Program-made: the position numbers and the translations under genes | Shown: piece by piece, positions 1-60,514 of the stretch | Position numbering within the stretch: the stretch's first letter is position 1 | How the letters are laid out: every line of letters begins with the position of its first letter | Source of the DNA: a virus | Virus record (IMG/VR): IMGVR_UViG_3300042890_002482 | Location: 1-60,514 of that record | Strand: one strand, 5' to 3' | DNA length: 60,514 nucleotides | The notes under the pieces: model-generated | Seen by the model: the letters and a program-made list of their open reading frames with translations, nothing else | Told to the model about the DNA's origin: nothing | Databases searched by the model: none

Positions 1-1
1 T

Positions 2-1672
2 GGTATCAACGATTCATCAAAAACACAATGGCTTTCTAAGTACTGCCACTACCACTCATTGAACGAATCAGCTGGTGCTTACAACTCTCTAGCAGTTGTT
101 AACGGTATGGGTTCAGTTCAACCTCCTGTATTCCCTCAGGCAACTCAGGCTTCTTCATTAGGTGGACTTTCTCCTAACCAAGGATTCTACAGCTCAACAT
201 GGCAAGGTTCTGGTGACAAATTCCCATCTCTTCTTCCTTTGGCAATTCAAGTTGCTGCGAAGACAGTTGGATTTGACATCGTTCCAGTTATTCCTATGTC
301 TGGTCCTTCAGGAGTTCTTTCTTACCTAGACTACGTTTACGCAGGTGGTAAACTTTCTCCGAATTCTAACCAGGTTGGAAATACAGCTGCTGAAGCTCTA
401 GCAGTTGCTCCTACTATGATCAAAGTTCCTTTGGCTACTGGAGCTACTGGTACAGGAAACACCTCTAACACTTTCGTAGTTGGTACTACCTACACCATTA
501 CCTCGGTTGCTTCAGCTTCTGCTGTTATAACTGGAGCTTTTGTTGGTTATTCTAGAATTGACGGGTATCCGATTTTCAAAATCATTACCATCTCAGCTGG
601 TGAAACTGTTGCTTATGTAGTTACTGCAGGAGCTGCAATTACCGGAACTGGTTCTAGTGGTGCAATCACTGCGTATGCTTACGGAGTTGCTCAGCTAGTT
701 AAGGCTCTAGAAGATCACATCCAAGGTTTCTCTGGTGCTGGTTTCTATGACAACCAAAACTTCCAAGGTCCTTATGTAAATGGTCAATCTACTTACAACC
801 CAATGTTGAGATCAGTTGCGGAAAGCACTTACTACAACTCAATGGGTCTAACAACCTTCACTAAGTTCGTTGAGGCTGACACTTTCCAAGTTGCTGCTTC
901 TGTAACAACTGAGCAAATTCAAGATCTTAACAAGCAGTTCGGTATCGATGTTATCTCTATGATCGAGAACGCACTTGTTAACGAGGTTTCTCAGGCTATC
1001 AACAAGCACATCTTGTCAAGAGCATTCCAACTAGGATGGTCTAACAACGTTAACTTCAACGCTATCGAAGGTCAGAACTTGAACCTAAACCTAGTTCTAG
1101 GTGGTGCTACTGGTTCTACTAACGGTTTGGCTTACATGGATAAGACTGACAGCTTAGCTTACATGACACTTCCAGCAGGTCCTGCTAACGGTGGTTACGA
1201 GAACTTGTCTACTCTTCAGAGAAGACTATTCTCTAGAATCCTAGCAGCAGCTAACGTGGTAGCTAACAGAGGTAGAAGAGGTCCTGCTAACTTCATCGTA
1301 ACTAACGCTAACCTAGCGTCTGCGATGCAAGATATCAGCCAATTCACTTTCGCTCCATTCTCTAACACCCTTACTCAAAACAACGGAACTCTTTACCCAG
1401 TTGGTTCTCTAGCTGGTATGACTGTATATGTTGATCAAAACATGCAATACAGCGACACAAGAGTTTGTGTAGGTAGAAAAGGTGGTGATGACGAACCAGG
1501 TCTTAAGTTCATGCCTTACATGATGGCGGAGTCAATCCAAACCATCTCTGAAGGTACTATGTCTCCTAAGATCGCAGTTAAGAGCAGATACGCACTAGTA
1601 GAAGCAGGTTTCAACCCAGAAACTCTTTACTTCACTTTCTTCGTAAACGTTCCTACTGGCGGATTGAACTAA
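2..1672 (+). CDS. Major capsid protein, T4 gp23-like (5' end outside window)
   Basis: This is the shell-forming head protein. The reading frame is open from base 2, so the N-terminus, including any propeptide cut by a prohead protease, lies upstream. The first ATG-like codon in frame (TTG at 59) is not a credible start. Several blocks align by eye with T4 gp23: FDIVPVIPMSGPSG (gp23 FDICGVQPMNSPTG), the segment around TTEQIQDLNKQFGID (gp23 IELAQDLRAVHGMD), GRRGPANFIVTNANLASAM, and the C-terminal region with KSRYALVEAGFNPET (gp23 KTRYGIGINPF). Between roughly bases 430 and 700 lies a Thr/Ala/Gly-rich stretch in the place where gp23 carries its insertion domain. A strong terminator follows directly, which fits a highly expressed late gene. 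The fold assignment is secure; the insertion boundaries are approximate. Confidence 0.9.
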   Translation, partial: GINDSSKTQWLSKYCHYHSLNESAGAYNSLAVVNGMGSVQPPVFPQATQASSLGGLSPNQGFYSSTWQGSGDKFPSLLPLAIQVAAKTVGFDIVPVIPMSGPSGVLSYLDYVYAGGKLSPNSNQVGNTAAEALAVAPTMIKVPLATGATGTGNTSNTFVVGTTYTITSVASASAVITGAFVGYSRIDGYPIFKIITISAGETVAYVVTAGAAITGTGSSGAITAYAYGVAQLVKALEDHIQGFSGAGFYDNQNFQGPYVNGQSTYNPMLRSVAESTYYNSMGLTTFTKFVEADTFQVAASVTTEQIQDLNKQFGIDVISMIENALVNEVSQAINKHILSRAFQLGWSNNVNFNAIEGQNLNLNLVLGGATGSTNGLAYMDKTDSLAYMTLPAGPANGGYENLSTLQRRLFSRILAAANVVANRGRRGPANFIVTNANLASAMQDISQFTFAPFSNTLTQNNGTLYPVGSLAGMTVYVDQNMQYSDTRVCVGRKGGDDEPGLKFMPYMMAESIQTISEGTMSPKIAVKSRYALVEAGFNPETLYFTFFVNVPTGGLN

Positions 1673-1701
1673 TCTTAATCTTTAAAGTACATTACGCTTA
1701 T

Positions 1702-1735
1702 AAAAAGCCTCTGGATTTCCAGAGGCTTTTTTTTT
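1702..1735 (+). terminator. Rho-independent terminator after the capsid gene
   Basis: A 13-bp stem (AAAAAGCCTCTGG paired with CCAGAGGCTTTTT) has a four-base loop and runs into nine T residues. It lies 30 bases after the capsid stop codon and insulates that gene from the next operon, which has its own promoter-like motif at 1768. Confidence 0.92.
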
Positions 1736-1767
1736 GTTGCTCTGCTAGAGGAAAAATAAACCAGAGG

Positions 1768-1776
1768 GATATATAC
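1768..1776 (+). promoter_or_regulatory. GATATATA promoter-like element before the coiled-coil operon
   Basis: GATATATAC lies 26 bases before the ATG at 1802 and just after the terminator. It is one of ten copies of this motif in the window, all at the head of transcription units. I infer a phage late promoter; no start site is proven. Confidence 0.45.
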
Positions 1777-1801
1777 ATCATAAATAACTAAATTGTAGAA
1801 T

Positions 1802-2884
1802 ATGAAATTGATACCTAATTACGATGAGTTTATCGAAACTAACCCATTAAACGGTAAAATAACCCCAGAACTTGCAGAATCTCTTGCAGAGTATTTTGCA
1901 GATCAGGAGGGAATCAGTGAATCTAGTGCTCTCGATTCGATCAAAAATACTCTTTCCAAGACCTTCCTTGGTTCATTATCCTACATCAGTATGATCGATA
2001 AGATCAGAACTGAAGTTCTGAAGGCAGAAAAAGAACTTCTTTCTAAGAGATATGCTTTCGAAGACGAGGTGGATGCGTTAAAGACTAATCTTAAGGAACT
2101 GGCTAAAACAAAAGATGCTTCGGCAAACATCTCCAAAACAGAGAGAACTATTGCTAATAAGACTAACGAGTATCAAACTTACACCAAGATGGTTAAAGCT
2201 AGGATAGAGAAGGCTCTAAAGGCTCTTGGTGATGCTATTAAAGGAAATAAAAGAAGAATGGAATACTGGGAAGCAGGTAAAGCGGAAGACGAACTTGTCT
2301 TGGCAGAATTTGAATATTCCCTTGCTAAACAGAGAGCATCTTCTTCCCCCGAAGAACTTAAAGGTATAGAAGCCGAGATTAAAAAAGCAAAAGAAGAGGT
2401 TCAAAAAGCCCAGCAGGATCTAAAAGATAAAGCTGAGGAAGATAAGAAAAAAGAAGGATCCGAGAATATCGAAGGGGTTAAAACTCTAGATAAACCATCA
2501 TCCGATTATAGACAGGCTTTAAAGAATAAAAAGGGCAGAATGGATGCAATCGCAGACATCGAGCACCAGATCATAGATCTGAAGAAAGAATTAAAGTCGG
2601 TTAGAAATGACTTTGATAGAAAGCAGATAGAGAGAAAGATTTCTGGTCTAGCCGGAACCAAGAAGGACATTGAAAATTTGGATAAAAAATCTAAGCAAAT
2701 AAAGATCATTCCTAAGCAGAGAGATTTTGAAACCATCAATAAACTTGCGAGGGAACTGGAAAAAATGGACCTGGAAAAGGATAAGGCTCATAAGAAGGTT
2801 GGATTCGATATTCCTGAATCTACTACTAAGAAAGCAGAAACTACCAGCAAGGTAAATAAGACCATAGGTAAAAAAGAAAAATAA
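1802..2884 (+). CDS. Coiled-coil protein, probable prohead core or internal head protein
   Basis: This 360-residue protein has no enzyme motif that I recognise. It is very rich in Lys, Glu and Ala, and from about residue 70 to the end it shows long helical, coiled-coil-like stretches. The N-terminus (MKLIPNYDEFIETNP) resembles the T4 capsid-targeting sequence of internal proteins (MKTYQEFIAE): an aromatic, two residues, Phe, then an acidic residue. It is the first gene after the capsid terminator and leads a tight run of four similar genes. The composition, position and N-terminal motif suggest a scaffold/core or packaged internal protein. That role is inferred from context rather than from a recognised family. 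Confidence 0.55.
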   Translation: MKLIPNYDEFIETNPLNGKITPELAESLAEYFADQEGISESSALDSIKNTLSKTFLGSLSYISMIDKIRTEVLKAEKELLSKRYAFEDEVDALKTNLKELAKTKDASANISKTERTIANKTNEYQTYTKMVKARIEKALKALGDAIKGNKRRMEYWEAGKAEDELVLAEFEYSLAKQRASSSPEELKGIEAEIKKAKEEVQKAQQDLKDKAEEDKKKEGSENIEGVKTLDKPSSDYRQALKNKKGRMDAIADIEHQIIDLKKELKSVRNDFDRKQIERKISGLAGTKKDIENLDKKSKQIKIIPKQRDFETINKLARELEKMDLEKDKAHKKVGFDIPESTTKKAETTSKVNKTIGKKEK

Positions 2885-2887
2885 GCC

Positions 2888-3760
2888 ATGACCCTAAGAT
2901 TTTCTGAATGGGATAAGGAGTATTACTCTGTCGATGAGTCTCTAGGAGACGACATTAAAAATTGGCTGGGTAAGACCTTTGGAGGTAAGACCAAAAAGAT
3001 CGACGGAATTCTAGCAGATCTTGCATTTGCCGAAAAGGAATACGCTAAGGAGTGGGAAAAAGCCCAGACCGACATGGGCAGTCTAAAGTCTCAGATAGAC
3101 ACTGGTGAGATTTCTCCCGAGGAAGAGAAAGACTTTAGAAAGAAAATTAAAGAGCACCAGGCTAATCTTGCTAATCTAATGAGAAGAAAAACTCAGAAGA
3201 TTAGAAGTCTAAACGACCTAGCAATGAAGACGGTAGAAGGAAATTCTAGACTTCATAAGTATTGGGATCTGAAGAAGGCGGAAGCCGAACTTGAGGTGGT
3301 TGAGAATTTATATAAGATTTCAAAAGGTCTTCCTGATAAAAAACTAGAAGACGATCTTTACGACCAGTATAGAAAAGCATACGATAGATTAAAGAACAAG
3401 GAGAAGGGAGCAGAACCGATGGTTAAGAAGGAAAAGCCTGAGACCGGCGAGGAAAAACCAGAAAAGGACGTCGAAACACCTAAGATCGGAAGAATTATAT
3501 CCATGAGTCTTTCTGAATTTAAAGACGAGATTAAAAAATATTCTCCGGAAGGGGTTAGGACCCTACACCGTGCTCTGATCGACCAGAAGAATCTAGGGCT
3601 AAATGAACTTAGATCCCTGAGAAGAACCAAAGGAAAGGAGTTAGACAGAGCCTCTTCGAAGGAAAAGTCCGAAATTATGAACAGATTCAACCCTAAAATC
3701 TACGAGATCGGGGAGAAAATAGACAGGATTAGAGAAAAAATTAATCATATAGATGGATAA
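2888..3760 (+). CDS. Coiled-coil protein, probable internal head protein
   Basis: This is a 290-residue charged protein with coiled-coil-like heptads through most of its length and a Pro/Lys/Glu linker near residues 175-200. It starts three bases after the upstream stop and overlaps the next gene by eight bases (ATGGATAA), so it is clearly part of one operon. Its N-terminus (MTLRFSEWDKEYYSVDE) carries a looser form of the aromatic/acidic motif seen in its neighbours. It resembles the product of the preceding gene in composition and may be a distant paralogue. I see no catalytic motif. A head-core or internal-protein role is inference from the neighbourhood. Confidence 0.5.
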   Translation: MTLRFSEWDKEYYSVDESLGDDIKNWLGKTFGGKTKKIDGILADLAFAEKEYAKEWEKAQTDMGSLKSQIDTGEISPEEEKDFRKKIKEHQANLANLMRRKTQKIRSLNDLAMKTVEGNSRLHKYWDLKKAEAELEVVENLYKISKGLPDKKLEDDLYDQYRKAYDRLKNKEKGAEPMVKKEKPETGEEKPEKDVETPKIGRIISMSLSEFKDEIKKYSPEGVRTLHRALIDQKNLGLNELRSLRRTKGKELDRASSKEKSEIMNRFNPKIYEIGEKIDRIREKINHIDG

Positions 3761-4028
3761 TGTAATAACTAAATACGAGGATTTCCTTTTTGAAGCAGAC
3801 GGGATAAACACCCAGATTCAGCAGACCAAGATTGAGATCTCTAAAGTTCACGACGAGATTCAAATCGCGAGGGACGAAAAGGTGAAGAAGCCAAACGACA
3901 TCAATGCAGAGATAGACAGTATCAAAAAGCAGGCTGCAGCTTATGGTAAGCTTACCCCTCTTCTAAACACTCTTGCAACCCAATTAACTCAGAAGTCCCA
4001 GGAAAAGGGATCTGAAAATATCTACTAA
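3753..4028 (+). CDS. Small coiled-coil protein with capsid-targeting-like N-terminus
   Basis: This 91-residue protein is the third member of the head-proximal operon and is translationally coupled to the gene before it by an eight-base overlap. The N-terminus, MDNVITKYEDFLFEADG, is the clearest match in the window to the T4 capsid-targeting pattern (Tyr-x-x-Phe-x-x-Glu). The rest is a short helical segment rich in Gln, Lys, Ile and Glu. Its size and charge resemble small T4 core proteins, but sequence identity to them is not evident. The function is unassigned. Confidence 0.5.
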   Translation: MDNVITKYEDFLFEADGINTQIQQTKIEISKVHDEIQIARDEKVKKPNDINAEIDSIKKQAAAYGKLTPLLNTLATQLTQKSQEKGSENIY

Positions 4029-4032
4029 GTAT

Positions 4033-6459
4033 ATGACACCGAAATATTTAAATACCAACCCAATCGCAAGAAGAATGTCTCTAGAGACGCTCAGAATATT
4101 CGAGAATGAATCGGTTGACGAGTTGATGCAGAAGATGTCGACCTCTCTTTTTGATATCTTCAAGAAGGTAGTAGTTGACTTTGCTCCTGCAAAACAGAGA
4201 AAGATGCCTACCGTTAAGGAGAAGCTGAAGGACACTGCAAACTCATCTAGCTTTAAGTCTCTAGTTGCTAAGATGAAAGACTATGCAAAAGAAACAGATC
4301 TAGATCATGCTGGATTTGCAGACGTTAAAGACATGTACATCGACGGGATGGAACAACTTGCGGATTCGATCAAGAGGGCTATCGAAATTGATCCAAAGCT
4401 AGAAGACAAGGTTATCAAATACTTCCAGGCTAGAACTTCAAAATATGCACAGGCCCTAGAGCATGCATACAAAGAAGAGAAGGAGGAGAATGAAGCACTG
4501 AACGAATCTTTCCACCTAGGACTTAGAGGAAGAGCACACGCTCTTAAGAACAGACTTAGAAAAGTTCTCATCCCCGAGGCTACTGGAAAAACAGCAGATA
4601 ACGGATATGGCAGAAACTGGCAGAGAATCTTTAGCGAACTTGATCAGAAGTTATCTTCGATCGACCACAAGAAAGAAATTTCCAACGACAAGGAAAAGAA
4701 AGCAGTAAAAGATCTGGAAGCTCAGACTGATAAATTATCTAAAGAATTCTACACATATTGTGTTAGAGCAACAGAAGCTCCTTTCAAGAAGATACTTTCT
4801 GACGACGAGATCTCCAACAAGTTCTCTGATGTTAGAGACATTGCTTCTGCTGCATTAGATGTAATTACTAGAGCGACCGTTGAGGAGTCTAACGTTGAAG
4901 ACGAGATGAGAGAAAAGGCAGAAGGACACGATAATAAAGTTACCTCTCTGGTTTTCCCTATCAAAATAGGTGACGACGATTCGGACAAGAAATTTAAGGG
5001 TTCTTTAATTATTGCCAACGTTCAGAAGGCACTGATGAATTCTTTCCCTCCAATCAAAGACATGCTTGCAAGAAGAGGCGGAGCAGACGGTAAGTTTACC
5101 CCTGCATTTTCAGTTGCAGTTAAGTCTCTACAGGGAGTTTTAGGAAATAAAAACGTCAGCGGTGAACTGGATAGAGCACTGTTGGACACTATTCTTGATG
5201 CAGATAAGATCTCTAAATCTGATAAAGAGACGATTGCAGATAGTTTGGATATCCTAAGAAAAGAGTATGTTAACGAGAGTCATAGAGTTCTGGGAGAAAA
5301 ATCTTCAGAATCAACTGTTCTAAGAGCTTCACAGTTCTTTGGAGCAACCAACGAGGCTGCAATTCACATTGATGCAGACAAACTTGCTAGCGAGCTCGAG
5401 AAATATGAGAAAGACCTTTCTGAGCCAGAAACTTCTAGAGGAGGCAGATCTGCCCTTGGACACGGAGATAGATCGGACAACACAGACCAGGCATATGAAC
5501 TTGCTAAACTTCTAAGAAGCAAAGGATTTGTAAAAGGAGCGGAGGAAGAGACATTTTTAAGAGAGGACGGCACGCTCAGAGCTTCGTACAGCCCGGAGTT
5601 TATGATCGCATGGACTAAGACCGCAGAGGAAGCTAAAGAAGGGGACCTACCTCTTTATTTCTGGGTTGATTTCAAGGGAAGTAAGATCGATGGTCTATAT
5701 GCAGCTAAGAGGTTAATGACCAATGCAAAAAGACCTGCTAATTGGCCCAAGTGGAAAGAAATCATCGGAGACATCGACGAGGAAGACGTAAAAGACTTTT
5801 CAGAATGGTACACCAGCTACTACTCAAACTTCGGAGGTATCGACGGGGATGCTTTAACAGCCCTAGCTAAAAGCCTATTCTCCCACAACAGGGATCAAAA
5901 GGAGGAGAATTCTAAGACTTACGACAGACTATACTCTCACTTCGGAACCAAGGGATATAAATCAAATTACATTTCTGCGGAAGGTATGGAAGCCCTAAAA
6001 TCTGCAGCCATCAGAGGATCTCAGATGGAAGAGAAGATTCAGGATCTGACCGAGTCTGATTTTGGTCTACTCGCTAACTTGATAGCATTTAACGCTACCA
6101 CTTTCACCTACGATAAAAAGAAAGATAAATTCGTTCCTGTACTACAAGTTCTGATGGACGAAGTTCTAACGGACGGAGAGCTTAAAGAATTAGAATCTGA
6201 GGAGGTATTAGGTTCCACCGAACCTTCTGAGGACTATGTTGCAATCCTAGATAAAAAACAGGGAATTAGAAAGGCAAATAAACAGGACTCTGGATCTAAA
6301 GAGGGAAGAAATAAAAGTGTTTTCGAGCAGAACTTAAAGAGAGCTAAAGAAGTTCATCTTCCAGCAGTCGAGAGACAGGTTGCAAGAATGAACGCTAAGA
6401 CTTCAGACGATCTCTCTAGAGGAGAATCCAAAGGAATTTACATCGTTCCAACTGAATAA
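4033..6459 (+). CDS. Large head-operon protein of unknown function
   Basis: This is an 808-residue acidic protein, last in the operon, followed by a strong terminator. I do not recognise its family as a whole. An internal Met at residue 15 (base 4075) is followed by SLETLRIFENESVDELM, which looks like the N-terminal motif of its neighbours, so the true start could be 4075. Around residues 349-385 the segment DGKFTPAFSVAVKSLQGVLG resembles the start of a peptidoglycan-binding repeat (G-x-F-x-P-x-x-x-x-AV-x-x-hQ), although the rest of that fold is not obvious. The final 60 residues are basic. It could be packaged in the head or be a minor capsid component. Its size would be large for an internal protein. 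Confidence 0.5.
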   Translation: MTPKYLNTNPIARRMSLETLRIFENESVDELMQKMSTSLFDIFKKVVVDFAPAKQRKMPTVKEKLKDTANSSSFKSLVAKMKDYAKETDLDHAGFADVKDMYIDGMEQLADSIKRAIEIDPKLEDKVIKYFQARTSKYAQALEHAYKEEKEENEALNESFHLGLRGRAHALKNRLRKVLIPEATGKTADNGYGRNWQRIFSELDQKLSSIDHKKEISNDKEKKAVKDLEAQTDKLSKEFYTYCVRATEAPFKKILSDDEISNKFSDVRDIASAALDVITRATVEESNVEDEMREKAEGHDNKVTSLVFPIKIGDDDSDKKFKGSLIIANVQKALMNSFPPIKDMLARRGGADGKFTPAFSVAVKSLQGVLGNKNVSGELDRALLDTILDADKISKSDKETIADSLDILRKEYVNESHRVLGEKSSESTVLRASQFFGATNEAAIHIDADKLASELEKYEKDLSEPETSRGGRSALGHGDRSDNTDQAYELAKLLRSKGFVKGAEEETFLREDGTLRASYSPEFMIAWTKTAEEAKEGDLPLYFWVDFKGSKIDGLYAAKRLMTNAKRPANWPKWKEIIGDIDEEDVKDFSEWYTSYYSNFGGIDGDALTALAKSLFSHNRDQKEENSKTYDRLYSHFGTKGYKSNYISAEGMEALKSAAIRGSQMEEKIQDLTESDFGLLANLIAFNATTFTYDKKKDKFVPVLQVLMDEVLTDGELKELESEEVLGSTEPSEDYVAILDKKQGIRKANKQDSGSKEGRNKSVFEQNLKRAKEVHLPAVERQVARMNAKTSDDLSRGESKGIYIVPTE

Positions 6460-6480
6460 TAGATCTTTTAAAGAGCATTC

Positions 6481-6505
6481 AACCCCCGGAAATCGGGGGT
6501 TTTTT
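6481..6505 (+). terminator. Rho-independent terminator ending the head operon
   Basis: AACCCCCG and CGGGGGTT form an eight-bp GC-rich stem with a five-base loop (GAAAT), running into a T tract. It lies 22 bases after the 808-residue gene and separates the structural operon from the kinase/asparagine synthetase pair. Confidence 0.92.
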
Positions 6506-6530
6506 GTGGAACTTTCTGACCGTATATTTG
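6503..6530 (+). promoter_or_regulatory. Possible Bacteroidota-type promoter for the cargo operon
   Basis: TATATTTG at 6523-6530 matches the Bacteroidota -7 consensus TAnnTTTG, and TTTG at 6503-6506 could serve as the -33 element, 20 bases start to start. This operon lacks the GATATATA motif seen elsewhere. Initiation about six bases downstream would begin within or just after the ATG at 6535, so translation might start at the in-frame ATG at 6544. The single match could be coincidence. Confidence 0.3.
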
Positions 6531-6534
6531 TAAA

Positions 6535-7086
6535 ATGTCTAACATGTTAGTAATCTTTGAAGGCGCTCGAAACTCCGGCAAAACACATCTTGCTCAGAAA
6601 GCTGCTGAGCACAATAATCTTCCCCTTTATAAATTCGAGTTTGTTAAATGGTTTAATGAACTTGGTCTTTTAGACAACTCCAAGGAATCACACCTATTTG
6701 CTCTGGGTAAAGAACTCCAACTCCTCCAAGCAAACCGAGACGGGATCTTACAACCGATCATTCTAGATCGAGGTTTCTTAACCGTTTTAGTCTGGGGTGT
6801 TTTGTCCAATCGAATCACCTATGAAGATGCAATTCAACAGCTGGACAGCATCGTCAGTTCAAGACTTCTAGAAAATTGCAAGGTCTACTATATTCACGGG
6901 AACAATCCAAACAAGTCCGACCGAAATAAAGACAACTGGGATTTTAGAGACAACACTTCAGACGAAAAGCACCTGTACGAGAAGTTCATTCAGTACATCT
7001 TAGAGACCTATCCCTCCTTTGACAACTTTTCTATCTATTCGTTCGAAAACAAATTCGACGAGACCTCTATAATTACAGAACTATAA
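6535..7086 (+). CDS. P-loop nucleoside/nucleotide kinase-like protein
   Basis: This is a 183-residue P-loop NTPase. A Walker A motif, GARNSGKT, is at residues 10-17 after a hydrophobic strand (MLVIFE). A DRG motif follows a second strand (IILDRG, residues 75-80), in the position where thymidylate and deoxynucleoside kinases place their Asp-Arg pair. The length and layout fit an NMP or deoxynucleoside kinase, probably supplying precursors for DNA synthesis, but I cannot name the substrate. It is separated from asparagine synthetase by three bases and is cotranscribed with it. An in-frame ATG at 6544 gives MLVIFEG, a typical start for this family, so the annotated start may be three codons too long. 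Confidence 0.6.
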   Translation: MSNMLVIFEGARNSGKTHLAQKAAEHNNLPLYKFEFVKWFNELGLLDNSKESHLFALGKELQLLQANRDGILQPIILDRGFLTVLVWGVLSNRITYEDAIQQLDSIVSSRLLENCKVYYIHGNNPNKSDRNKDNWDFRDNTSDEKHLYEKFIQYILETYPSFDNFSIYSFENKFDETSIITEL

Positions 7087-7089
7087 TAT

Positions 7090-8490
7090 ATGTGTGGAAT
7101 CCTATTAACGCTTGACGGTTCTGAGGCCAGTCTAAATTCAATTAAACATAGAGGAATAGAAAGAACAGTGGTCGAGAAGTCCGGCGTGTTCCTGTGTCAC
7201 CATAGGCTCCCTATCCAGACTGCAGACGGAGACGACTGGAATCAACCAAAAGAGATTTCACCTGGCATCTTTTTGATGTTCAACGGGGAGATCTTCAACT
7301 ACGACAGATCCGCATATTCTTCAGATACCGATTATCTCTGCAATCTATTTAGAATGTACAGAGGTGGATCTTTTGAGATGTTCTGTGCAATGTTCGTTCC
7401 TCACGTTCAGACTTGGGACGGATTTTGGGCTATCGTTATCTACGACTCCAATATAGGGGACGTTATCTGCTTCACCGATCCGCTGGGTAAAAAACCACTG
7501 TACTACAGCGAGAAGGGAGAGATATCATCTGAGATAAAATCCTTGGCCTATAATCAGAGTCCAATCGATAGAGTCTTTATTTCGGAAGTTAAAAAGTGGG
7601 GATATAACACTGACAACAGAACCCCATATACCGACGTCAAGAGATTTCTACCGAACACGATCTACTCGTACAATCTTCAGAGTCCAGACTTTAAGCTTAC
7701 CTTCCCTGAATACTACAAACTTTGGAACTACCCAATTCCAGAATTAATTGGAAAGTCCTACGAGGATCACATGGAATGGCTTTGGACAAAGATGATCGAG
7801 TCTGTTAAGAACAGACTGATTTCTAAAAATTACCCAATCTCTCTTCTAATCTCCGGAGGCCTAGATTCCTCTATCATTGCAGCAATTCTGGAGGGGACTG
7901 ATTCTGATGTCACCTGGTACAGCATAGAAAACGGGGAATCTGAATTTGTTAATCTGCTAGCTGATAAGTTTGATAAGAAGGTCAACTCCCTTCAGTACGA
8001 GATGGACGAGAATCTAAATCAAGAAATCTACCAGTACTGGAACGAAACCCCTATCGACCTAGGATCCGTAGTTCCCCAGTATCATCTATTTAAAGCTATC
8101 AAACAGAACAGCGACCACCGGATAGTTCTTTCTGGAGACGGAGCAGACGAGTTGTTCGGTGGATATAAGAGAATCCACGAGTACGATTCTCAAGGTTCTG
8201 ATGTCTTTGAAGAGTTAAGCTTCTACCATCTCCCTAGATTGGATAAGATGTCTATGGCCCACACCCTGGAACTTAGAAATCCATTCCTGAACTTAGAGAT
8301 TGTGACCTTTGCACTTCATCTTCCCCTAGAATGGAGAAAAGACAAAAAGATCCTAAAGGACACTTTTGGACCTCTCCTTCCCGATGAGATCGTTAACAGA
8401 AAGAAAGCTCCGTTGAAGAATCCCGGGATCAAAGAAGATAAGCTAGCATATAGATATAAAGCGATAGATCTGTTCCTAGGGGAAAGATAA
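7090..8490 (+). CDS. asnB: Asparagine synthetase, glutamine-hydrolysing
   Basis: It converts aspartate, glutamine and ATP to asparagine, glutamate, AMP and pyrophosphate. The N-terminal glutaminase domain begins MCGI, so Cys2 would be the nucleophile once Met is removed; NGEIFN is at residues 65-70. The synthetase domain has the ATP-pyrophosphatase loop SGGLDSS (255-261) and SGDGADELFGGY (348-359), followed by the conserved RLDKMSMAHTLELRNPFL block. At 466 residues it is shorter than typical bacterial AsnB (about 550), mostly at the C-terminus. The usual HRGPD in the glutaminase domain reads HRGIE here, so ammonia channelling or glutamine handling may differ. It is cotranscribed with the kinase and sits as metabolic cargo inside the structural region. 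Confidence 0.9.
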   Translation: MCGILLTLDGSEASLNSIKHRGIERTVVEKSGVFLCHHRLPIQTADGDDWNQPKEISPGIFLMFNGEIFNYDRSAYSSDTDYLCNLFRMYRGGSFEMFCAMFVPHVQTWDGFWAIVIYDSNIGDVICFTDPLGKKPLYYSEKGEISSEIKSLAYNQSPIDRVFISEVKKWGYNTDNRTPYTDVKRFLPNTIYSYNLQSPDFKLTFPEYYKLWNYPIPELIGKSYEDHMEWLWTKMIESVKNRLISKNYPISLLISGGLDSSIIAAILEGTDSDVTWYSIENGESEFVNLLADKFDKKVNSLQYEMDENLNQEIYQYWNETPIDLGSVVPQYHLFKAIKQNSDHRIVLSGDGADELFGGYKRIHEYDSQGSDVFEELSFYHLPRLDKMSMAHTLELRNPFLNLEIVTFALHLPLEWRKDKKILKDTFGPLLPDEIVNRKKAPLKNPGIKEDKLAYRYKAIDLFLGER

Positions 8491-8505
8491 AAAAAATCTA
8501 CAGAA

Positions 8506-8514
8506 GATATATAG
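8506..8514 (+). promoter_or_regulatory. GATATATA promoter-like element before the 8533 gene
   Basis: GATATATAG ends 18 bases before the ATG at 8533, in the short gap after asparagine synthetase. It is the same element as at nine other operon heads in this window. Confidence 0.45.
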
Positions 8515-8532
8515 AACAAATAATTATTCTAA

Positions 8533-9168
8533 ATGTCTCAAATTATTAAAAAATTCTCAGATTTTCAAAGCACAAACGAAGATTTTTCTTTGAGCTCTCT
8601 GGTGTCTTCTGCGGGAGAAGGCCTAGTTGATGTTGCAAAAGGAAAGCTAACCGAGTATCTCTATGGGTATTTTGGTGTAAAACCAGAATCACTACTAGGA
8701 ACTATTTTAACCAACTTCGTTGAACAAGTTGATATTGCTGAATATCCTCAGTTCATCTCTGGTGAAATAAGCGTAAGAGATATGGCTCCTAAGCTAGCAG
8801 ATGCAACTATCGAGACTATTTCTGAAATGGGAATAGATGGAATTGCTACTAGATTCAAAGTAGAAGATAAGAACGGCTGGATCTACAGAACACTGAAAGA
8901 GATGCTTTCAAACCAAACCAGACAGGCAGATCTAAGAAAAACTCTAGTTGAGCTTTGGACTTGGGTCCTTGGTGGATCTTCTTCTGGATCTCAGAGTGCA
9001 TTTCCGAATACTGCAGGAAAGAATCCTCTGTCGGTAACCCCACAGGAAGCACAAAAACTCGCTTCTAATCCTGCGGTTCAAAGAGCAGCAGACAAATCAA
9101 ATACAAATCCAATGGATCTAATTAGCAGCCTTCTAGGGGGAACCCAAGGAAGAGGAATGGTTGGATAA
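8533..9168 (+). CDS. Hypothetical protein with capsid-targeting-like N-terminus
   Basis: This 211-residue protein belongs to no family I recognise. It begins MSQIIKKFSDFQSTNEDF, which carries the aromatic-x-x-Phe motif shared with the genes after the capsid gene. Residues 20-150 look mainly helical, with a tidy amphipathic region around GWIYRTLKEML. The C-terminal 60 residues are Ser/Asn/Gln/Gly-rich and probably flexible. It has its own GATATATA element and is followed 15 bases later by a second small gene. A packaged or minor head protein is a reasonable guess, based only on the N-terminus and late-type promoter. Confidence 0.5.
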   Translation: MSQIIKKFSDFQSTNEDFSLSSLVSSAGEGLVDVAKGKLTEYLYGYFGVKPESLLGTILTNFVEQVDIAEYPQFISGEISVRDMAPKLADATIETISEMGIDGIATRFKVEDKNGWIYRTLKEMLSNQTRQADLRKTLVELWTWVLGGSSSGSQSAFPNTAGKNPLSVTPQEAQKLASNPAVQRAADKSNTNPMDLISSLLGGTQGRGMVG

Positions 9169-9183
9169 CAAAATAATTAAACT

Positions 9184-9549
9184 ATGAACTTAGAAGACGT
9201 TTCAAAAAGAGAAATTCTAGACTTTAAGCAATTTAGATCTAGAGTAATGGACGATACCTTTAACTATCTAGCACCAGACGTTCAGGATCCTTTGAGTGGT
9301 GATAAGACTGGTCTACACACCATTAAAAGAGAGCCAGCTTACGACTGGGTAGGGTATGCAAATGCAATCTGGAGTCCAGATAAAGCAGGAATTACTTTCC
9401 CTGGCTACAATGATAAGGGAGACAGAGATTATACCAATATGGTTGGACTTAATCCTGGAGATCCTAACTCTGTGTTTAATATGGACACTAGCGAGTCTGA
9501 ATCTTTCGACTCTGAAGGATTTACAGTTATCAAACTGGAAGACTTCTAA
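9184..9549 (+). CDS. Small acidic hypothetical protein
   Basis: This 121-residue acidic protein is second in a two-gene unit with the 8533 gene. The N-terminus contains DFKQFRSRVMDD, a variant of the aromatic-x-x-Phe motif. The middle is rich in Gly, Pro, Asp and Trp, and the C-terminus (TVIKLEDF) is strikingly acidic and aromatic. It ends in a four-base overlap with the convergent minus-strand gene, both stop codons sharing CTAA. No function can be assigned. The clean ORF, spacing and operon position support it as a real gene. Confidence 0.5.
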   Translation: MNLEDVSKREILDFKQFRSRVMDDTFNYLAPDVQDPLSGDKTGLHTIKREPAYDWVGYANAIWSPDKAGITFPGYNDKGDRDYTNMVGLNPGDPNSVFNMDTSESESFDSEGFTVIKLEDF

Positions 9550-10259
9550 TCGGGATCAATTTCCTGAATAAATCTTTCCTTAGCTATTTTAAAAATCTCC
9601 GAGCTTTTATCAAAGTCCTCGGAGATTTCTATGATTGTACAGGGGAACTTAGTTCCGTCCTGGATACCTAGAGAGATCAAAGACTCGTGCAGGATAAACT
9701 CATAGGACATTGAGTACTTGCTGTTCAGAATGGATATACCCTTTAGAACTACCCCTCTTCTGACCTCTTCCCCTATTTTTATTCCAGTTTTCTTCCACCA
9801 ATAGGGAAACACTTCGTCAGTTGACATGTTTCTAAAGATGGTGATCCCACTCTCTTGTGAACTCTCAGGGACATCTAAGTTGTACATCTTAATTCTCTCC
9901 TCCATCTTCTTCCAGAGATTTATCCCCATATCTGCATACTTGTAGAGAACTTTGAGAGAATTTTCTAGGATTAGCCTCACCTCTTCTTTTACTGCTTCGT
10001 CCATTTCGTTTTCCTTGTAGTAGGAAAGCAACCTCTCGTCTTCTTCCGAGACAAATAACTCCTTGTGCCCGTCCATGCTTCCATTTTTGTGGAAGTAGTC
10101 CAGATCTTTAATCATGGAAAATATCTTCTTCGTGGGGGAATAGACATTATTTTTTTTGATCTCCTCGTTGATGGATTTCAGGAAGTCTAGCAGAACATAG
10201 TACTTGTGTTCTGCGTCTATTGGAGACTTGAGAAACCAAATTTGACTGATATCTTTCAT
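9546..10259 (-). CDS. Hypothetical protein on a lone minus-strand island
   Basis: This is a 237-residue, mixed-charge protein with helical segments in the first two thirds and a more beta-rich final third (including YSMSYEFILHESLISLGIQD and TIIEISEDF). I do not recognise a domain. It is one of only two minus-strand genes. It has its own promoter-like element at 10284-10297 and converges on the 9184 gene with a four-base stop-codon overlap. Having its own promoter and opposite strand marks it as separately controlled accessory DNA in a structural operon region. The second such island encodes PhoH. Confidence 0.55.
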   Translation of the reverse strand: MKDISQIWFLKSPIDAEHKYYVLLDFLKSINEEIKKNNVYSPTKKIFSMIKDLDYFHKNGSMDGHKELFVSEEDERLLSYYKENEMDEAVKEEVRLILENSLKVLYKYADMGINLWKKMEERIKMYNLDVPESSQESGITIFRNMSTDEVFPYWWKKTGIKIGEEVRRGVVLKGISILNSKYSMSYEFILHESLISLGIQDGTKFPCTIIEISEDFDKSSEIFKIAKERFIQEIDPD

Positions 10260-10283
10260 AGTCTTAATTTAGTTATTTTAGTC

Positions 10284-10297
10284 CTTTATATATTCTC
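10284..10297 (-). promoter_or_regulatory. AATATATA promoter-like element, minus strand
   Basis: Read on the minus strand the site is GAGAATATATAAAG. Its ATATATA core (10287-10293) lies about 27 bases before the minus-strand start codon at 10259. It stands back to back with the plus-strand copy at 10349, giving a divergent promoter region. Confidence 0.42.
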
Positions 10298-10348
10298 GGC
10301 CTGCCAGTTATAAAAGTTCTCCCCTGGAATTTTCCTTTCCGTGTTGAT

Positions 10349-10357
10349 GATATATAG
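10349..10357 (+). promoter_or_regulatory. GATATATA promoter-like element before the 10378 gene
   Basis: GATATATAG ends 20 bases before the ATG at 10378. With the minus-strand element at 10284 it makes a divergent pair in the 118-base gap between two opposed genes. Confidence 0.45.
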
Positions 10358-10377
10358 ATAAAAAGTATCAAATTGAT

Positions 10378-10827
10378 ATGCCAAGGATCGACGACTATAA
10401 TACCTATTTAACAGGAAAGAGTAAAAATTTTTCTAACGAGCACTACTTCATCTGTGACCTTAAATATACAGACATTATCGTTAAGGGAAACCCACCCGAG
10501 ATCATGGACGTGGATGACGCTAAATGCGAGGTTGAATATGAAGCAGCAGTTAGTAGAAACAAGAGAGGGATAGATGGAGTTGATTTCCAGATTCATAGAA
10601 TTGAGCTAGAAATCGATGTTGACGACTACCCCAATGATAAAAAGACATTTGAGTTTGAAATTGAGCCTGGCGTAAATATAGATCCTGCGATGGTAATTGC
10701 CGAGAAGATGGACTATATCATCCCAACCTATCCTAGACAGATTATTATCGACATGAGAAAATCTATGGAAGTGAAGGACTTTAAAGTGACGGTTCAGTTT
10801 GGAAGAGACGATTACTATGAAGGCTAA
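10378..10827 (+). CDS. Hypothetical acidic protein
   Basis: This 149-residue protein has a predicted beta-rich pattern (alternating hydrophobic and charged residues, for example KTFEFEIEPG and VKDFKVTVQFG) and an acidic bias. No family is recognised. The N-terminus MPRIDDYNTYLTGKSKNF has a Tyr-x-x-Tyr pair that only loosely resembles the head-protein motif. It starts a new unit with its own GATATATA element, and its last 11 bases overlap the preferred start of the next gene (10817), suggesting translational coupling. Confidence 0.5.
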   Translation: MPRIDDYNTYLTGKSKNFSNEHYFICDLKYTDIIVKGNPPEIMDVDDAKCEVEYEAAVSRNKRGIDGVDFQIHRIELEIDVDDYPNDKKTFEFEIEPGVNIDPAMVIAEKMDYIIPTYPRQIIIDMRKSMEVKDFKVTVQFGRDDYYEG

Positions 10828-11797
10828 TTTTATCTCCAACTACTGGGACTACTCTTATTCCGTCAACGAGGGGAATATGTACAAAAAAGAACTTGGTGTT
10901 CTTGGTCCTTTTAGCGACTGGGGTTATAAAATCAAAACTTCCTGTCCCGAAGCAGGAGGGGAAATGACAGACAAATGCGTCTTAGTTTCTGGCTTAACCG
11001 AGGACGGAGACGATCTGGTTATGAAATACATCTACGGAGACGGAAACGAATCGGACCCTGTCTCTTTTCCAAAGTCTGCATTTGATGTTTCTGGTGATTC
11101 TAAATCTCCTATTTTGCAGACTAGAAAAAATATTAGATGGTGGGACAACGAAGAGAACCAAATGTGTTTGGATGATCTGCTAGACTCTTTCGTCGAATCT
11201 AAGCACTTTTCTTCCCCGCAAGAACATTCTGCTGAAGGTGATATTCTTTCTGTGATGGAAATTCTTGGAATTGATTCCGGGATATCTAAGGTCGAAAAAA
11301 AGAAGGACAACCACTGGATAGCTTATCTAGAGGATGGATCCGAAATTGAACTCAAAAAGAAAGACGAAGGTGATTTTCTGAAGAACCTTAAAATCTATCT
11401 CAATTCCGATTCTTCTTCCCCTCAGATCGAGATCTACAGAGATAAGCCCGGGTTCGAAACTATTTTCAATACCCCTAAAGGAAAGTTTTCTAGGAAGACC
11501 GGGAAAATAACTGATCTAATGAAGGATCCGGTTCACAAGTACCTGTTCCATAGCAGTTTAGAAAGAGACCCTGCTCTCTATCAGGAACCTGTTATCAACT
11601 ATCTAAATTCCATTCTAAAGAGCCACGACTGGAGACCAAAGTCTACCAAATATGTGGACGACGTCACGACTAAGGAAAAAGAGATGGGTCAGATAAAAAA
11701 GATGCTGATGAACACACTTCCCGAGGAGACCTTAGACGAGATGTATGCTAAGGCAAGGGAAAAATACACCCTAGGATCTCCAGATCCCCGAAACTAA
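10817..11797 (+). CDS. Hypothetical protein with capsid-targeting-like N-terminus
   Basis: This is about 326 residues from the ATG at 10817. A TTG at 10799 would extend it by six residues, but the ATG is preferred because the protein then begins MKANFISNYWDYSYSVNEGN, matching the aromatic/acidic N-terminal motif of nearby genes. The rest is charged and mixed, with a Ser-rich stretch near residues 115-135 and a helical C-terminus. No domain is recognised. It overlaps the upstream gene by 11 bases and is the last gene before a 104-base gap that holds a weak hairpin. Confidence 0.5.
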   Translation: MKANFISNYWDYSYSVNEGNMYKKELGVLGPFSDWGYKIKTSCPEAGGEMTDKCVLVSGLTEDGDDLVMKYIYGDGNESDPVSFPKSAFDVSGDSKSPILQTRKNIRWWDNEENQMCLDDLLDSFVESKHFSSPQEHSAEGDILSVMEILGIDSGISKVEKKKDNHWIAYLEDGSEIELKKKDEGDFLKNLKIYLNSDSSSPQIEIYRDKPGFETIFNTPKGKFSRKTGKITDLMKDPVHKYLFHSSLERDPALYQEPVINYLNSILKSHDWRPKSTKYVDDVTTKEKEMGQIKKMLMNTLPEETLDEMYAKAREKYTLGSPDPRN

Positions 11798-11813
11798 TTC
11801 CTTAATTTCTTCT

Positions 11814-11834
11814 AAAAGACTAAATTTAAGTCTT
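11814..11834 (+). terminator. Weak AT-rich hairpin, possible terminator
   Basis: AAGACT (11816-11821) and AGTCTT (11829-11834) can pair around a seven-base AT loop, followed by a loose T/A run. It lies in the 104-base gap after the 10817 gene. The stem is short and low in GC, so termination here is uncertain. Confidence 0.25.
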
Positions 11835-11901
11835 ATTATTTAACTTTTGAAAAAGAAACATTTCCCGTGCTCCGTGTATAATATAGGAATACAACACCAA
11901 A

Positions 11902-12558
11902 ATGTTGAAAATATTAAACAACATATTTAAAAAGAAAAAGAAAATGAACTTTGCAGAAAAAACTCTGGAGGAACTCGATATTGAGTTAAGAAATTCGGAT
12001 TTCCAATGGATAAAGGGGGAACAAACGGGGATGATAGAGAAATACGATAGCGTTGTAGAAGAAGGTGAAGTGAAATTCGTCTCTTTTAAGGGGGGAGGAA
12101 GAATGAACATCCAGCTACTTACCGAGTTTATGGACCTTTTTCCAGCTACCCCGGTAGACTTCGGAACCCCACAACCTCCTATTTCTCAGCCTACTAAAAA
12201 TCCTCCAGCTAAAAGAGGGTCTGTAAATTCTGTTGACTACTCGAACTCAGCTCAAGTTGGTGTAGAAGAATCTCCGATATATAAGCTACTTAAAAAACAA
12301 AAACCTAACTGGGTTAATGTCAACATTAGCTTGAAGCTAAATCTGCCAACTAAGTCTCTATATAACGTCCTTGTGACCTCTTTTGAAGACGCAGAGACAG
12401 AAATAGCAAGCTACGTGACAGAGGGAGTTGAGATTGAAGACATTAGAAATGCAATCGCAGAATCTATTAGAACTTCATTCTACGAATCTAAGAAAACCAG
12501 CCAGGTTAAAACAGTGAAAAAAGAAGAAATAGAACATGATGAACTTTCCGAAGATTAA
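11902..12558 (+). CDS. Hypothetical protein
   Basis: This 218-residue protein begins with a very basic helix (Lys-rich, residues 8-14). A short acidic region, a proline-rich linker around residues 90-110, and a C-terminal charged helical domain follow. I do not recognise it. An internal ATG at 11944 (MNFAEK) is an alternative start that would remove the lysine run. The sequence before 11902 contains TATAATATAGG, a possible promoter unlike the GATATATA set. The next gene (Nudix) starts 23 bases before this one ends, so the two are probably coupled. Confidence 0.5.
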   Translation: MLKILNNIFKKKKKMNFAEKTLEELDIELRNSDFQWIKGEQTGMIEKYDSVVEEGEVKFVSFKGGGRMNIQLLTEFMDLFPATPVDFGTPQPPISQPTKNPPAKRGSVNSVDYSNSAQVGVEESPIYKLLKKQKPNWVNVNISLKLNLPTKSLYNVLVTSFEDAETEIASYVTEGVEIEDIRNAIAESIRTSFYESKKTSQVKTVKKEEIEHDELSED

Positions 12559-13129
12559 AACTCTCCATGAAACAGAGAGCTTCCAACTTCTCGATTGCGG
12601 GGGGATGGTTGGAATTAAGCCGCTATTTACTAATGTAGTAGTTATGCCTTTCACCTCTGACGATCAGGGTTTACCCTTGGCGGTTGGTGTTTTAAAGGAG
12701 CCGAACCCTTTTAGAGAGGATGGACACCACATTAGTTTGGTAACCGGAACAACCGACGACGAGGACGGAGATTTACTTTCTACTGCGCAGAGAGAGTTGT
12801 ACGAGGAGACTGGATATAACGTTCCTGACATTTCTAAATGGTATTATCTTGGTTCTGCTACATCTTCTAAGTTTGTAGATCACGAGCAACCTTGTTTTGC
12901 AGTTGATGTTACTGGAGTCCAGAAGGAAGATCCACAGACAGACGGAACTCCGATGGAGCAAGCTGCAGAGTTTAAATTTATCCACGCCAACGACGTCATC
13001 AGAGAAAAAGACATTTTCATTCCTGGTCTTTTCCTAAAGCTATTTAAATATGTTTTGGGGATGGACGTTCAAGCAACTTCTCCCGACTTTGAATTTGGTT
13101 CTACCAAGGGGGACAACACTCAATCTTAA
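12536..13129 (+). CDS. Nudix hydrolase
   Basis: Nudix enzymes hydrolyse nucleoside diphosphates linked to another group, such as damaged nucleotides, NAD(H), ADP-ribose or RNA caps. The 197-residue protein carries the core Nudix box RELYEETGY at residues 86-94, preceded by the glycine-containing segment TGTTDDEDGD. Relative to the standard box (G-x5-E-x7-REUxEExGU) there appears to be one extra residue and no Glu at the upstream position; the catalytic RE-x2-EE core is intact. The substrate cannot be read from sequence. It sits among uncharacterised genes just upstream of the baseplate cluster and overlaps the 11902 gene. Two start codons in tandem (12536, 12539) are equally possible. Confidence 0.8.
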   Translation: MMNFPKIKTLHETESFQLLDCGGMVGIKPLFTNVVVMPFTSDDQGLPLAVGVLKEPNPFREDGHHISLVTGTTDDEDGDLLSTAQRELYEETGYNVPDISKWYYLGSATSSKFVDHEQPCFAVDVTGVQKEDPQTDGTPMEQAAEFKFIHANDVIREKDIFIPGLFLKLFKYVLGMDVQATSPDFEFGSTKGDNTQS

Positions 13130-13134
13130 AAATT

Positions 13135-13392
13135 ATGGCAAGTCTATCAAGAAGAGAGAGAAGGGAGTACGCCAAGCAAATGGGGCTTCTTTCTAGGAAA
13201 GAAAATTACAATCAGATGGTAGGAAGATACCAGAGATCTAATCAAGCCGGTGATTATTTGCACACCAACTACCTCCAAGAGCTAAAGAACCATCAGATTG
13301 AAAGCGAGACTTCTCTCGCTGATTTGACGTCAGATTCTCAAAAGGAAGACAGCATCGAAATAAATCCATTCGGATTTCTTGGAAAAAAATAA
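13135..13392 (+). CDS. Small basic hypothetical protein
   Basis: This 85-residue protein has a strongly basic N-terminal helix (SRRERREYAKQMG) and an acidic C-terminal half ending INPFGFLGKK. It starts five bases after the Nudix gene stop and is cotranscribed with it. There is no recognisable domain. Its charge-split layout resembles small assembly or nucleic-acid-associated proteins, but nothing specific supports either reading. Confidence 0.45.
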   Translation: MASLSRRERREYAKQMGLLSRKENYNQMVGRYQRSNQAGDYLHTNYLQELKNHQIESETSLADLTSDSQKEDSIEINPFGFLGKK

Positions 13393-13430
13393 CAAATCAA
13401 CTGAAAAATTTAGTCTAATGGGTTCAAATA

Positions 13431-13763
13431 ATGCAGGAAGATTTGCAAGAGATTAAGTTTTTTCTAGCCGAGTGCTCTCTAAAGGAAGCAAAAAAGAAGT
13501 CTTCTTCTGAAGACGACCTGTACGTGGTCGACATAGGAAAGATCATTAAAGATCTTGGGTATGACATAGAAGGTCTATCTAAAGAGTCTGAGTTTGTAAT
13601 AAACTACTCAGTTCAGAAGAAAATTACCCAGGGAATATATAGTACGAAGTGTAGCGGAATCTTGGTGGTTCATAAGAACATCTCCGAGTCTTTTGTTGAA
13701 AATTTAGAACATTTTCTGGAAGACATGAGGAATGAAATTTCTTATACCATCCAGACCCTCTAA
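13431..13763 (+). CDS. Small acidic hypothetical protein upstream of the baseplate genes
   Basis: This 110-residue acidic protein mixes helix and strand. No family is recognised. It lies 18 bases upstream of the first large baseplate gene. Small non-virion assembly factors often sit beside baseplate hub genes in T4-like phages, so a baseplate assembly chaperone is one possibility. That is inference from location only. Confidence 0.45.
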   Translation: MQEDLQEIKFFLAECSLKEAKKKSSSEDDLYVVDIGKIIKDLGYDIEGLSKESEFVINYSVQKKITQGIYSTKCSGILVVHKNISESFVENLEHFLEDMRNEISYTIQTL

Positions 13764-13781
13764 AAATCGTACTATAGAAAA

Positions 13782-15743
13782 ATGGCAGCATCAAATCAAC
13801 CTGTACAACAGGGACCCAGTTTATCGACCAATAATCCAACCGCTGCGGATAGATTTCCGGGAGCTAATGGTAGGATAAACACAGGGAATAACACAACACT
13901 TCTTCAGAACTCCTCCAAGGAGATGGTCGAGAAGAGGTATAACTCGGGTCGGGTTAAACCTTATGCTGGTCCAACCGCAAGATCCCTGTTCTATAATGCA
14001 GCGATCTACGACTATAACAATGCTAAGTATGGCCAATATCTTTTCTATTCGATAGTTGGAAATCAGGACCCTAATTTTTACGAAAACTACTACCTTTCGG
14101 AGAGAACCGAATATAACTCTAAAGTATCTGAAGTCAACTCCGTCTCTGGAGCATCCAGAAATCCCAGCGCTGGTTTTTTGGTTAGACAGACCCAGTCAAA
14201 CCTAGGGGTAGCAAATCAGAGGAAGAACAACATCTTCAGCTTTTTGTTTGGCCCTGGGGATCACGGATCCTATATCACAGGAGGTGCATCTGCTCCATAC
14301 TACTGGAGGGATTTTATCTACTGTAAATACTACGGTCACATTCCAAACAACTATATGATTACCCTTAGGAGATTTCCCTCTCCGATGAGGGACAATCTGT
14401 CCGTTCCTGAGAAGATTAAGAACACCGATTCCTTTAAGGTTAAAGGTGCAGGTAGACCGGTTGCGCAGGCTGTTACCTGGTGGGGAGGAAATACTGACAA
14501 TAGACTAGATGGTGTTATTGGATTTACCACGGGACTAGTCTGGAAGGAATTCACTCAGGCAGATCTTAAAAACCAAGATGGATTTAGTAAAGGTCTATTC
14601 AAGAACCAATTGGGAGACGTGATTAATAGCTTATTTGGTAATCTTGGAGGAGCGGCAGGAGACAACTCATTTGATGCGATTCAACGAGCGGTGGATTTAG
14701 CAGCTTCTAGTTCGGATAGCGGATTTCAGGAAAGTGTTTCTGCAAGAAGAAACACCGCCCTCAGGGACAAGGCGGTCACCGATGGAGGCCCACTTTCTGA
14801 TTTCATTTGGGTTTCTGTGGATACTGTCGACAAGGCAAATCTCAGGGGAAGAGGAATCAACGGGGTTTTTAATGACTTTAAACTTAATTTCCACTACGAA
14901 CTAACCTCCGTAGGAGAAGTAAACACAAAGGCTGCCATGGTGGATATTCTAGGAAATCTGCTAGCACTATGCACCAACTACGGAAACTTCCTAACCCCAG
15001 AAATCAGATATAATAACGGATTCCCCGCGGTTAACTTTCCGGGTGGAGACGAGGGTCTAGCTAAATTTTATTCTGATCCTGTAGAATGGGTAAAGACCTT
15101 GATTAAATACGCGGTCGATCCTAACCAATCTACAAATGGAGATCCAACTGCAGAAGCTATTGTTGGATCTCTGAATTCTGTTGCTAGATCTAAAGAGTTC
15201 CTTGCACAGACGGTGAACCAGCTGAATAATAAGACCCTAAGGGATCTTGCTTCTGATTTAGGAAACAGTAGCCAGGTGAACAATATCCTTCTGTATTCTC
15301 TGACTGAGACATTCGTTAAAGATATCGTACTTCCGATGTCTATTCTAACTGGAGCCCCAAGTGGAGAATGGCACGTGGTTGTTGGAAACCCATGCAACCC
15401 AATCGCAATGATAGGGAATCTAATCTGTAAGGATCTAAGCATCTCATTTGGAGAAACTCTTGGACCGGATGATTTCCCAACCGAAATAACTGCAACTATT
15501 ACCCTTCAGCATGCAAGAGAAAGAGAAAGAGGAGAAATTGAATCAATGTTTAACCGAGGCGAGGGTAGACTCTACCAATCAGTTGCTCCTGTTTATTCGA
15601 ACTCTCAGTCAGTTGGAGCATTTGGTACTACGCAAGGTCAGGTTATTACTACAAACTCTAGCGACAACACGACTGCTTCAGGAAACTTCTTCGGTCCTGA
15701 GAATCTGTTCAACCAACAGCAACCGGGAGCCGAACCACAATAA
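13782..15743 (+). CDS. Baseplate / tail-tube-junction-like structural protein
   Basis: This is a 653-residue virion protein at the head of the central baseplate cluster. The N-terminal 60 residues are low-complexity Gln/Asn/Ser. The C-terminal region holds the most telling block: GEWHVVVGNPCNPIAMIGNL, then ISFGETLGPDDFPTEIT and the stretch ending HARERERGEIESMFNRGEGR. From memory, blocks of this kind occur in central baseplate or tube-initiator proteins of large myoviruses, close to hub and gp53-like genes. The following genes (gp53-like, gp27-like, spike) support a position at the hub-tube junction. I cannot match it firmly to a single T4 protein; gp48/gp54-like roles are the main candidates. 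Confidence 0.55.
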   Translation: MAASNQPVQQGPSLSTNNPTAADRFPGANGRINTGNNTTLLQNSSKEMVEKRYNSGRVKPYAGPTARSLFYNAAIYDYNNAKYGQYLFYSIVGNQDPNFYENYYLSERTEYNSKVSEVNSVSGASRNPSAGFLVRQTQSNLGVANQRKNNIFSFLFGPGDHGSYITGGASAPYYWRDFIYCKYYGHIPNNYMITLRRFPSPMRDNLSVPEKIKNTDSFKVKGAGRPVAQAVTWWGGNTDNRLDGVIGFTTGLVWKEFTQADLKNQDGFSKGLFKNQLGDVINSLFGNLGGAAGDNSFDAIQRAVDLAASSSDSGFQESVSARRNTALRDKAVTDGGPLSDFIWVSVDTVDKANLRGRGINGVFNDFKLNFHYELTSVGEVNTKAAMVDILGNLLALCTNYGNFLTPEIRYNNGFPAVNFPGGDEGLAKFYSDPVEWVKTLIKYAVDPNQSTNGDPTAEAIVGSLNSVARSKEFLAQTVNQLNNKTLRDLASDLGNSSQVNNILLYSLTETFVKDIVLPMSILTGAPSGEWHVVVGNPCNPIAMIGNLICKDLSISFGETLGPDDFPTEITATITLQHARERERGEIESMFNRGEGRLYQSVAPVYSNSQSVGAFGTTQGQVITTNSSDNTTASGNFFGPENLFNQQQPGAEPQ

Positions 15744-15754
15744 CTTTTTAGATT

Positions 15755-16342
15755 ATGATAGAAATAGATACACTTGGAAGAAATAAAACCATCTTCAACC
15801 CAAATAAAGATCTGATGGATCAAGGAGTTGGGATCTGGGACCTTACTAGGTCCTCCGTTAGCTTTTCTAGGATAAACCTAAAGATAAGTAAATTCTACAC
15901 GGTTACTGAGGAGACCCAGATGCGTCCTGATTTAATCTGCTTACAGGCATATGGAAATTTAACTAATATAGGTTCTCTCCTGAAGATAAATTCTTATTCT
16001 AATCCTTTTGCTATCAACGAAGGGATGCTTTTTGCAATCCCTGTCCAAGATCGTCTAGATGCTGCTTTCGACCAGAAGAGGAAGTCGATAGCACAGAATA
16101 ACACCTCGACAAATCCAAACAGTGCATTTAGAAGATCACAGGAAAACAAAGCCTTTAAAGTTAGCGACTCTAGAAAAAAATTCGTAGAAGCTCAGACCCA
16201 GGCTAAAAACCCGATTCCACAGGCTCTTCCCCCTAACATTCTACAAGAAGGAGAGGTTCAAGTTCTTAAAACACCTCAAGTTATTGCTCTTGGCCCTAGC
16301 GTCAGCTCAGCTGGTCCTAATCCTAATGGTTTACCTCTATAA
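15755..16342 (+). CDS. Baseplate wedge protein, gp53/LysM-like
   Basis: This 195-residue protein has, at residues 54-88, the pattern RPDLICLQAYGN, NIGSLLKIN and NPFAINEGMLFAIP. That is the signature of LysM-like baseplate proteins (RPD-x-YG-x(3)-W-x-Ile-x-N-x(3)-P-x-x-L-x-x-G-x-x-L-x-IP). T4 gp53 contains a related RPEELANAIYG block. Here the usual aromatic residue after YG is replaced (NIGSLLKIN). The C-terminal half is a Gln/Asn/Pro-rich tail. It lies between the tube-junction-like protein and the gp27-like hub, six bases before the next gene. The function is to join wedge and hub. Confidence 0.6.
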   Translation: MIEIDTLGRNKTIFNPNKDLMDQGVGIWDLTRSSVSFSRINLKISKFYTVTEETQMRPDLICLQAYGNLTNIGSLLKINSYSNPFAINEGMLFAIPVQDRLDAAFDQKRKSIAQNNTSTNPNSAFRRSQENKAFKVSDSRKKFVEAQTQAKNPIPQALPPNILQEGEVQVLKTPQVIALGPSVSSAGPNPNGLPL

Positions 16343-16348
16343 TAGTTT

Positions 16349-17872
16349 ATGGCAGCGGAGTCAATTATAATCAGGAACTACGCTAAAACGGGAATCGTTG
16401 TAGATGAACTTGCTATTGCAAATAGAACAGGAAACGTTGATTCCCCGGATACTTTTTTGCGGGATGCAGACGAAAAAGAAGCTGGTTATTTTAGACCGAT
16501 TGTCTACATTAACGGATATTTTGTAAATAAATTTCTGATGGATTTTAGCTTAGATCTCAATGGGATTTTACCCGTTGTTAGATTTAAGTTTTATACTGGA
16601 AGTTCCACATTTTTGACTGTCAGTTACCCCAAGGATGGAGACATTGCTTCTATCTACATCAGAGCTAATGTTAGTGTTTATAAACCGATTAGAATGGATT
16701 TTAATATCCTTAGCGTCGACTCTAATGTTTCTAAAACCCCCGAAGGAGATTTAATTGTATTTTCTATTTTAGGTGAGTGTAGAGTCCCTGGGTTTTACTC
16801 TGAGGTTTGTAAGGCATTTAGGAATAAAACCTCCTATGATACCCTATTCCAGGTCTCTCAGGATCTAGATCTCGGGTTTGCAACAAACGATCCAAATTTA
16901 AACGACACGATGACTTGGATCTGTCCAAATTTGTCCTATTACAACTTTATTAGAGATGTGACCATTAGCTCCTATAAAGACGACAGAAGTTTCTATGCTA
17001 CCTGGGTTGATGTCTATTATAATCTAAATTTTGTCAACATTAATAATCAGTTAGAAGCACAAGACGTAAGCCAGACTGTGAAGGTTCAAGTCGGAGCAGC
17101 TAAAGGAGCAGCCAACGATACGCTTTTCCCGGGGATTGAACTCCAGGCGACCGATCTTCCTCTCCTGATTACTAATGCTACCTACTATGCAGGATACCCC
17201 TTCTATATAAACGGATACACCTTGATCAGCGAAGCCGGAAACACAACAAATTCGATGGGGTATGTTCAGGTAGTTCAGTTCTACGACGAAAACGCCGAGT
17301 ACAACGAGACGGCAGCAACTAAGAGCGTTTCGTACTCGATCCAAGCGACCACGACCGAAGATGTCCAAGAAAATATGGTCCTCCAAAGGGGAAGAGCTTC
17401 CGAAAAGGAATATCTGAAGGAGGTTAGAAAAAAATGGATGGGAATCCTAGACTCCGGAGAGGAGGGACAGGTCCACCCGAACTACCTTCAAGCTAGAGCT
17501 CAAAACCCGCTCAATCTTTCGGATGTAACTAAATTCACCCTCCAAGTAGAGACACTTTCTTATTTTGCTGGATTCTACAGAGGGCAGTGTGTCCCTGTTG
17601 CAATCTACACAACACAGAAGGGTCCTAGAATGGATAACACCGGAATTTCTAACGACCAGAAAGCCCAGCACAGCGCAGGGATGGTTCTAGACCAGTTCCT
17701 CTCTGGGAACTATGTTTTGATGGGATATACCATCGGATGGGCACCAGAAAGAGGATTCTACCAGATTCTAAATCTATCCAAGAGAGAATGGTTTCTTAAC
17801 AGTGCGGGTAATCTTCCGAAGGCGTTTCCGATCAACGTGGTTACAAATACGGTTAATACAAATAACGGATAA
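16349..17872 (+). CDS. Baseplate central hub protein, gp27-like
   Basis: This 507-residue protein is probably the trimeric hub that connects the spike to the tail tube. The central block around residues 170-230 (LDLGFATNDPNLNDTMTWI, then LSYYNFI, then a Phe-Tyr-Ala-Thr-Trp-Val-Asp stretch ending YYNLNFVNI) has the layout of gp27/gpD-type hub proteins. In those, an early lysine- or aspartate-rich strand is followed by W-I-x-P-x-x-S-x-x-x-F and a domain with LNFV. It is longer than T4 gp27 (391 residues), with an extra C-terminal region. The OB-fold spike gene two positions downstream supports the call. Confidence 0.65.
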   Translation: MAAESIIIRNYAKTGIVVDELAIANRTGNVDSPDTFLRDADEKEAGYFRPIVYINGYFVNKFLMDFSLDLNGILPVVRFKFYTGSSTFLTVSYPKDGDIASIYIRANVSVYKPIRMDFNILSVDSNVSKTPEGDLIVFSILGECRVPGFYSEVCKAFRNKTSYDTLFQVSQDLDLGFATNDPNLNDTMTWICPNLSYYNFIRDVTISSYKDDRSFYATWVDVYYNLNFVNINNQLEAQDVSQTVKVQVGAAKGAANDTLFPGIELQATDLPLLITNATYYAGYPFYINGYTLISEAGNTTNSMGYVQVVQFYDENAEYNETAATKSVSYSIQATTTEDVQENMVLQRGRASEKEYLKEVRKKWMGILDSGEEGQVHPNYLQARAQNPLNLSDVTKFTLQVETLSYFAGFYRGQCVPVAIYTTQKGPRMDNTGISNDQKAQHSAGMVLDQFLSGNYVLMGYTIGWAPERGFYQILNLSKREWFLNSAGNLPKAFPINVVTNTVNTNNG

Positions 17873-17887
17873 ATATAACAAAAGCCC

Positions 17888-20149
17888 ATGGGAATTCAAG
17901 CAACAGATAGAAATAGATCCTTATTTCTAAAAGGATTTAATCTCTCCAGGTCCGGAGCAAACGAGGACCCAACCTACCTTGGGTTTAAATTTGTGTTCGA
18001 TTTTGGGTCTCTTCCAGTCAACCTTGAGTACGGATGGGCACCAAGTCCTCTCCTGAGGGTCCCGAACTATACAACGACCGACGGAGCAGCAAATATGCCG
18101 CAGAACATGTTTGGGCAGCCTCAGTATGATTTTACTTCAACCAACGTTGTCTATTACTCTGCATATAACTACCTTCTACAGAGAGACGGATCCTACCTAA
18201 GAGGAAATGCACTTAAGAGAGCAAATGCTCTTAGACAGTTTCAAATCCTACTCCAGGACATTAACAACAATTCCCCCTGGTTTTTCCAGTCAATAGACGG
18301 CTTAGATCAGCTGGAGAAGTTTTCAGCTTCTGGATTTCAACCTGAAGCAGGAATGGACTCCTACAACTCGGCTAGAACTGCAGGAAAAAAGCTAACAATC
18401 AACTGTCTGGAATCTCTAAACATGAGAATGACAGCATTGGCTAATCTCTACAATCAAGCAATGTTTGATGCGGACAATATGAGATGGTTAGTTCCTAGAA
18501 ACCTGAGGAAATTTACCATGTGGATCTACGTCACTGAGATTAGAAATTTCTTCAAAACGACTAGACTCACCGGATCTTCTGCAGCAGTTTCTGCACTTGA
18601 CGATCTAACCTCTCTACTTAGCTCCAATCGAAATCCAGGAGGATCTATCGCAAACACACCTCCAGGGGAAAGGCAGCCTGCAGGAGCAGGAAATGCTTTC
18701 AATTCATTTACCAGGGGGGTTTTGTCCCAATCTGGTCTGATGAACGACATTGATGCTTTTAGAAACCAACAAGACCAAAGCGGAATTAAACCTGTCTTAA
18801 TTTATGAGTGCCAGCAGTGTGAGTTTGATTTTTCTAAAGTTTCCCCTTTTGGAACCATCGACGCGGGGATAACTCCAGAAGAAGCGAAAGTTTCTTTTGA
18901 TATCCACGTCGGAAAGGTTAGAATGAAGACCCAGTTTCCTAACATCAGAACAGACGGAAATTATCTGGTTCTGGGTGACTCTTACGACCAAAATAGAAGT
19001 ACAGTTCAGATCTACAACGACAGTCTAGATTTAGAAACTATCACTAGTTTGGGAAGAGAAGCACTAACCAATATTACATCCCAAGCAATCAGTGATCTGA
19101 TCAACGAGGGTATAGCCCAATACATAACCCCCGCTCTTGGTGGAATTAGCCAGAGCATGCTCGGTAACATCTACACATTTAATCCTACCCAGTTAGCAAG
19201 ACTAACTAATCAAGGGGGACAGTTTGGATTCTTTAATGCCCAGAATTTTTTAAATGGAGCAGCACAGACCGGAGTTGACAATGTGTTTGCCGGAAATCTG
19301 CCTAACCCACAAAGTGTTGGACTGGGTGGACCACCGGATAGACTTTATCCGACGATCCAGACCGACAAGGATGCTTACCCTGGTGTTCCTGGACCAGACC
19401 TCGGCGTTCCCTCTAGAGTTTATACAATGCGGAAGAGCGACGAGTATTTGGATGTTCCTGGTTCTGATCTTGGAGTTCCTGGAAGAGTTTATCCAACCCC
19501 GACAGGAGACGAATACCCAACTTCTCCTGGATCTGATCTTGGAGTTCCCGATAGAATTTATCCAATCCCGACCGGAGACGTATATCCAACCTCTCCTGGG
19601 TCTGATCTTGGGGTACCCGATAGAATCTACCCAGCACCGGGTGGAGACGAATATGCAGATGTCCCCGGAAGAGATCTTGGAGTTCCCGACAGGGCATATC
19701 CTGGATTTAGAATCGATGAATATGCATCGGTCCCTGGTGGAGATTTAGGAGTTCCTAATAGAGCTTATCCAAGTCCTGCCGGAAATGTCTATCCTGACTC
19801 TATGTCCTCTCCTTTTTCGGAGCAGAACATAGGAAAAGTCTATTCTCCAGAGTCCCCAATCTTTGCGGGGAACGAACTTAGATCCTCTTCTAACGTCTTT
19901 GATACTCCTCCAGCTCCGGTGTACAGCGCCACCTCTCCAAACTATAGAAGAGGAGACATCGGAAGAGAATATCCACCAACCACAGGAGACTTCATTCCTA
20001 TGGCACCTGTGGATCTTGGAAACACTAAAGGAGAAGACACGTTTAATATAAGTCTGGGAACTAGAAATGGACCTATCCCCGGTGTAGTCCCCCTAGCAGG
20101 AACTGATCAAATCGGGTCGGATAGCGGTGTAATAGTACCAAATAAATAA
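17888..20149 (+). CDS. Baseplate/tube-like structural protein with C-terminal 23-residue tandem repeats
   Basis: In this 753-residue protein, the first 370 residues look like a compact structural domain. They contain LTINCLESLNMRM, VPRNLRKFTMWIYVTEIRN and a late strand-rich block, a pattern I associate with tube-initiator or baseplate proteins. The C-terminal part from about residue 494 holds six consecutive 23-residue repeats with the core DLGVPxRxYP, then more Pro/Gly-rich sequence. It lies between the hub and spike genes. The repeats are probably an extended surface element. The first domain's role in the tube/hub region is inferred from position and from general resemblance to the 13782 product. 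Confidence 0.5.
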   Translation: MGIQATDRNRSLFLKGFNLSRSGANEDPTYLGFKFVFDFGSLPVNLEYGWAPSPLLRVPNYTTTDGAANMPQNMFGQPQYDFTSTNVVYYSAYNYLLQRDGSYLRGNALKRANALRQFQILLQDINNNSPWFFQSIDGLDQLEKFSASGFQPEAGMDSYNSARTAGKKLTINCLESLNMRMTALANLYNQAMFDADNMRWLVPRNLRKFTMWIYVTEIRNFFKTTRLTGSSAAVSALDDLTSLLSSNRNPGGSIANTPPGERQPAGAGNAFNSFTRGVLSQSGLMNDIDAFRNQQDQSGIKPVLIYECQQCEFDFSKVSPFGTIDAGITPEEAKVSFDIHVGKVRMKTQFPNIRTDGNYLVLGDSYDQNRSTVQIYNDSLDLETITSLGREALTNITSQAISDLINEGIAQYITPALGGISQSMLGNIYTFNPTQLARLTNQGGQFGFFNAQNFLNGAAQTGVDNVFAGNLPNPQSVGLGGPPDRLYPTIQTDKDAYPGVPGPDLGVPSRVYTMRKSDEYLDVPGSDLGVPGRVYPTPTGDEYPTSPGSDLGVPDRIYPIPTGDVYPTSPGSDLGVPDRIYPAPGGDEYADVPGRDLGVPDRAYPGFRIDEYASVPGGDLGVPNRAYPSPAGNVYPDSMSSPFSEQNIGKVYSPESPIFAGNELRSSSNVFDTPPAPVYSATSPNYRRGDIGREYPPTTGDFIPMAPVDLGNTKGEDTFNISLGTRNGPIPGVVPLAGTDQIGSDSGVIVPNK
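19367..19780 (+). repeat. Six tandem 69-bp repeats (23 residues each)
   Basis: Six in-frame units of exactly 23 codons encode variants of (G/S/K)DEYxxxPGxDLGVPxRxYP plus three variable residues. The DLGVP core is invariant, while the flanking residues differ from unit to unit and the DNA has diverged. A degenerate half unit (GGPPDRLYP) precedes the array. Because 69 is a multiple of three, units can be gained or lost without breaking the frame. Confidence 0.9.
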
Positions 20150-20151
20150 TT

Positions 20152-20823
20152 ATGAGCAACCCTCACGTCCATCTTGGAGAAATAGTAGATATCAACGACC
20201 CTTTGAAGCAAGGAAGAGCGAGGGTTAGAATTTTTGGATTCTTTGAAGATCTAGAGATTGAAGATATTCCTTGGGCAGAACAGATTTCAGGTCTTTCCTT
20301 CTCCTCTGCAAGAGGGAATGGAAACATTAGTGTTCCTAGGGTTGGAGCAATAGTAAATGCCCAGTTTGATGGGTCCAATTACTACAAAGTCTTCTATGAA
20401 TTCGAAAAGGAGACATCCCCTGATTTATTAGCCGAGATTGCAGATTCGTACGAGGGAGCACAGTCCATCTGGTACGACACGGATGCACAGCCCGGTCCTC
20501 TTAAACTTTTTTATACTAGAAAGAAGGGTTTAGTAATCTCACTAGGAGACGCTAAAGTCCAGCTGGACACACAGGACGGAGGGCAACTAAGAGTTGTGAT
20601 CGAGATGGGAAGTGATCAGATTAGAATGGAGAACAGCAAGGTCATCATCAACTCCAATAATATAGAACTAGGAGAAAATGCAGTCGAGGCAGTCATTAAG
20701 GGAAATACCTTCCAAAACTATTTCAACTCACACACTCATATCGGAAATCTAGGTGCTCCAACCAGCACCCCAGTCGTACCCTCAACCCCGAATCATCTTT
20801 CGACGGTCAGTAAAACCCGATAA
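20152..20823 (+). CDS. Baseplate spike protein, OB-fold gpV/gp5-like
   Basis: This 223-residue protein is probably the membrane-puncturing spike at the tip of the tail. The N-terminal region (residues 5-90) has the classic spike OB-fold sequence pattern: GEIVDINDPLKQGRARVRIFG, then IPWAEQISG, then a VPRVGAIVNAQFDG strand. Residues 100-185 show short beta-repeats (KVQLDTQDGGQLR, KVIINSNNIELG), as in a needle-like beta-helix. The tail carries HTHIGNLG and Pro-rich sequence, where metal-binding HTH-type motifs are common. There is no lysozyme domain, unlike T4 gp5, so cell-wall digestion must come from elsewhere. Confidence 0.75.
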   Translation: MSNPHVHLGEIVDINDPLKQGRARVRIFGFFEDLEIEDIPWAEQISGLSFSSARGNGNISVPRVGAIVNAQFDGSNYYKVFYEFEKETSPDLLAEIADSYEGAQSIWYDTDAQPGPLKLFYTRKKGLVISLGDAKVQLDTQDGGQLRVVIEMGSDQIRMENSKVIINSNNIELGENAVEAVIKGNTFQNYFNSHTHIGNLGAPTSTPVVPSTPNHLSTVSKTR

Positions 20824-20829
20824 TCCAAT

Positions 20830-23526
20830 ATGGCAGTTCTTCCGAATAAGATACTAACAGACCAGAAGATAACAGAGTTCATAGATCAAACCAACACAAA
20901 TGCTAAAGACATAGTTGGCGATTCTAAGTTCGTTATTCCTTCCCCAGATCTCCCGGGGATCGGAATGCTGATTAAACTCTGGATTAGACAGAGCGAAAAA
21001 GCATTCTCCTCCTATTTTGTTCCTATTCTAGCCGTGAAGGATTCCCTTAGTAATTTAACAGAGATACCAGGGAAGATCCAAGACATTAGTGGATTTATCA
21101 CAAACCCCGTCCAGACCCTATTGAACGAGACGATCAACAACCAGGTTGCTTCGGACTTCTTTCTTCCCCTTAAACTCATTCTCAATGGCAAGTCCTCTGC
21201 AGATTTTGGAAGACTGAAAGATCTAGTTGATAGAGCAGACTCGGAGATAACTTCCCCTGCTGCAGACACGAGACCTAAATTCCCGTATGTGCTGGGTAAG
21301 ATAGGATCTGAGCCTGAACCTGGAGAATATACAATCAACACCCCGGACCCAGAAACGTCCACCTTACTGTCGATTAATCTGCAGGACTATAACGGTGACT
21401 CTACTGGTGCATCTTTTTCCTCTCTGATAGTAGGAGATGTAATTAGTCTAGAACAGGATGGGATCTCTCAATCTTGGATTATTAAATCTATTATAATAAA
21501 TCCCGGATATTACTCTTTTGGTGTGGTTCCTCAGAACGAAACCGCATCCCAGGAATTGTTTGCAGTAAGGGAGAAGACCGTATATTTACAAACAAACCCT
21601 AACCCTTTAACTGCAGGAGCAAAAGCACTCCTTGCTCTTCTGACCGACGGAAGTGGGAAAATAAAATTCCCGATCACAATCACATTATCTGATCTCCTTC
21701 CTGTTGTTGGACTTCCAAGTATTGGATTTCCTTTAAACCTAATCTCGCTGGAGATCGGAAACTTTGATGCTCTTCCTGAGGACAGTCCTCTTGCAAAAAA
21801 AATCAAGGACCTGGAGGACAAGAGCGGGTGGAATTTCCAGACTGATGTCCTCGACAAAATTCTAAAGGGAAAATACCCGAAGATAGATTATCCTGCAGAT
21901 CCAAATCAGCCGAAGTCCGAGAAATTAAAAGCTAGAGAGGAACTTCTTGCGATTGCAAAGCTGGTTCAGCTGATATTTACAAGTCCTGGAGATTTTTTTA
22001 AGATCATTGGAAACTACCTAAAACTTCTCCTTCTCCCCCTTCAGATTGTCGTCGGAACTATAACTGCAATCTTTAGTGCTGTTCTTGAAAATCCGCTGAG
22101 CATTTTTAGTATCATTTCTAAATTTTTAACCGATCCACTTGGAGCACTCGGAGATCTCATAGCGGAAGCAATCTTAACATCTATTCGTCCTTATCTAGAA
22201 CCGACACTTGTCTCTGCTGGAATAACCTGGGAAGATGCCACCAACGAGACGATAAACGGAAGAAAAACCGGAAAGGGGCTTGAACCCTTAATCAGTGACC
22301 TTGTGATCGGAAGATTTAAGTGTAAAGGCATAAAAGGAACAGGGAATGCTACCGTGTCCCAGACTTCCCCGACCCCAGGATCGACCGGAGCGGAGTCTTC
22401 TATAGAATTTACCAACTACAGCTATTCGATTAAGTACGACGGAACCCCTCCTGAACAGGGAGAAGTCTCGTTAAATAATTCTGACTTAAATAAAGTCAAC
22501 ATTATTAAGATAAGCTCGATTGATGCAAATGTAAATTCAACTCTTTCTAACCTTGTTGAACTTACCCCTGGATCTGAGATCTCTATCCCTAAAGATGGAG
22601 GAACCTGGGTCTATGCTGTAAACCAAAGAATATCCCCAACCGGTAATCTTTCTTACTTTGACTACCAAGTCTCTCTAGTCTATGGGCCAGGCCAAGAATC
22701 CCCTGCAGGGATAGCAGACCAGATTAAGAATGCGTCTTCTCCTGTGAATGGTACAAATAGGGCAGTACTTTCCCCTGGTGCAAACCTTGCAAATTTCCAG
22801 TTTGCTTCTTCTGATCCTCTTCTTCAGTGTTTAATCGAAAACTATCTTCCAATTAAGATTATAGCAATCTGGGAAAGTGTTAAGGGAATCCTCGGGATCA
22901 TTCTAGGATTTGCTGCTACTATTCCTTCCTTAATCGGAGCTGTGTTTGAATCTATCTTTAGCCTTCCCGAATTTAGCAATCCCCTAGCACCTCTTCTTCA
23001 GAATCTGGTAGATTCAAACGGAACCCCGTTGGATGGGATTTTCTCCACTTCCTCTTCTGCTTCTGTTCTAGATGCCTTAGACTCTCTAACCTCAACTAAT
23101 GGAATAGATCAGATCTTTAAAAGAACATCAGATAAAACATCTTTGAAAACAGTTTATCCGAATCTTGTTACTGATAATAACTTTAAAAATAATATCGGAA
23201 TAGATTCTATCAGCACAGTGGATCTGGGAAAAAGAATAAAAATTCTTCTGGCTTTGGCTAAACTTGAGTCTACCTCAGTCAATAATCAGGGGGATGTTTT
23301 AGTTAATTTTTCTGCCGCTGCTTCTACCGTTTCCAATAAAACGGTAACAGTTAAGTTCTTTGATGGGACTGAGCAAACTGTCTCCCTATCCGACTTTAAT
23401 AAGTACAGAATTTCCAAAGAGGAGGGAAACCCTTTGGATAAAATTACCGGACTTAGATATATTCAAGACATTAAAGGCCAGCTAGAAATAGCAGCAGCAC
23501 TTTTGAAAGCACAAATCGTAGTGTAA
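20830..23526 (+). CDS. Large hydrophobic virion protein, possible tape-measure or hub component
   Basis: In this 898-residue protein, two regions are strongly hydrophobic and helical: around residues 380-450 (with LKLLLLPLQIVVGTITAIF and LENPLSIFSIISKFL) and 670-720 (IIAIWESVKGILGIILGF). These could be membrane-interacting segments. A beta-rich part lies between them. It is the last gene of the central baseplate operon, directly after the spike. Hydrophobic helices in a tail protein are typical of tape-measure proteins, which eject and help channel DNA, and tape measures are often encoded near hub genes. The family is not recognised from motifs, so this is a structural inference. Confidence 0.4.
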   Translation: MAVLPNKILTDQKITEFIDQTNTNAKDIVGDSKFVIPSPDLPGIGMLIKLWIRQSEKAFSSYFVPILAVKDSLSNLTEIPGKIQDISGFITNPVQTLLNETINNQVASDFFLPLKLILNGKSSADFGRLKDLVDRADSEITSPAADTRPKFPYVLGKIGSEPEPGEYTINTPDPETSTLLSINLQDYNGDSTGASFSSLIVGDVISLEQDGISQSWIIKSIIINPGYYSFGVVPQNETASQELFAVREKTVYLQTNPNPLTAGAKALLALLTDGSGKIKFPITITLSDLLPVVGLPSIGFPLNLISLEIGNFDALPEDSPLAKKIKDLEDKSGWNFQTDVLDKILKGKYPKIDYPADPNQPKSEKLKAREELLAIAKLVQLIFTSPGDFFKIIGNYLKLLLLPLQIVVGTITAIFSAVLENPLSIFSIISKFLTDPLGALGDLIAEAILTSIRPYLEPTLVSAGITWEDATNETINGRKTGKGLEPLISDLVIGRFKCKGIKGTGNATVSQTSPTPGSTGAESSIEFTNYSYSIKYDGTPPEQGEVSLNNSDLNKVNIIKISSIDANVNSTLSNLVELTPGSEISIPKDGGTWVYAVNQRISPTGNLSYFDYQVSLVYGPGQESPAGIADQIKNASSPVNGTNRAVLSPGANLANFQFASSDPLLQCLIENYLPIKIIAIWESVKGILGIILGFAATIPSLIGAVFESIFSLPEFSNPLAPLLQNLVDSNGTPLDGIFSTSSSASVLDALDSLTSTNGIDQIFKRTSDKTSLKTVYPNLVTDNNFKNNIGIDSISTVDLGKRIKILLALAKLESTSVNNQGDVLVNFSAAASTVSNKTVTVKFFDGTEQTVSLSDFNKYRISKEEGNPLDKITGLRYIQDIKGQLEIAAALLKAQIVV

Positions 23527-23528
23527 AA

Positions 23529-23537
23529 GATATATAC
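23529..23537 (+). promoter_or_regulatory. GATATATA promoter-like element before the S1-like gene
   Basis: GATATATAC ends 30 bases before the ATG at 23568, in the 41-base gap after the hydrophobic virion gene. It implies that the S1-like/amidoligase unit has its own late-type transcription start. Confidence 0.45.
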
Positions 23538-23567
23538 AAGAATTCACCCTTTTAAACAACAAATATA

Positions 23568-24737
23568 ATGGAAAAAATCTCTTTAGGAAAAGAAGAAAAA
23601 GAAACCTTTAACTGGGACATTCCCAGTGGACTGACCGTAAACAAAAAAATTCACACACCTGGGCACACAAAAATTTATTCCCATGAGGGATATGCTTCTG
23701 TTTTGTATTCTCTATATTGTGGATCTAATCCAAGCGTTCTTGGATTCTCTAAGGATCTACAGGACGGGGAAATTTACAAATGTAGAATTACGACAGTTAG
23801 CGAAAATACTGCTCTTGGACACACCGAGACTGGCCAGACCATTTTTATTGATCTAAAGAAAGAGAGGAAAGATGCAATTAGATTAAACATCCAGGGTCTT
23901 GACTTCTCAGTTTCTAGTGAAATAGAAGCTATCGTTAGAGACATTAACGGAACTTATCACGGTTCGGTTGTTGAGTGCTATGTTCATAGTCTGAAGGCAG
24001 AATTTTTCGACCAAATTAAGAAGTGCTCTGTTGCATATCCTGCTAAAATCGAATCAGTTAACAAAGGTGGATTCCTAGTTGATATTTCTGGAGTTAAGTG
24101 CTTTATGCCTGGCTCTCTTGCAGCGGCGAATAAAATTACAGACTTTGAATCTTACCTAGGGAAAACCCTCTATGTAATGATAGACGGCTACGTTCAAGTT
24201 AAAGATATTTTCGTAGTTTCCTACAAGAAGTATTTGAATCACATCATGAATTCTAAAATCCAAGAGCTAGATCTTACCAAGAAATACAAAGGTTCTGTTA
24301 CCGGATCTTCTTCGTTTGGTTTGTTTGTTGAATGGGAAGACATCTACACCGGTCTGATTCATAAAACAGAATTCGAAAATCAAGTTGTTCAAGGGTTCAA
24401 TCCTGGTGACGAGATAGAATTCTACGTTAAAGAAGTTAAAGAGGACAATAAGTTGACCCTGACTTTTGGTGCTCCTGTTGAGAAGACCGTTAAGATCTAC
24501 GAGATCAAAGAGGCAATCGACAATGGAACTATCCAAACTATGGCTGGGATTATTAAGTACAAGAGAAAAAATGGATGCTTAGTTGAAGTTCCCGAAACTG
24601 GAATGATGGCTATGATCCCTCAAGAAAAAGTAACCGAAGATCTTAAAAATGCTAAACCTGGAGACAGGATTGCAATTTTGATCTACGAAGTAGACCCAGT
24701 AATGGGAAAAATATTTGCAAAACCTGTAAATGTCTAA
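23568..24737 (+). CDS. Ribosomal protein S1-like RNA-binding protein
   Basis: This 389-residue protein has at least three OB-fold S1 domains. Domain one spans about residues 156-222 (AKIESVNKGGFLVDISG, then FMPGSL), domain two 238-301 (KYKGSVTGSSSFGLFVEW, then TGLIHKTEF, then PGDEIEFYVKEV), and domain three 324-386 (AGIIKYKRKNGCLVEVP, then MAMIPQE). A fourth, degenerate one may lie at 66-98. Host S1 has six domains and helps the 30S subunit bind mRNA leaders. A shorter viral version could compete for ribosomes or favour phage messages. It is followed by an amidoligase-like gene overlapping by eight bases (ATGTCTAA). Its leader is A-rich. Confidence 0.75.
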   Translation: MEKISLGKEEKETFNWDIPSGLTVNKKIHTPGHTKIYSHEGYASVLYSLYCGSNPSVLGFSKDLQDGEIYKCRITTVSENTALGHTETGQTIFIDLKKERKDAIRLNIQGLDFSVSSEIEAIVRDINGTYHGSVVECYVHSLKAEFFDQIKKCSVAYPAKIESVNKGGFLVDISGVKCFMPGSLAAANKITDFESYLGKTLYVMIDGYVQVKDIFVVSYKKYLNHIMNSKIQELDLTKKYKGSVTGSSSFGLFVEWEDIYTGLIHKTEFENQVVQGFNPGDEIEFYVKEVKEDNKLTLTFGAPVEKTVKIYEIKEAIDNGTIQTMAGIIKYKRKNGCLVEVPETGMMAMIPQEKVTEDLKNAKPGDRIAILIYEVDPVMGKIFAKPVNV

Positions 24738-26151
24738 CGACCTAAATCACTTTGATAGACTCCATGCTTTAAATGCATCGGTCATTGGATTTGAATTCGA
24801 ATTCTTTTCCAACATGGTCCGTGGTAGAATCGTGGAGTCTCTATCTAAGCTTTTAGGAAAGAAGGTAATTCTATCTTCTAAATACCACTCTAAAATTCCA
24901 GTTAATCAAGACACGTTCAAACTTGAACCCGATTATTCAGGGGGAAGTAAGATGAACGAGCTTATCACTGGTCCTATGCCGTATGCAGAGGCAATGCCCG
25001 TTCTGATTAAGGTTTTAAGATGGATAGATGAAAATGGATGGACTAACGACAAGTGTGCTTTCCAGTTCTCCGTCAGCTTCGACAAAATGAGAAAAGACGT
25101 TGTTACCAGAATGGAAAACCTGGATAGACTCCAGTTTATTCTGGGACTGGACGAAGGAATGATCTATTCTAAATTCGGAAACAGAACAAATAACGTCTAT
25201 GCAAAATCTATCAAAAAGGTTACTCCTAGAAATAGATTTACCTCGATAGAAAATTTAACCAATATCGACCCTAAGATCTTTAAACTTCCTGACGATAAGT
25301 ACTACGGAGCCAACTTTACAAAGTTGAAGGACGGGTACATTGAGATCAGATATCTCGGAGGCAGGGACTACCAGAAGAAGATAACTCAGATTAGAGAAAT
25401 CATCGACTACGTAATTATCCACCTTTATAACATCCTCAGCGGAAGATCATCATACACACAGAAGGATCTTGATTCACTAAAGCAGATGATGAGAGAATAT
25501 TCTAAGGTTGTGAAAAGCTTCTCCGACCCGAGAGCCTTCTTTATGCACTATCCAGATCTTCATCTCCTGGTCGATCTAAAGGGTTTTGAAGAGAATATCA
25601 AGTCTTACTTCCCTATGATCAGAGATAAAGTTTTCGATCTGATTGTTGATGGAGACGTTAGACATGGATTTTTTAACTATGACACATCAACTGGAAGATT
25701 TCAGCTGAAGAACTCCAGAATTAGAGACGCTGCTGCTGTTACCGATATTGATCTTTTGGACTGTGATATCAAAGGATCTAGACTTTTAAACTGCAATCTA
25801 TATTCTTGCAAAGTTAAAAATTGTCAGGTTGAGGATTCCCAAGTTATCACTGGAAATACAATTTCTAATTCTAAAGTTAAAAACACTTCGGCAGATTATT
25901 CCAATCATCTGGACGACTGCTATATCGATTGTGCAGAAAAGATTGTCGACTGCGACATTAGCGGAGGAGTTATTAGAAAAGCAGATCTTGGAAGAAATGC
26001 TAAAGTTAGCGAAGAGACAGAAAAAGTAAAAGACTTTGAAGACGTAAGAGCCCAGAGATTTATCTCCGACTCTAGATTGAAGGACGTTAATGTTCACTTC
26101 AAACCTCAGAAGTTTAGAGATCAAAACTGGAAGTACAAAAAACTATACTAA
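24730..26151 (+). CDS. Amidoligase-like protein with C-terminal beta-helix-like repeats
   Basis: This 473-residue protein has motifs resembling the glutamine-synthetase-fold amidoligase family, which form amide bonds between a carboxyl and an amine using ATP: GFEFEFF (residues 20-26), EPDYSGGSKMNELITGP (66-82), FQFSVSFD (111-118) and YIEIRYLGGRDY (203-214). These supply the expected acidic and arginine residues. The usual His-x-His after the second motif is replaced by Gln-Phe-Ser. Residues 335-420 form a Cys/Asn/Asp-rich repeat region with short strands (LLDCDIKG, LLNCNLYSC, KNCQVEDSQ, VDCDISGG) suggestive of a right-handed beta-helix. It overlaps the S1-like gene by eight bases, so the two are coupled. 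The substrate is unknown. Confidence 0.55.
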   Translation: MSNDLNHFDRLHALNASVIGFEFEFFSNMVRGRIVESLSKLLGKKVILSSKYHSKIPVNQDTFKLEPDYSGGSKMNELITGPMPYAEAMPVLIKVLRWIDENGWTNDKCAFQFSVSFDKMRKDVVTRMENLDRLQFILGLDEGMIYSKFGNRTNNVYAKSIKKVTPRNRFTSIENLTNIDPKIFKLPDDKYYGANFTKLKDGYIEIRYLGGRDYQKKITQIREIIDYVIIHLYNILSGRSSYTQKDLDSLKQMMREYSKVVKSFSDPRAFFMHYPDLHLLVDLKGFEENIKSYFPMIRDKVFDLIVDGDVRHGFFNYDTSTGRFQLKNSRIRDAAAVTDIDLLDCDIKGSRLLNCNLYSCKVKNCQVEDSQVITGNTISNSKVKNTSADYSNHLDDCYIDCAEKIVDCDISGGVIRKADLGRNAKVSEETEKVKDFEDVRAQRFISDSRLKDVNVHFKPQKFRDQNWKYKKLY

Positions 26152-26153
26152 TC

Positions 26154-26927
26154 ATGACCGAAGCGGAACTAATTCAAGAGATAAAGGACGACTTATCGGC
26201 GTCTTGCTCACTTCCTTATAACTTAAATGATCAGGAGATCATTAGAATTATTAACAGGGCAAAAGCCTGGATGTACGACAACTACCAGTATGCGGTGGAG
26301 CAGAGATTCTTTGTTCTAGGATCTACTCTTTTTGCTACCCCAGAATTTTTAAGAACTAGACAGATTCAGCTCCCGGAGAAGATTGTCACCGTATTCGACG
26401 TTAGAGAAGCAAACAATCCTGGTGTTTCTGGAAACCCAGATAGAGACTTTGGTAGTTCTAAGCTTCTTGGTTCTGAACTTCTTCTTTCTCCTTTTATGGG
26501 AGACAACCTAGTTTATAGAACGGTAATGTACTCCTACTTCGATCTTGCAAAAGCATATCTCCTAGAGACATTTGCTTTCAGATGGAATAAGAACACCAAA
26601 AAATTAACTATCCTGGGGAGAAACCCAGCAGGATCTCCAAATAACGTTGGAACTGGCCCTAATAACTACGTTAGATCTGTTGCAGTCAGCTGCTTTGTTG
26701 CAATCGAAGATTCTGAACTTTTCGACGACGAACTTTTTTCTAGATACTGCAGGGCAAAAGCTAAGCAGCAGCTGGCAAGAGTAATCAGCGCGTTCAACTA
26801 TAATCTTCCTGGTGGGGTTCAAGTAAACTCCGGAGACTTGAAAGCAATGGGAGACGTTGAAATGCAGGAAGTAATGGACATGATCAATGGAGAAAATACT
26901 CCGTCCTACTTCCTTCAGTGGAACTAA
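26154..26927 (+). CDS. Structural protein upstream of the wedge genes, unassigned
   Basis: This 257-residue protein has an N-terminal helical part (EIIRIINRAKAWMYDNY), a central part with strands, and a C-terminal helix ending in a Trp-rich tail (SYFLQWN). It starts two bases after the amidoligase gene and ends 59 bases before the gp25-like gene. I think proteins of this type are virion components in marine T4-like phages, with a neck or connector role possible. I cannot support a named T4 equivalent. Confidence 0.45.
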   Translation: MTEAELIQEIKDDLSASCSLPYNLNDQEIIRIINRAKAWMYDNYQYAVEQRFFVLGSTLFATPEFLRTRQIQLPEKIVTVFDVREANNPGVSGNPDRDFGSSKLLGSELLLSPFMGDNLVYRTVMYSYFDLAKAYLLETFAFRWNKNTKKLTILGRNPAGSPNNVGTGPNNYVRSVAVSCFVAIEDSELFDDELFSRYCRAKAKQQLARVISAFNYNLPGGVQVNSGDLKAMGDVEMQEVMDMINGENTPSYFLQWN

Positions 26928-26958
26928 TCTTTTTTATTTTCCCAGCCTTTTTAGATTG

Positions 26959-26967
26959 GATATATAT
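26959..26967 (+). promoter_or_regulatory. GATATATA promoter-like element before the wedge operon
   Basis: GATATATAT ends 19 bases before the ATG of the gp25-like gene at 26987. It heads the wedge/fibre operon, which continues without another copy of the motif until the phoH island. Confidence 0.42.
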
Positions 26968-26986
26968 TGGGAATTAATAGTTTCCA

Positions 26987-27358
26987 ATGATAGAGATTTA
27001 CAACAGAGATCCGGGAGATTTTGGCTACAAAAAGGACATTTTAGAGACGACAGATCCAATCGAGATCTGCATCGGCCAGCTAAAGATGCTTCTTTTGACC
27101 AATAAAGGGGAAGTCCTTGGCGACCCTAACTTTGGAATCAGCTTAGACGAATTAGTCTTCAATTTGGAACTGTCCGAGAATTCGATCAGAAGGGAGATAG
27201 ATTTCCAAATTAACACCTACTGTACACTTTTTTACCAGCTCGGTGGATACTTTAAATTGGAGTTTTTCCAGGGAACCCTGAGAGATATAGCAAATCTATA
27301 CTTCTTTATCCCCGGATATTCTAATTTGAGTCCAGCAATATCACTACAAGTAACATAA
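26987..27358 (+). CDS. Baseplate wedge protein, gp25-like
   Basis: This 123-residue protein has the length and order of the T4 gp25/W family, the wedge subunit that binds the sheath and starts its assembly. Family features include an N-terminal strand followed by ETTDPIEICIGQLKMLLLT, then GEVLGDPNFG (residues 41-50), and a helix-strand C-terminus. It is a reliable marker for the contractile wedge and precedes the gp6-like gene by nine bases, the same order as in many myoviruses. Confidence 0.8.
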   Translation: MIEIYNRDPGDFGYKKDILETTDPIEICIGQLKMLLLTNKGEVLGDPNFGISLDELVFNLELSENSIRREIDFQINTYCTLFYQLGGYFKLEFFQGTLRDIANLYFFIPGYSNLSPAISLQVT

Positions 27359-27367
27359 CCCACAGGA

Positions 27368-29095
27368 ATGAATAATATTTTCCAGAAAAATAATATCTTA
27401 ATTAGAGGTCTGCTCAGCACGACCTATAACTTTTTGCAGAAGACTTACAATCAGAGCAGGAACGTATTCACAACAGCTTCTGCATGGGGACAGATCCTAT
27501 TTGTTCTGGAGAATCTTTCCCAGCTGATTCTTTACTTTATCGAGGATTCCATCACCGAATTGAACATCTACGAAGCAACTAGAGATTACTCTGTTAGAAG
27601 CTTAGCTAGAATTGCAGGATATGACCCTGCAAGAGCAATGGCAGCCCAGGGTGAAGTTGCAGTTTCCTGGAATCTAAAGACAACATCCGTTGGCGGAGGT
27701 GCAGTTATAATCCAAGAAAACACTAGAATTCAGTGTGAGCAGAATGGACTTGCATACACTCTGATGATCAATGGTCCCAGAGTTAAAGTTTCTCTAACGA
27801 GAGGAACCTCTTTTAAGTTTAAGACAATTCAGGGAGCATTTAGTACAACCACCTTCACCGGAACCGGGAACGCGCTTCAGAGTTTCAACGTTCCTGTAAA
27901 GGGAGGGGTTTTCTTAGACCAGTTCAACGTTAAAGTTACCGTCAATGATAATAGATGGAAGCAATATTCTTCCCTGTATGACATTCCTCTAGAAGGGGAA
28001 GGTTATCTAGTGATGTCCGGAATCAACGAGGGGATAGACATCTACTTCGGAAATTCCAACTTCGGAAAAGTACCACCTCCTGGATCTTTTATTAAAGTTG
28101 AATATCTGCAGACTTCAGGATCACTTGGAAACCTAAGATCCACTGCTACCTCTAAAATTACCTATAAGTTCCTAGACCAGGGAACAGACTTATTCGGAAA
28201 TGCGGTTAATCTGAACGACTATCTACAAATAGTAAACACCGTAGACCCATCATTTGGGGCAGACGAGGAACCTATTGCTATCACTAGATTGGCAGCTCCA
28301 AAAACTAGCAGGGCATTCGTCTTTGCAAATGCTGCAAACTACGAGATTTACCTTCAGAAGTTTAACATCTTCTCTCAGATCCAGGCCTTCTCTACTTTTG
28401 ACGATGAGTATCTGGACGATGATAACGTAGTCTACCTCTACCTAGTTCCGGATGTGACTATTGGGCTCACTTCTAACGAGGACTATTTCAGCATTCCTAT
28501 ATCTTCTTTCTTGCTAACTCAGGCTCAGAAGCTAGCAATCCTTAATTTAATCGAAGATTCTGGGTCGATGATAGCAACTACCGTTGTTAAGATAGTAGAA
28601 CCAAGAATTTCCAGATATGTAGGAAATGCAATCATTACCGTATTTGAAGGATTTGACCCGGAGATTATCAAGGACAAAATCCAGTCGACTATTTCCACAT
28701 ACTTTATCAACTTGAAGAGAAGGGATAAAATTCCTAAATCCGATATGATCGCTTTGATCGAATCTGTTCCTGGTGTTGATTCTGTTTCTTTCTATTTCGT
28801 AGGACAAGCAAACGAAGCTTACCATGCTACGATAGACAATCTTCCAAACACCAGCGTTTCCGAGTTGAACACCAATATTGGATTTGATGAATTTGGAGAT
28901 ATAATTATCGGAAGAGGAGAACTAGTTGTTATTAGAGGTGGATGGAACGACAGATACGGATCTTCCTATGAAGTTGGAATCGTACCAGGGAAACCTTCTG
29001 CATTAAACATCTCTATTAAAGGGATAGTTCCAGTTACTTATCTTTCTGAACTTGGAGCAGAAACTAAAGCTCAACTAATAGCTGCAAATAAATAA
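27368..29095 (+). CDS. Baseplate wedge protein, gp6/baseplate J-like
   Basis: This 575-residue protein follows the gp25-like gene and shows the gp6/J layout. An N-terminal helical region is followed by LARIAGYDPARAMAAQGEV, a beta domain (including VIIQENTRIQCEQNG), and a C-terminal region with KDKIQSTISTYF and KIPKSDMIALIESVPGVDSV, the typical end of baseplate J proteins. Two copies per wedge would form the ring that changes shape when the baseplate opens. The length is close to T4 gp6 (660 residues). The start has a good A-rich leader. Confidence 0.8.
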   Translation: MNNIFQKNNILIRGLLSTTYNFLQKTYNQSRNVFTTASAWGQILFVLENLSQLILYFIEDSITELNIYEATRDYSVRSLARIAGYDPARAMAAQGEVAVSWNLKTTSVGGGAVIIQENTRIQCEQNGLAYTLMINGPRVKVSLTRGTSFKFKTIQGAFSTTTFTGTGNALQSFNVPVKGGVFLDQFNVKVTVNDNRWKQYSSLYDIPLEGEGYLVMSGINEGIDIYFGNSNFGKVPPPGSFIKVEYLQTSGSLGNLRSTATSKITYKFLDQGTDLFGNAVNLNDYLQIVNTVDPSFGADEEPIAITRLAAPKTSRAFVFANAANYEIYLQKFNIFSQIQAFSTFDDEYLDDDNVVYLYLVPDVTIGLTSNEDYFSIPISSFLLTQAQKLAILNLIEDSGSMIATTVVKIVEPRISRYVGNAIITVFEGFDPEIIKDKIQSTISTYFINLKRRDKIPKSDMIALIESVPGVDSVSFYFVGQANEAYHATIDNLPNTSVSELNTNIGFDEFGDIIIGRGELVVIRGGWNDRYGSSYEVGIVPGKPSALNISIKGIVPVTYLSELGAETKAQLIAANK

Positions 29096-29101
29096 GAAGA
29101 A

Positions 29102-29674
29102 ATGGCACTAGATTATTCTCCATATTTTTCCGACGAGGGAAAAAACGCTTACACAAATACTCCGGTTGCTCCGTCTTCTAACTCCTCTTCGAACAGTCCG
29201 AACGGGATAAAGTATAAGAACTACACGGCTAATTTTGACACGATCACTGATCTATACCCAACTTCGGGCCAAGCAGAAATAAGATCTTACAATCTGGGAT
29301 GCTCCGGATATAGAACTATCTTAATTTCCTCTGCTGGAAATTATCAGTATGCTCCGTGTCAAACCTCTGCCGAGTACACCACCATTATGGCGGGGATTCC
29401 AAAGGAGGATATGCCCAGAAGATACTACCTTTTCGATCAGACGGAGAACGTCTTTGATGTTAAAGATTCAGTCAACGATAACGCCTTTACCGGATTTAAC
29501 TATAAGGAACAGATTTTTCCTAGAACCCTGTCTAATCTAATCTATGCAAATCCAGAGAAAATTCCAATCCTAGACAAATACCAAAGGGTTGTATTCGCCC
29601 TTATCGAGTCCGTTAAACAGATTAGAAACTACTTTAACTACACAGTTCCTTTTAATAACAGAAGAGTTTTCTAA
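29102..29674 (+). CDS. Small wedge-operon protein, unassigned
   Basis: This 190-residue protein lies between gp6-like and gp7-like genes, two bases before the next ORF. It starts MALDYSPYFSDEGKNAY, has a Ser/Asn-rich linker at residues 22-40, and is rich in Tyr. The C-terminal helix holds QRVVFALIESVKQIRNYF. No family is recognised. It is very likely a virion component because its neighbours are all wedge proteins. Confidence 0.5.
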   Translation: MALDYSPYFSDEGKNAYTNTPVAPSSNSSSNSPNGIKYKNYTANFDTITDLYPTSGQAEIRSYNLGCSGYRTILISSAGNYQYAPCQTSAEYTTIMAGIPKEDMPRRYYLFDQTENVFDVKDSVNDNAFTGFNYKEQIFPRTLSNLIYANPEKIPILDKYQRVVFALIESVKQIRNYFNYTVPFNNRRVF

Positions 29675-29676
29675 AG

Positions 29677-32600
29677 ATGGCAAATTTACACTTAAGGTTT
29701 TTTGATAAGCAAGGAGACCCTCTAAATTTTGCATATGTTGGTCCAACTGGATCTGCTAATTTAGACACCAGTTACCTCTACTATTCCACAAATTCTGGAT
29801 CATCCCCAGCTGATGGATATATTTCCCTTGTAGACATTGACAATGGACTTGTCTATCTAAATACAACAGATAGAACTAGAGGAAATCTCATTCCGTGGGC
29901 TCAAGAAGTCTTAGCTTCCATCATAGACGGAGCAACCATTAGGGTTAACCTAGCGGTCTACCCTGCTAACGATTTAAGCTTTAGAGTTAGAGATGTTTCT
30001 ATCTCCGGGCCTACGATTACACTAACTGTAGATAAAATTCTGGGATCTACTATTATTTCCGACCAGAACGACATAAACCTGTCGACCGAATACACAAATC
30101 TACCCGGTGGATATTTCTACGGGGAGATGTATTTCGATCCAATCTCTGCAGGACTCTACGAGAACCAGCAGATCTTTATTGTGCAGGAATTTGTCGTTGG
30201 ATCCACAGGTGAACTTGGGTATCCCCACACCAATGCAACTGGACCAACTGCAGGAACCCGGTTATGGAGAACTAGATGGGCGAACGACACATACGGAAAC
30301 ACAGACGTTTCCGAGATCATCTTCACTTACCAGATTGTTCAGAACGACCCTGATATTTCGGGGGAACCTTCTATTATCAACTACCAGAACATTGCAATCC
30401 CTGTTGGTGGGACTTCTGCAGATTTTTATTCTATTGCTTATCCTGGATATGTCCAAACCACCTCTGGATCAGTAGACTCCTCCGCCCTGTCTATCAACGT
30501 TGCTCTAAATGCACCTGATGTTGCAGCAGAGGTCTACGAGAGAAGGCTTGTAGTAGAAGACATAACATCAGGAACACCGGAAAAGATTGTAGAGATCCTA
30601 TTTTATGGACAGATTATAGGAGAAGATTCTCGTCTCGATGTTCTGACCGCAAACCTCGGAAGGGCATTCTATCAAATTGACTCTAACATTCTAAGGGGAC
30701 ACGACCCTTATGAACCACTTCCAAACTGGATAGAGATCAACGAGAAAAGAAAGGAATTGATGGTTGCGGGGGAAGAAATCTTTCCCTATATCGGAGCTTA
30801 CAAAGGTCTAATTGGAGCACTTCAGTTCTTCGGCTACCAAGATTTAAGAATCAAGGAATATTGGTTAAATCTAAACTACCAGAAGGTAAAGGTTAGCCCT
30901 CTTCTGGAGAACCAGATGTTCCTCAATAAATACGACCAGAGCTTCATGGTCAACCAGTCGATCCAGATCGCTGATGTTTTGGATAATGAAAATAGTGGGA
31001 AATATAGACTTGAACAGACCTATGGACCAGATGCAGACGGAAATTACGTTCTGAACGTTTCTGGAGAAGATACCCTAGTTCCTAGCAGAACTTACAAAAA
31101 GACTTCTCTATTTGGTCTCTACTACGATCTGAACAAGTCGACTGTTCTGGAGGACGAATATGGATATCCTATTACTGAGGAGGCATTTGTCTTCAGTCAG
31201 GAGGAAATTCTGGTTAAACTCTTTGCTCTAAAGCAGAGACTTAAACTAACCTATCTACCCCTAAATGCAAGGATAGTAGACATCACTGGAGAAGGTGTTT
31301 ATTTTGAAGTCTATAATACTAGATCTTGGACAGATACGATGGAGAGAAACGACATCGACTCTGGATTTAATCTAGACATTAAGGCAAACCCCCCACAGGG
31401 ATACATTGAGGATCTTAGATCTTTTGGCCTCAGAACTTACCCTAACTCGATCCAAGCTCCGATGAACTACTTCGACGTTATAGATTATAATGTCAGCATA
31501 GTAGGACCTTCGGGAGATGCCTTTAGCTTCTCTGGAGCAACTGGCCAGACGGATACACTTGTAGCTGTCCCGGGATATAATCCAATTATTACTCTAGAAA
31601 AAGGAAAGACATACAACTTTACTCTTGTTACCACAGGATATGACTTTTATCTTACCACACAGTCTTCTCTGTCTCAAGTTAATCCATTAGGTGTTACTAA
31701 TAACGGGACAATCGGGGGAACTGGTGGACCTGTTACAATTAACGTAAATCCGCAGGAACAGACCACTATCTACTATTATTCTAGTGTAAATCCAACCAAG
31801 CTTCAGGGAACTATGACCATAGTGAACTCTCCTAGCTCTGATTTAGGGAACGTTTCCGCACCTCTTGATAACCTTCAAAACTATAGCTCTTCTCAAAATT
31901 CAGCTATGCTGGATGCCATTTCCAACTTCTACTATTTGAAAGAGAATGGTCAAATAAAATCTTTGGGAGATGGAACATCAGATCCCATTGACTATATTGA
32001 ACCTGCAACAGGTCTCCCCTATCAGAATCCAATCGGAATGCCGGTCATTCTGGAAACACTTTTGGACATCTGGGTTTGGGATGAAATGGGAGTCAGCTGG
32101 AATTCTTTGAAGCTTCCTGATTTTAAAATTGGAGATTTAGTTAACGTTAAAACGTACCAGGATCCATCCGGTCCTTTCTATGGACCAACTGGACCAACCG
32201 GAACTACCGGAGGAGTCGGAGCACAAATTATAGGAACAACCGGTTCCTACACAGATCAGATTTACCACGTTAGACTTTCTTCTGATCTGTCAACAACATT
32301 TTTGACCGTAAATCTTTTGACTTCCACAATTCAGGATCTTCAACTTCTGAACTGGGATAATATAGATTTCTCGACCTACAACGAGGTTGAGTGGATCATA
32401 GAAAAAACTGCAACCCAACCAGGAACACCCTATTACTTCCAGAAGAGGGGGTACATCATGGACTATAATAAACTGGCCCATTTCCTTCCTTACACGGGAG
32501 AATATATGGTTACCTGCAACGTCTACGATTCGTTTAACTTCAAGAACAACATCATTAAGAATTCTCTGATTAAAGTCGATCCAATCCAGATCGAGATGGA

Positions 32601-33993
32601 TGCTTGGACCAGGTACAGACAGAACGAGTACTATTCTTGGAACCAAACAATCAGAGATTGGGACTCCTACGGGTCCATCTGGGAATATCCAGCAGAAGGA
32701 AAAACATACAGTGAACTAACTCAGAATCTTCCCCCGGAAATCCTTCAGTTTTCAACTTACGGAAACAACGTCCAGGGAACTGCAGATATGATGGTGAGAG
32801 TTCCGATTAATCCGCAGGGTGCTTCTGGAAATATAGTTCTTCAGCAGAGCTTCTACAGCATACTTCAGGCTTATTCGGTCTGGATTCCTTCCCTACCGGG
32901 AAGCCCTACCAGCAACCAATACGGGTTTGTTCAGATCGTAACAGATCAGCCACACGGATTTACCGAGGGATCTCTGGTATTCATCTCAGGATCAACTCCG
33001 GAAATAAACGGTGCGTGGGACGTTGAAATACCTCCCGGTGCCACTGGAAATTCTTTCCAGATTCCGGTGGTATTGGAACCTGGCGATGGAATTATTGCGG
33101 GAAGTACAGGCTATATCCCTGGTGCAACTGCAACTTACATAGACCCTTCTTACTGGACGAGCCAGACTGTTACTGGAGGAGGAGAGATTAACATCTTAGT
33201 TAATGGAAGATCCATTGGGGCAACCTCAGCAGGAGCTAGTCTTCAGTCGACCGTTAATTCCATAGTAGAAGTTGTTAACTCTGTGTATACCCAACCCGAT
33301 TATTTTGCAGGCTGCACTGGGCCGAACTCGATTCCTGCAACCCTTAATATTCTAGCAAACACGGACTCTGGAAACGTTGGCAATGGCGACGTCTTAACTG
33401 CAGTCGTAACCGGATCGCTAGAGGTTATTTCTTCCAGCCCTTCTCTTTCCGGAGGTGCAACCTCAGGAAGCCAGTATATCTCGTGGAACGAAAACTACGG
33501 AAGCTTCCCTGACGAGAACCTAAGATACTGGGGATATAAAAATCTAAACTGGGATTCTATTCCAACCTCAACTTGGGATCAAGCATACGCTCATGGATGG
33601 TATGATTTTGAGTATGAGAACGGATGGTTAGGAGGATTTGAAATTCACAGCATTAAAGTTGGGGACAACATTAAAGTTAGTACGGGAAATGAGACATATC
33701 CTTTCCCTGTAGGAGTTACTTTTTCAGCAACAGGTGGGGTAACTGGACCTACCGGATACATCACCCTATCTGGAGCAGTTTCAGAATTAAACTCTTCGAC
33801 TGAGCCTCACATTTCTAATTTCTACTACCAGGTATATCCATACGGATCTGGAGATCTTCTAACAACTGCTCAGCCGGTTCAGATCGAGTTCACCTTCTTT
33901 GGTGCAACCTCCGGAGGATATGCTTCTCCCCCGACTGTTCCTGGAGCACCACCACCGTTGATAGTTTCTTTCACATATGCAACTGGACCTTAA
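29677..33993 (+). CDS. Baseplate wedge protein, gp7-like, with fibre-type modules
   Basis: This 1438-residue protein occupies the gp7 position after gp25- and gp6-like genes. Around residues 360-400 it has IGAYKGLIGALQFFGYQDLR followed by KEYWLNLNYQKV, the pattern of gp7/tail protein I. Further domains follow in order. Residues 608-725 resemble a cupredoxin-like beta fold (LEKGKTYNFTLVTTGYDFYL, then TIYYYSSVNPTKLQGTMTIV) without the copper-binding His/Cys set. Residues 835-860 contain TGPTG repeats. Residues 935-980 look like a PKD domain. Residues 1080-1160 are an 81-residue module shared with the protein at 46900. It is longer than T4 gp7 (1032 residues). Confidence 0.6.
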   Translation: MANLHLRFFDKQGDPLNFAYVGPTGSANLDTSYLYYSTNSGSSPADGYISLVDIDNGLVYLNTTDRTRGNLIPWAQEVLASIIDGATIRVNLAVYPANDLSFRVRDVSISGPTITLTVDKILGSTIISDQNDINLSTEYTNLPGGYFYGEMYFDPISAGLYENQQIFIVQEFVVGSTGELGYPHTNATGPTAGTRLWRTRWANDTYGNTDVSEIIFTYQIVQNDPDISGEPSIINYQNIAIPVGGTSADFYSIAYPGYVQTTSGSVDSSALSINVALNAPDVAAEVYERRLVVEDITSGTPEKIVEILFYGQIIGEDSRLDVLTANLGRAFYQIDSNILRGHDPYEPLPNWIEINEKRKELMVAGEEIFPYIGAYKGLIGALQFFGYQDLRIKEYWLNLNYQKVKVSPLLENQMFLNKYDQSFMVNQSIQIADVLDNENSGKYRLEQTYGPDADGNYVLNVSGEDTLVPSRTYKKTSLFGLYYDLNKSTVLEDEYGYPITEEAFVFSQEEILVKLFALKQRLKLTYLPLNARIVDITGEGVYFEVYNTRSWTDTMERNDIDSGFNLDIKANPPQGYIEDLRSFGLRTYPNSIQAPMNYFDVIDYNVSIVGPSGDAFSFSGATGQTDTLVAVPGYNPIITLEKGKTYNFTLVTTGYDFYLTTQSSLSQVNPLGVTNNGTIGGTGGPVTINVNPQEQTTIYYYSSVNPTKLQGTMTIVNSPSSDLGNVSAPLDNLQNYSSSQNSAMLDAISNFYYLKENGQIKSLGDGTSDPIDYIEPATGLPYQNPIGMPVILETLLDIWVWDEMGVSWNSLKLPDFKIGDLVNVKTYQDPSGPFYGPTGPTGTTGGVGAQIIGTTGSYTDQIYHVRLSSDLSTTFLTVNLLTSTIQDLQLLNWDNIDFSTYNEVEWIIEKTATQPGTPYYFQKRGYIMDYNKLAHFLPYTGEYMVTCNVYDSFNFKNNIIKNSLIKVDPIQIEMDAWTRYRQNEYYSWNQTIRDWDSYGSIWEYPAEGKTYSELTQNLPPEILQFSTYGNNVQGTADMMVRVPINPQGASGNIVLQQSFYSILQAYSVWIPSLPGSPTSNQYGFVQIVTDQPHGFTEGSLVFISGSTPEINGAWDVEIPPGATGNSFQIPVVLEPGDGIIAGSTGYIPGATATYIDPSYWTSQTVTGGGEINILVNGRSIGATSAGASLQSTVNSIVEVVNSVYTQPDYFAGCTGPNSIPATLNILANTDSGNVGNGDVLTAVVTGSLEVISSSPSLSGGATSGSQYISWNENYGSFPDENLRYWGYKNLNWDSIPTSTWDQAYAHGWYDFEYENGWLGGFEIHSIKVGDNIKVSTGNETYPFPVGVTFSATGGVTGPTGYITLSGAVSELNSSTEPHISNFYYQVYPYGSGDLLTTAQPVQIEFTFFGATSGGYASPPTVPGAPPPLIVSFTYATGP
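32914..33156 (+). repeat. 81-residue shared module, copy 1 (in gp7-like protein)
   Basis: This block aligns without gaps to 48394-48636, with 47 of 81 residues identical by my count. Shared stretches include GATGNSFQIP and GSTGYIPG. The HGF-x-x-GSLV-x-I-x-GSTP-x-ING sequence resembles FCCH-type beta modules reported in phage tails. The DNA has diverged, so this is an old duplication or exchange. Confidence 0.88.
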
Positions 33994-34009
33994 TTTAAAT
34001 TACTAATAG

Positions 34010-35710
34010 ATGTCAGAGAGTTTACAAATATACCAATACCAATCGGTAAATTTTACCGACACAAGTTCAGGAGCGGTTCCCCTGACTAGATCGTGGTCTT
34101 TTTCCGGCGGATCTCCTGCTACAGGAACTGGAATAACTGCAGCGATTTTTTATAACGTCCCTGGGAACTACACAGTTTCTCTGACTGAAACTGATTCGTT
34201 TGGAACTACTTCCACTCTAACAAAAACCAATCTGATCCAGGTTTCTCCTACCACTCTGGTAGCTGGAATTTCTGGCCCATCTCCTTCATCCGTGAAGATG
34301 AACGAGGGATACAGCCTTCAGGACTCCACAGTTGGAACTCCTTTCCCCCCAACCTCCTGGACGTGGACCCTTCCTTATGGAAGATCCGCAACAACACAAA
34401 ACGTTGGTGTTACTGGATATGCTGATTGGAACACGTTAACCGGGGGATATACCGGTGCACCTGGGTCTTCCTATACTGCAAACATTTCGCTGTCTACCTC
34501 TAATGTTTATCTTTCGTCCTCGGCTTCTACGTCTGTGCAGGTTCAAAAGTTGGGCCCTGCTGAACAGCTTTATCTAAACGCAACTGGCCCTTCTAGTCCT
34601 AATTTTGTAACCGGACTTTCTGGCGGAATTGTTACCAGCGGTGGAATTCCGGTTGACATGAACTTTTTCGGGTATTCCTCTTCCAATCTGATAATTAGAC
34701 TTAATTATCTTCTGAGAGGGACTTCTAATAAAACAAATTTGTATTTCCATTCAGACACAGAAACTGCAAATGTGATGATGAATACTGGATTATGGAGCTC
34801 GACTTACAATGACATAATCGGGGGTCTCATGCTAATTCAAGGACCGATATACTCTTCCTACTCTTATCTCAGCCCAAATGACGCTATAAATCTTGGGTTC
34901 TATATCGTCTCGGATCAGACTGCTGAATTTTTTATCGGTGATACCTCGGGGCTTTTACTGAATCTATACGCAAACTACAGCTACAGTTCTGGACTCCTTA
35001 ACTACCTCGTAAATAATCCATACAAGATTGCACACAGCGGAAATCTCCAGTATTCGAATACACAGAATCCAACCCCGATGACCTTTATAAATATCGGTGG
35101 ATCGGATTCTAACCCGGTTGTTTATTCCTCTGCTTATCTTCAGAACATTAATCTTCCATCTTTCCCAACCCCGGCTAATCCTGTTTACCAGATCTACATT
35201 TCTGTAACCTTGGGAGGAATCCCTTACGGAGCTACTGCTTCTATCGGAATCGCGGGAGCTACCGGGAACGATCCTTTAACTGCCGGTAATTTCTTTACCG
35301 CACAGAATACTGTTAACGGCTCTGGGTTTGTCAGCTTCCTCAATTCTGCTATTAATTCTTCTATACCCGGAGGAACTGGAAACGTTCAGTTTGTTGCAAG
35401 TCCTGATTTCTCTTGTGGCTGGTCTAGTCCAGTTGGATCTGGGTATAGTCCGACTGACTATTATGGGGTGGCCCTTCTAATTCTAAACGCATCATTAGTC
35501 CAGCTAGTTAGTATTTCGGACAACTCTGCAACTATTAACGGTTACTATAGTTCTAATATGCCTCCTTTAGCAACACCAATAGCACCTTTTACCGCTGATT
35601 ATGCAAACTCACAGGGTTCTCTGGAGACCTGTTCTGGATTATTTTCAACTCCTTTGTCTATAACACCAGGCATGGCCTACAATTTGATGAATTTTGGGGG
35701 AAGTGTCTAA
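34010..35710 (+). CDS. PKD-domain adhesin or fibre protein
   Basis: In this 566-residue protein the first 80 residues form a PKD domain: QSVNFTDTSS, SWSFSGGSP, then FYNVPGNYTVSLTETDSFG. A second PKD-like unit spans residues 85-190 (SWTWTLPYG). The rest is a beta-rich Ser/Thr/Gly/Asn-rich region typical of fibre proteins. PKD domains in virions usually mediate binding to sugars or surface protein. It lies between the gp7-like wedge and the propeller protein, consistent with a short fibre or wedge-attached adhesin. There is no signal peptide, as expected for a virion protein. Confidence 0.6.
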   Translation: MSESLQIYQYQSVNFTDTSSGAVPLTRSWSFSGGSPATGTGITAAIFYNVPGNYTVSLTETDSFGTTSTLTKTNLIQVSPTTLVAGISGPSPSSVKMNEGYSLQDSTVGTPFPPTSWTWTLPYGRSATTQNVGVTGYADWNTLTGGYTGAPGSSYTANISLSTSNVYLSSSASTSVQVQKLGPAEQLYLNATGPSSPNFVTGLSGGIVTSGGIPVDMNFFGYSSSNLIIRLNYLLRGTSNKTNLYFHSDTETANVMMNTGLWSSTYNDIIGGLMLIQGPIYSSYSYLSPNDAINLGFYIVSDQTAEFFIGDTSGLLLNLYANYSYSSGLLNYLVNNPYKIAHSGNLQYSNTQNPTPMTFINIGGSDSNPVVYSSAYLQNINLPSFPTPANPVYQIYISVTLGGIPYGATASIGIAGATGNDPLTAGNFFTAQNTVNGSGFVSFLNSAINSSIPGGTGNVQFVASPDFSCGWSSPVGSGYSPTDYYGVALLILNASLVQLVSISDNSATINGYYSSNMPPLATPIAPFTADYANSQGSLETCSGLFSTPLSITPGMAYNLMNFGGSV

Positions 35711-35733
35711 AAAACTAAGAATAAATAAATTAA

Positions 35734-38700
35734 ATGGCAAGTACAACAGGATATATTAACGGAACTGCTTTAGATGGATTTAACAACGTCTGGGCAGTCG
35801 GCAGGGATCTGACTAAATTTGACGGCTCCATCTGGAGCTACTATGATTCTACCAATTCGGTAGTTCCTGGTAATAATCCCTACTACCTAGACACTAGAAG
35901 TATTTCTATCGACGAAGACTCTGTAAAATGGGTCGGATGTGCATTTACCCCTTCTCTGCCAACTCCTTTAATTTTTAGTGCAGCTGGACCTTTTGCCGCA
36001 ACTGGAGCTAGCTGGACCTCTCTGGAGGTAACAGGAGCAACTGGTCAATCCCTGGACGTTCCAACAATCTATGCATCCCCTTTCGGTGAACAGGTTCTTG
36101 CCTTCGTTTCTCCTCTGAACGGGGGAGCTGGGACTGGTCCTGCCGGGGTATATGGAGTTACCGGCGGGAGTCTCTATGTTTTTGATAAGACATACCTTAC
36201 CTGGACACAACCTGCGGAAGGATTTACCTGGCCTCACATCTACGACATTAAGGCTAAAGGGATCGAGGGAGTTACCTTCGACTATTACATAGCCACCCAA
36301 TATGGTGTTTATATTATCCCTGATGGAACTCTAAGAGTCTCTACCCTAGAAGGTGGAGAAACCTACATAGACCAAGCACAGATTTGGAACAGCAAAAACA
36401 CTTCTCTCCCATCTGATGTCATCTACTCCCTGGATTTTGACGAAAATGGGAATCTCTGGATTGGAACCGATGCTGGACTGGTCTACTGGGATCAAAATAA
36501 ATTCTACGTCTGGGATACTACCAATCTTCCAACTCTTGCAAACAACGAGATCACTTTCGTTCAAAGCCGACCCAACGGGCACGTCTTCTTTGCAGCGGGA
36601 GATTCAAACACTGGATCAGGAACTGGACTGTACCACTTTAATGGGGACACGTTAACTCTATATGATACATCCAATTCTAGTCTTCCTTCCGATGACGTTA
36701 TCTCGATCATGCTGACCGAGACGAAGTCTGTCAACAGCGGGCTGAAGATTTATCCCAACGATATCTTTGTTGCTTCTGGAAATTATGTTGGTTTATTTGA
36801 CTATGTTATTCCCCACGTCTATGCATCCTCTAAGTATGCAGGAACTACCGGATGGAACTTTGTCTACTATACACCAACAACCGAAGCTCTACCGACTGAC
36901 GAAGCAGAACTTCCTAAGGCAAACAAGTATACCTGGACCTACCCATCCTGGAGAACCTATCAAAACGATTACCTTCAATACAAACACCCTGGACTAGACC
37001 CTAGAAATCTCTTCTTGGAGGCAAACCTAAAGGCTATTGCAGACGGGAGAGCCGGAAAACAAGACTACTGGAATCTAAGTGAAATTCCAAATTTTGATTC
37101 GATCCAACTTGCTCAATCTCTTCAAGATTCTTCCTGGGTCGATGGAGTTACCGGTGGAGTTACAAAAACAACATCTGTGTCCTACATAGATGGAAAATAC
37201 GCAGTAGGAGGGTACACTAGTTTAGACACTGCATACTTTGGTCTGAGAAACAATTTGACTCCTTTAACTTTGACAAATCCCAATCCCACCCTATCTAGCT
37301 ACACAAGGTCTGGACAGAAGGTTGGCTATGTTGCCTACTATAACGAAGCAGGACAAGTACAGGACGTTCTCCCGATCAGAGGTTATGAGACCGAGGTCTG
37401 GGACATTCAAACGTCGGTAGATCAAAAATCTCTCTATGTTCTTGGAGCATATAAAGGGTATGTTGAAGCAGGAAAACTAATTTGGTCTTCTACCTATCCA
37501 GGAGCTGCTGGACTAACTGGAGGACCTACTGGAGGTCCGATCGGTTTCTCTAATATTCAAACTCCAGGAATAACCGGAAGCCCATACTTATACCCTTGGA
37601 TCTATGATGGAACTGGTGCTCTTCCTGCAACAGGACCGTATATTCCTGCAACAGGACCGGTTGATACGTCTGCGCAAGGAATTTTCTTGATGGAGATAGA
37701 AAAGAACATAGGAAGTCAAGCCTCTTACGGAGGAATAGATTTTGGGTCCGCCGGTGATTTCGAGACGTCTTATAGACTTAAAAAGTTCAGATCTTTCCCT
37801 GCAGCCAGCTCTTCCTATGATCCAAACTCTTCTTCTACAACAGTAGATACTGAGCTCTATGAAAAGACCCTTTCTCTGGCGGTCTCTAACTATGAGGTCG
37901 ACATCGTGGGAACACTAAAGGGTGGAATTTCCACATATAGCGATGGATGGGAAAGAGGACTCGACAATCCTTCCACTTCAGAATTCTTGTTCTCTTCTTG
38001 GAATTCTTCGTCTTATTTGAAGTCTGGATTTTGGATTTCAATCGGTACCGAATTTGAACTTCTAAAGTCTAAGGTCACCTCTGGAACTGGAGGAAACGTT
38101 ATCTTCAATTCGGTCCAGAAGGATCAAGGAACCCTAACCTATCTAATCACCGGAACCTCAGACTCTTACGGATTCAGTTTCCTTGGCTCTGGATTAACAG
38201 GGGGAACTACCGGATCTACTGGACCTCTGTACATGGTAGCAAACTATTCAGGGAGTCTATCTTCCTATAATTTCATCCAGACAAATTCAGCTCCGATTAA
38301 TCCCGAACAAGGGATAGATTCTGGATACAGGGACGGAAAATACTACTGGGCAACCTTCTATTCTGGAACTGCTTCTTTTGGATCATATACAGCTTCCCAA
38401 AATCCGGACTATAACGGATACAGCGTTTTAACTGCAGAACTAACCCCTTCTGAATCGACAGTTAAGCTGCACAGCAGCAAAGTTCTTCCCGTTGATTTAA
38501 ACATTACATCTATCGGTCTTGACGACATAGACGTTGGGAAGGCCGGACAGAAGTACTATTCGATATTTACTGAAGGCGGAACTGCCACCAACTACATCTG
38601 GAAGGTGAACCCGAGCGGGGGATTGAATGGATCTATCGGAGTTCCTGGAACTGGTCACATGAGACTCGGACTAGACCTGGAAGACAATCTACTAATCGGT

Positions 38701-39345
38701 GGATATAGGGTGGGTGTTACTGGTCCCGATGCACTTCCGATTGATGCTTCTTCTACCGATACATCCTTCACTGCATTTATCCCTCAGTATTTACCGGGGA
38801 CCGGAATAGATCTAGGAGACATTATTTCTAGAGCTGGATCTGGATCTTGGGTATGGGCAGACGTTCACGAAGCATATGGAGATCTAGTGGTCCCGATGCT
38901 TTCTACGGTCTTCTTTAGCAACTATGCTTCTCAGATTTTTGGAAAACAAAACAACCAGTGGGTTCTGACCGACGAGTCGAGCAAGACGACAATTCTGGAC
39001 GTTAAATCCATCCCCTACTTTATCTACACATTTACCGAGGCTGGATATTATTCTATCCAGAATATAGTTCAGGATGCTGCAGGAAACGTCTATCAGATTT
39101 CTAAACCGGCTTTCATCAAGGTTATTAATCAGTCTATTCCGACTGCATCTGATCCTAATCCTGAGTTTGTCAATTCGGTAGACTATGGATACCCTCCATT
39201 AACTCCTCTGGACGGGAATGTTTCTTATAGACTAAGCCAGGATCTAATCCAGCAACAAGGACAAATCTTAAAATCTATGGAAGAACCATTCGGCTCAGGC
39301 CTGATCTTAAGAGATGATCCTTATGGTACCTTTAGCGGTAATTAG
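35734..39345 (+). CDS. Large adhesin with two-component-regulator-type propeller repeats
   Basis: In this 1203-residue protein, residues 1-30 and about 215-330 contain Reg_prop-type blades: LDFDENGNLWIGTDAGLVYW, SLPSDVIYS, then GTGLYHFNGDTLTLYDTSNS and SLPSDDVIS. These are the repeats best known from extracellular sensor propellers of Bacteroidota hybrid two-component systems. The remainder is a long beta-rich Thr/Gly/Ser fibre region, with a PKD-like unit near residues 1080-1140 (IYTFTEAGYYSIQNIVQDAA). It is probably a receptor-binding or baseplate-fibre protein. The stop codon overlaps the convergent phoH stop by four bases. Confidence 0.6.
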   Translation: MASTTGYINGTALDGFNNVWAVGRDLTKFDGSIWSYYDSTNSVVPGNNPYYLDTRSISIDEDSVKWVGCAFTPSLPTPLIFSAAGPFAATGASWTSLEVTGATGQSLDVPTIYASPFGEQVLAFVSPLNGGAGTGPAGVYGVTGGSLYVFDKTYLTWTQPAEGFTWPHIYDIKAKGIEGVTFDYYIATQYGVYIIPDGTLRVSTLEGGETYIDQAQIWNSKNTSLPSDVIYSLDFDENGNLWIGTDAGLVYWDQNKFYVWDTTNLPTLANNEITFVQSRPNGHVFFAAGDSNTGSGTGLYHFNGDTLTLYDTSNSSLPSDDVISIMLTETKSVNSGLKIYPNDIFVASGNYVGLFDYVIPHVYASSKYAGTTGWNFVYYTPTTEALPTDEAELPKANKYTWTYPSWRTYQNDYLQYKHPGLDPRNLFLEANLKAIADGRAGKQDYWNLSEIPNFDSIQLAQSLQDSSWVDGVTGGVTKTTSVSYIDGKYAVGGYTSLDTAYFGLRNNLTPLTLTNPNPTLSSYTRSGQKVGYVAYYNEAGQVQDVLPIRGYETEVWDIQTSVDQKSLYVLGAYKGYVEAGKLIWSSTYPGAAGLTGGPTGGPIGFSNIQTPGITGSPYLYPWIYDGTGALPATGPYIPATGPVDTSAQGIFLMEIEKNIGSQASYGGIDFGSAGDFETSYRLKKFRSFPAASSSYDPNSSSTTVDTELYEKTLSLAVSNYEVDIVGTLKGGISTYSDGWERGLDNPSTSEFLFSSWNSSSYLKSGFWISIGTEFELLKSKVTSGTGGNVIFNSVQKDQGTLTYLITGTSDSYGFSFLGSGLTGGTTGSTGPLYMVANYSGSLSSYNFIQTNSAPINPEQGIDSGYRDGKYYWATFYSGTASFGSYTASQNPDYNGYSVLTAELTPSESTVKLHSSKVLPVDLNITSIGLDDIDVGKAGQKYYSIFTEGGTATNYIWKVNPSGGLNGSIGVPGTGHMRLGLDLEDNLLIGGYRVGVTGPDALPIDASSTDTSFTAFIPQYLPGTGIDLGDIISRAGSGSWVWADVHEAYGDLVVPMLSTVFFSNYASQIFGKQNNQWVLTDESSKTTILDVKSIPYFIYTFTEAGYYSIQNIVQDAAGNVYQISKPAFIKVINQSIPTASDPNPEFVNSVDYGYPPLTPLDGNVSYRLSQDLIQQQGQILKSMEEPFGSGLILRDDPYGTFSGN

Positions 39346-40034
39346 GATTCGTATTCTCTGTAAATTTCTAGGATTTGAGGAACTATCTTGTTCCTGTGGT
39401 TCTTTAGTAGAGTGATGACCTTTACCCCTTCGACTCTAGATTCTAGGGTCTTGAAGAAATCAATCCCAGATTCTTTTTTGGTCTTTAGATCTATCTGGGA
39501 TGTGTCCCCACAGAATATCATCTTTGAGTTGATTCCAAGTCTTCCAACGATCATCTCGGTCTGCCTGTGGCTGACGTTTTGACACTCGTCGACAATAACG
39601 ACCGAATCGATAAAAGTTCTTCCCCTAACAAACGAGAAAGGAAGAATTTCGATGGACTGATTCTCCACCATCTTATCAATGTGCTCCTTGTTGTACAACA
39701 TGTACAAGTTTGCATAGATTGGAGCTAACCACGGATCCATCTTGGCCTTCATGTCTCCAGGAAGAAATCCAATAGGGTCTGCTGCCTCAACGACAGGTCT
39801 CGTGATGATAATTTTTTCTATCTGCCTGGTAAAGTATAGATCCAGAGCTACCTGACAAGCAAGTAGGGTTTTTCCTGATCCAGCTTGGCCCCTCAGAAGA
39901 GTAACCGTGTTTTTGAGAATTTCGGACTTTGCTGCCTTTTGTTCCTCGTTTAAGGACATTGCAAACTTGATTTCCCCTTTGGGTCTTCTTTTGTCCGTGT
40001 TCCTTGTTTTTTCACTCAGTATGTTTTGGTCCAT
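39342..40034 (-). CDS. phoH: PhoH-like ATPase
   Basis: This 230-residue cytoplasmic ATPase of the PhoH family has a P-loop GQAGSGKT (residues 49-56), ITRPVVEAADPIGFLPGD with the family GFLPG motif, and Walker B VVIVDECQN (145-153). GDTSQIDL and the LLKNHRN motif follow. PhoH is common in marine and large phages and is used as a marker gene; RNA helicase or phosphate-stress roles are suggested. It sits alone on the minus strand inside the fibre region, with its own element at 40050, and shares its stop codon bases TTAG with the upstream gene. It is probably separately expressed cargo. Confidence 0.88.
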   Translation of the reverse strand: MDQNILSEKTRNTDKRRPKGEIKFAMSLNEEQKAAKSEILKNTVTLLRGQAGSGKTLLACQVALDLYFTRQIEKIIITRPVVEAADPIGFLPGDMKAKMDPWLAPIYANLYMLYNKEHIDKMVENQSIEILPFSFVRGRTFIDSVVIVDECQNVSHRQTEMIVGRLGINSKMIFCGDTSQIDLKTKKESGIDFFKTLESRVEGVKVITLLKNHRNKIVPQILEIYREYES

Positions 40035-40049
40035 GTTTTATAACTCTCT

Positions 40050-40060
40050 CTATATATTTA
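40050..40060 (-). promoter_or_regulatory. AATATATA promoter-like element for phoH
   Basis: On the minus strand the site reads TAAATATATAG and ends about 15 bases before the phoH start codon at 40034. It faces away from the plus-strand copy at 40104, forming a divergent promoter pair. Confidence 0.42.
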
Positions 40061-40103
40061 CTAAGTTCTCGGAATAATAATTTTTAGTCTCGTTTCGACC
40101 ATT

Positions 40104-40112
40104 GATATATAA
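40104..40112 (+). promoter_or_regulatory. GATATATA promoter-like element before the fibre operon
   Basis: GATATATAA lies 43 bases before the ATG at 40156, the largest spacing among the ten copies. The leader between them is A-rich and lacks a Shine-Dalgarno sequence. Confidence 0.4.
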
Positions 40113-40155
40113 GAAAGATAAAATATACTAGTAGAAAACAAATAAATCAAAAAAA

Positions 40156-41052
40156 ATGGCAACAGTAACCACAACAACAATTTTAGGATCTGATTCTATA
40201 TCAGCTTCGAGAATAACCATCAATTCTAACTTCTTAATTCTGGACAACTGGATTAATGGATATGTTAGTACTTTTGGAATCGATACCGTTAATGGTATTC
40301 TAAATCTTTCATCAGCTACTACCGGATCTATCTCGGCTAAAACCGGATATTTTGACCAAATTCAGGTTCCTTCGACTGGTACTTTCAAAGCAAGAATTCT
40401 AGCAAGTGGAGCAGGCTCTTTTCAGGATATTCAAACCACTACATTCACGTCTAGCGGTCTGACTACAATTTCTGGATCCTTAGTTCAAAACGGAGCTTCT
40501 ACCTTTGGTGCTACTGCTGCTTTTAACGGCGGAATGAGTCTAAATGGGAGAACGACAGTTGGACCATTTGGAAATTTCGTTAGCACCAATACGACAGTTC
40601 CTGTAGGAGCTACTGCAGGAACTACCTTCCCTACTTCTGATACCTCAGGTGGTGGAGGAGTTTATACCTCGATCGATGCACCTTATTCAATCACAGGACT
40701 AGAAGATGTTATTTATGCAAACTGCGGCCCTACTGGATTCTACCTATCTGTTGTTGGTGGAAGTGGTGGAACAGCAGCGAATATTCCTGCCGGATACAGA
40801 ATTAGAGTTGTCAACACAAGCGGATCTACTGGATACATTTATACCGGTGTTCAAGGATCTTCTACGACTTACTATACAGGATTTAATACCAGCACCAGCT
40901 ACGGAAACTATGCGACAGGTGGGATTGTGGTTGCACAGAATAGCCAGTATCAAGCTTCTCTACATCTTCAGTGGGAGCCTAGAATTGCACAGGGACAGAC
41001 CACTCAGGCTGGATCTTGGATAGTTCTTTCTGGAACAAACGTAACCATCTAA
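40156..41052 (+). CDS. Beta-rich virion protein, probable fibre or decoration
   Basis: This 298-residue protein is nearly all Thr, Ser, Gly, Ala and Asn, with regular short beta-strands (TSSGLTTISGSLVQNGAST, FGATAAFNGGMSLNG). It has no charged helical regions. This is the typical composition of a trimeric fibre or a small head/tail decoration. It is the first gene of the long fibre operon after the phoH island. The N-terminus (ISASRITINSNFLILDNWI) may be the part attached to the virion. The exact location is unknown. Confidence 0.5.
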   Translation: MATVTTTTILGSDSISASRITINSNFLILDNWINGYVSTFGIDTVNGILNLSSATTGSISAKTGYFDQIQVPSTGTFKARILASGAGSFQDIQTTTFTSSGLTTISGSLVQNGASTFGATAAFNGGMSLNGRTTVGPFGNFVSTNTTVPVGATAGTTFPTSDTSGGGGVYTSIDAPYSITGLEDVIYANCGPTGFYLSVVGGSGGTAANIPAGYRIRVVNTSGSTGYIYTGVQGSSTTYYTGFNTSTSYGNYATGGIVVAQNSQYQASLHLQWEPRIAQGQTTQAGSWIVLSGTNVTI

Positions 41053-41070
41053 AATTAAAAAAAGCTATAC

Positions 41071-43269
41071 ATGGCTACAACCCCTTTCATAAGGCCTCTC
41101 CAGGTACAGGGCGGAACATTCTATTCCTTCTCCTCTTCTGCTGAAGATCTGTCTTTTACATTCAACAATTCGATCAACAAATTTAAGTTTTCTAAATTTG
41201 CTCTTCTGAATATTCCTCCGATCAATAACGGGGATCCACTAGGAAACTCACTGAAGCTAAATGCTCCGGATAGTGCATTCCTGGATTATGCTACTAATGC
41301 TGGCCAGATCATCACAGGGAACGCAAACGTCGATTTTTCTCAGAGCTTTCAGAGCTACTGTTTAAACTTGGAATCTACCATTTTAAGTGCTTCCGACTAC
41401 AATTCCGATATCAAGCAGACTGTAGCCGAAAGGGTATTTTTTAAATGGTTGAAAGAAATTGGGGGAATTAGATATCAACAGGCTAGTTCTACTCAGGTTT
41501 CTTCCCTTCTAAATCAGACCCAAGTCCCAGTAATGGTGGAGGGTCTTCCAACCAACCAGATTAGGTGGGTGGAAGGTGATCCTACCGGGGGAACTGGATC
41601 TTTCGGACTTACCGGTGCAACTTACAATAGGGTTGTTCAGTATATCGGAAATCTTGATATTGTTAACTCAGTAAAGAATAATAACAACACCTATTCGGAG
41701 GTTTATGTTTACGTACCGACTAAAGACGGAAACACTCCGACCGTTCTATTTAAGAACGATCTGGACGTAAACTACTATCCCGATTATGCATGGACCAATA
41801 ATCCAGCAGATCCGTTGAATGACGACTATCTTCAGGGGAGAGCATATGATGAATTAAATCCCAGCGGACTTACAAATTTAGCAATCTTTGATGATGCTGT
41901 AATCGGTGCACCTTCTGCCACGTATTCCCAGACTTCAAACGGTGGTACCGGAACAGGAAACTGGTATGAACCAAGAGCTACCGCAACAACATACTTCTCT
42001 GATTCTACTTTTACTGATCCTACCGCATTAATCCTAACCAAGACGTACGACTCTGCTACTCAGACCTACGTGAGAACTAAGCTGGACTCGGTTGGGATTG
42101 ACTTCGATCCGGATTCGTATCAGCAAATCGTTTCTGATCCTGCTATTTCTACAATCGAAGAATTCAACTCAACTTCTGCAGCGGAAGATTTTGATTTTAA
42201 CTGCGTTCTGATCTACTATGATGTTTACGATCCAGCAAATCCAATCGACTCTGCTACCAACCTCTACGGTGTTCTCTTCTTGGACGACGTTCAACTTGCA
42301 GGTGCTAGCATCTACTCGATTCCGGTTCTAAAGAAGTACAAGCCGAACATTGTTACCAAATTAAATGGTAACTCATATGGATTTAAGATCAATCTTAAAT
42401 TTGACGTAGACATAGATCAGACCGGAGTAGAACAAGCGATTAACGACTATTCTCCTTTCTCTCTGTCCATGTTTATGGACTCGATGAACGTTCTACAGGA
42501 CGCAAGCTCTACTCTTAATAACACAGCATCTATCTATGCAAGTTTAGAGCAGAGAGTTGCAAGTTTGGAAAATCTAACCCTCACCTCAAATACCATATTT
42601 AACCTGAATAAGAGGATTGATTCCCTAGAGAGTGCATTTGCAGCCAACCAAGCAATCTTCAACAACACTCAGGCAATCATGGGTCTGATCAATCAGAACT
42701 ATGAACTGGTTAGAGCCCTAGTCAACGGGGAAACTAGCGTTGAGATCTCCTATAACCTAGATCTAATCAAGCAGGGACCTGGAATTATCGTAGATAGAAG
42801 TATACCAAATCAGCTAATCATTGCCAACGATAATCAAGATTATAACATCGGAGCCCAAGGAGGAACTGTAACTCTTTCTACAACTTCTAATAACGTTATT
42901 GAACTTAGACCCTACGGAAACTATACCAAGCACGTTAATAATGGTATTCCAATCACCCTCACCTCGGATTTGACCGTCAGACTGAACGACACGAACATCA
43001 AATGGAGAAGAGGGCAAGTTTATAGATTCTCTTTTGGAGATCAAATCTACCCCGGAGACTACAATGTTTCTTTCCTAACTGATGCAACAGGATCTTATCC
43101 AATAACAGCACCTTCTGGTGTTCCTTATGGAACTCTGATAGTTTCCCTAACCGAAGGAGAATTTGCTTCACAGGACTATATGCCAGTAATTGACATTGTT
43201 TGCATCAATTCTGAAAACTTAACCTTCCAGGTTGATATGATAGGTAGTAGTTTGACAAATAACTCTTAA
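41071..43269 (+). CDS. Structural protein with coiled-coil stalk, probable fibre/baseplate
   Basis: In this 732-residue protein the N-terminal 470 residues are mixed beta-rich. Around residues 485-560 a coiled coil is visible (ASLEQRVASLENLT, then NKRIDSLESAFA), followed by a beta-rich C-terminal domain of about 170 residues. The layout of globular head, trimeric coil and beta tip fits a tail fibre or baseplate protein. Its N-terminus (MATTPFIRPLQVQGGTFYSF) is distinctive, but I do not recognise it. It is cotranscribed with the next two very large genes. Confidence 0.5.
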   Translation: MATTPFIRPLQVQGGTFYSFSSSAEDLSFTFNNSINKFKFSKFALLNIPPINNGDPLGNSLKLNAPDSAFLDYATNAGQIITGNANVDFSQSFQSYCLNLESTILSASDYNSDIKQTVAERVFFKWLKEIGGIRYQQASSTQVSSLLNQTQVPVMVEGLPTNQIRWVEGDPTGGTGSFGLTGATYNRVVQYIGNLDIVNSVKNNNNTYSEVYVYVPTKDGNTPTVLFKNDLDVNYYPDYAWTNNPADPLNDDYLQGRAYDELNPSGLTNLAIFDDAVIGAPSATYSQTSNGGTGTGNWYEPRATATTYFSDSTFTDPTALILTKTYDSATQTYVRTKLDSVGIDFDPDSYQQIVSDPAISTIEEFNSTSAAEDFDFNCVLIYYDVYDPANPIDSATNLYGVLFLDDVQLAGASIYSIPVLKKYKPNIVTKLNGNSYGFKINLKFDVDIDQTGVEQAINDYSPFSLSMFMDSMNVLQDASSTLNNTASIYASLEQRVASLENLTLTSNTIFNLNKRIDSLESAFAANQAIFNNTQAIMGLINQNYELVRALVNGETSVEISYNLDLIKQGPGIIVDRSIPNQLIIANDNQDYNIGAQGGTVTLSTTSNNVIELRPYGNYTKHVNNGIPITLTSDLTVRLNDTNIKWRRGQVYRFSFGDQIYPGDYNVSFLTDATGSYPITAPSGVPYGTLIVSLTEGEFASQDYMPVIDIVCINSENLTFQVDMIGSSLTNNS

Positions 43270-43285
43270 AATTGCAAAGTAAAAA

Positions 43286-46200
43286 ATGTATACACAAAAT
43301 TCGATAAGTTCGCTAGTAGCCCAGTTTCTAAGACTTCAAAAGAATGCCTTGGAAATTATCAATGGACTGAATCAGGTTGCAACATCAACCAACGATACTG
43401 TTGAAATCCAGCTCCTTGACGAGTTCGGATTCCCAACTACCTCTAGTATTCCTGCATACGGATATCTAAGAAGTCAAATCCAAAGACTAGATAGCAACAT
43501 AGAAGCTCTGGCAGGCCTAGGCCAAAATTTCTCGACCATCAAGAACCCGGACGGAACTTTCTCTCAGATTTACAAAGCAGAACCACTAAGGGATCCTTTA
43601 CCCTTGATCGGACTTCCTGTACCTAGTACATTTGCAACTAGAGACAACTGGTTTTTTGAAAGTTTCCTCTCTCCACTTCTTTATATCAATGTAGACGTTA
43701 CCGGGCAAATCCCCGACTCTGCAGATAGAATTTTAGTTAAGAGAATTATCGCAAACACAACAACGGATGCTCAGCAGATCTTTTTTGACCAGAACCTAAA
43801 GGGAAGAAATGATATTACGGAGACCCAGTTTATCGACCAGTTAACCCAGGCAGGAATTGGGTATTTTGTAGACGAGGATACGATTCCACTTCCTCTCAGA
43901 TCTCTAAGATATGTTGGAAATTTTAGTGTACTGAGTATTTTTGATGACATCGTTTCTACAACAGATGCAAACAATCAGACTGTCCAAGAGACAAGAAGAA
44001 ACTACAGACTAAACGGTCTTAATTATACCGACACAAGCTCAAATATTCTGAATGGAAAAACTCTAGCAGTTAATGACTATCTTCTAACTAGAGACGGATC
44101 TACTTACCAGATAGTTTCTGTGAATGTCGATCAGACTACGGTTCAGCTAAAGAGAGTTTCTGGGTACCAGCCAGTCCAAATCGGGCCGGATACACTTTCT
44201 TTTTCTAGTGGACAACTTGGAACTAGATACATCCAGGTAAATGTTGGTTATAACGAGAGACAGGGTATCTTCTTCAAGAAGATCGACGACAACTATAATA
44301 TAGTTGCTACCACATGGTCTACTGGAATAACCTTCTACAGCAACGAGCTAAGAATCAATACAACTTCTGGAGTTCAAACTCTAGAGCAGTTCTATCTAAA
44401 TTCTGTTGCAGATATAGGACAAATGTTCCTTAGTGCTGCAAAAGAAAAGAAAGTTCCTGCCTTCGATGGCCTTGTACCAAACACTCCTGCTCTAGCGGAC
44501 ACAAACTTTAAAGTTGTCCAGGTTAATACCCAACTAACCGCTGGAACCTCGGTTCAGACCCTGAACGATAAAGTTGCAGCAAAGACTGCTCTTCAATCCG
44601 AAATCAACCAGCTGGACATTGCGATTGCAAATGCTAAATCTAGATCAAATTCAGTTTCTAGCACTACGACGTCGACACAGACTATTACCGCTTCTAACTT
44701 TTCTAATTCTAGCACAGTTGCTAGTTCAGATAGTATTCTTGCCCAGATCGACAGCTTGACAAGTCAAAGGGTCCAGAAACAGCAGCTTCTGTCTTCTCTG
44801 GTTCAGGATATTAGTACATTGAGTCAGACTACCCCCGGAATCTACGAAGCACCAAAATATAGAGTTAGGGGATTTTGGGCAATTCCAGAACCGACAATTA
44901 GCCTAAAAACTGGACCACAGCAGGTAATTCAGTTCTCGATCCAATACCGATACCTGAGTGATTCTGGTTCTGCTAATCCCATCCAACAGGTGGACTTCAT
45001 TGACAACAATGGACAGACCAAGACTGGTGCATTTAGCAACTGGGTTGAAGTCCTGACTGACATTAGAAAGAAGGTTTTCGACCCCAACACAGGAACCTAC
45101 GTTTGGGCCCCAGAGGTAACTGCAGATGCAGACGTTCCTAACATCAACCAGCTAGATATCCCTATCACTAGGGGGGAAAAAGTCGAGATCAGGATTAAAT
45201 CCATCTCCGAAGCCGGATGGCCAGAAAATCCCCAAATGTCGGATTATTCTACTCCAGTTATAATTTCTTTCCCCGCAGATCTTACCGTTCAGTCTCAGGC
45301 TTCCGACGTCAATAATAATTTGACGGATGCAGCAGTTTTGGCTATCCAACAGGATCTCCAATCCAAAGGAATCGACGGGCTTCTAAGCAAGCAATTTACC
45401 TACGGGTCTAGTGTGTATTATCTCGATGCTGCTTCTGTTGCGAGCGGATTTGTCAGCCCAAATGGCCAGCCCCTGGATCTATTTCAAAAAATAAGTGAAC
45501 TTCAGGATCAGATCAATTCCCTTCAGGCAGTTGTTGAGAAAGCAGTTGGGACCTTGGAAGTTTACATCGTTCTCCCCGACGGATCTACAAAAAAGATGTC
45601 CGGTGGATCAACATTTGAACTTGCCCCTGTTGTATATAATCAGATTTTCCCAAATCCAACCACATCGGATGCAGGAAAAATCTCTTCTACTATCTACTCA
45701 GTCCAGATCGTAAATTCTTCTGCGGGACTTCTTGAACTTTCTAGTTCACTCCCCGGAGGACTTAATACCCTTGCCGGATCTAGCAGCACATATTCTCTTC
45801 CTGACGGGTACGTTGAGAATCTAAGGTACGGTGAGATTTCAATTTCTGTGACCTCACTGAGCCCTTCTAGCATTAGACCAGTCGGATCTCCGGTTGCTAC
45901 GATCAATTCATTTCAACTTCTCCAGCAGGCCCCACCTTATATGTCTGCAAACGAGAACGGACAATTCATCTACCCGAGATGGAAGAGCGTCGGTTTAGAT
46001 TCAAGCTACTATACTGCAGCAGTAACCCCTTCCGGGTCTTATACCTATCAAGGTGACTCTAACGGAAATCCTCTAAACGGAAGCGCAGTTCTTCCTTTTG
46101 AACCTTCGACTACAGCCCCAACCTACCCCAATGGAGGACTGAATGGATCAGTCTGGAACGGAGGTCTAACCGGATCTACTGGATCTTATACCGGTCTAGG

Positions 46201-46876
46201 AAACGGATACCTTGCAGAATTCTGCATTAGCAAAAATCACCCTGCTCTAGCAAACGGGGATCCAAACTCGGCTACGTCTGTCTTTACACAGTTGGTAAAA
46301 CCAGACTTCTCAAACGGAACCGTGGTTTACCCCTACTTTAGACACTCAGATTACTTCTACGTGGACACGACCTCCACTAACTTTGCTACCCAGCTAGGGT
46401 ATTCTTTGATCACTTCCACCTTTGCAACCGGTCCAACCGCATCTAGATCTGATGCAATGTACCCAAATAAACTTGGTTACACTCAGAATGACCAATACCT
46501 GATTGGGAAATACACGTGCGGAGCCTATCTTTTCGTAGGACCCCCAACAGCTTCCCTGATACAGGTAGAGGGATCTACCGCTCTAGCTAGCAGATATGTT
46601 CAACAGGGGGTAGCAAACGCAATTAACGTTCCTTTGATATTCCAATTTAGAGCAACAGATGCTCTGGGATACATCGGAGGGTATAGACTTTCTGGAAACC
46701 CAAGCAATATAGTTTATCAGAAAAAAATAGGAATAGACATACAAGTTAGAAATAGCGCACCCTTCTCGTTCGACCTAGTAGCTACCGGATCTTACAAGCA
46801 GGCAACCCTTTCGGGATATGGACTAGGTGGAACACAGACCCAGTCCGGACAGCTAGGAAATAGCGGAGTGTTCTAA
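43286..46876 (+). CDS. Large structural protein, probable baseplate/fibre attachment
   Basis: This 1196-residue virion protein is beta-rich throughout, with coiled coils near residues 430-520 (NQLDIAIANAKS, then IDSLTSQRVQKQQLLSSLVQ) and a shorter one near 735-755 (ISELQDQINSLQAVVEKAV). Residues 540-660 have a fibronectin-like pattern (QFSIQYRYLSDSG, VEIRIKSISEAGWP). I do not recognise a named family. The position, after a stalk-bearing protein and before the largest fibre gene, suggests a baseplate-to-fibre connector. This is compositional inference. Confidence 0.45.
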   Translation: MYTQNSISSLVAQFLRLQKNALEIINGLNQVATSTNDTVEIQLLDEFGFPTTSSIPAYGYLRSQIQRLDSNIEALAGLGQNFSTIKNPDGTFSQIYKAEPLRDPLPLIGLPVPSTFATRDNWFFESFLSPLLYINVDVTGQIPDSADRILVKRIIANTTTDAQQIFFDQNLKGRNDITETQFIDQLTQAGIGYFVDEDTIPLPLRSLRYVGNFSVLSIFDDIVSTTDANNQTVQETRRNYRLNGLNYTDTSSNILNGKTLAVNDYLLTRDGSTYQIVSVNVDQTTVQLKRVSGYQPVQIGPDTLSFSSGQLGTRYIQVNVGYNERQGIFFKKIDDNYNIVATTWSTGITFYSNELRINTTSGVQTLEQFYLNSVADIGQMFLSAAKEKKVPAFDGLVPNTPALADTNFKVVQVNTQLTAGTSVQTLNDKVAAKTALQSEINQLDIAIANAKSRSNSVSSTTTSTQTITASNFSNSSTVASSDSILAQIDSLTSQRVQKQQLLSSLVQDISTLSQTTPGIYEAPKYRVRGFWAIPEPTISLKTGPQQVIQFSIQYRYLSDSGSANPIQQVDFIDNNGQTKTGAFSNWVEVLTDIRKKVFDPNTGTYVWAPEVTADADVPNINQLDIPITRGEKVEIRIKSISEAGWPENPQMSDYSTPVIISFPADLTVQSQASDVNNNLTDAAVLAIQQDLQSKGIDGLLSKQFTYGSSVYYLDAASVASGFVSPNGQPLDLFQKISELQDQINSLQAVVEKAVGTLEVYIVLPDGSTKKMSGGSTFELAPVVYNQIFPNPTTSDAGKISSTIYSVQIVNSSAGLLELSSSLPGGLNTLAGSSSTYSLPDGYVENLRYGEISISVTSLSPSSIRPVGSPVATINSFQLLQQAPPYMSANENGQFIYPRWKSVGLDSSYYTAAVTPSGSYTYQGDSNGNPLNGSAVLPFEPSTTAPTYPNGGLNGSVWNGGLTGSTGSYTGLGNGYLAEFCISKNHPALANGDPNSATSVFTQLVKPDFSNGTVVYPYFRHSDYFYVDTTSTNFATQLGYSLITSTFATGPTASRSDAMYPNKLGYTQNDQYLIGKYTCGAYLFVGPPTASLIQVEGSTALASRYVQQGVANAINVPLIFQFRATDALGYIGGYRLSGNPSNIVYQKKIGIDIQVRNSAPFSFDLVATGSYKQATLSGYGLGGTQTQSGQLGNSGVF

Positions 46877-46882
46877 TCCTGA

Positions 46883-46888
46883 AAGGAG
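46883..46888 (+). promoter_or_regulatory. Unusual Shine-Dalgarno-like site before the 1976-residue gene
   Basis: AAGGAG lies 11 bases before the ATG at 46900. Almost all other starts in the window have A-rich leaders without such a sequence, so this site is an exception and may raise translation of this gene. The spacing is longer than the usual optimum of 5-9. Confidence 0.3.
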
Positions 46889-46899
46889 TTTTTAAAAAA

Positions 46900-49800
46900 A
46901 TGGCGACAGAACAACTATTTGACTACAATAGTTCCTTTGGAGTACTTAGGACAAATCCTAAGTTAACTGGGAATCTAAAACTGACCCTAGATTCTACGGG
47001 AGGAATGTGGTTCAATTCGATGGATGTGAATCCAACCCTAAGCCTTCAGAAATATAAAAAGTTTAGCATCACGGGAAAAAACACGTATGCTAAGGACGTT
47101 TATAATTTCTTCGACGAGGGAAAAACCCCTAACGACGTAATTTTCCAGGTTGGAAATTTTACGAACGGAGCTAGCCAACCGGCAGACAACTTTAGTTCCC
47201 AGTATGATTTTTTCTATGGATCGGGAGCTTCAACCCTGATCGATAGAAACTACACGGAGAACTTCAAGTACTTTCAGCCTCTTTGGATTAGAGATGTCCT
47301 TCCTGAATTCTTCGTCATCTTTAAAGTTCCTCAACCTTTAAGCTACCCTTATCCAACCAACGTCTCTACCATTTCGGATGGGATTCAGTATAAAGTTATA
47401 GCTAGTCCAAATTCTACAACCCCATTTATTATTAAATATTGGGACAACCAGACCAGCAGATTTATTGAATATGCTGATGGGGAATTTTTCTACGGAAATA
47501 GCATTTACAACACTTATACGGTAGTTCAGGGATCTGGAGTTGTAACGGAGATGAACGAACTGAAGTACTACGACGAGGTGAACAACGTCGAAGATTTTTT
47601 CAACTCGAAAGTACTTCCTTATGCACAGGTAATTTCCACCTTCGATCTTAGGTCTAATACCCCAATCGGAGCATATATTAGATCTCTAGTAAACAATCCT
47701 GGGTTCAGCAACAACCCAATCGATGTTTCTTTCCAGCCCAATACATTCTCCTATTTCAATGGGGTTAGCATTAAAGAGGGTGTTTTGACCCAGAAGGGGG
47801 AACTCTTAAATAGCTACTTTACTTCCCCATCCTCTAGTTCACAAATTGATTTTGAGGAGTATATTACTGATGGATTTTCTCGAAACGGGATAATTTGTCC
47901 CAATGTATTGAATCTAGAATTTTTATTCGATGACCCAGACTCTGATCTTTATACCATCAACAGGTATATGGGATTCTATGTTTCTAGAAATGATCTTGGA
48001 GAATTTAAACTAAATGGACAATATTTCTACGACAATAGAAACGATGCGGATAATCTAAATCTTCCTAAACCGACCAGAAATAATCTAGGCTATTACTACA
48101 ACTCAAATCCGGCTTATCAGAGCAGCACTGGCGGGGTTAGACTCTACTACGAGGGTGCTTCTGGATGGATGCCTGGATCTGAAGACGTCAACGTTAAAGA
48201 CCCACAGAAACTGTACTATGTCGTCGATAAGTTGGAAAGATTTTATAGTTTATCCAGATACGAGAACTACGTCCAGAATGCCATTTATCCCGATGGGATC
48301 TGGTTGAACAACACTCCGGATTATCTGAGGTTTGGGCCTTACTATCCGAACAATCAGAACATTGACAAGGCCTATTCTGTTTTAGACGCAGATTCTCAGT
48401 ATGGGTATGTTAATATTTTAACTCTAGGAGATCATGGATTCGAGGACGGGTCATTAGTAACCATTACTGGATCTACTCCTCAGATTAATGGGCCTTGGAG
48501 GATTACAGTCCCTTCGGGAGCTACCGGGAATTCATTCCAAATCCCAATCGCTCTCTCTGCTGGAGCTGGAGTTGTTACCGGGAGTACCGGGTATATTCCT
48601 GGATCTACCGTAAACTACGTCGACACCACGGTGTACCCCTCCCAGGGTGCTTCTGGAGGTTTGATCGCGGGAACTACCGGATCTACCGTTTATCAGACTG
48701 GATCCCTGGTAATTGGAGACACCAAAGTTGATCTACTGGACTTTACCGGCCCCGACGAGAAGATAGGATCCTATATAGGAAACATCACAGGAGAAAGGGG
48801 AAGATCTTACATGAACGTCACGTTCCAACAGTCCTTGGATCTTTCCAACCCAGTTATTTTCAAGATCTTCTGGCCTAATGGGTCCAGGGGAGAACTGAAT
48901 AACAAGTATGATCTGGTTACTTCAGGAGACTATGCGGGAACCCTAACTGGATGGTCTGCAGGATCTTATTATTCTACAGGAGACGACTTCTACTTCAATT
49001 GGACTCAGGGAACACCTACCCAGATAGCGAAGGCATTCACTGGAGCAGTTTCTGACATTTCCACAGTGGTTTGGGATGCTGCAACGTCAAGTGCTGGATC
49101 AACTTCACCTGCGGATGCAATTATTAGAATTAAGAATCCAGGAGCAAATCAGAATCTACAGTATTCTATCAGCGTCTTCTCGGACTACCCTGCATTTGAA
49201 GCAAGCTATACCGGTACCTGGAACAACACTTCTGCCTACTCGGTAGGATCTATTGTTACCTACGACAACAACTACTACGAGACAACCACAGCGGTTGCCC
49301 AGAACACGTTCAATACGAACTTACCTCCGACAGAGTCTGACGACTGGACACCCTACTATCCTTTCTCGTATCCTGGATACGTTAGTATCGGAGGAGTTGA
49401 TGCGTCACAAATATCTTACGTGCAAAACTTCGTAGGTGGAACCAACTACACTAGGAATAGAGTTGCCTTCTCTGCTGCAGAATCCGGAAATGTCATACCT
49501 GGAAACTGGATTCAGGTCCAGTCGGGAAAGGGAATAACCGGGGGAATGTCTCAGATTTCTTCTGCGACTAGATACGTCGATTCCCCAATCTACGACAACG
49601 ATCCTTTAGCAGTGACCGGAACCGTAACTGGATTTAAGGGATATCAAGAATATTTAGTTGCAAATCTTTCGGATAACAGTGCCATCATTGAACTTGGATC
49701 AAATTCAAGCTTCAATGTCTTTAGCATGGCTAAACTCTATTCTGGAGTTTTCACCTTCTTCGACCTTAAAACTATCGATTTTGACTTCTGGTCTTCCTCA

Positions 49801-52800
49801 TATGGAATAACACCAACCCCAGAATTCCACAGATATTTCCAACTAGTTCCTAATCAGAATGGACAGATCAAAGTTGGTGTAAAATACTATGTAAGGCAGG
49901 GGCAGATTCGGGTAGAAAAAGGAACGATCAACGAGAGAGTAATCAATCCCGGGCAGGTCTTCATAGGTCTTTCTTCTACCTCTTTTGAGGATCTCTTGTT
50001 GAACGGACAGAACGCAATCGTTCTTCCTGCGGTGTTCACTAGAATGGGATACGTCAATTCTGTTCTTTCGACCCCTATCTATAACTACGGAGGTAGCGTT
50101 CAATCTGAGCAGGATCTGAATTCTTTCAATGGGTTCTACGGAATTCAAAGCTTGGTTCCTGATGAGATAGTAGATGAAAATATCAAGCAGACCCTATTCG
50201 AATATGGAAAACTGGACACCGAGTATGAGTTCTTAGAAGAGAACTACACTGTTACCAGAGCAAATAAATCTAGAATAGTTCCCTATATTAACAAGTGGGT
50301 TTACAACGGAGGAACAGACGCTAGAGGAAATTCGTACAGACTAAACGTTAGTCCTGCATTTACTCCCACCAACTTCTCTCCTGGATTCCAACAGGACATA
50401 CCAAACCCACAGTATCTCACCCACGAGTGGATGCTGCTAGAAGGTGTTCCTAGAGAATATCCTGCCTCTTCTATTTCTGCCCAGAACAACTATCTACCTT
50501 ATAAAATAGATTTGGCTAAGATTAGGGATGCTTCTCCTTCTAACGAGGACTATTTCGATTCTTACTTTACCGTAGATCCTATCGACTACCCTGGAATCTA
50601 CTACGACAAGACTGATCAGGTGAAAGAATTTTTCACCCCGTTCAAATACAATAAAACCACCGGGTTTTACGACACGATCTTTAGAGGGATTAAAATTTCC
50701 CTCAAGAGAAGAAGTACTCTTCCGAATCCACAGAGTGATCTGGATAAGTTTGTTACAAATTTCAGAGGATTCCAAGATTATAAATTTTCAGCTATTTTGA
50801 GAGTCGTTCCCGAGGATTCGAGCCAAATTCAGGCTCCTGTAAGGTACGAGGTGATAGAAAACGTTGCTCAAAAGTGCATCCTATTTGTTACCTACGTGGT
50901 GATCAAAGACTACAGAGCTCTTCCTCTGGATTACACAGGGAGCACAGGAGGAGATCCTTATCTGGATTATCTTCTGATGTATTCCCTGAGCAGCAAGAAG
51001 AAAGAAACTGCATTGGGACAAGCAGCTCTTCCTCCAACTGGACTTACCGGTGCAGCCGGTCCAACTGGATCACCCCTTTATGAAATAGACAGCATCAAGT
51101 TGAGTGCTGCTTTGGATCTTTCTTACTCCTCTCTAAGTCAGTGCAACCAAACTTCAAATGGGCAGATTTACATCATTCCAAATCCAGTATATGATACTGA
51201 TCTGAGAGAAGAAATTAATCTATACTACCCAGCAGGGGCTACCTCAATCTTAGGAGCTACCGGAGCTACCGGATCATTTACGGCAATTGCTGGATCCTCA
51301 TCTACTTCCCTGTATCCTTGGGCGACCGGAAGATCTCAGAACGTGGTTAATTTTGGCCCAACAAACCCAACCAACTACTACTTCGATATTCCTTTCTCCC
51401 CAACCTACCCTGGTCCTACATTAGATATTCCTCTTGCTTCCCAGGGAGCATATAGTAATAAACCAGTGACCCAAATTGGGGGAGGAGAAAACTACTTCGA
51501 CTTTATCATGAAGAGAATTTCTCTTTCCTATATAGCGGATAGGGTTAATACTAGCAGCCCATATGTGACCTACATCACATACGACTACACAACTTCGACA
51601 GGTCAAACTGTTGCTACCGATAATTATTTCGAACTGAGTTTTGTCCAGCCGACTGCTATCTTCAAACCAAATGGTCTAATTCCTATTAAGAGCTATACTG
51701 GCCCGCAGACACTAGGACAAAATCAACCGACCAGCTATGAGGTTGCTAATGGAGGTATTTCTCTGGCATCAGATATCCTAAGATATTCTGGCGGATATGA
51801 GCCTTTATTTGATAAAGTCATCATGTACAAAAACGATAAGATTGATTCAATCACAGGAGCAACTGGATTTAATCTCTCTTATAGAAACTGTACCTTCGCA
51901 CCTGAGAAATCTGGGTTTGGTCAAATTCAAAATTTGAGCTACACTAAAGTTTCCCTGGGAAGAAATATCCTCAGTCAGTCTCAGAATTTACCTCAGGGTC
52001 CAGTTTATCCCTTGGTCGGTCAGACCCCAATAGCACTGAAAGATTTTTCTATCTTTCTTTCTTCTTGGGATCCTGGATATTATAATTTATACACAAGCTC
52101 CACAGCACAAACACCTGTTGCTGGAACTAGATCGATGGTTGAAGACAAGACCTTCTTTGGATCTAAGATGATGCAGACTCCGGGCCAAGTAACAACATAT
52201 ACGTTTATTACCCTTGAGATCTCTAGGACAGCTGGGATATCTGATCCACAGATTATTAACCTACAAGCACAGGCAGCAACCTCTGCAATCCAGTCGATGA
52301 CACCTTCCACTTCCAATACTGGAATAGGACAGCTCGGTCCAGCCCTCTCTGGTGTGGATCTTACCAAACTTGATGAGAGCATTTACCCTGATATTGAGGT
52401 GTTCTGGCAGTATAATTCGGTGACTAGCAAAGTTTCTGGAGTTATCCGCCTGGATAGAATTATCAAAAGGTACCTTCTGAATTCTGGCATCAGCTCGGTA
52501 TTTACTGAAAATATCATTACTGAATACGGAGTTGGCAATCCAAATAGCATTCAGGACGATGTAAGGGCCTACATAGAACAGAACGTTATCCCAATCTATG
52601 AGGGAAAACAAATTGAACTTCTGGTGTTGAAGAAGGGTAAACCCCTTTCCTCAACACAGATCCTTGTAAGAGGGGACTTGATCAACCCAGATAAGGTTAA
52701 GTATGGGTATGTTCCACAGCCGAACTTTAGTTTAACACAAAGAACAAATCTGACCTATGAGTTCGAATACTCCTTAGATGCAAATCAAAACTACTCTTTA

Positions 52801-52830
52801 ACCTTCAATTTTGCGACAGGAAAAATATGA
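46900..52830 (+). CDS. Giant fibre or baseplate protein with carbohydrate-binding-like module
   Basis: This is a 1976-residue protein, the largest in the window. The N-terminal 500 residues form a Tyr/Asn/Phe-rich domain (MATEQLFDYNSSFGVLRTNP). Residues about 499-579 are the 81-residue module shared with the gp7-like protein. Residues about 770-822 (TGTWNNTSAYSVGSIVTYDN, then YYETT and DDWTPY) resemble a chitin-binding type 3/CBM5-12 module with its spaced Trp/Tyr residues. TGATG/TGPTG segments occur near residues 1380 and 1445. It is probably a tail fibre or baseplate protein that contacts surface polysaccharide. No T4 counterpart is named. Confidence 0.5.
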   Translation: MATEQLFDYNSSFGVLRTNPKLTGNLKLTLDSTGGMWFNSMDVNPTLSLQKYKKFSITGKNTYAKDVYNFFDEGKTPNDVIFQVGNFTNGASQPADNFSSQYDFFYGSGASTLIDRNYTENFKYFQPLWIRDVLPEFFVIFKVPQPLSYPYPTNVSTISDGIQYKVIASPNSTTPFIIKYWDNQTSRFIEYADGEFFYGNSIYNTYTVVQGSGVVTEMNELKYYDEVNNVEDFFNSKVLPYAQVISTFDLRSNTPIGAYIRSLVNNPGFSNNPIDVSFQPNTFSYFNGVSIKEGVLTQKGELLNSYFTSPSSSSQIDFEEYITDGFSRNGIICPNVLNLEFLFDDPDSDLYTINRYMGFYVSRNDLGEFKLNGQYFYDNRNDADNLNLPKPTRNNLGYYYNSNPAYQSSTGGVRLYYEGASGWMPGSEDVNVKDPQKLYYVVDKLERFYSLSRYENYVQNAIYPDGIWLNNTPDYLRFGPYYPNNQNIDKAYSVLDADSQYGYVNILTLGDHGFEDGSLVTITGSTPQINGPWRITVPSGATGNSFQIPIALSAGAGVVTGSTGYIPGSTVNYVDTTVYPSQGASGGLIAGTTGSTVYQTGSLVIGDTKVDLLDFTGPDEKIGSYIGNITGERGRSYMNVTFQQSLDLSNPVIFKIFWPNGSRGELNNKYDLVTSGDYAGTLTGWSAGSYYSTGDDFYFNWTQGTPTQIAKAFTGAVSDISTVVWDAATSSAGSTSPADAIIRIKNPGANQNLQYSISVFSDYPAFEASYTGTWNNTSAYSVGSIVTYDNNYYETTTAVAQNTFNTNLPPTESDDWTPYYPFSYPGYVSIGGVDASQISYVQNFVGGTNYTRNRVAFSAAESGNVIPGNWIQVQSGKGITGGMSQISSATRYVDSPIYDNDPLAVTGTVTGFKGYQEYLVANLSDNSAIIELGSNSSFNVFSMAKLYSGVFTFFDLKTIDFDFWSSSYGITPTPEFHRYFQLVPNQNGQIKVGVKYYVRQGQIRVEKGTINERVINPGQVFIGLSSTSFEDLLLNGQNAIVLPAVFTRMGYVNSVLSTPIYNYGGSVQSEQDLNSFNGFYGIQSLVPDEIVDENIKQTLFEYGKLDTEYEFLEENYTVTRANKSRIVPYINKWVYNGGTDARGNSYRLNVSPAFTPTNFSPGFQQDIPNPQYLTHEWMLLEGVPREYPASSISAQNNYLPYKIDLAKIRDASPSNEDYFDSYFTVDPIDYPGIYYDKTDQVKEFFTPFKYNKTTGFYDTIFRGIKISLKRRSTLPNPQSDLDKFVTNFRGFQDYKFSAILRVVPEDSSQIQAPVRYEVIENVAQKCILFVTYVVIKDYRALPLDYTGSTGGDPYLDYLLMYSLSSKKKETALGQAALPPTGLTGAAGPTGSPLYEIDSIKLSAALDLSYSSLSQCNQTSNGQIYIIPNPVYDTDLREEINLYYPAGATSILGATGATGSFTAIAGSSSTSLYPWATGRSQNVVNFGPTNPTNYYFDIPFSPTYPGPTLDIPLASQGAYSNKPVTQIGGGENYFDFIMKRISLSYIADRVNTSSPYVTYITYDYTTSTGQTVATDNYFELSFVQPTAIFKPNGLIPIKSYTGPQTLGQNQPTSYEVANGGISLASDILRYSGGYEPLFDKVIMYKNDKIDSITGATGFNLSYRNCTFAPEKSGFGQIQNLSYTKVSLGRNILSQSQNLPQGPVYPLVGQTPIALKDFSIFLSSWDPGYYNLYTSSTAQTPVAGTRSMVEDKTFFGSKMMQTPGQVTTYTFITLEISRTAGISDPQIINLQAQAATSAIQSMTPSTSNTGIGQLGPALSGVDLTKLDESIYPDIEVFWQYNSVTSKVSGVIRLDRIIKRYLLNSGISSVFTENIITEYGVGNPNSIQDDVRAYIEQNVIPIYEGKQIELLVLKKGKPLSSTQILVRGDLINPDKVKYGYVPQPNFSLTQRTNLTYEFEYSLDANQNYSLTFNFATGKI
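48394..48636 (+). repeat. 81-residue shared module, copy 2 (in 1976-residue protein)
   Basis: This is the partner of 32914-33156, of identical length and with 47 of 81 identical residues by my count. It sits between the N-terminal domain and the carbohydrate-binding-like module. Confidence 0.88.
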
Positions 52831-52844
52831 GGTCTAGATTTTTA

Positions 52845-52856
52845 GAATATATAAAG
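52845..52856 (+). promoter_or_regulatory. AATATATA promoter-like element before the collagen-like fibre genes
   Basis: GAATATATAAAG ends 13 bases before the ATG at 52870. The 39-base gap between the giant protein and this gene contains the element and an A-rich leader. Confidence 0.42.
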
Positions 52857-52869
52857 AAAGAAGAAATAA

Positions 52870-54333
52870 ATGCCTAATTTAACTATCATAAATCTTACTC
52901 TAGGGGACACCCAGGAAGATCTGGTAAACAAAATAAACCAGAACTTTGGGTCTATTGTTGCCAATGGAGGAGGACCACAGGGTCCAGACGGACCACAGGG
53001 AGACCAGGGATCAGTTGGCCCAGCGGGTCCAATCGGTGATCAGGGAGTTCCCGGTGAAAGAGGAACTAGATGGTTTCTTTCTTCTACCGAGCCTCTAGGG
53101 GGAACCGCAGGGGTTGGTATCGTTGTTGGAGACTACTGGGTAGACACGAACGAAGATAAGTTAGTTTATACTTATGCAACTGGAGGGTGGGTTTCCACCG
53201 GAGAAAATCTTCAGGCCCAGAACCCGTTCACGACTCTACCTGCAATTGTTGGTCCAGGAGGAGCCACATCTAAAAATGCAATAGTTCAGTCCTCATCTAC
53301 CCCAAACACAAATACGTTTGTTCTCAGCGATGCGGTTACGACCACAGTTAGTGCAAACCCAACATATGCTAAATTTTTAATTGCTACCCAGGCAACTAAT
53401 GGATTCCCTCTACTAGAATTTGCAAAGAGTAATCTAGCAACTGGACTTCCCGCAGACTACAACAGACACCCCTTCTTTGCATGGAAGAACCCTTCTGCTT
53501 CTGATTATGGACTTAGATTTGTTGTCCCTGGTGATCTCCTAGATATCATCGCAGGTGGAAATCTAACCCTTCAGAGTACCAGTGGAAACGTAAATATTAC
53601 CGGGGTTTCCGCATCTCTTTCAGCTACCAATTCGATGACTTTCACCTCATCTGGAAATCTGAACCTGAACACCGGATCCTCTAACCTTCTCATTTCTTCC
53701 AATCAGTTCAGCTTAAGTGCTGCTTCTGCTTCGTTTAGTGTTCCTGTTACCGTCATCGGTTCTTTTGGAGGAGTTTCTATGGTTTCTCTTTCGAACACTT
53801 CGACGGGAGGAGGACTAAATGTTAATCTCTCCGGAACAGCTTCTACCAGCAGATATCTGGCTAACTTCTCGGCTTCTGGAACTTCTAAATTCTATGTTAG
53901 ATCGGACGGAAAGGTAAAATTCGACAAGACCAATTTTGCTTATTCCACGTACGTAGCTAGCACCCCAACTTATACAATCTCGAATAAGAACTACTATATT
54001 ATTGGATCTAATATTCTAACCAACGGAAATAGAGTGGTTGTAAATTTAACTGCAGGATCATCTGGAATAGGGGTTGCTATTCCTCTAAACTCTGGATCTA
54101 CCGGTCTGTCTGACTATATAGCAATTGGAGAGTCCCTGACCATGAATATCTTCAGCTCTACCGCATCTAATACGATCTCTGGAATCTCCTATAGCACAAA
54201 CGGAACATCCAGTGCAGGGAATTCAACCTTCACCGCAACGACATCACTAACGGTCAACGTTCTCAGAACTGCCTCCAGTTCTTTCCTAATCTACTACGAT
54301 ACCCCTTCGGTTTCTGGAATATTTACAGTCTAA
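52870..54333 (+). CDS. Collagen-like tail fibre protein
   Basis: This 487-residue protein begins with a short head (residues 1-33, DTQEDLVNKINQNFGSIVAN). Gly-x-y triplets follow at about residues 34-67 (PQGPDGPQGDQGSVGPAGP and on), a collagen-like stalk. The rest is beta-rich Ser/Thr fibre, including TLQSTSGNVNITG and a trimer-like C-terminus. Its head, triplets and the middle block NPTYAKFLIATQA align with the next gene (NPNYAKVLIETDA), so the two are paralogues with different C-termini. Likely role: an adhesive fibre or its receptor-binding variant. Confidence 0.65.
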   Translation: MPNLTIINLTLGDTQEDLVNKINQNFGSIVANGGGPQGPDGPQGDQGSVGPAGPIGDQGVPGERGTRWFLSSTEPLGGTAGVGIVVGDYWVDTNEDKLVYTYATGGWVSTGENLQAQNPFTTLPAIVGPGGATSKNAIVQSSSTPNTNTFVLSDAVTTTVSANPTYAKFLIATQATNGFPLLEFAKSNLATGLPADYNRHPFFAWKNPSASDYGLRFVVPGDLLDIIAGGNLTLQSTSGNVNITGVSASLSATNSMTFTSSGNLNLNTGSSNLLISSNQFSLSAASASFSVPVTVIGSFGGVSMVSLSNTSTGGGLNVNLSGTASTSRYLANFSASGTSKFYVRSDGKVKFDKTNFAYSTYVASTPTYTISNKNYYIIGSNILTNGNRVVVNLTAGSSGIGVAIPLNSGSTGLSDYIAIGESLTMNIFSSTASNTISGISYSTNGTSSAGNSTFTATTSLTVNVLRTASSSFLIYYDTPSVSGIFTV

Positions 54334-54347
54334 TCTTCTGAGAAAAA

Positions 54348-56369
54348 ATGAGTTTTAACACGAACTACATACTGCCAGGAGACGATAAGAATCAGATACT
54401 TGGAAAGGTTAATTATAATTTTTCCCAGATCCTTGCCAATGCAGTTGGGCTCCCCGGGGAAATAGGTTCTAAAGGACCGACTGGAATCATCGGACAGGTC
54501 GGAAAAGACGGAGCAACTGGTGCTACTGGAACTAGAGCAAATCTTTGGTTTATTCAGGAGGACCAGCCATACGGCAACGTTCCCTATACGGAGACTCCTC
54601 TCATCAACTACGATATTTGGGTTAATACATCACCTTTAGGTCCAAGTGGTCCAAACAGAATCTACAGATACGACGGCAACAACACTTCTGGATACTACCC
54701 GTTCTGGGTGGATACCCTTTCTAATTTTGTAATTGATAGTCAGTTTACCCTACTTCAAGGAATCTACGGACCCGGAGAAGTAACCGAAGACGATGCAATT
54801 ATCATTTCCCCTAACTCTGGAACCGGACCTCTAAACACGACGTTCGTCTTCACCGACAGGGAAGTAACTGCCGCAGATGCAAACCCAAACTACGCTAAGG
54901 TTTTAATCGAGACCGATGCTTCTTTCACTGCTTCTCTTCCTATTTTTGGGGTCGATAAGACATTTTATTCTTCTTCTGGACTTCCTGCCTTCTATTGGAA
55001 GACAACAGGGACTGACTATGGTATTAAATTCTCCTCGGGGGAAGATTTGATAATCCAGTCTCAGGCGACAGGATCCTACGGATCTACTGGGGGGACTGCT
55101 TTTGTCTCCGCAAATAACATTAATTTTAGCTCTGCGACCACAATTGGGATTTCTGCTACTGGCGGATTGTCTATCAATTCACAGACCCTAGGATTTTCTA
55201 GCAGGAATTCAACCCTCAGTCCTGCTGGATTTGCCCTATCCAACATGTCATCTTCGATTGGGATTACTGCAGCATCTACCGGATATGCACTGGACATCAC
55301 TGGGACTCTGAGCGACTCTCAGACGGGGAGGAGAAACGTATTTAACTATTCAGGATTTTACGGGGGAACAACGAGAAACAGCTTGGGACTGTCCATGTCG
55401 GATAACACCTTATTTTCCGTTGGGAACTCCCCAGCTCCCGCTATTATCGATGCAACCTCAGCTGCTCTAGTTATTGGATACACTGGATCTACTGGAGTTA
55501 GCGGTGGAACAGGGGCAAACATCGTAAAGTCTTATCAATCTATAACAAATGCAGCTTCTTCCAGAGCTTCTATTAATGGAAATTTAAATAACTATATCGA
55601 GATCACACCATCGGACGATGTCATTCTGATCACACCTAATCCAACCGGGCCTATTATTTCTGATGGGAGCAGAATCAATCGAATCTGGATCCGCCTTACC
55701 TATCCAATTTATTACACTGAACCAGGTGAGGACTACTGTGTTGACCTCTTCATGAACAGCTCAACTTACTGCATAGGTGGTGTTTCAGTTTTGACTAATG
55801 ATTCCTACTCCAACTATACGATCAGTGATTCTGGCCAGACTAGCCCTGGACCTACCGGTGGATGCAGACACGTTAGAATCAATTTCTATGGATCAGAATT
55901 CCCCTCTGCAGTAAACTCAAGCGGGAATAAATTCTTCTATCTGGAGGCATTTTCTTCAGGATACAGTTCGTCAGTTCAGCTTCCCTATTATAATAATCGA
56001 TTCATTGGAGGATTCAAAGTAATTTGTACAGAGCTGCACCGACAGGGACTTATGTCGGATGAAATAAGAGAGGCGGACGAGAGATTTGGTAGAATGATTT
56101 CTGCAACTAGCCCAGAAACTATGCTTGGCTATCATTATTGGGCTATTCCTATCGTTAATCTGATGCAGAAGTCCCACTTATTTACTCGGATTGTTTGGAC
56201 AGTCGCTAGACCTTGGGCTTATCATATGGCATACAAGATGGGATCTTTTGAAAAAGACAACCTGATAGGTAAAGTTCTAATGAAGGTTGGTACCTTCATT
56301 TCTAAGGCTATTGGAAAGTCTATATCTTCTAGAAATCCAGAAAAATTGAATCAATTTGCTAATTTTTGA
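54348..56369 (+). CDS. Collagen-like tail fibre, paralogue with distinct C-terminal domain
   Basis: This 673-residue paralogue of the preceding fibre has the same head (LGKVNYNFSQILANAVG), interrupted Gly-x-y triplets (GEIGSKGPTGIIGQVGKDG) and shared mid block. It has additional beta repeats and a unique C-terminal domain from about residue 555: ICTELHRQGLMSDEIREAD, TMLGYHYWAIPIVNLMQKS, then a helical Trp-containing tail. That domain is helical and cysteine-containing. I recall similar C-terminal domains on other phage and bacterial fibre-type proteins, with no known activity. The pair was probably made by duplication, followed by tip exchange. Confidence 0.62.
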   Translation: MSFNTNYILPGDDKNQILGKVNYNFSQILANAVGLPGEIGSKGPTGIIGQVGKDGATGATGTRANLWFIQEDQPYGNVPYTETPLINYDIWVNTSPLGPSGPNRIYRYDGNNTSGYYPFWVDTLSNFVIDSQFTLLQGIYGPGEVTEDDAIIISPNSGTGPLNTTFVFTDREVTAADANPNYAKVLIETDASFTASLPIFGVDKTFYSSSGLPAFYWKTTGTDYGIKFSSGEDLIIQSQATGSYGSTGGTAFVSANNINFSSATTIGISATGGLSINSQTLGFSSRNSTLSPAGFALSNMSSSIGITAASTGYALDITGTLSDSQTGRRNVFNYSGFYGGTTRNSLGLSMSDNTLFSVGNSPAPAIIDATSAALVIGYTGSTGVSGGTGANIVKSYQSITNAASSRASINGNLNNYIEITPSDDVILITPNPTGPIISDGSRINRIWIRLTYPIYYTEPGEDYCVDLFMNSSTYCIGGVSVLTNDSYSNYTISDSGQTSPGPTGGCRHVRINFYGSEFPSAVNSSGNKFFYLEAFSSGYSSSVQLPYYNNRFIGGFKVICTELHRQGLMSDEIREADERFGRMISATSPETMLGYHYWAIPIVNLMQKSHLFTRIVWTVARPWAYHMAYKMGSFEKDNLIGKVLMKVGTFISKAIGKSISSRNPEKLNQFANF

Positions 56370-56390
56370 ATATAATACAGACAGATAAAT

Positions 56391-56651
56391 ATGGAGAAAA
56401 ATTTAACAGTTAAAGAGGAAAAAAGAGCAAGAAACTTGAAGACTAAATTTGGAGAGGTTCACTCCCAAATTCAGGGGGTTCAATTTGAAATTGAATTGCT
56501 AAACAAAAGAGCAAAAGAACTCATCGACAGCCTAGAATCTCTAAGAGAAGAGGAGGTTGACCTGGTTAAATACCTAGAAGAAAAGTACGGGCCGGGAAAA
56601 CTAAATCCTTTCACACTAATATACGAACTAAAAGACAATGGAAACACTTAA
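56391..56651 (+). CDS. Small coiled-coil protein preceding the membrane-anchored gene
   Basis: This 86-residue protein is Lys/Glu/Leu-rich, with heptad-like repeats through residues 5-65. It has no membrane segment. Its last 14 bases overlap the start of the next gene, which encodes a membrane-anchored protein. It could be a partner of that protein in lysis or an unrelated assembly factor. The A-rich leader and tight packing support a real gene. Confidence 0.5.
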   Translation: MEKNLTVKEEKRARNLKTKFGEVHSQIQGVQFEIELLNKRAKELIDSLESLREEEVDLVKYLEEKYGPGKLNPFTLIYELKDNGNT

Positions 56652-57237
56652 AAAAATCGTCCCCTACCTAATCATCGTAGGACTTGTGATTATTATCTTC
56701 TATCAAGAAGGATGTTTCGGCAAGAAGTCCAAAGGAGATGTTTTGAACATCAACGGAAAAAAATATGAGGTGATTAAGCATGAGATCGACACCTTCTACG
56801 AAACTAAGACCCAGACCTTCTACAGGAAGGGCGAGGACATCACCCATGAGGTAGAAGTTGTTAAAGAAATTCCTGCAAACATAGACACTGCTTCGATTCT
56901 GAAAGACTACTATGCTAAAGTTTTCTACAACGACACATTTAGACTAGAAGACACCCTTGGGTTTATCTCGGTTAACGACACAATATCTAAGAACAGAATA
57001 GCAGGAAGAAAATTCAAGTCTTCCATCAATGTTCCTGTCATCAAGGAAACAATCTACTTGAAAGAATTGAGCAGTAATTTCTTTGCTGGTCCTTCTATCC
57101 ACCTAGGTCCTTCCCCTTCAATTGGAGGAGATGTCCAACTTAAGACCAAAAAGGACATGCTATTTGGAATTGGAGCGGGAATGAATTTTAACGCTACCCC
57201 TTACCTTAGAGGATCTGTCAGCTGGAAAATAAAATAA
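56638..57237 (+). CDS. Membrane-anchored protein, spanin/Rz-like candidate
   Basis: This 199-residue protein has an N-terminal transmembrane helix at residues 8-22 (VPYLIIVGLVIIIFY), flanked by Lys on the inner side. Residues 40-150 are charged and periplasmic-like. The final 50 residues form alternating hydrophobic strands ending in WKIK (FFAGPSIHLGPSPSIGGDVQ, then FGIGAGMNFN), as in the last strands of outer-membrane beta proteins. An inner-membrane anchor joined to outer-membrane-like strands would span the periplasm, the task of spanins in lysis. A Cys lies at residue 26 after the helix, but no clear lipobox is seen. No holin or endolysin is recognised nearby. Confidence 0.45.
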   Translation: METLKKIVPYLIIVGLVIIIFYQEGCFGKKSKGDVLNINGKKYEVIKHEIDTFYETKTQTFYRKGEDITHEVEVVKEIPANIDTASILKDYYAKVFYNDTFRLEDTLGFISVNDTISKNRIAGRKFKSSINVPVIKETIYLKELSSNFFAGPSIHLGPSPSIGGDVQLKTKKDMLFGIGAGMNFNATPYLRGSVSWKIK

Positions 57238-57252
57238 AGATTAAAATTTAAG

Positions 57253-59670
57253 ATGGCAACATACACTACCACTTCTAAATATGTACAGTTAACTCCTTAT
57301 CTGGTGATGGAGTACATGTATGCTGACCAACCCAATCCGGAAACATACTTCGTTAACACTGGAAATCCTACGGTTTCTTACGATAAACTGATCAACGGAA
57401 TAATCAAAGGACCTGGCGGAACTGCATCTAACGACGCTCAGATTTTCAACCAGGGTCAGAACTACAGCGTTACCCAGAACACCTCTCTTAACAGTGTGGT
57501 GAAAGTTTCGGACAACAGCTACATTACTCTGGATCCGAACTACATTATTCCCTACAACGACTTTAATCCAAATTTAACCTCTAGTGCAGATCTTCCTGTT
57601 ACCTTTAGCAGCAACTTCAGCATCACCTACGACTCGGTAAGATATCACATTCTTGCTGGTTATAATCTAGGAAATATTGATGGAATTATTCTTGGAGTAG
57701 ATTTCTTAGACGTTGACGGATCTTATGTTACGTTCTCTCAGATCTTCATAGATAGCGGATTTGCAAGTCAATACACTCTAAACCCAAGTCCATTGATGAT
57801 AGGAATTAACTCCTACGACAAGTACTTTGAGGTGAAGGTTCCTAGCTTGCTGTACATGAACAACCAGTACATCAGCTCGCCAACTCCTAGCCTAACCCCT
57901 GCATCGCTTCTTAGTAAGAGCGGGAATGGTTTTGTAGTAGGATCCCCGATGAGAGTCAGAGTCTATGAAGTTCTAAATACAACCCTTACCTCAGGATATG
58001 CAACGTATGGTGCAAATTTAGTTTCCACCCTTTCCCTTGAGTCTGAGGATCCTTTTTCTAATATTGGTGCATTTATTGGTCCAGCCGATACCGGAGACTT
58101 TTTTGAGTTCTTTGGAACCGACAACGGTGGATTCATAGAAGACTTTGTTCTTTTTCAGAACTCGATTGGAAACCAGTACTACATCCAAAACAATATTGAA
58201 GTTCTTGAACTGATCGGAACTGCTCTAGTTCAGACCGCAAATTTCTATACGGTTCAAACCAACGCATATAATATCCCAAACCTGTATAGACCGATTATTA
58301 GAAATGCAGGAGTTGCAGCCTCGTTCACCCTTAGATACACCATGACGCTGGTGAACTCTGCGGACCAATCTAGAGTTACCAGAATTGCCTCTTACACTTC
58401 TAACAACCCTGCTAAATATGGATCTTTCATAGCTCCTCTGCAGCTGCAGAATCTTCCACAGGTTCAGAAGATCTACAATAAGCTGGCAACTCAATCAAAC
58501 ATCACAGTTCCAAATTCAAATCCAACCCCGAGAACTATTATCAAGTATAGTAACGTGTTCTACGAGAGGAGTCTAGTCAATACAACACTAACCAATCTAG
58601 TTGTGAAGGGAAATACAATTACTGCAGCAGATGGAGGAGCAGTTCAGGACCAGACCGTGTACGGGATTGGTCAGGCATACATCTACATCTCTCCTTTTGA
58701 CAGCTACTACAAGTTTACCTTCTATAAGCAGGGAGCAGATGGAAATACCCAGCTGATCGACCTGGAATCTTCGGGAACCTACTACATGGTGTTTCTCAAT
58801 AACAGCAACAAGAAAGTTTCTGCACCTTCGATCGACAACAAGAACATAGCAAATCCATCTAAGGGGGAGCTTGCTTTTAAAGTCTCTGAAACCCTAGCAA
58901 CGGACGTCTTACAGTTCACCAATAGAAAGTATTATATTTCAAATCGGCCCCCCGCTACTACGGATCCCGATGCTATCCAGGACCAGATCCCAACTACAGG
59001 TGCGTTAAACACCGCTCTTGCATCCAGATCGGTAGCTCTCAGCGACTCTTCCAAGGATATTATTTTGGCGGCAAAGCAGATAGATCAAGGTCTAAATGCC
59101 AACGCCCTAACAATCTCTGCAAATTCTTCTTCTGTTCTCTACTGGGGAAGCTGGCTGAAGGAGGGGGAAATCAGACCTTCTGTTGTGACAACTGGATCAA
59201 CAGGTCCCGTTCTTACCGGTCCTGTTAATGCTCAGCCGGTACAGATTCCTATCGAAGCGGTTAATCCAAAGTCTAGCTGGCAGATAGTGGGAAGTACGGA
59301 CACCGTGGTTCCCCTCCCGACCAACCAGAATGCAGGAACTAAAACTAATACCAAGTCTCCTCTGAGTCCAACTGAGCTGAAGTCTGCTATTGCTTCTGCT
59401 GTTCAAGGACAGCTAGTTCAGCAGTGGGCAGTGGAAGACATCATCTCCTACTTCCTAGATCCTACCCAGCCTGGATATAAACTCTATGTGGGAATCACCA
59501 AGCAGATCTTTACAGATGCAGTGACCGGGATCTTCACAGATGCAGATCTAACCATTTTAAATAAGTACGGTAATACCAGAGCAGGCCAAACCAACGGAGG
59601 ACCTGCTGCGAGAAGAGGATCAACGGTAAATCAAACTGGACAGGACAGCGGATCTGCAAATCAACTCTAA
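57253..59670 (+). CDS. Large virion protein upstream of the tube-like gene, unassigned
   Basis: This 805-residue protein starts MATYTTTSKYVQLTPYLVME. It is rich in Tyr, Asn, Ser and Thr throughout, with beta-rich domains and a disordered Gly/Gln/Asn tail of about 35 residues. Its position before a gp19-like gene raises the question of a tail sheath, but the conserved C-terminal sheath region is absent and the composition is more fibre-like. It is more likely a baseplate or fibre component. No family is recognised. Confidence 0.45.
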   Translation: MATYTTTSKYVQLTPYLVMEYMYADQPNPETYFVNTGNPTVSYDKLINGIIKGPGGTASNDAQIFNQGQNYSVTQNTSLNSVVKVSDNSYITLDPNYIIPYNDFNPNLTSSADLPVTFSSNFSITYDSVRYHILAGYNLGNIDGIILGVDFLDVDGSYVTFSQIFIDSGFASQYTLNPSPLMIGINSYDKYFEVKVPSLLYMNNQYISSPTPSLTPASLLSKSGNGFVVGSPMRVRVYEVLNTTLTSGYATYGANLVSTLSLESEDPFSNIGAFIGPADTGDFFEFFGTDNGGFIEDFVLFQNSIGNQYYIQNNIEVLELIGTALVQTANFYTVQTNAYNIPNLYRPIIRNAGVAASFTLRYTMTLVNSADQSRVTRIASYTSNNPAKYGSFIAPLQLQNLPQVQKIYNKLATQSNITVPNSNPTPRTIIKYSNVFYERSLVNTTLTNLVVKGNTITAADGGAVQDQTVYGIGQAYIYISPFDSYYKFTFYKQGADGNTQLIDLESSGTYYMVFLNNSNKKVSAPSIDNKNIANPSKGELAFKVSETLATDVLQFTNRKYYISNRPPATTDPDAIQDQIPTTGALNTALASRSVALSDSSKDIILAAKQIDQGLNANALTISANSSSVLYWGSWLKEGEIRPSVVTTGSTGPVLTGPVNAQPVQIPIEAVNPKSSWQIVGSTDTVVPLPTNQNAGTKTNTKSPLSPTELKSAIASAVQGQLVQQWAVEDIISYFLDPTQPGYKLYVGITKQIFTDAVTGIFTDADLTILNKYGNTRAGQTNGGPAARRGSTVNQTGQDSGSANQL

Positions 59671-59676
59671 TAAGCT

Positions 59677-60228
59677 ATGATATTAAACGCAAGGGCCAAT
59701 AGTTTTTACTTTGTTTTCCCGAAGGGATTCTTTCCTCCTGGAATTCAGGACAAGTACTTTCAGTATCTGAAGAGTCAGTCGCTTCCCTACGACACTCTGA
59801 CCCAGTTTATGAACAGCACGATTCAGTCCGTTTCATTTCCTTCTCTAGCAGCGGGAAGTGTAACTCAGACTAGACCACTAGGCAAGACTATCACCTACCA
59901 GAGTTCAATTCCAATTCAGAATATGTTCTCCCAGGGATTCAATGTCACCTTCAGAGCAGCGGAAGGATTTACCAACTACTTTGTGATGTTGGAGACAATG
60001 CTAGAGCATCTGAACTTTAAGAGCCCAGATCTATTTGTGGAGAATTTACCCCTGCAGATTCTAGACAACAACGGAAACGTCATCACGACGGTCCAGTTTA
60101 AAGGTGTTACCGTTGCTTCACTTTCTGAGCTGGCTCTGAACTACACTCAGAATGCCCCGACCGCCACGTCTTTCTCCGCTGGATTCAACTACAACTACCT
60201 CTCCATTGATTTGGAAATGGCTAGATAA
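59677..60228 (+). CDS. Tail-tube-like protein, gp19 fold
   Basis: This 183-residue protein has a pattern close to tube proteins of the T4 gp19 type. A strand with SVSFPSLAAGSVTQT resembles the gp19 A-LPAG loop. A following strand-helix-strand region holds FNVTFRAAEGFTNYFVMLE. ILDNNGNVITTVQFKGVTVA then SLSELALNY and NYNYLSIDLEMAR close the protein, matching the final gp19 block of G-x-x-P-x-x-x-G-E-L-x-L-x-x, then F-x-V-x-x-x. The length fits. Without alignment I cannot separate the main tube protein from a tube initiator or terminator. Confidence 0.55.
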   Translation: MILNARANSFYFVFPKGFFPPGIQDKYFQYLKSQSLPYDTLTQFMNSTIQSVSFPSLAAGSVTQTRPLGKTITYQSSIPIQNMFSQGFNVTFRAAEGFTNYFVMLETMLEHLNFKSPDLFVENLPLQILDNNGNVITTVQFKGVTVASLSELALNYTQNAPTATSFSAGFNYNYLSIDLEMAR

Positions 60229-60232
60229 GTTA

Positions 60233-60241
60233 GATATATAG
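60233..60241 (+). promoter_or_regulatory. GATATATA promoter-like element before the last gene
   Basis: GATATATAG ends 20 bases before the ATG at 60262, at the typical distance for this motif. It starts a new unit after the tube-like gene. Confidence 0.45.
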
Positions 60242-60261
60242 ATGACAAATAATAAAAAGAA

Positions 60262-60507
60262 ATGAGAACATTTTCAGAACTAACCAAAATAAACGAGATG
60301 AAATACGGTCAGCCTATGTACGGTAAGAACGACCTAAAGCAACACATGAAGAACACTCTAGTTGCTGCATCTGGAAACGACCAAAGAGTTCTAAACGATC
60401 TAGTTGACTGTCTAACCGACGATCAGATGGAGAAGTGCTACGACAAGCTCGTTAAAGTTTATCAATACACAGGACAAGTAGGACAAGCAGTTGAACCTAA
60501 AATGTAA
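60262..60507 (+). CDS. Small hypothetical protein with capsid-targeting-like N-terminus
   Basis: This 81-residue charged protein begins MRTFSELTKINEM, which resembles both the N-terminal motif in the head operon and the T4 capsid-targeting sequence (MKTYQEFIAE) at the Met-basic-Thr-aromatic start. The middle is helical (NDLKQHMKNTL, then RVLNDLVDCLTDDQMEKCYD), with two Cys residues. It is probably the first gene of a new operon continuing outside the window. The function is unknown; a small internal head protein is possible. Confidence 0.45.
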   Translation: MRTFSELTKINEMKYGQPMYGKNDLKQHMKNTLVAASGNDQRVLNDLVDCLTDDQMEKCYDKLVKVYQYTGQVGQAVEPKM

Positions 60508-60514
60508 TTTCCGC

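Follow-up and report, generated by a model that had tools for sequence, protein, structure and literature searches.

A bS1-like protein gene overlapping the gene of a predicted amidoligase-like protein in the tail cluster of a huge phage

We analysed a 60.5-kb virus fragment (IMG/VR record IMGVR_UViG_3300042890_002482, positions 1-60,514), the whole of which is referred to here as the window. Relatives of the window genes came from huge phages, including LR756500-LR756504, LR745206 and the Lak phages, and the source of the window is a huge phage infecting Bacteroidota-type bacteria. Parts of an earlier study of huge phages name Bacteroidetes as the predicted hosts for Lak phages and for five genomes of >634 kb (Al-Shayeb et al., 2020; PMC7162821). 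The genes for an S1-like protein and an amidoligase-like enzyme (AMD) are embedded in a tail/baseplate cluster on the + strand, between spike and wedge genes. The order is a gp5/gpV-like baseplate hub/spike protein (20152-20823; phrog_430, E 4e-12), a variable 898-aa protein, S1, the enzyme, a connector-like 257-aa protein directly 3' of the enzyme (n257, 26154-26927; phrog_211, E 1e-9), a gp25-like baseplate wedge (26987-27358; PF04965, E 0.0016; phrog_261, E 6e-5) and a gp6-like baseplate wedge (27368-29095; phrog_219, E 2e-27). The gene filling the gap between spike and S1 (20830-23526) was highly variable, with a match in only 27 near loci, and other near loci carried different proteins of about 480-1700 aa in its place. 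Neither tRNA nor Rfam features were found in the window.

A promoter-like motif, GATATATA (23529-23536, + strand), ends 31 bases before the start of the S1 gene. The window held eight copies on the + strand and none on the - strand; + strand sites at 1768, 8506, 10349, 23529, 26959, 40104 and 60233 lie mostly just 5' of gene starts. The motif, which recurs in the window and in relatives, is likely a phage promoter element. Among 55 distinct relatives, 50 had it in the 80 nt preceding S1 and one had it upstream of the enzyme, which makes transcription of the two genes from a single promoter probable. The original prediction had placed them under one late-type promoter; the shared motif supports the single promoter, while 'late' is deduced from the surrounding genes only. 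It had also described, for most genes, A-rich leaders devoid of Shine-Dalgarno (SD) sequences, and this description held. The S1 leader (23537-23567, + strand) is of this kind; the window's leaders are rich in A, and an SD-like 4-mer was found at only 2 of 42 starts, compared to 19% of random window stretches. The only clear SD-like leader in this SD-poor window (AAAGGAG, within 46880-46900) lies 5' of a 1976-aa gene at 46900. In huge phages the presence of S1 correlates with the rarity of SD sequences, and a role in translation initiation has been proposed in parts of the same huge-phage study (Al-Shayeb et al., 2020; PMC7162821). Initiation on an SD-less mRNA rose twofold in vitro on addition of Flavobacterium johnsoniae bS1 (PMC9976891).

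The S1 gene (23568-24737, + strand) encodes a protein of 389 aa that matched PF00575 (E 2.3e-14, 54 bits against a cut-off of 22), and its predicted structure (pLDDT 81.7) contained four OB-type domains, in line with the three to four domains originally predicted. The top Foldseek match of the model was ribosome-bound bS1 (9gut_B, E 6.8e-23, 370 columns). Compared with D1-D2 in 30S/70S complexes, the predicted model gave TM scores, normalised to the target, of 0.75 for 9guq_B (D1-D2 on the 30S pre-initiation complex), 0.71 for 9gup_B and 0.69 for 8peg_Z; full-chain TM scores were low, as expected with flexibly linked domains, but this is no proof. A profile built from 41 S1 relatives matched Escherichia coli bS1 (E 2e-42), its alignment running colinearly through D2-D3 (residues 112-258). 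Domain 1 (residues about 66-152; 23763-24023) appears in the secondary structure of the model as a degenerate domain followed by a long helix. No sequence homology was found between the N-terminal 160 aa and any solved bS1 D1, and the assignment of this domain therefore rests on the model. Domain 2 (residues 157-218; 24036-24221) carries the bS1 D2 signature GGFLVDISGVKCFMPGS; the pattern GG..V...G..AFLPGS, then D3, is present, and G167, G168, F179, P181 and G182 are invariant. Domain 3 (residues 239-299; 24282-24464) presents the canonical S1 RNA-binding face F250/F253/H265, with F253 and H265 conserved in 41/41 relatives and F or Y at position 250 in 37. Domain 4 spans residues 325-386 (24540-24725). 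Models of rpsA matched all 41 members far below cut-off, the window S1 scoring 71.9 bits against the rpsA equivalog cut-off of 577 (TIGR00717), and PHROG families gave only insignificant matches. The best model match to ribosome-bound bS1, the D2 and RNA-binding signatures and an N-terminal motif (see below) indicate that this is more than a generic S1 protein.

The N-terminal motif F14-N15-W16 (23607-23615, + strand) is an instance of the F[DN]W motif common to Bacteroidota bS1. We read host bS1 proteins from 80 Bacteroidota loci, mostly Flavobacteriales; their starts include EEFLANFNWHNFQEGID and GDFDWDAYEKG, and phage S1 starts include ETFNWDIP, DFNWELYEGG and DFDWSIYDDGY. The pattern [FY][DNSE]W was seen near the start (first 150 residues) of 77 of 78 host proteins. 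Within the first 25 aa it occurred in 35/41 phage S1 proteins compared to 2/1917 non-S1 ORFs from the loci of these phage proteins, and it is absent from five phage S1 proteins. The N-terminal stretch was also aligned when host and phage S1 profiles were compared (overall E 7.5e-24). E. coli bS1 is not known to carry this motif. The sequences suggest that the phage protein may dock via the host's own anchor, the F[DN]W N-terminus, but the motif could also reflect plain descent from a Bacteroidota bS1.

The adjoining gene (24730-26151, + strand) encodes a 473-aa protein whose predicted model (pLDDT 86.7) combines a glutamine synthetase (GS)-fold domain with a beta-helix. PF12224 (Amidoligase_2) matched the window protein just below its 22-bit cut-off (E 3.8e-4, 20.8 bits) and matched 21 of 26 close relatives (best E 5.6e-7). 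Seventeen glutamine synthetases were present among the 18 Foldseek matches at E <= 1e-3 (best 1.4e-5, probability 1.00); gamma-glutamylcysteine synthetase (GCS) followed at E 2.7e-3, and the tail matched pentapeptide proteins. The whole-chain TM score against GS was only about 0.25, and the fold call hence relies on Foldseek statistics (E-value and probability) together with the motif pattern. In the GS/GCS-type catalytic domain (residues 17-306; 24778-25647), the motifs E22xE24, K64xEPDxSGG, E77, R152xxN155xY157 and E205xR207 were fully or almost fully conserved across 48 diverse members; E22, E24, D68, E77, R152, E205 and R207, comprising the ExE, acidic-ligand and ExR positions, were invariant. 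Position 112, the His of an HxN motif, is H in 32 of 47 relatives and Q in 15, Q112 being found in the window clade. The pentapeptide-type beta-helix (residues 313-420; 25666-25989) was recognised by PF13599 in 34/48 members and shows up in the model as a succession of short strands. No ATP-grasp match was seen in Pfam or among the top Foldseek matches, no bacterial or archaeal relatives were found in 84,980 genomes scanned, and matches to PHROG families were insignificant. Taken on its predicted structure, the family is related to GS-fold amidoligases. It shares this predicted fold and the ExE, acidic and ExR motifs with the Amidoligase_2/GS-GCS superfamily (PF12224), and differs in its occurrence here in phages only, the beta-helix, Q112 in place of H and the loss of the active site in one lineage.

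The S1 and enzyme genes overlap by eight bases at the stop/start junction ATGTCTAA (24730-24737, + strand). The original prediction had described this overlap, a partner gene with amidoligase motifs and a beta-helix-like tail, and both ORFs were found as described. It had named conservation of the pair in related phages and structural comparison of the enzyme as checks, and conservation of the pair and a relationship to GS-fold amidoligases were both supported, the latter with the qualification that the GS-like fold is matched at a low whole-chain TM score. The two genes were adjacent in 89/89 near contigs carrying both, and the overlap was present in 88 of them with offsets of -8, -11 or -1 bases, a recurrence that is not due to chance. 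As a control, the AMD-n257 and gp25-gp6 pairs were likewise 100% adjacent in near relatives, but rarely overlapping. Adjacency was therefore rejected as proof of a functional tie between S1 and the enzyme; the overlap alone is distinctive for this pair.

We extended the comparison to a deep set, whose enzymes are 25-40% identical to the window enzyme. In 33 contigs S1 and the enzyme shared a cluster; 18 of these had the two genes side by side and two had them overlapping, and inserted genes separated 45% of the pairs. In many of these contigs the upstream genes were inverted, yet the order S1, AMD, n257, gp25, gp6 was retained. In the enzyme tree a single branch (100/100) separated the S1-linked genes from all others, indicating that the linkage was gained once or lost once. 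The two genes lie far apart in the whole records LR756501, LR756502, LR745206 and LR756504. S1 was found with no detectable enzyme in Lak-A2, Lak-B5 and three other records, where the S1 match ends before domain 4, while enzyme-bearing records with S1 appear to carry this domain; the five S1-only phages may be one lineage and thus a single contrast, and several of the records are fragments. In the unlinked clade the enzyme adjoins tail-side genes (homologues of W13782, W15755 and W16349) or lies near n257/gp25, often on the opposite strand, and across lineages its linkage is either with n257-gp25-gp6 or with genes of the sheath/tube side. Its position beside tail genes in the unlinked clade favours a role in particle assembly.

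Several further features of these loci were observed. In unlinked phages (L095:11826-14102 and relatives) a cluster of proteins with a median length of 533 aa lies 3' of the enzyme, mostly at +1/+2, in 52 loci, and one member matched the DHH family (PF01368, E 2.4e-5). Inserted genes, lying between S1 and the enzyme or next to them, often begin with MRAKFVNE, MQANFVYEA or MKYIKEYSEFVNES (L193:2680-3072, L195:5818-6111, L197:2427-3107, L209:9243-9758, L093:8940-9323 and others). By eye, these tags resemble T4-type capsid-targeting leaders with a protease site, and the proteins are possibly packaged. In relatives, genes resembling homing endonucleases, again by eye, were seen between n257 and gp25 and between S1 and the enzyme (L045:10263-11594, L048:10265-11596, L068:6839-8044, L195:5145-5759 and L199:6517-7203).

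One deep clade of 19 S1-linked enzymes (L186-L214) has lost the active-site residues; the motif blocks align without gaps. E22 is replaced by V, I or other residues, D68 by E, S70 mostly by E or D, E77 mostly by Q, R152 mostly by Q and R207 by N; position 112 is mostly K, and G210 and Y214 are kept. Linkage to S1 and the baseplate genes persists in this clade. Catalysis is thus not what retains the enzyme gene there, and modification of the ribosome does not explain in general why S1 and the enzyme are paired.

Among known systems, bS1 (rpsA), especially that of Bacteroidota, resembles the window S1 in the D2 signature, the D3 RNA-binding face and the F[DN]W motif and, going by the predicted model, possibly in a D1-D2 arrangement like that on the 30S. 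It has six domains where the window protein has about four, with a D1 unrecognisable by sequence, and unlike bS1 the window protein is encoded by a phage within a tail cluster and scores far below the rpsA cut-off. It is of the same kind as the S1 proteins described in parts of the huge-phage study (Al-Shayeb et al., 2020; PMC7162821), having relatives in Lak phages, LR756500-LR756504 and LR745206, and adds to that description the N-terminal motif, the operon position and the enzyme partner. The claim that the pairing had not been described before was therefore sustained in part: S1 in SD-poor huge phages and its role in initiation had already been proposed there, while no description of the S1-enzyme pairing was found in the literature searched. 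The literature searched also yielded nothing on an S1 domain in a jumbo-phage virion. In Bacteroidetes phages, bS21 is encoded in a structural region and expressed late, and a late take-over of translation has been proposed (PMC9723584). Both it and the window S1 are ribosomal-protein genes in a structural region, although the ribosomal proteins differ. We found bS21 (PF01165) in 10 of 30 related records (L107, L117, L124, L146, L153, L054, L094, L095, L096 and L097), at least 15 kb from S1 where both could be placed. Given the late bS21 of structural regions, a place in the tail cluster also fits a translation protein, and S1 and the enzyme may share an operon for different reasons.

We propose that the S1 gene gives rise to a shortened bS1 look-alike with a Bacteroidota-type N-terminal motif, a D1-D2 docking half and two further RNA-binding domains. 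Expressed as part of the tail cluster, it would take the place of host bS1 on the 30S subunit, or share that site, and supply the ribosome with A-rich phage mRNAs lacking SD sequences, mainly the late structural messages. We infer both the docking and its late timing, and consider it likely that the protein docks on 30S for late phage mRNAs; the match of the model to ribosome-bound bS1, the conserved D2 and D3 residues, the shared F[DN]W motif, the depletion of SD sequences, the in vitro effect of F. johnsoniae bS1 and the published late bS21 all speak for it. The overlapping gene would yield the GS-fold amidoligase-like beta-helix protein at a fixed ratio to S1 via translational coupling, and this protein may have a part in assembling the particle, where it would ligate or scaffold a tail or packaged protein rather than act on ribosomes. 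An assembly role is the most likely one because the most constant neighbours of the enzyme are tail and baseplate genes; it is more likely than ribosome modification, the putative substrate being suggested by these neighbours. The window enzyme retains nearly all of its catalytic residues, which would be odd for a pure scaffold and speaks against this explanation. On the S1 side, the score far below the rpsA cut-off, the lack of a sequence match for D1 and the low full-chain TM scores also count against it. As a whole, an S1 mimicking bS1 for late phage mRNAs accompanied by a particle-assembly protein has about an even chance of being right.

From its location among tail genes, S1 itself could be a particle protein. 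Both products would then serve in the particle, S1 as a tail/baseplate component or a protein co-injected with DNA and the enzyme linking or scaffolding a tail part; both genes do lie between spike and wedge genes in an order kept in deep lineages despite upstream inversions, and S1 is found near gp6 in the enzyme-less phages L187, L215, L218 and L224. A purely structural part would, however, have no need of the bS1 D2, the RNA-binding residues and the host-bS1-type N-terminus that S1 keeps, and we regard this alternative as unlikely, if worth serious attention. S1 may instead be a free RNA-binding regulator, of mRNA stability or antitermination, that merely sits in the same late operon. S1 domains are widespread, and in the deep set few adjacent pairs overlap (2/18) and many are interrupted (45%); however, the match to ribosome-bound bS1 spans several domains, not single S1 domains, and a linkage with one origin or one loss has been retained for long, so that this reading appears quite improbable.

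The original prediction had raised the possibility that the pair is a translation take-over module, in which the amidoligase modifies a ribosomal or translation partner or the S1-like protein. As considered here, amino acids would be attached to one of these targets, be it a ribosomal protein, a translation factor or S1 itself. Coupled overlap in 88/89 near relatives, confinement of the linked genes to one side of a single enzyme-tree branch (100/100), the mostly intact active-site residues of the window clade and the missing S1 domain 4 in the five S1-only phages examined are all consistent with it. The proposed RimK-like action was not supported by the comparisons. RimK, an amide-bond-forming ligase acting on a ribosomal protein, resembles the window enzyme by analogy only, and the RimK-like reading was rejected on fold, ATP-grasp in RimK and GS in the prediction for the enzyme. 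The active site is eroded in the 19 linked relatives, position 112 is Q in the window clade and H in 32/47 relatives, the enzyme stands apart from S1 beside tail genes in many huge phages, Lak-type phages have S1 alone, and other neighbours are equally strictly adjacent. The take-over hypothesis is thus weakened, and we consider it very improbable. Least probable of all is a combined scheme, in which a bS1 mimic with the host-phylum N-terminal motif would replace bS1 on 30S and a dedicated GS-fold amidoligase would modify the mimic or the 30S subunit to favour the replacement.

If the phage S1 docks via its Bacteroidota-type N-terminus, it would make it simple to test how ribosomes indifferent to SD sequences are redirected by huge phages. 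In one lineage the enzyme gene has been retained after its active site was lost, which for this family points to a use other than catalysis.
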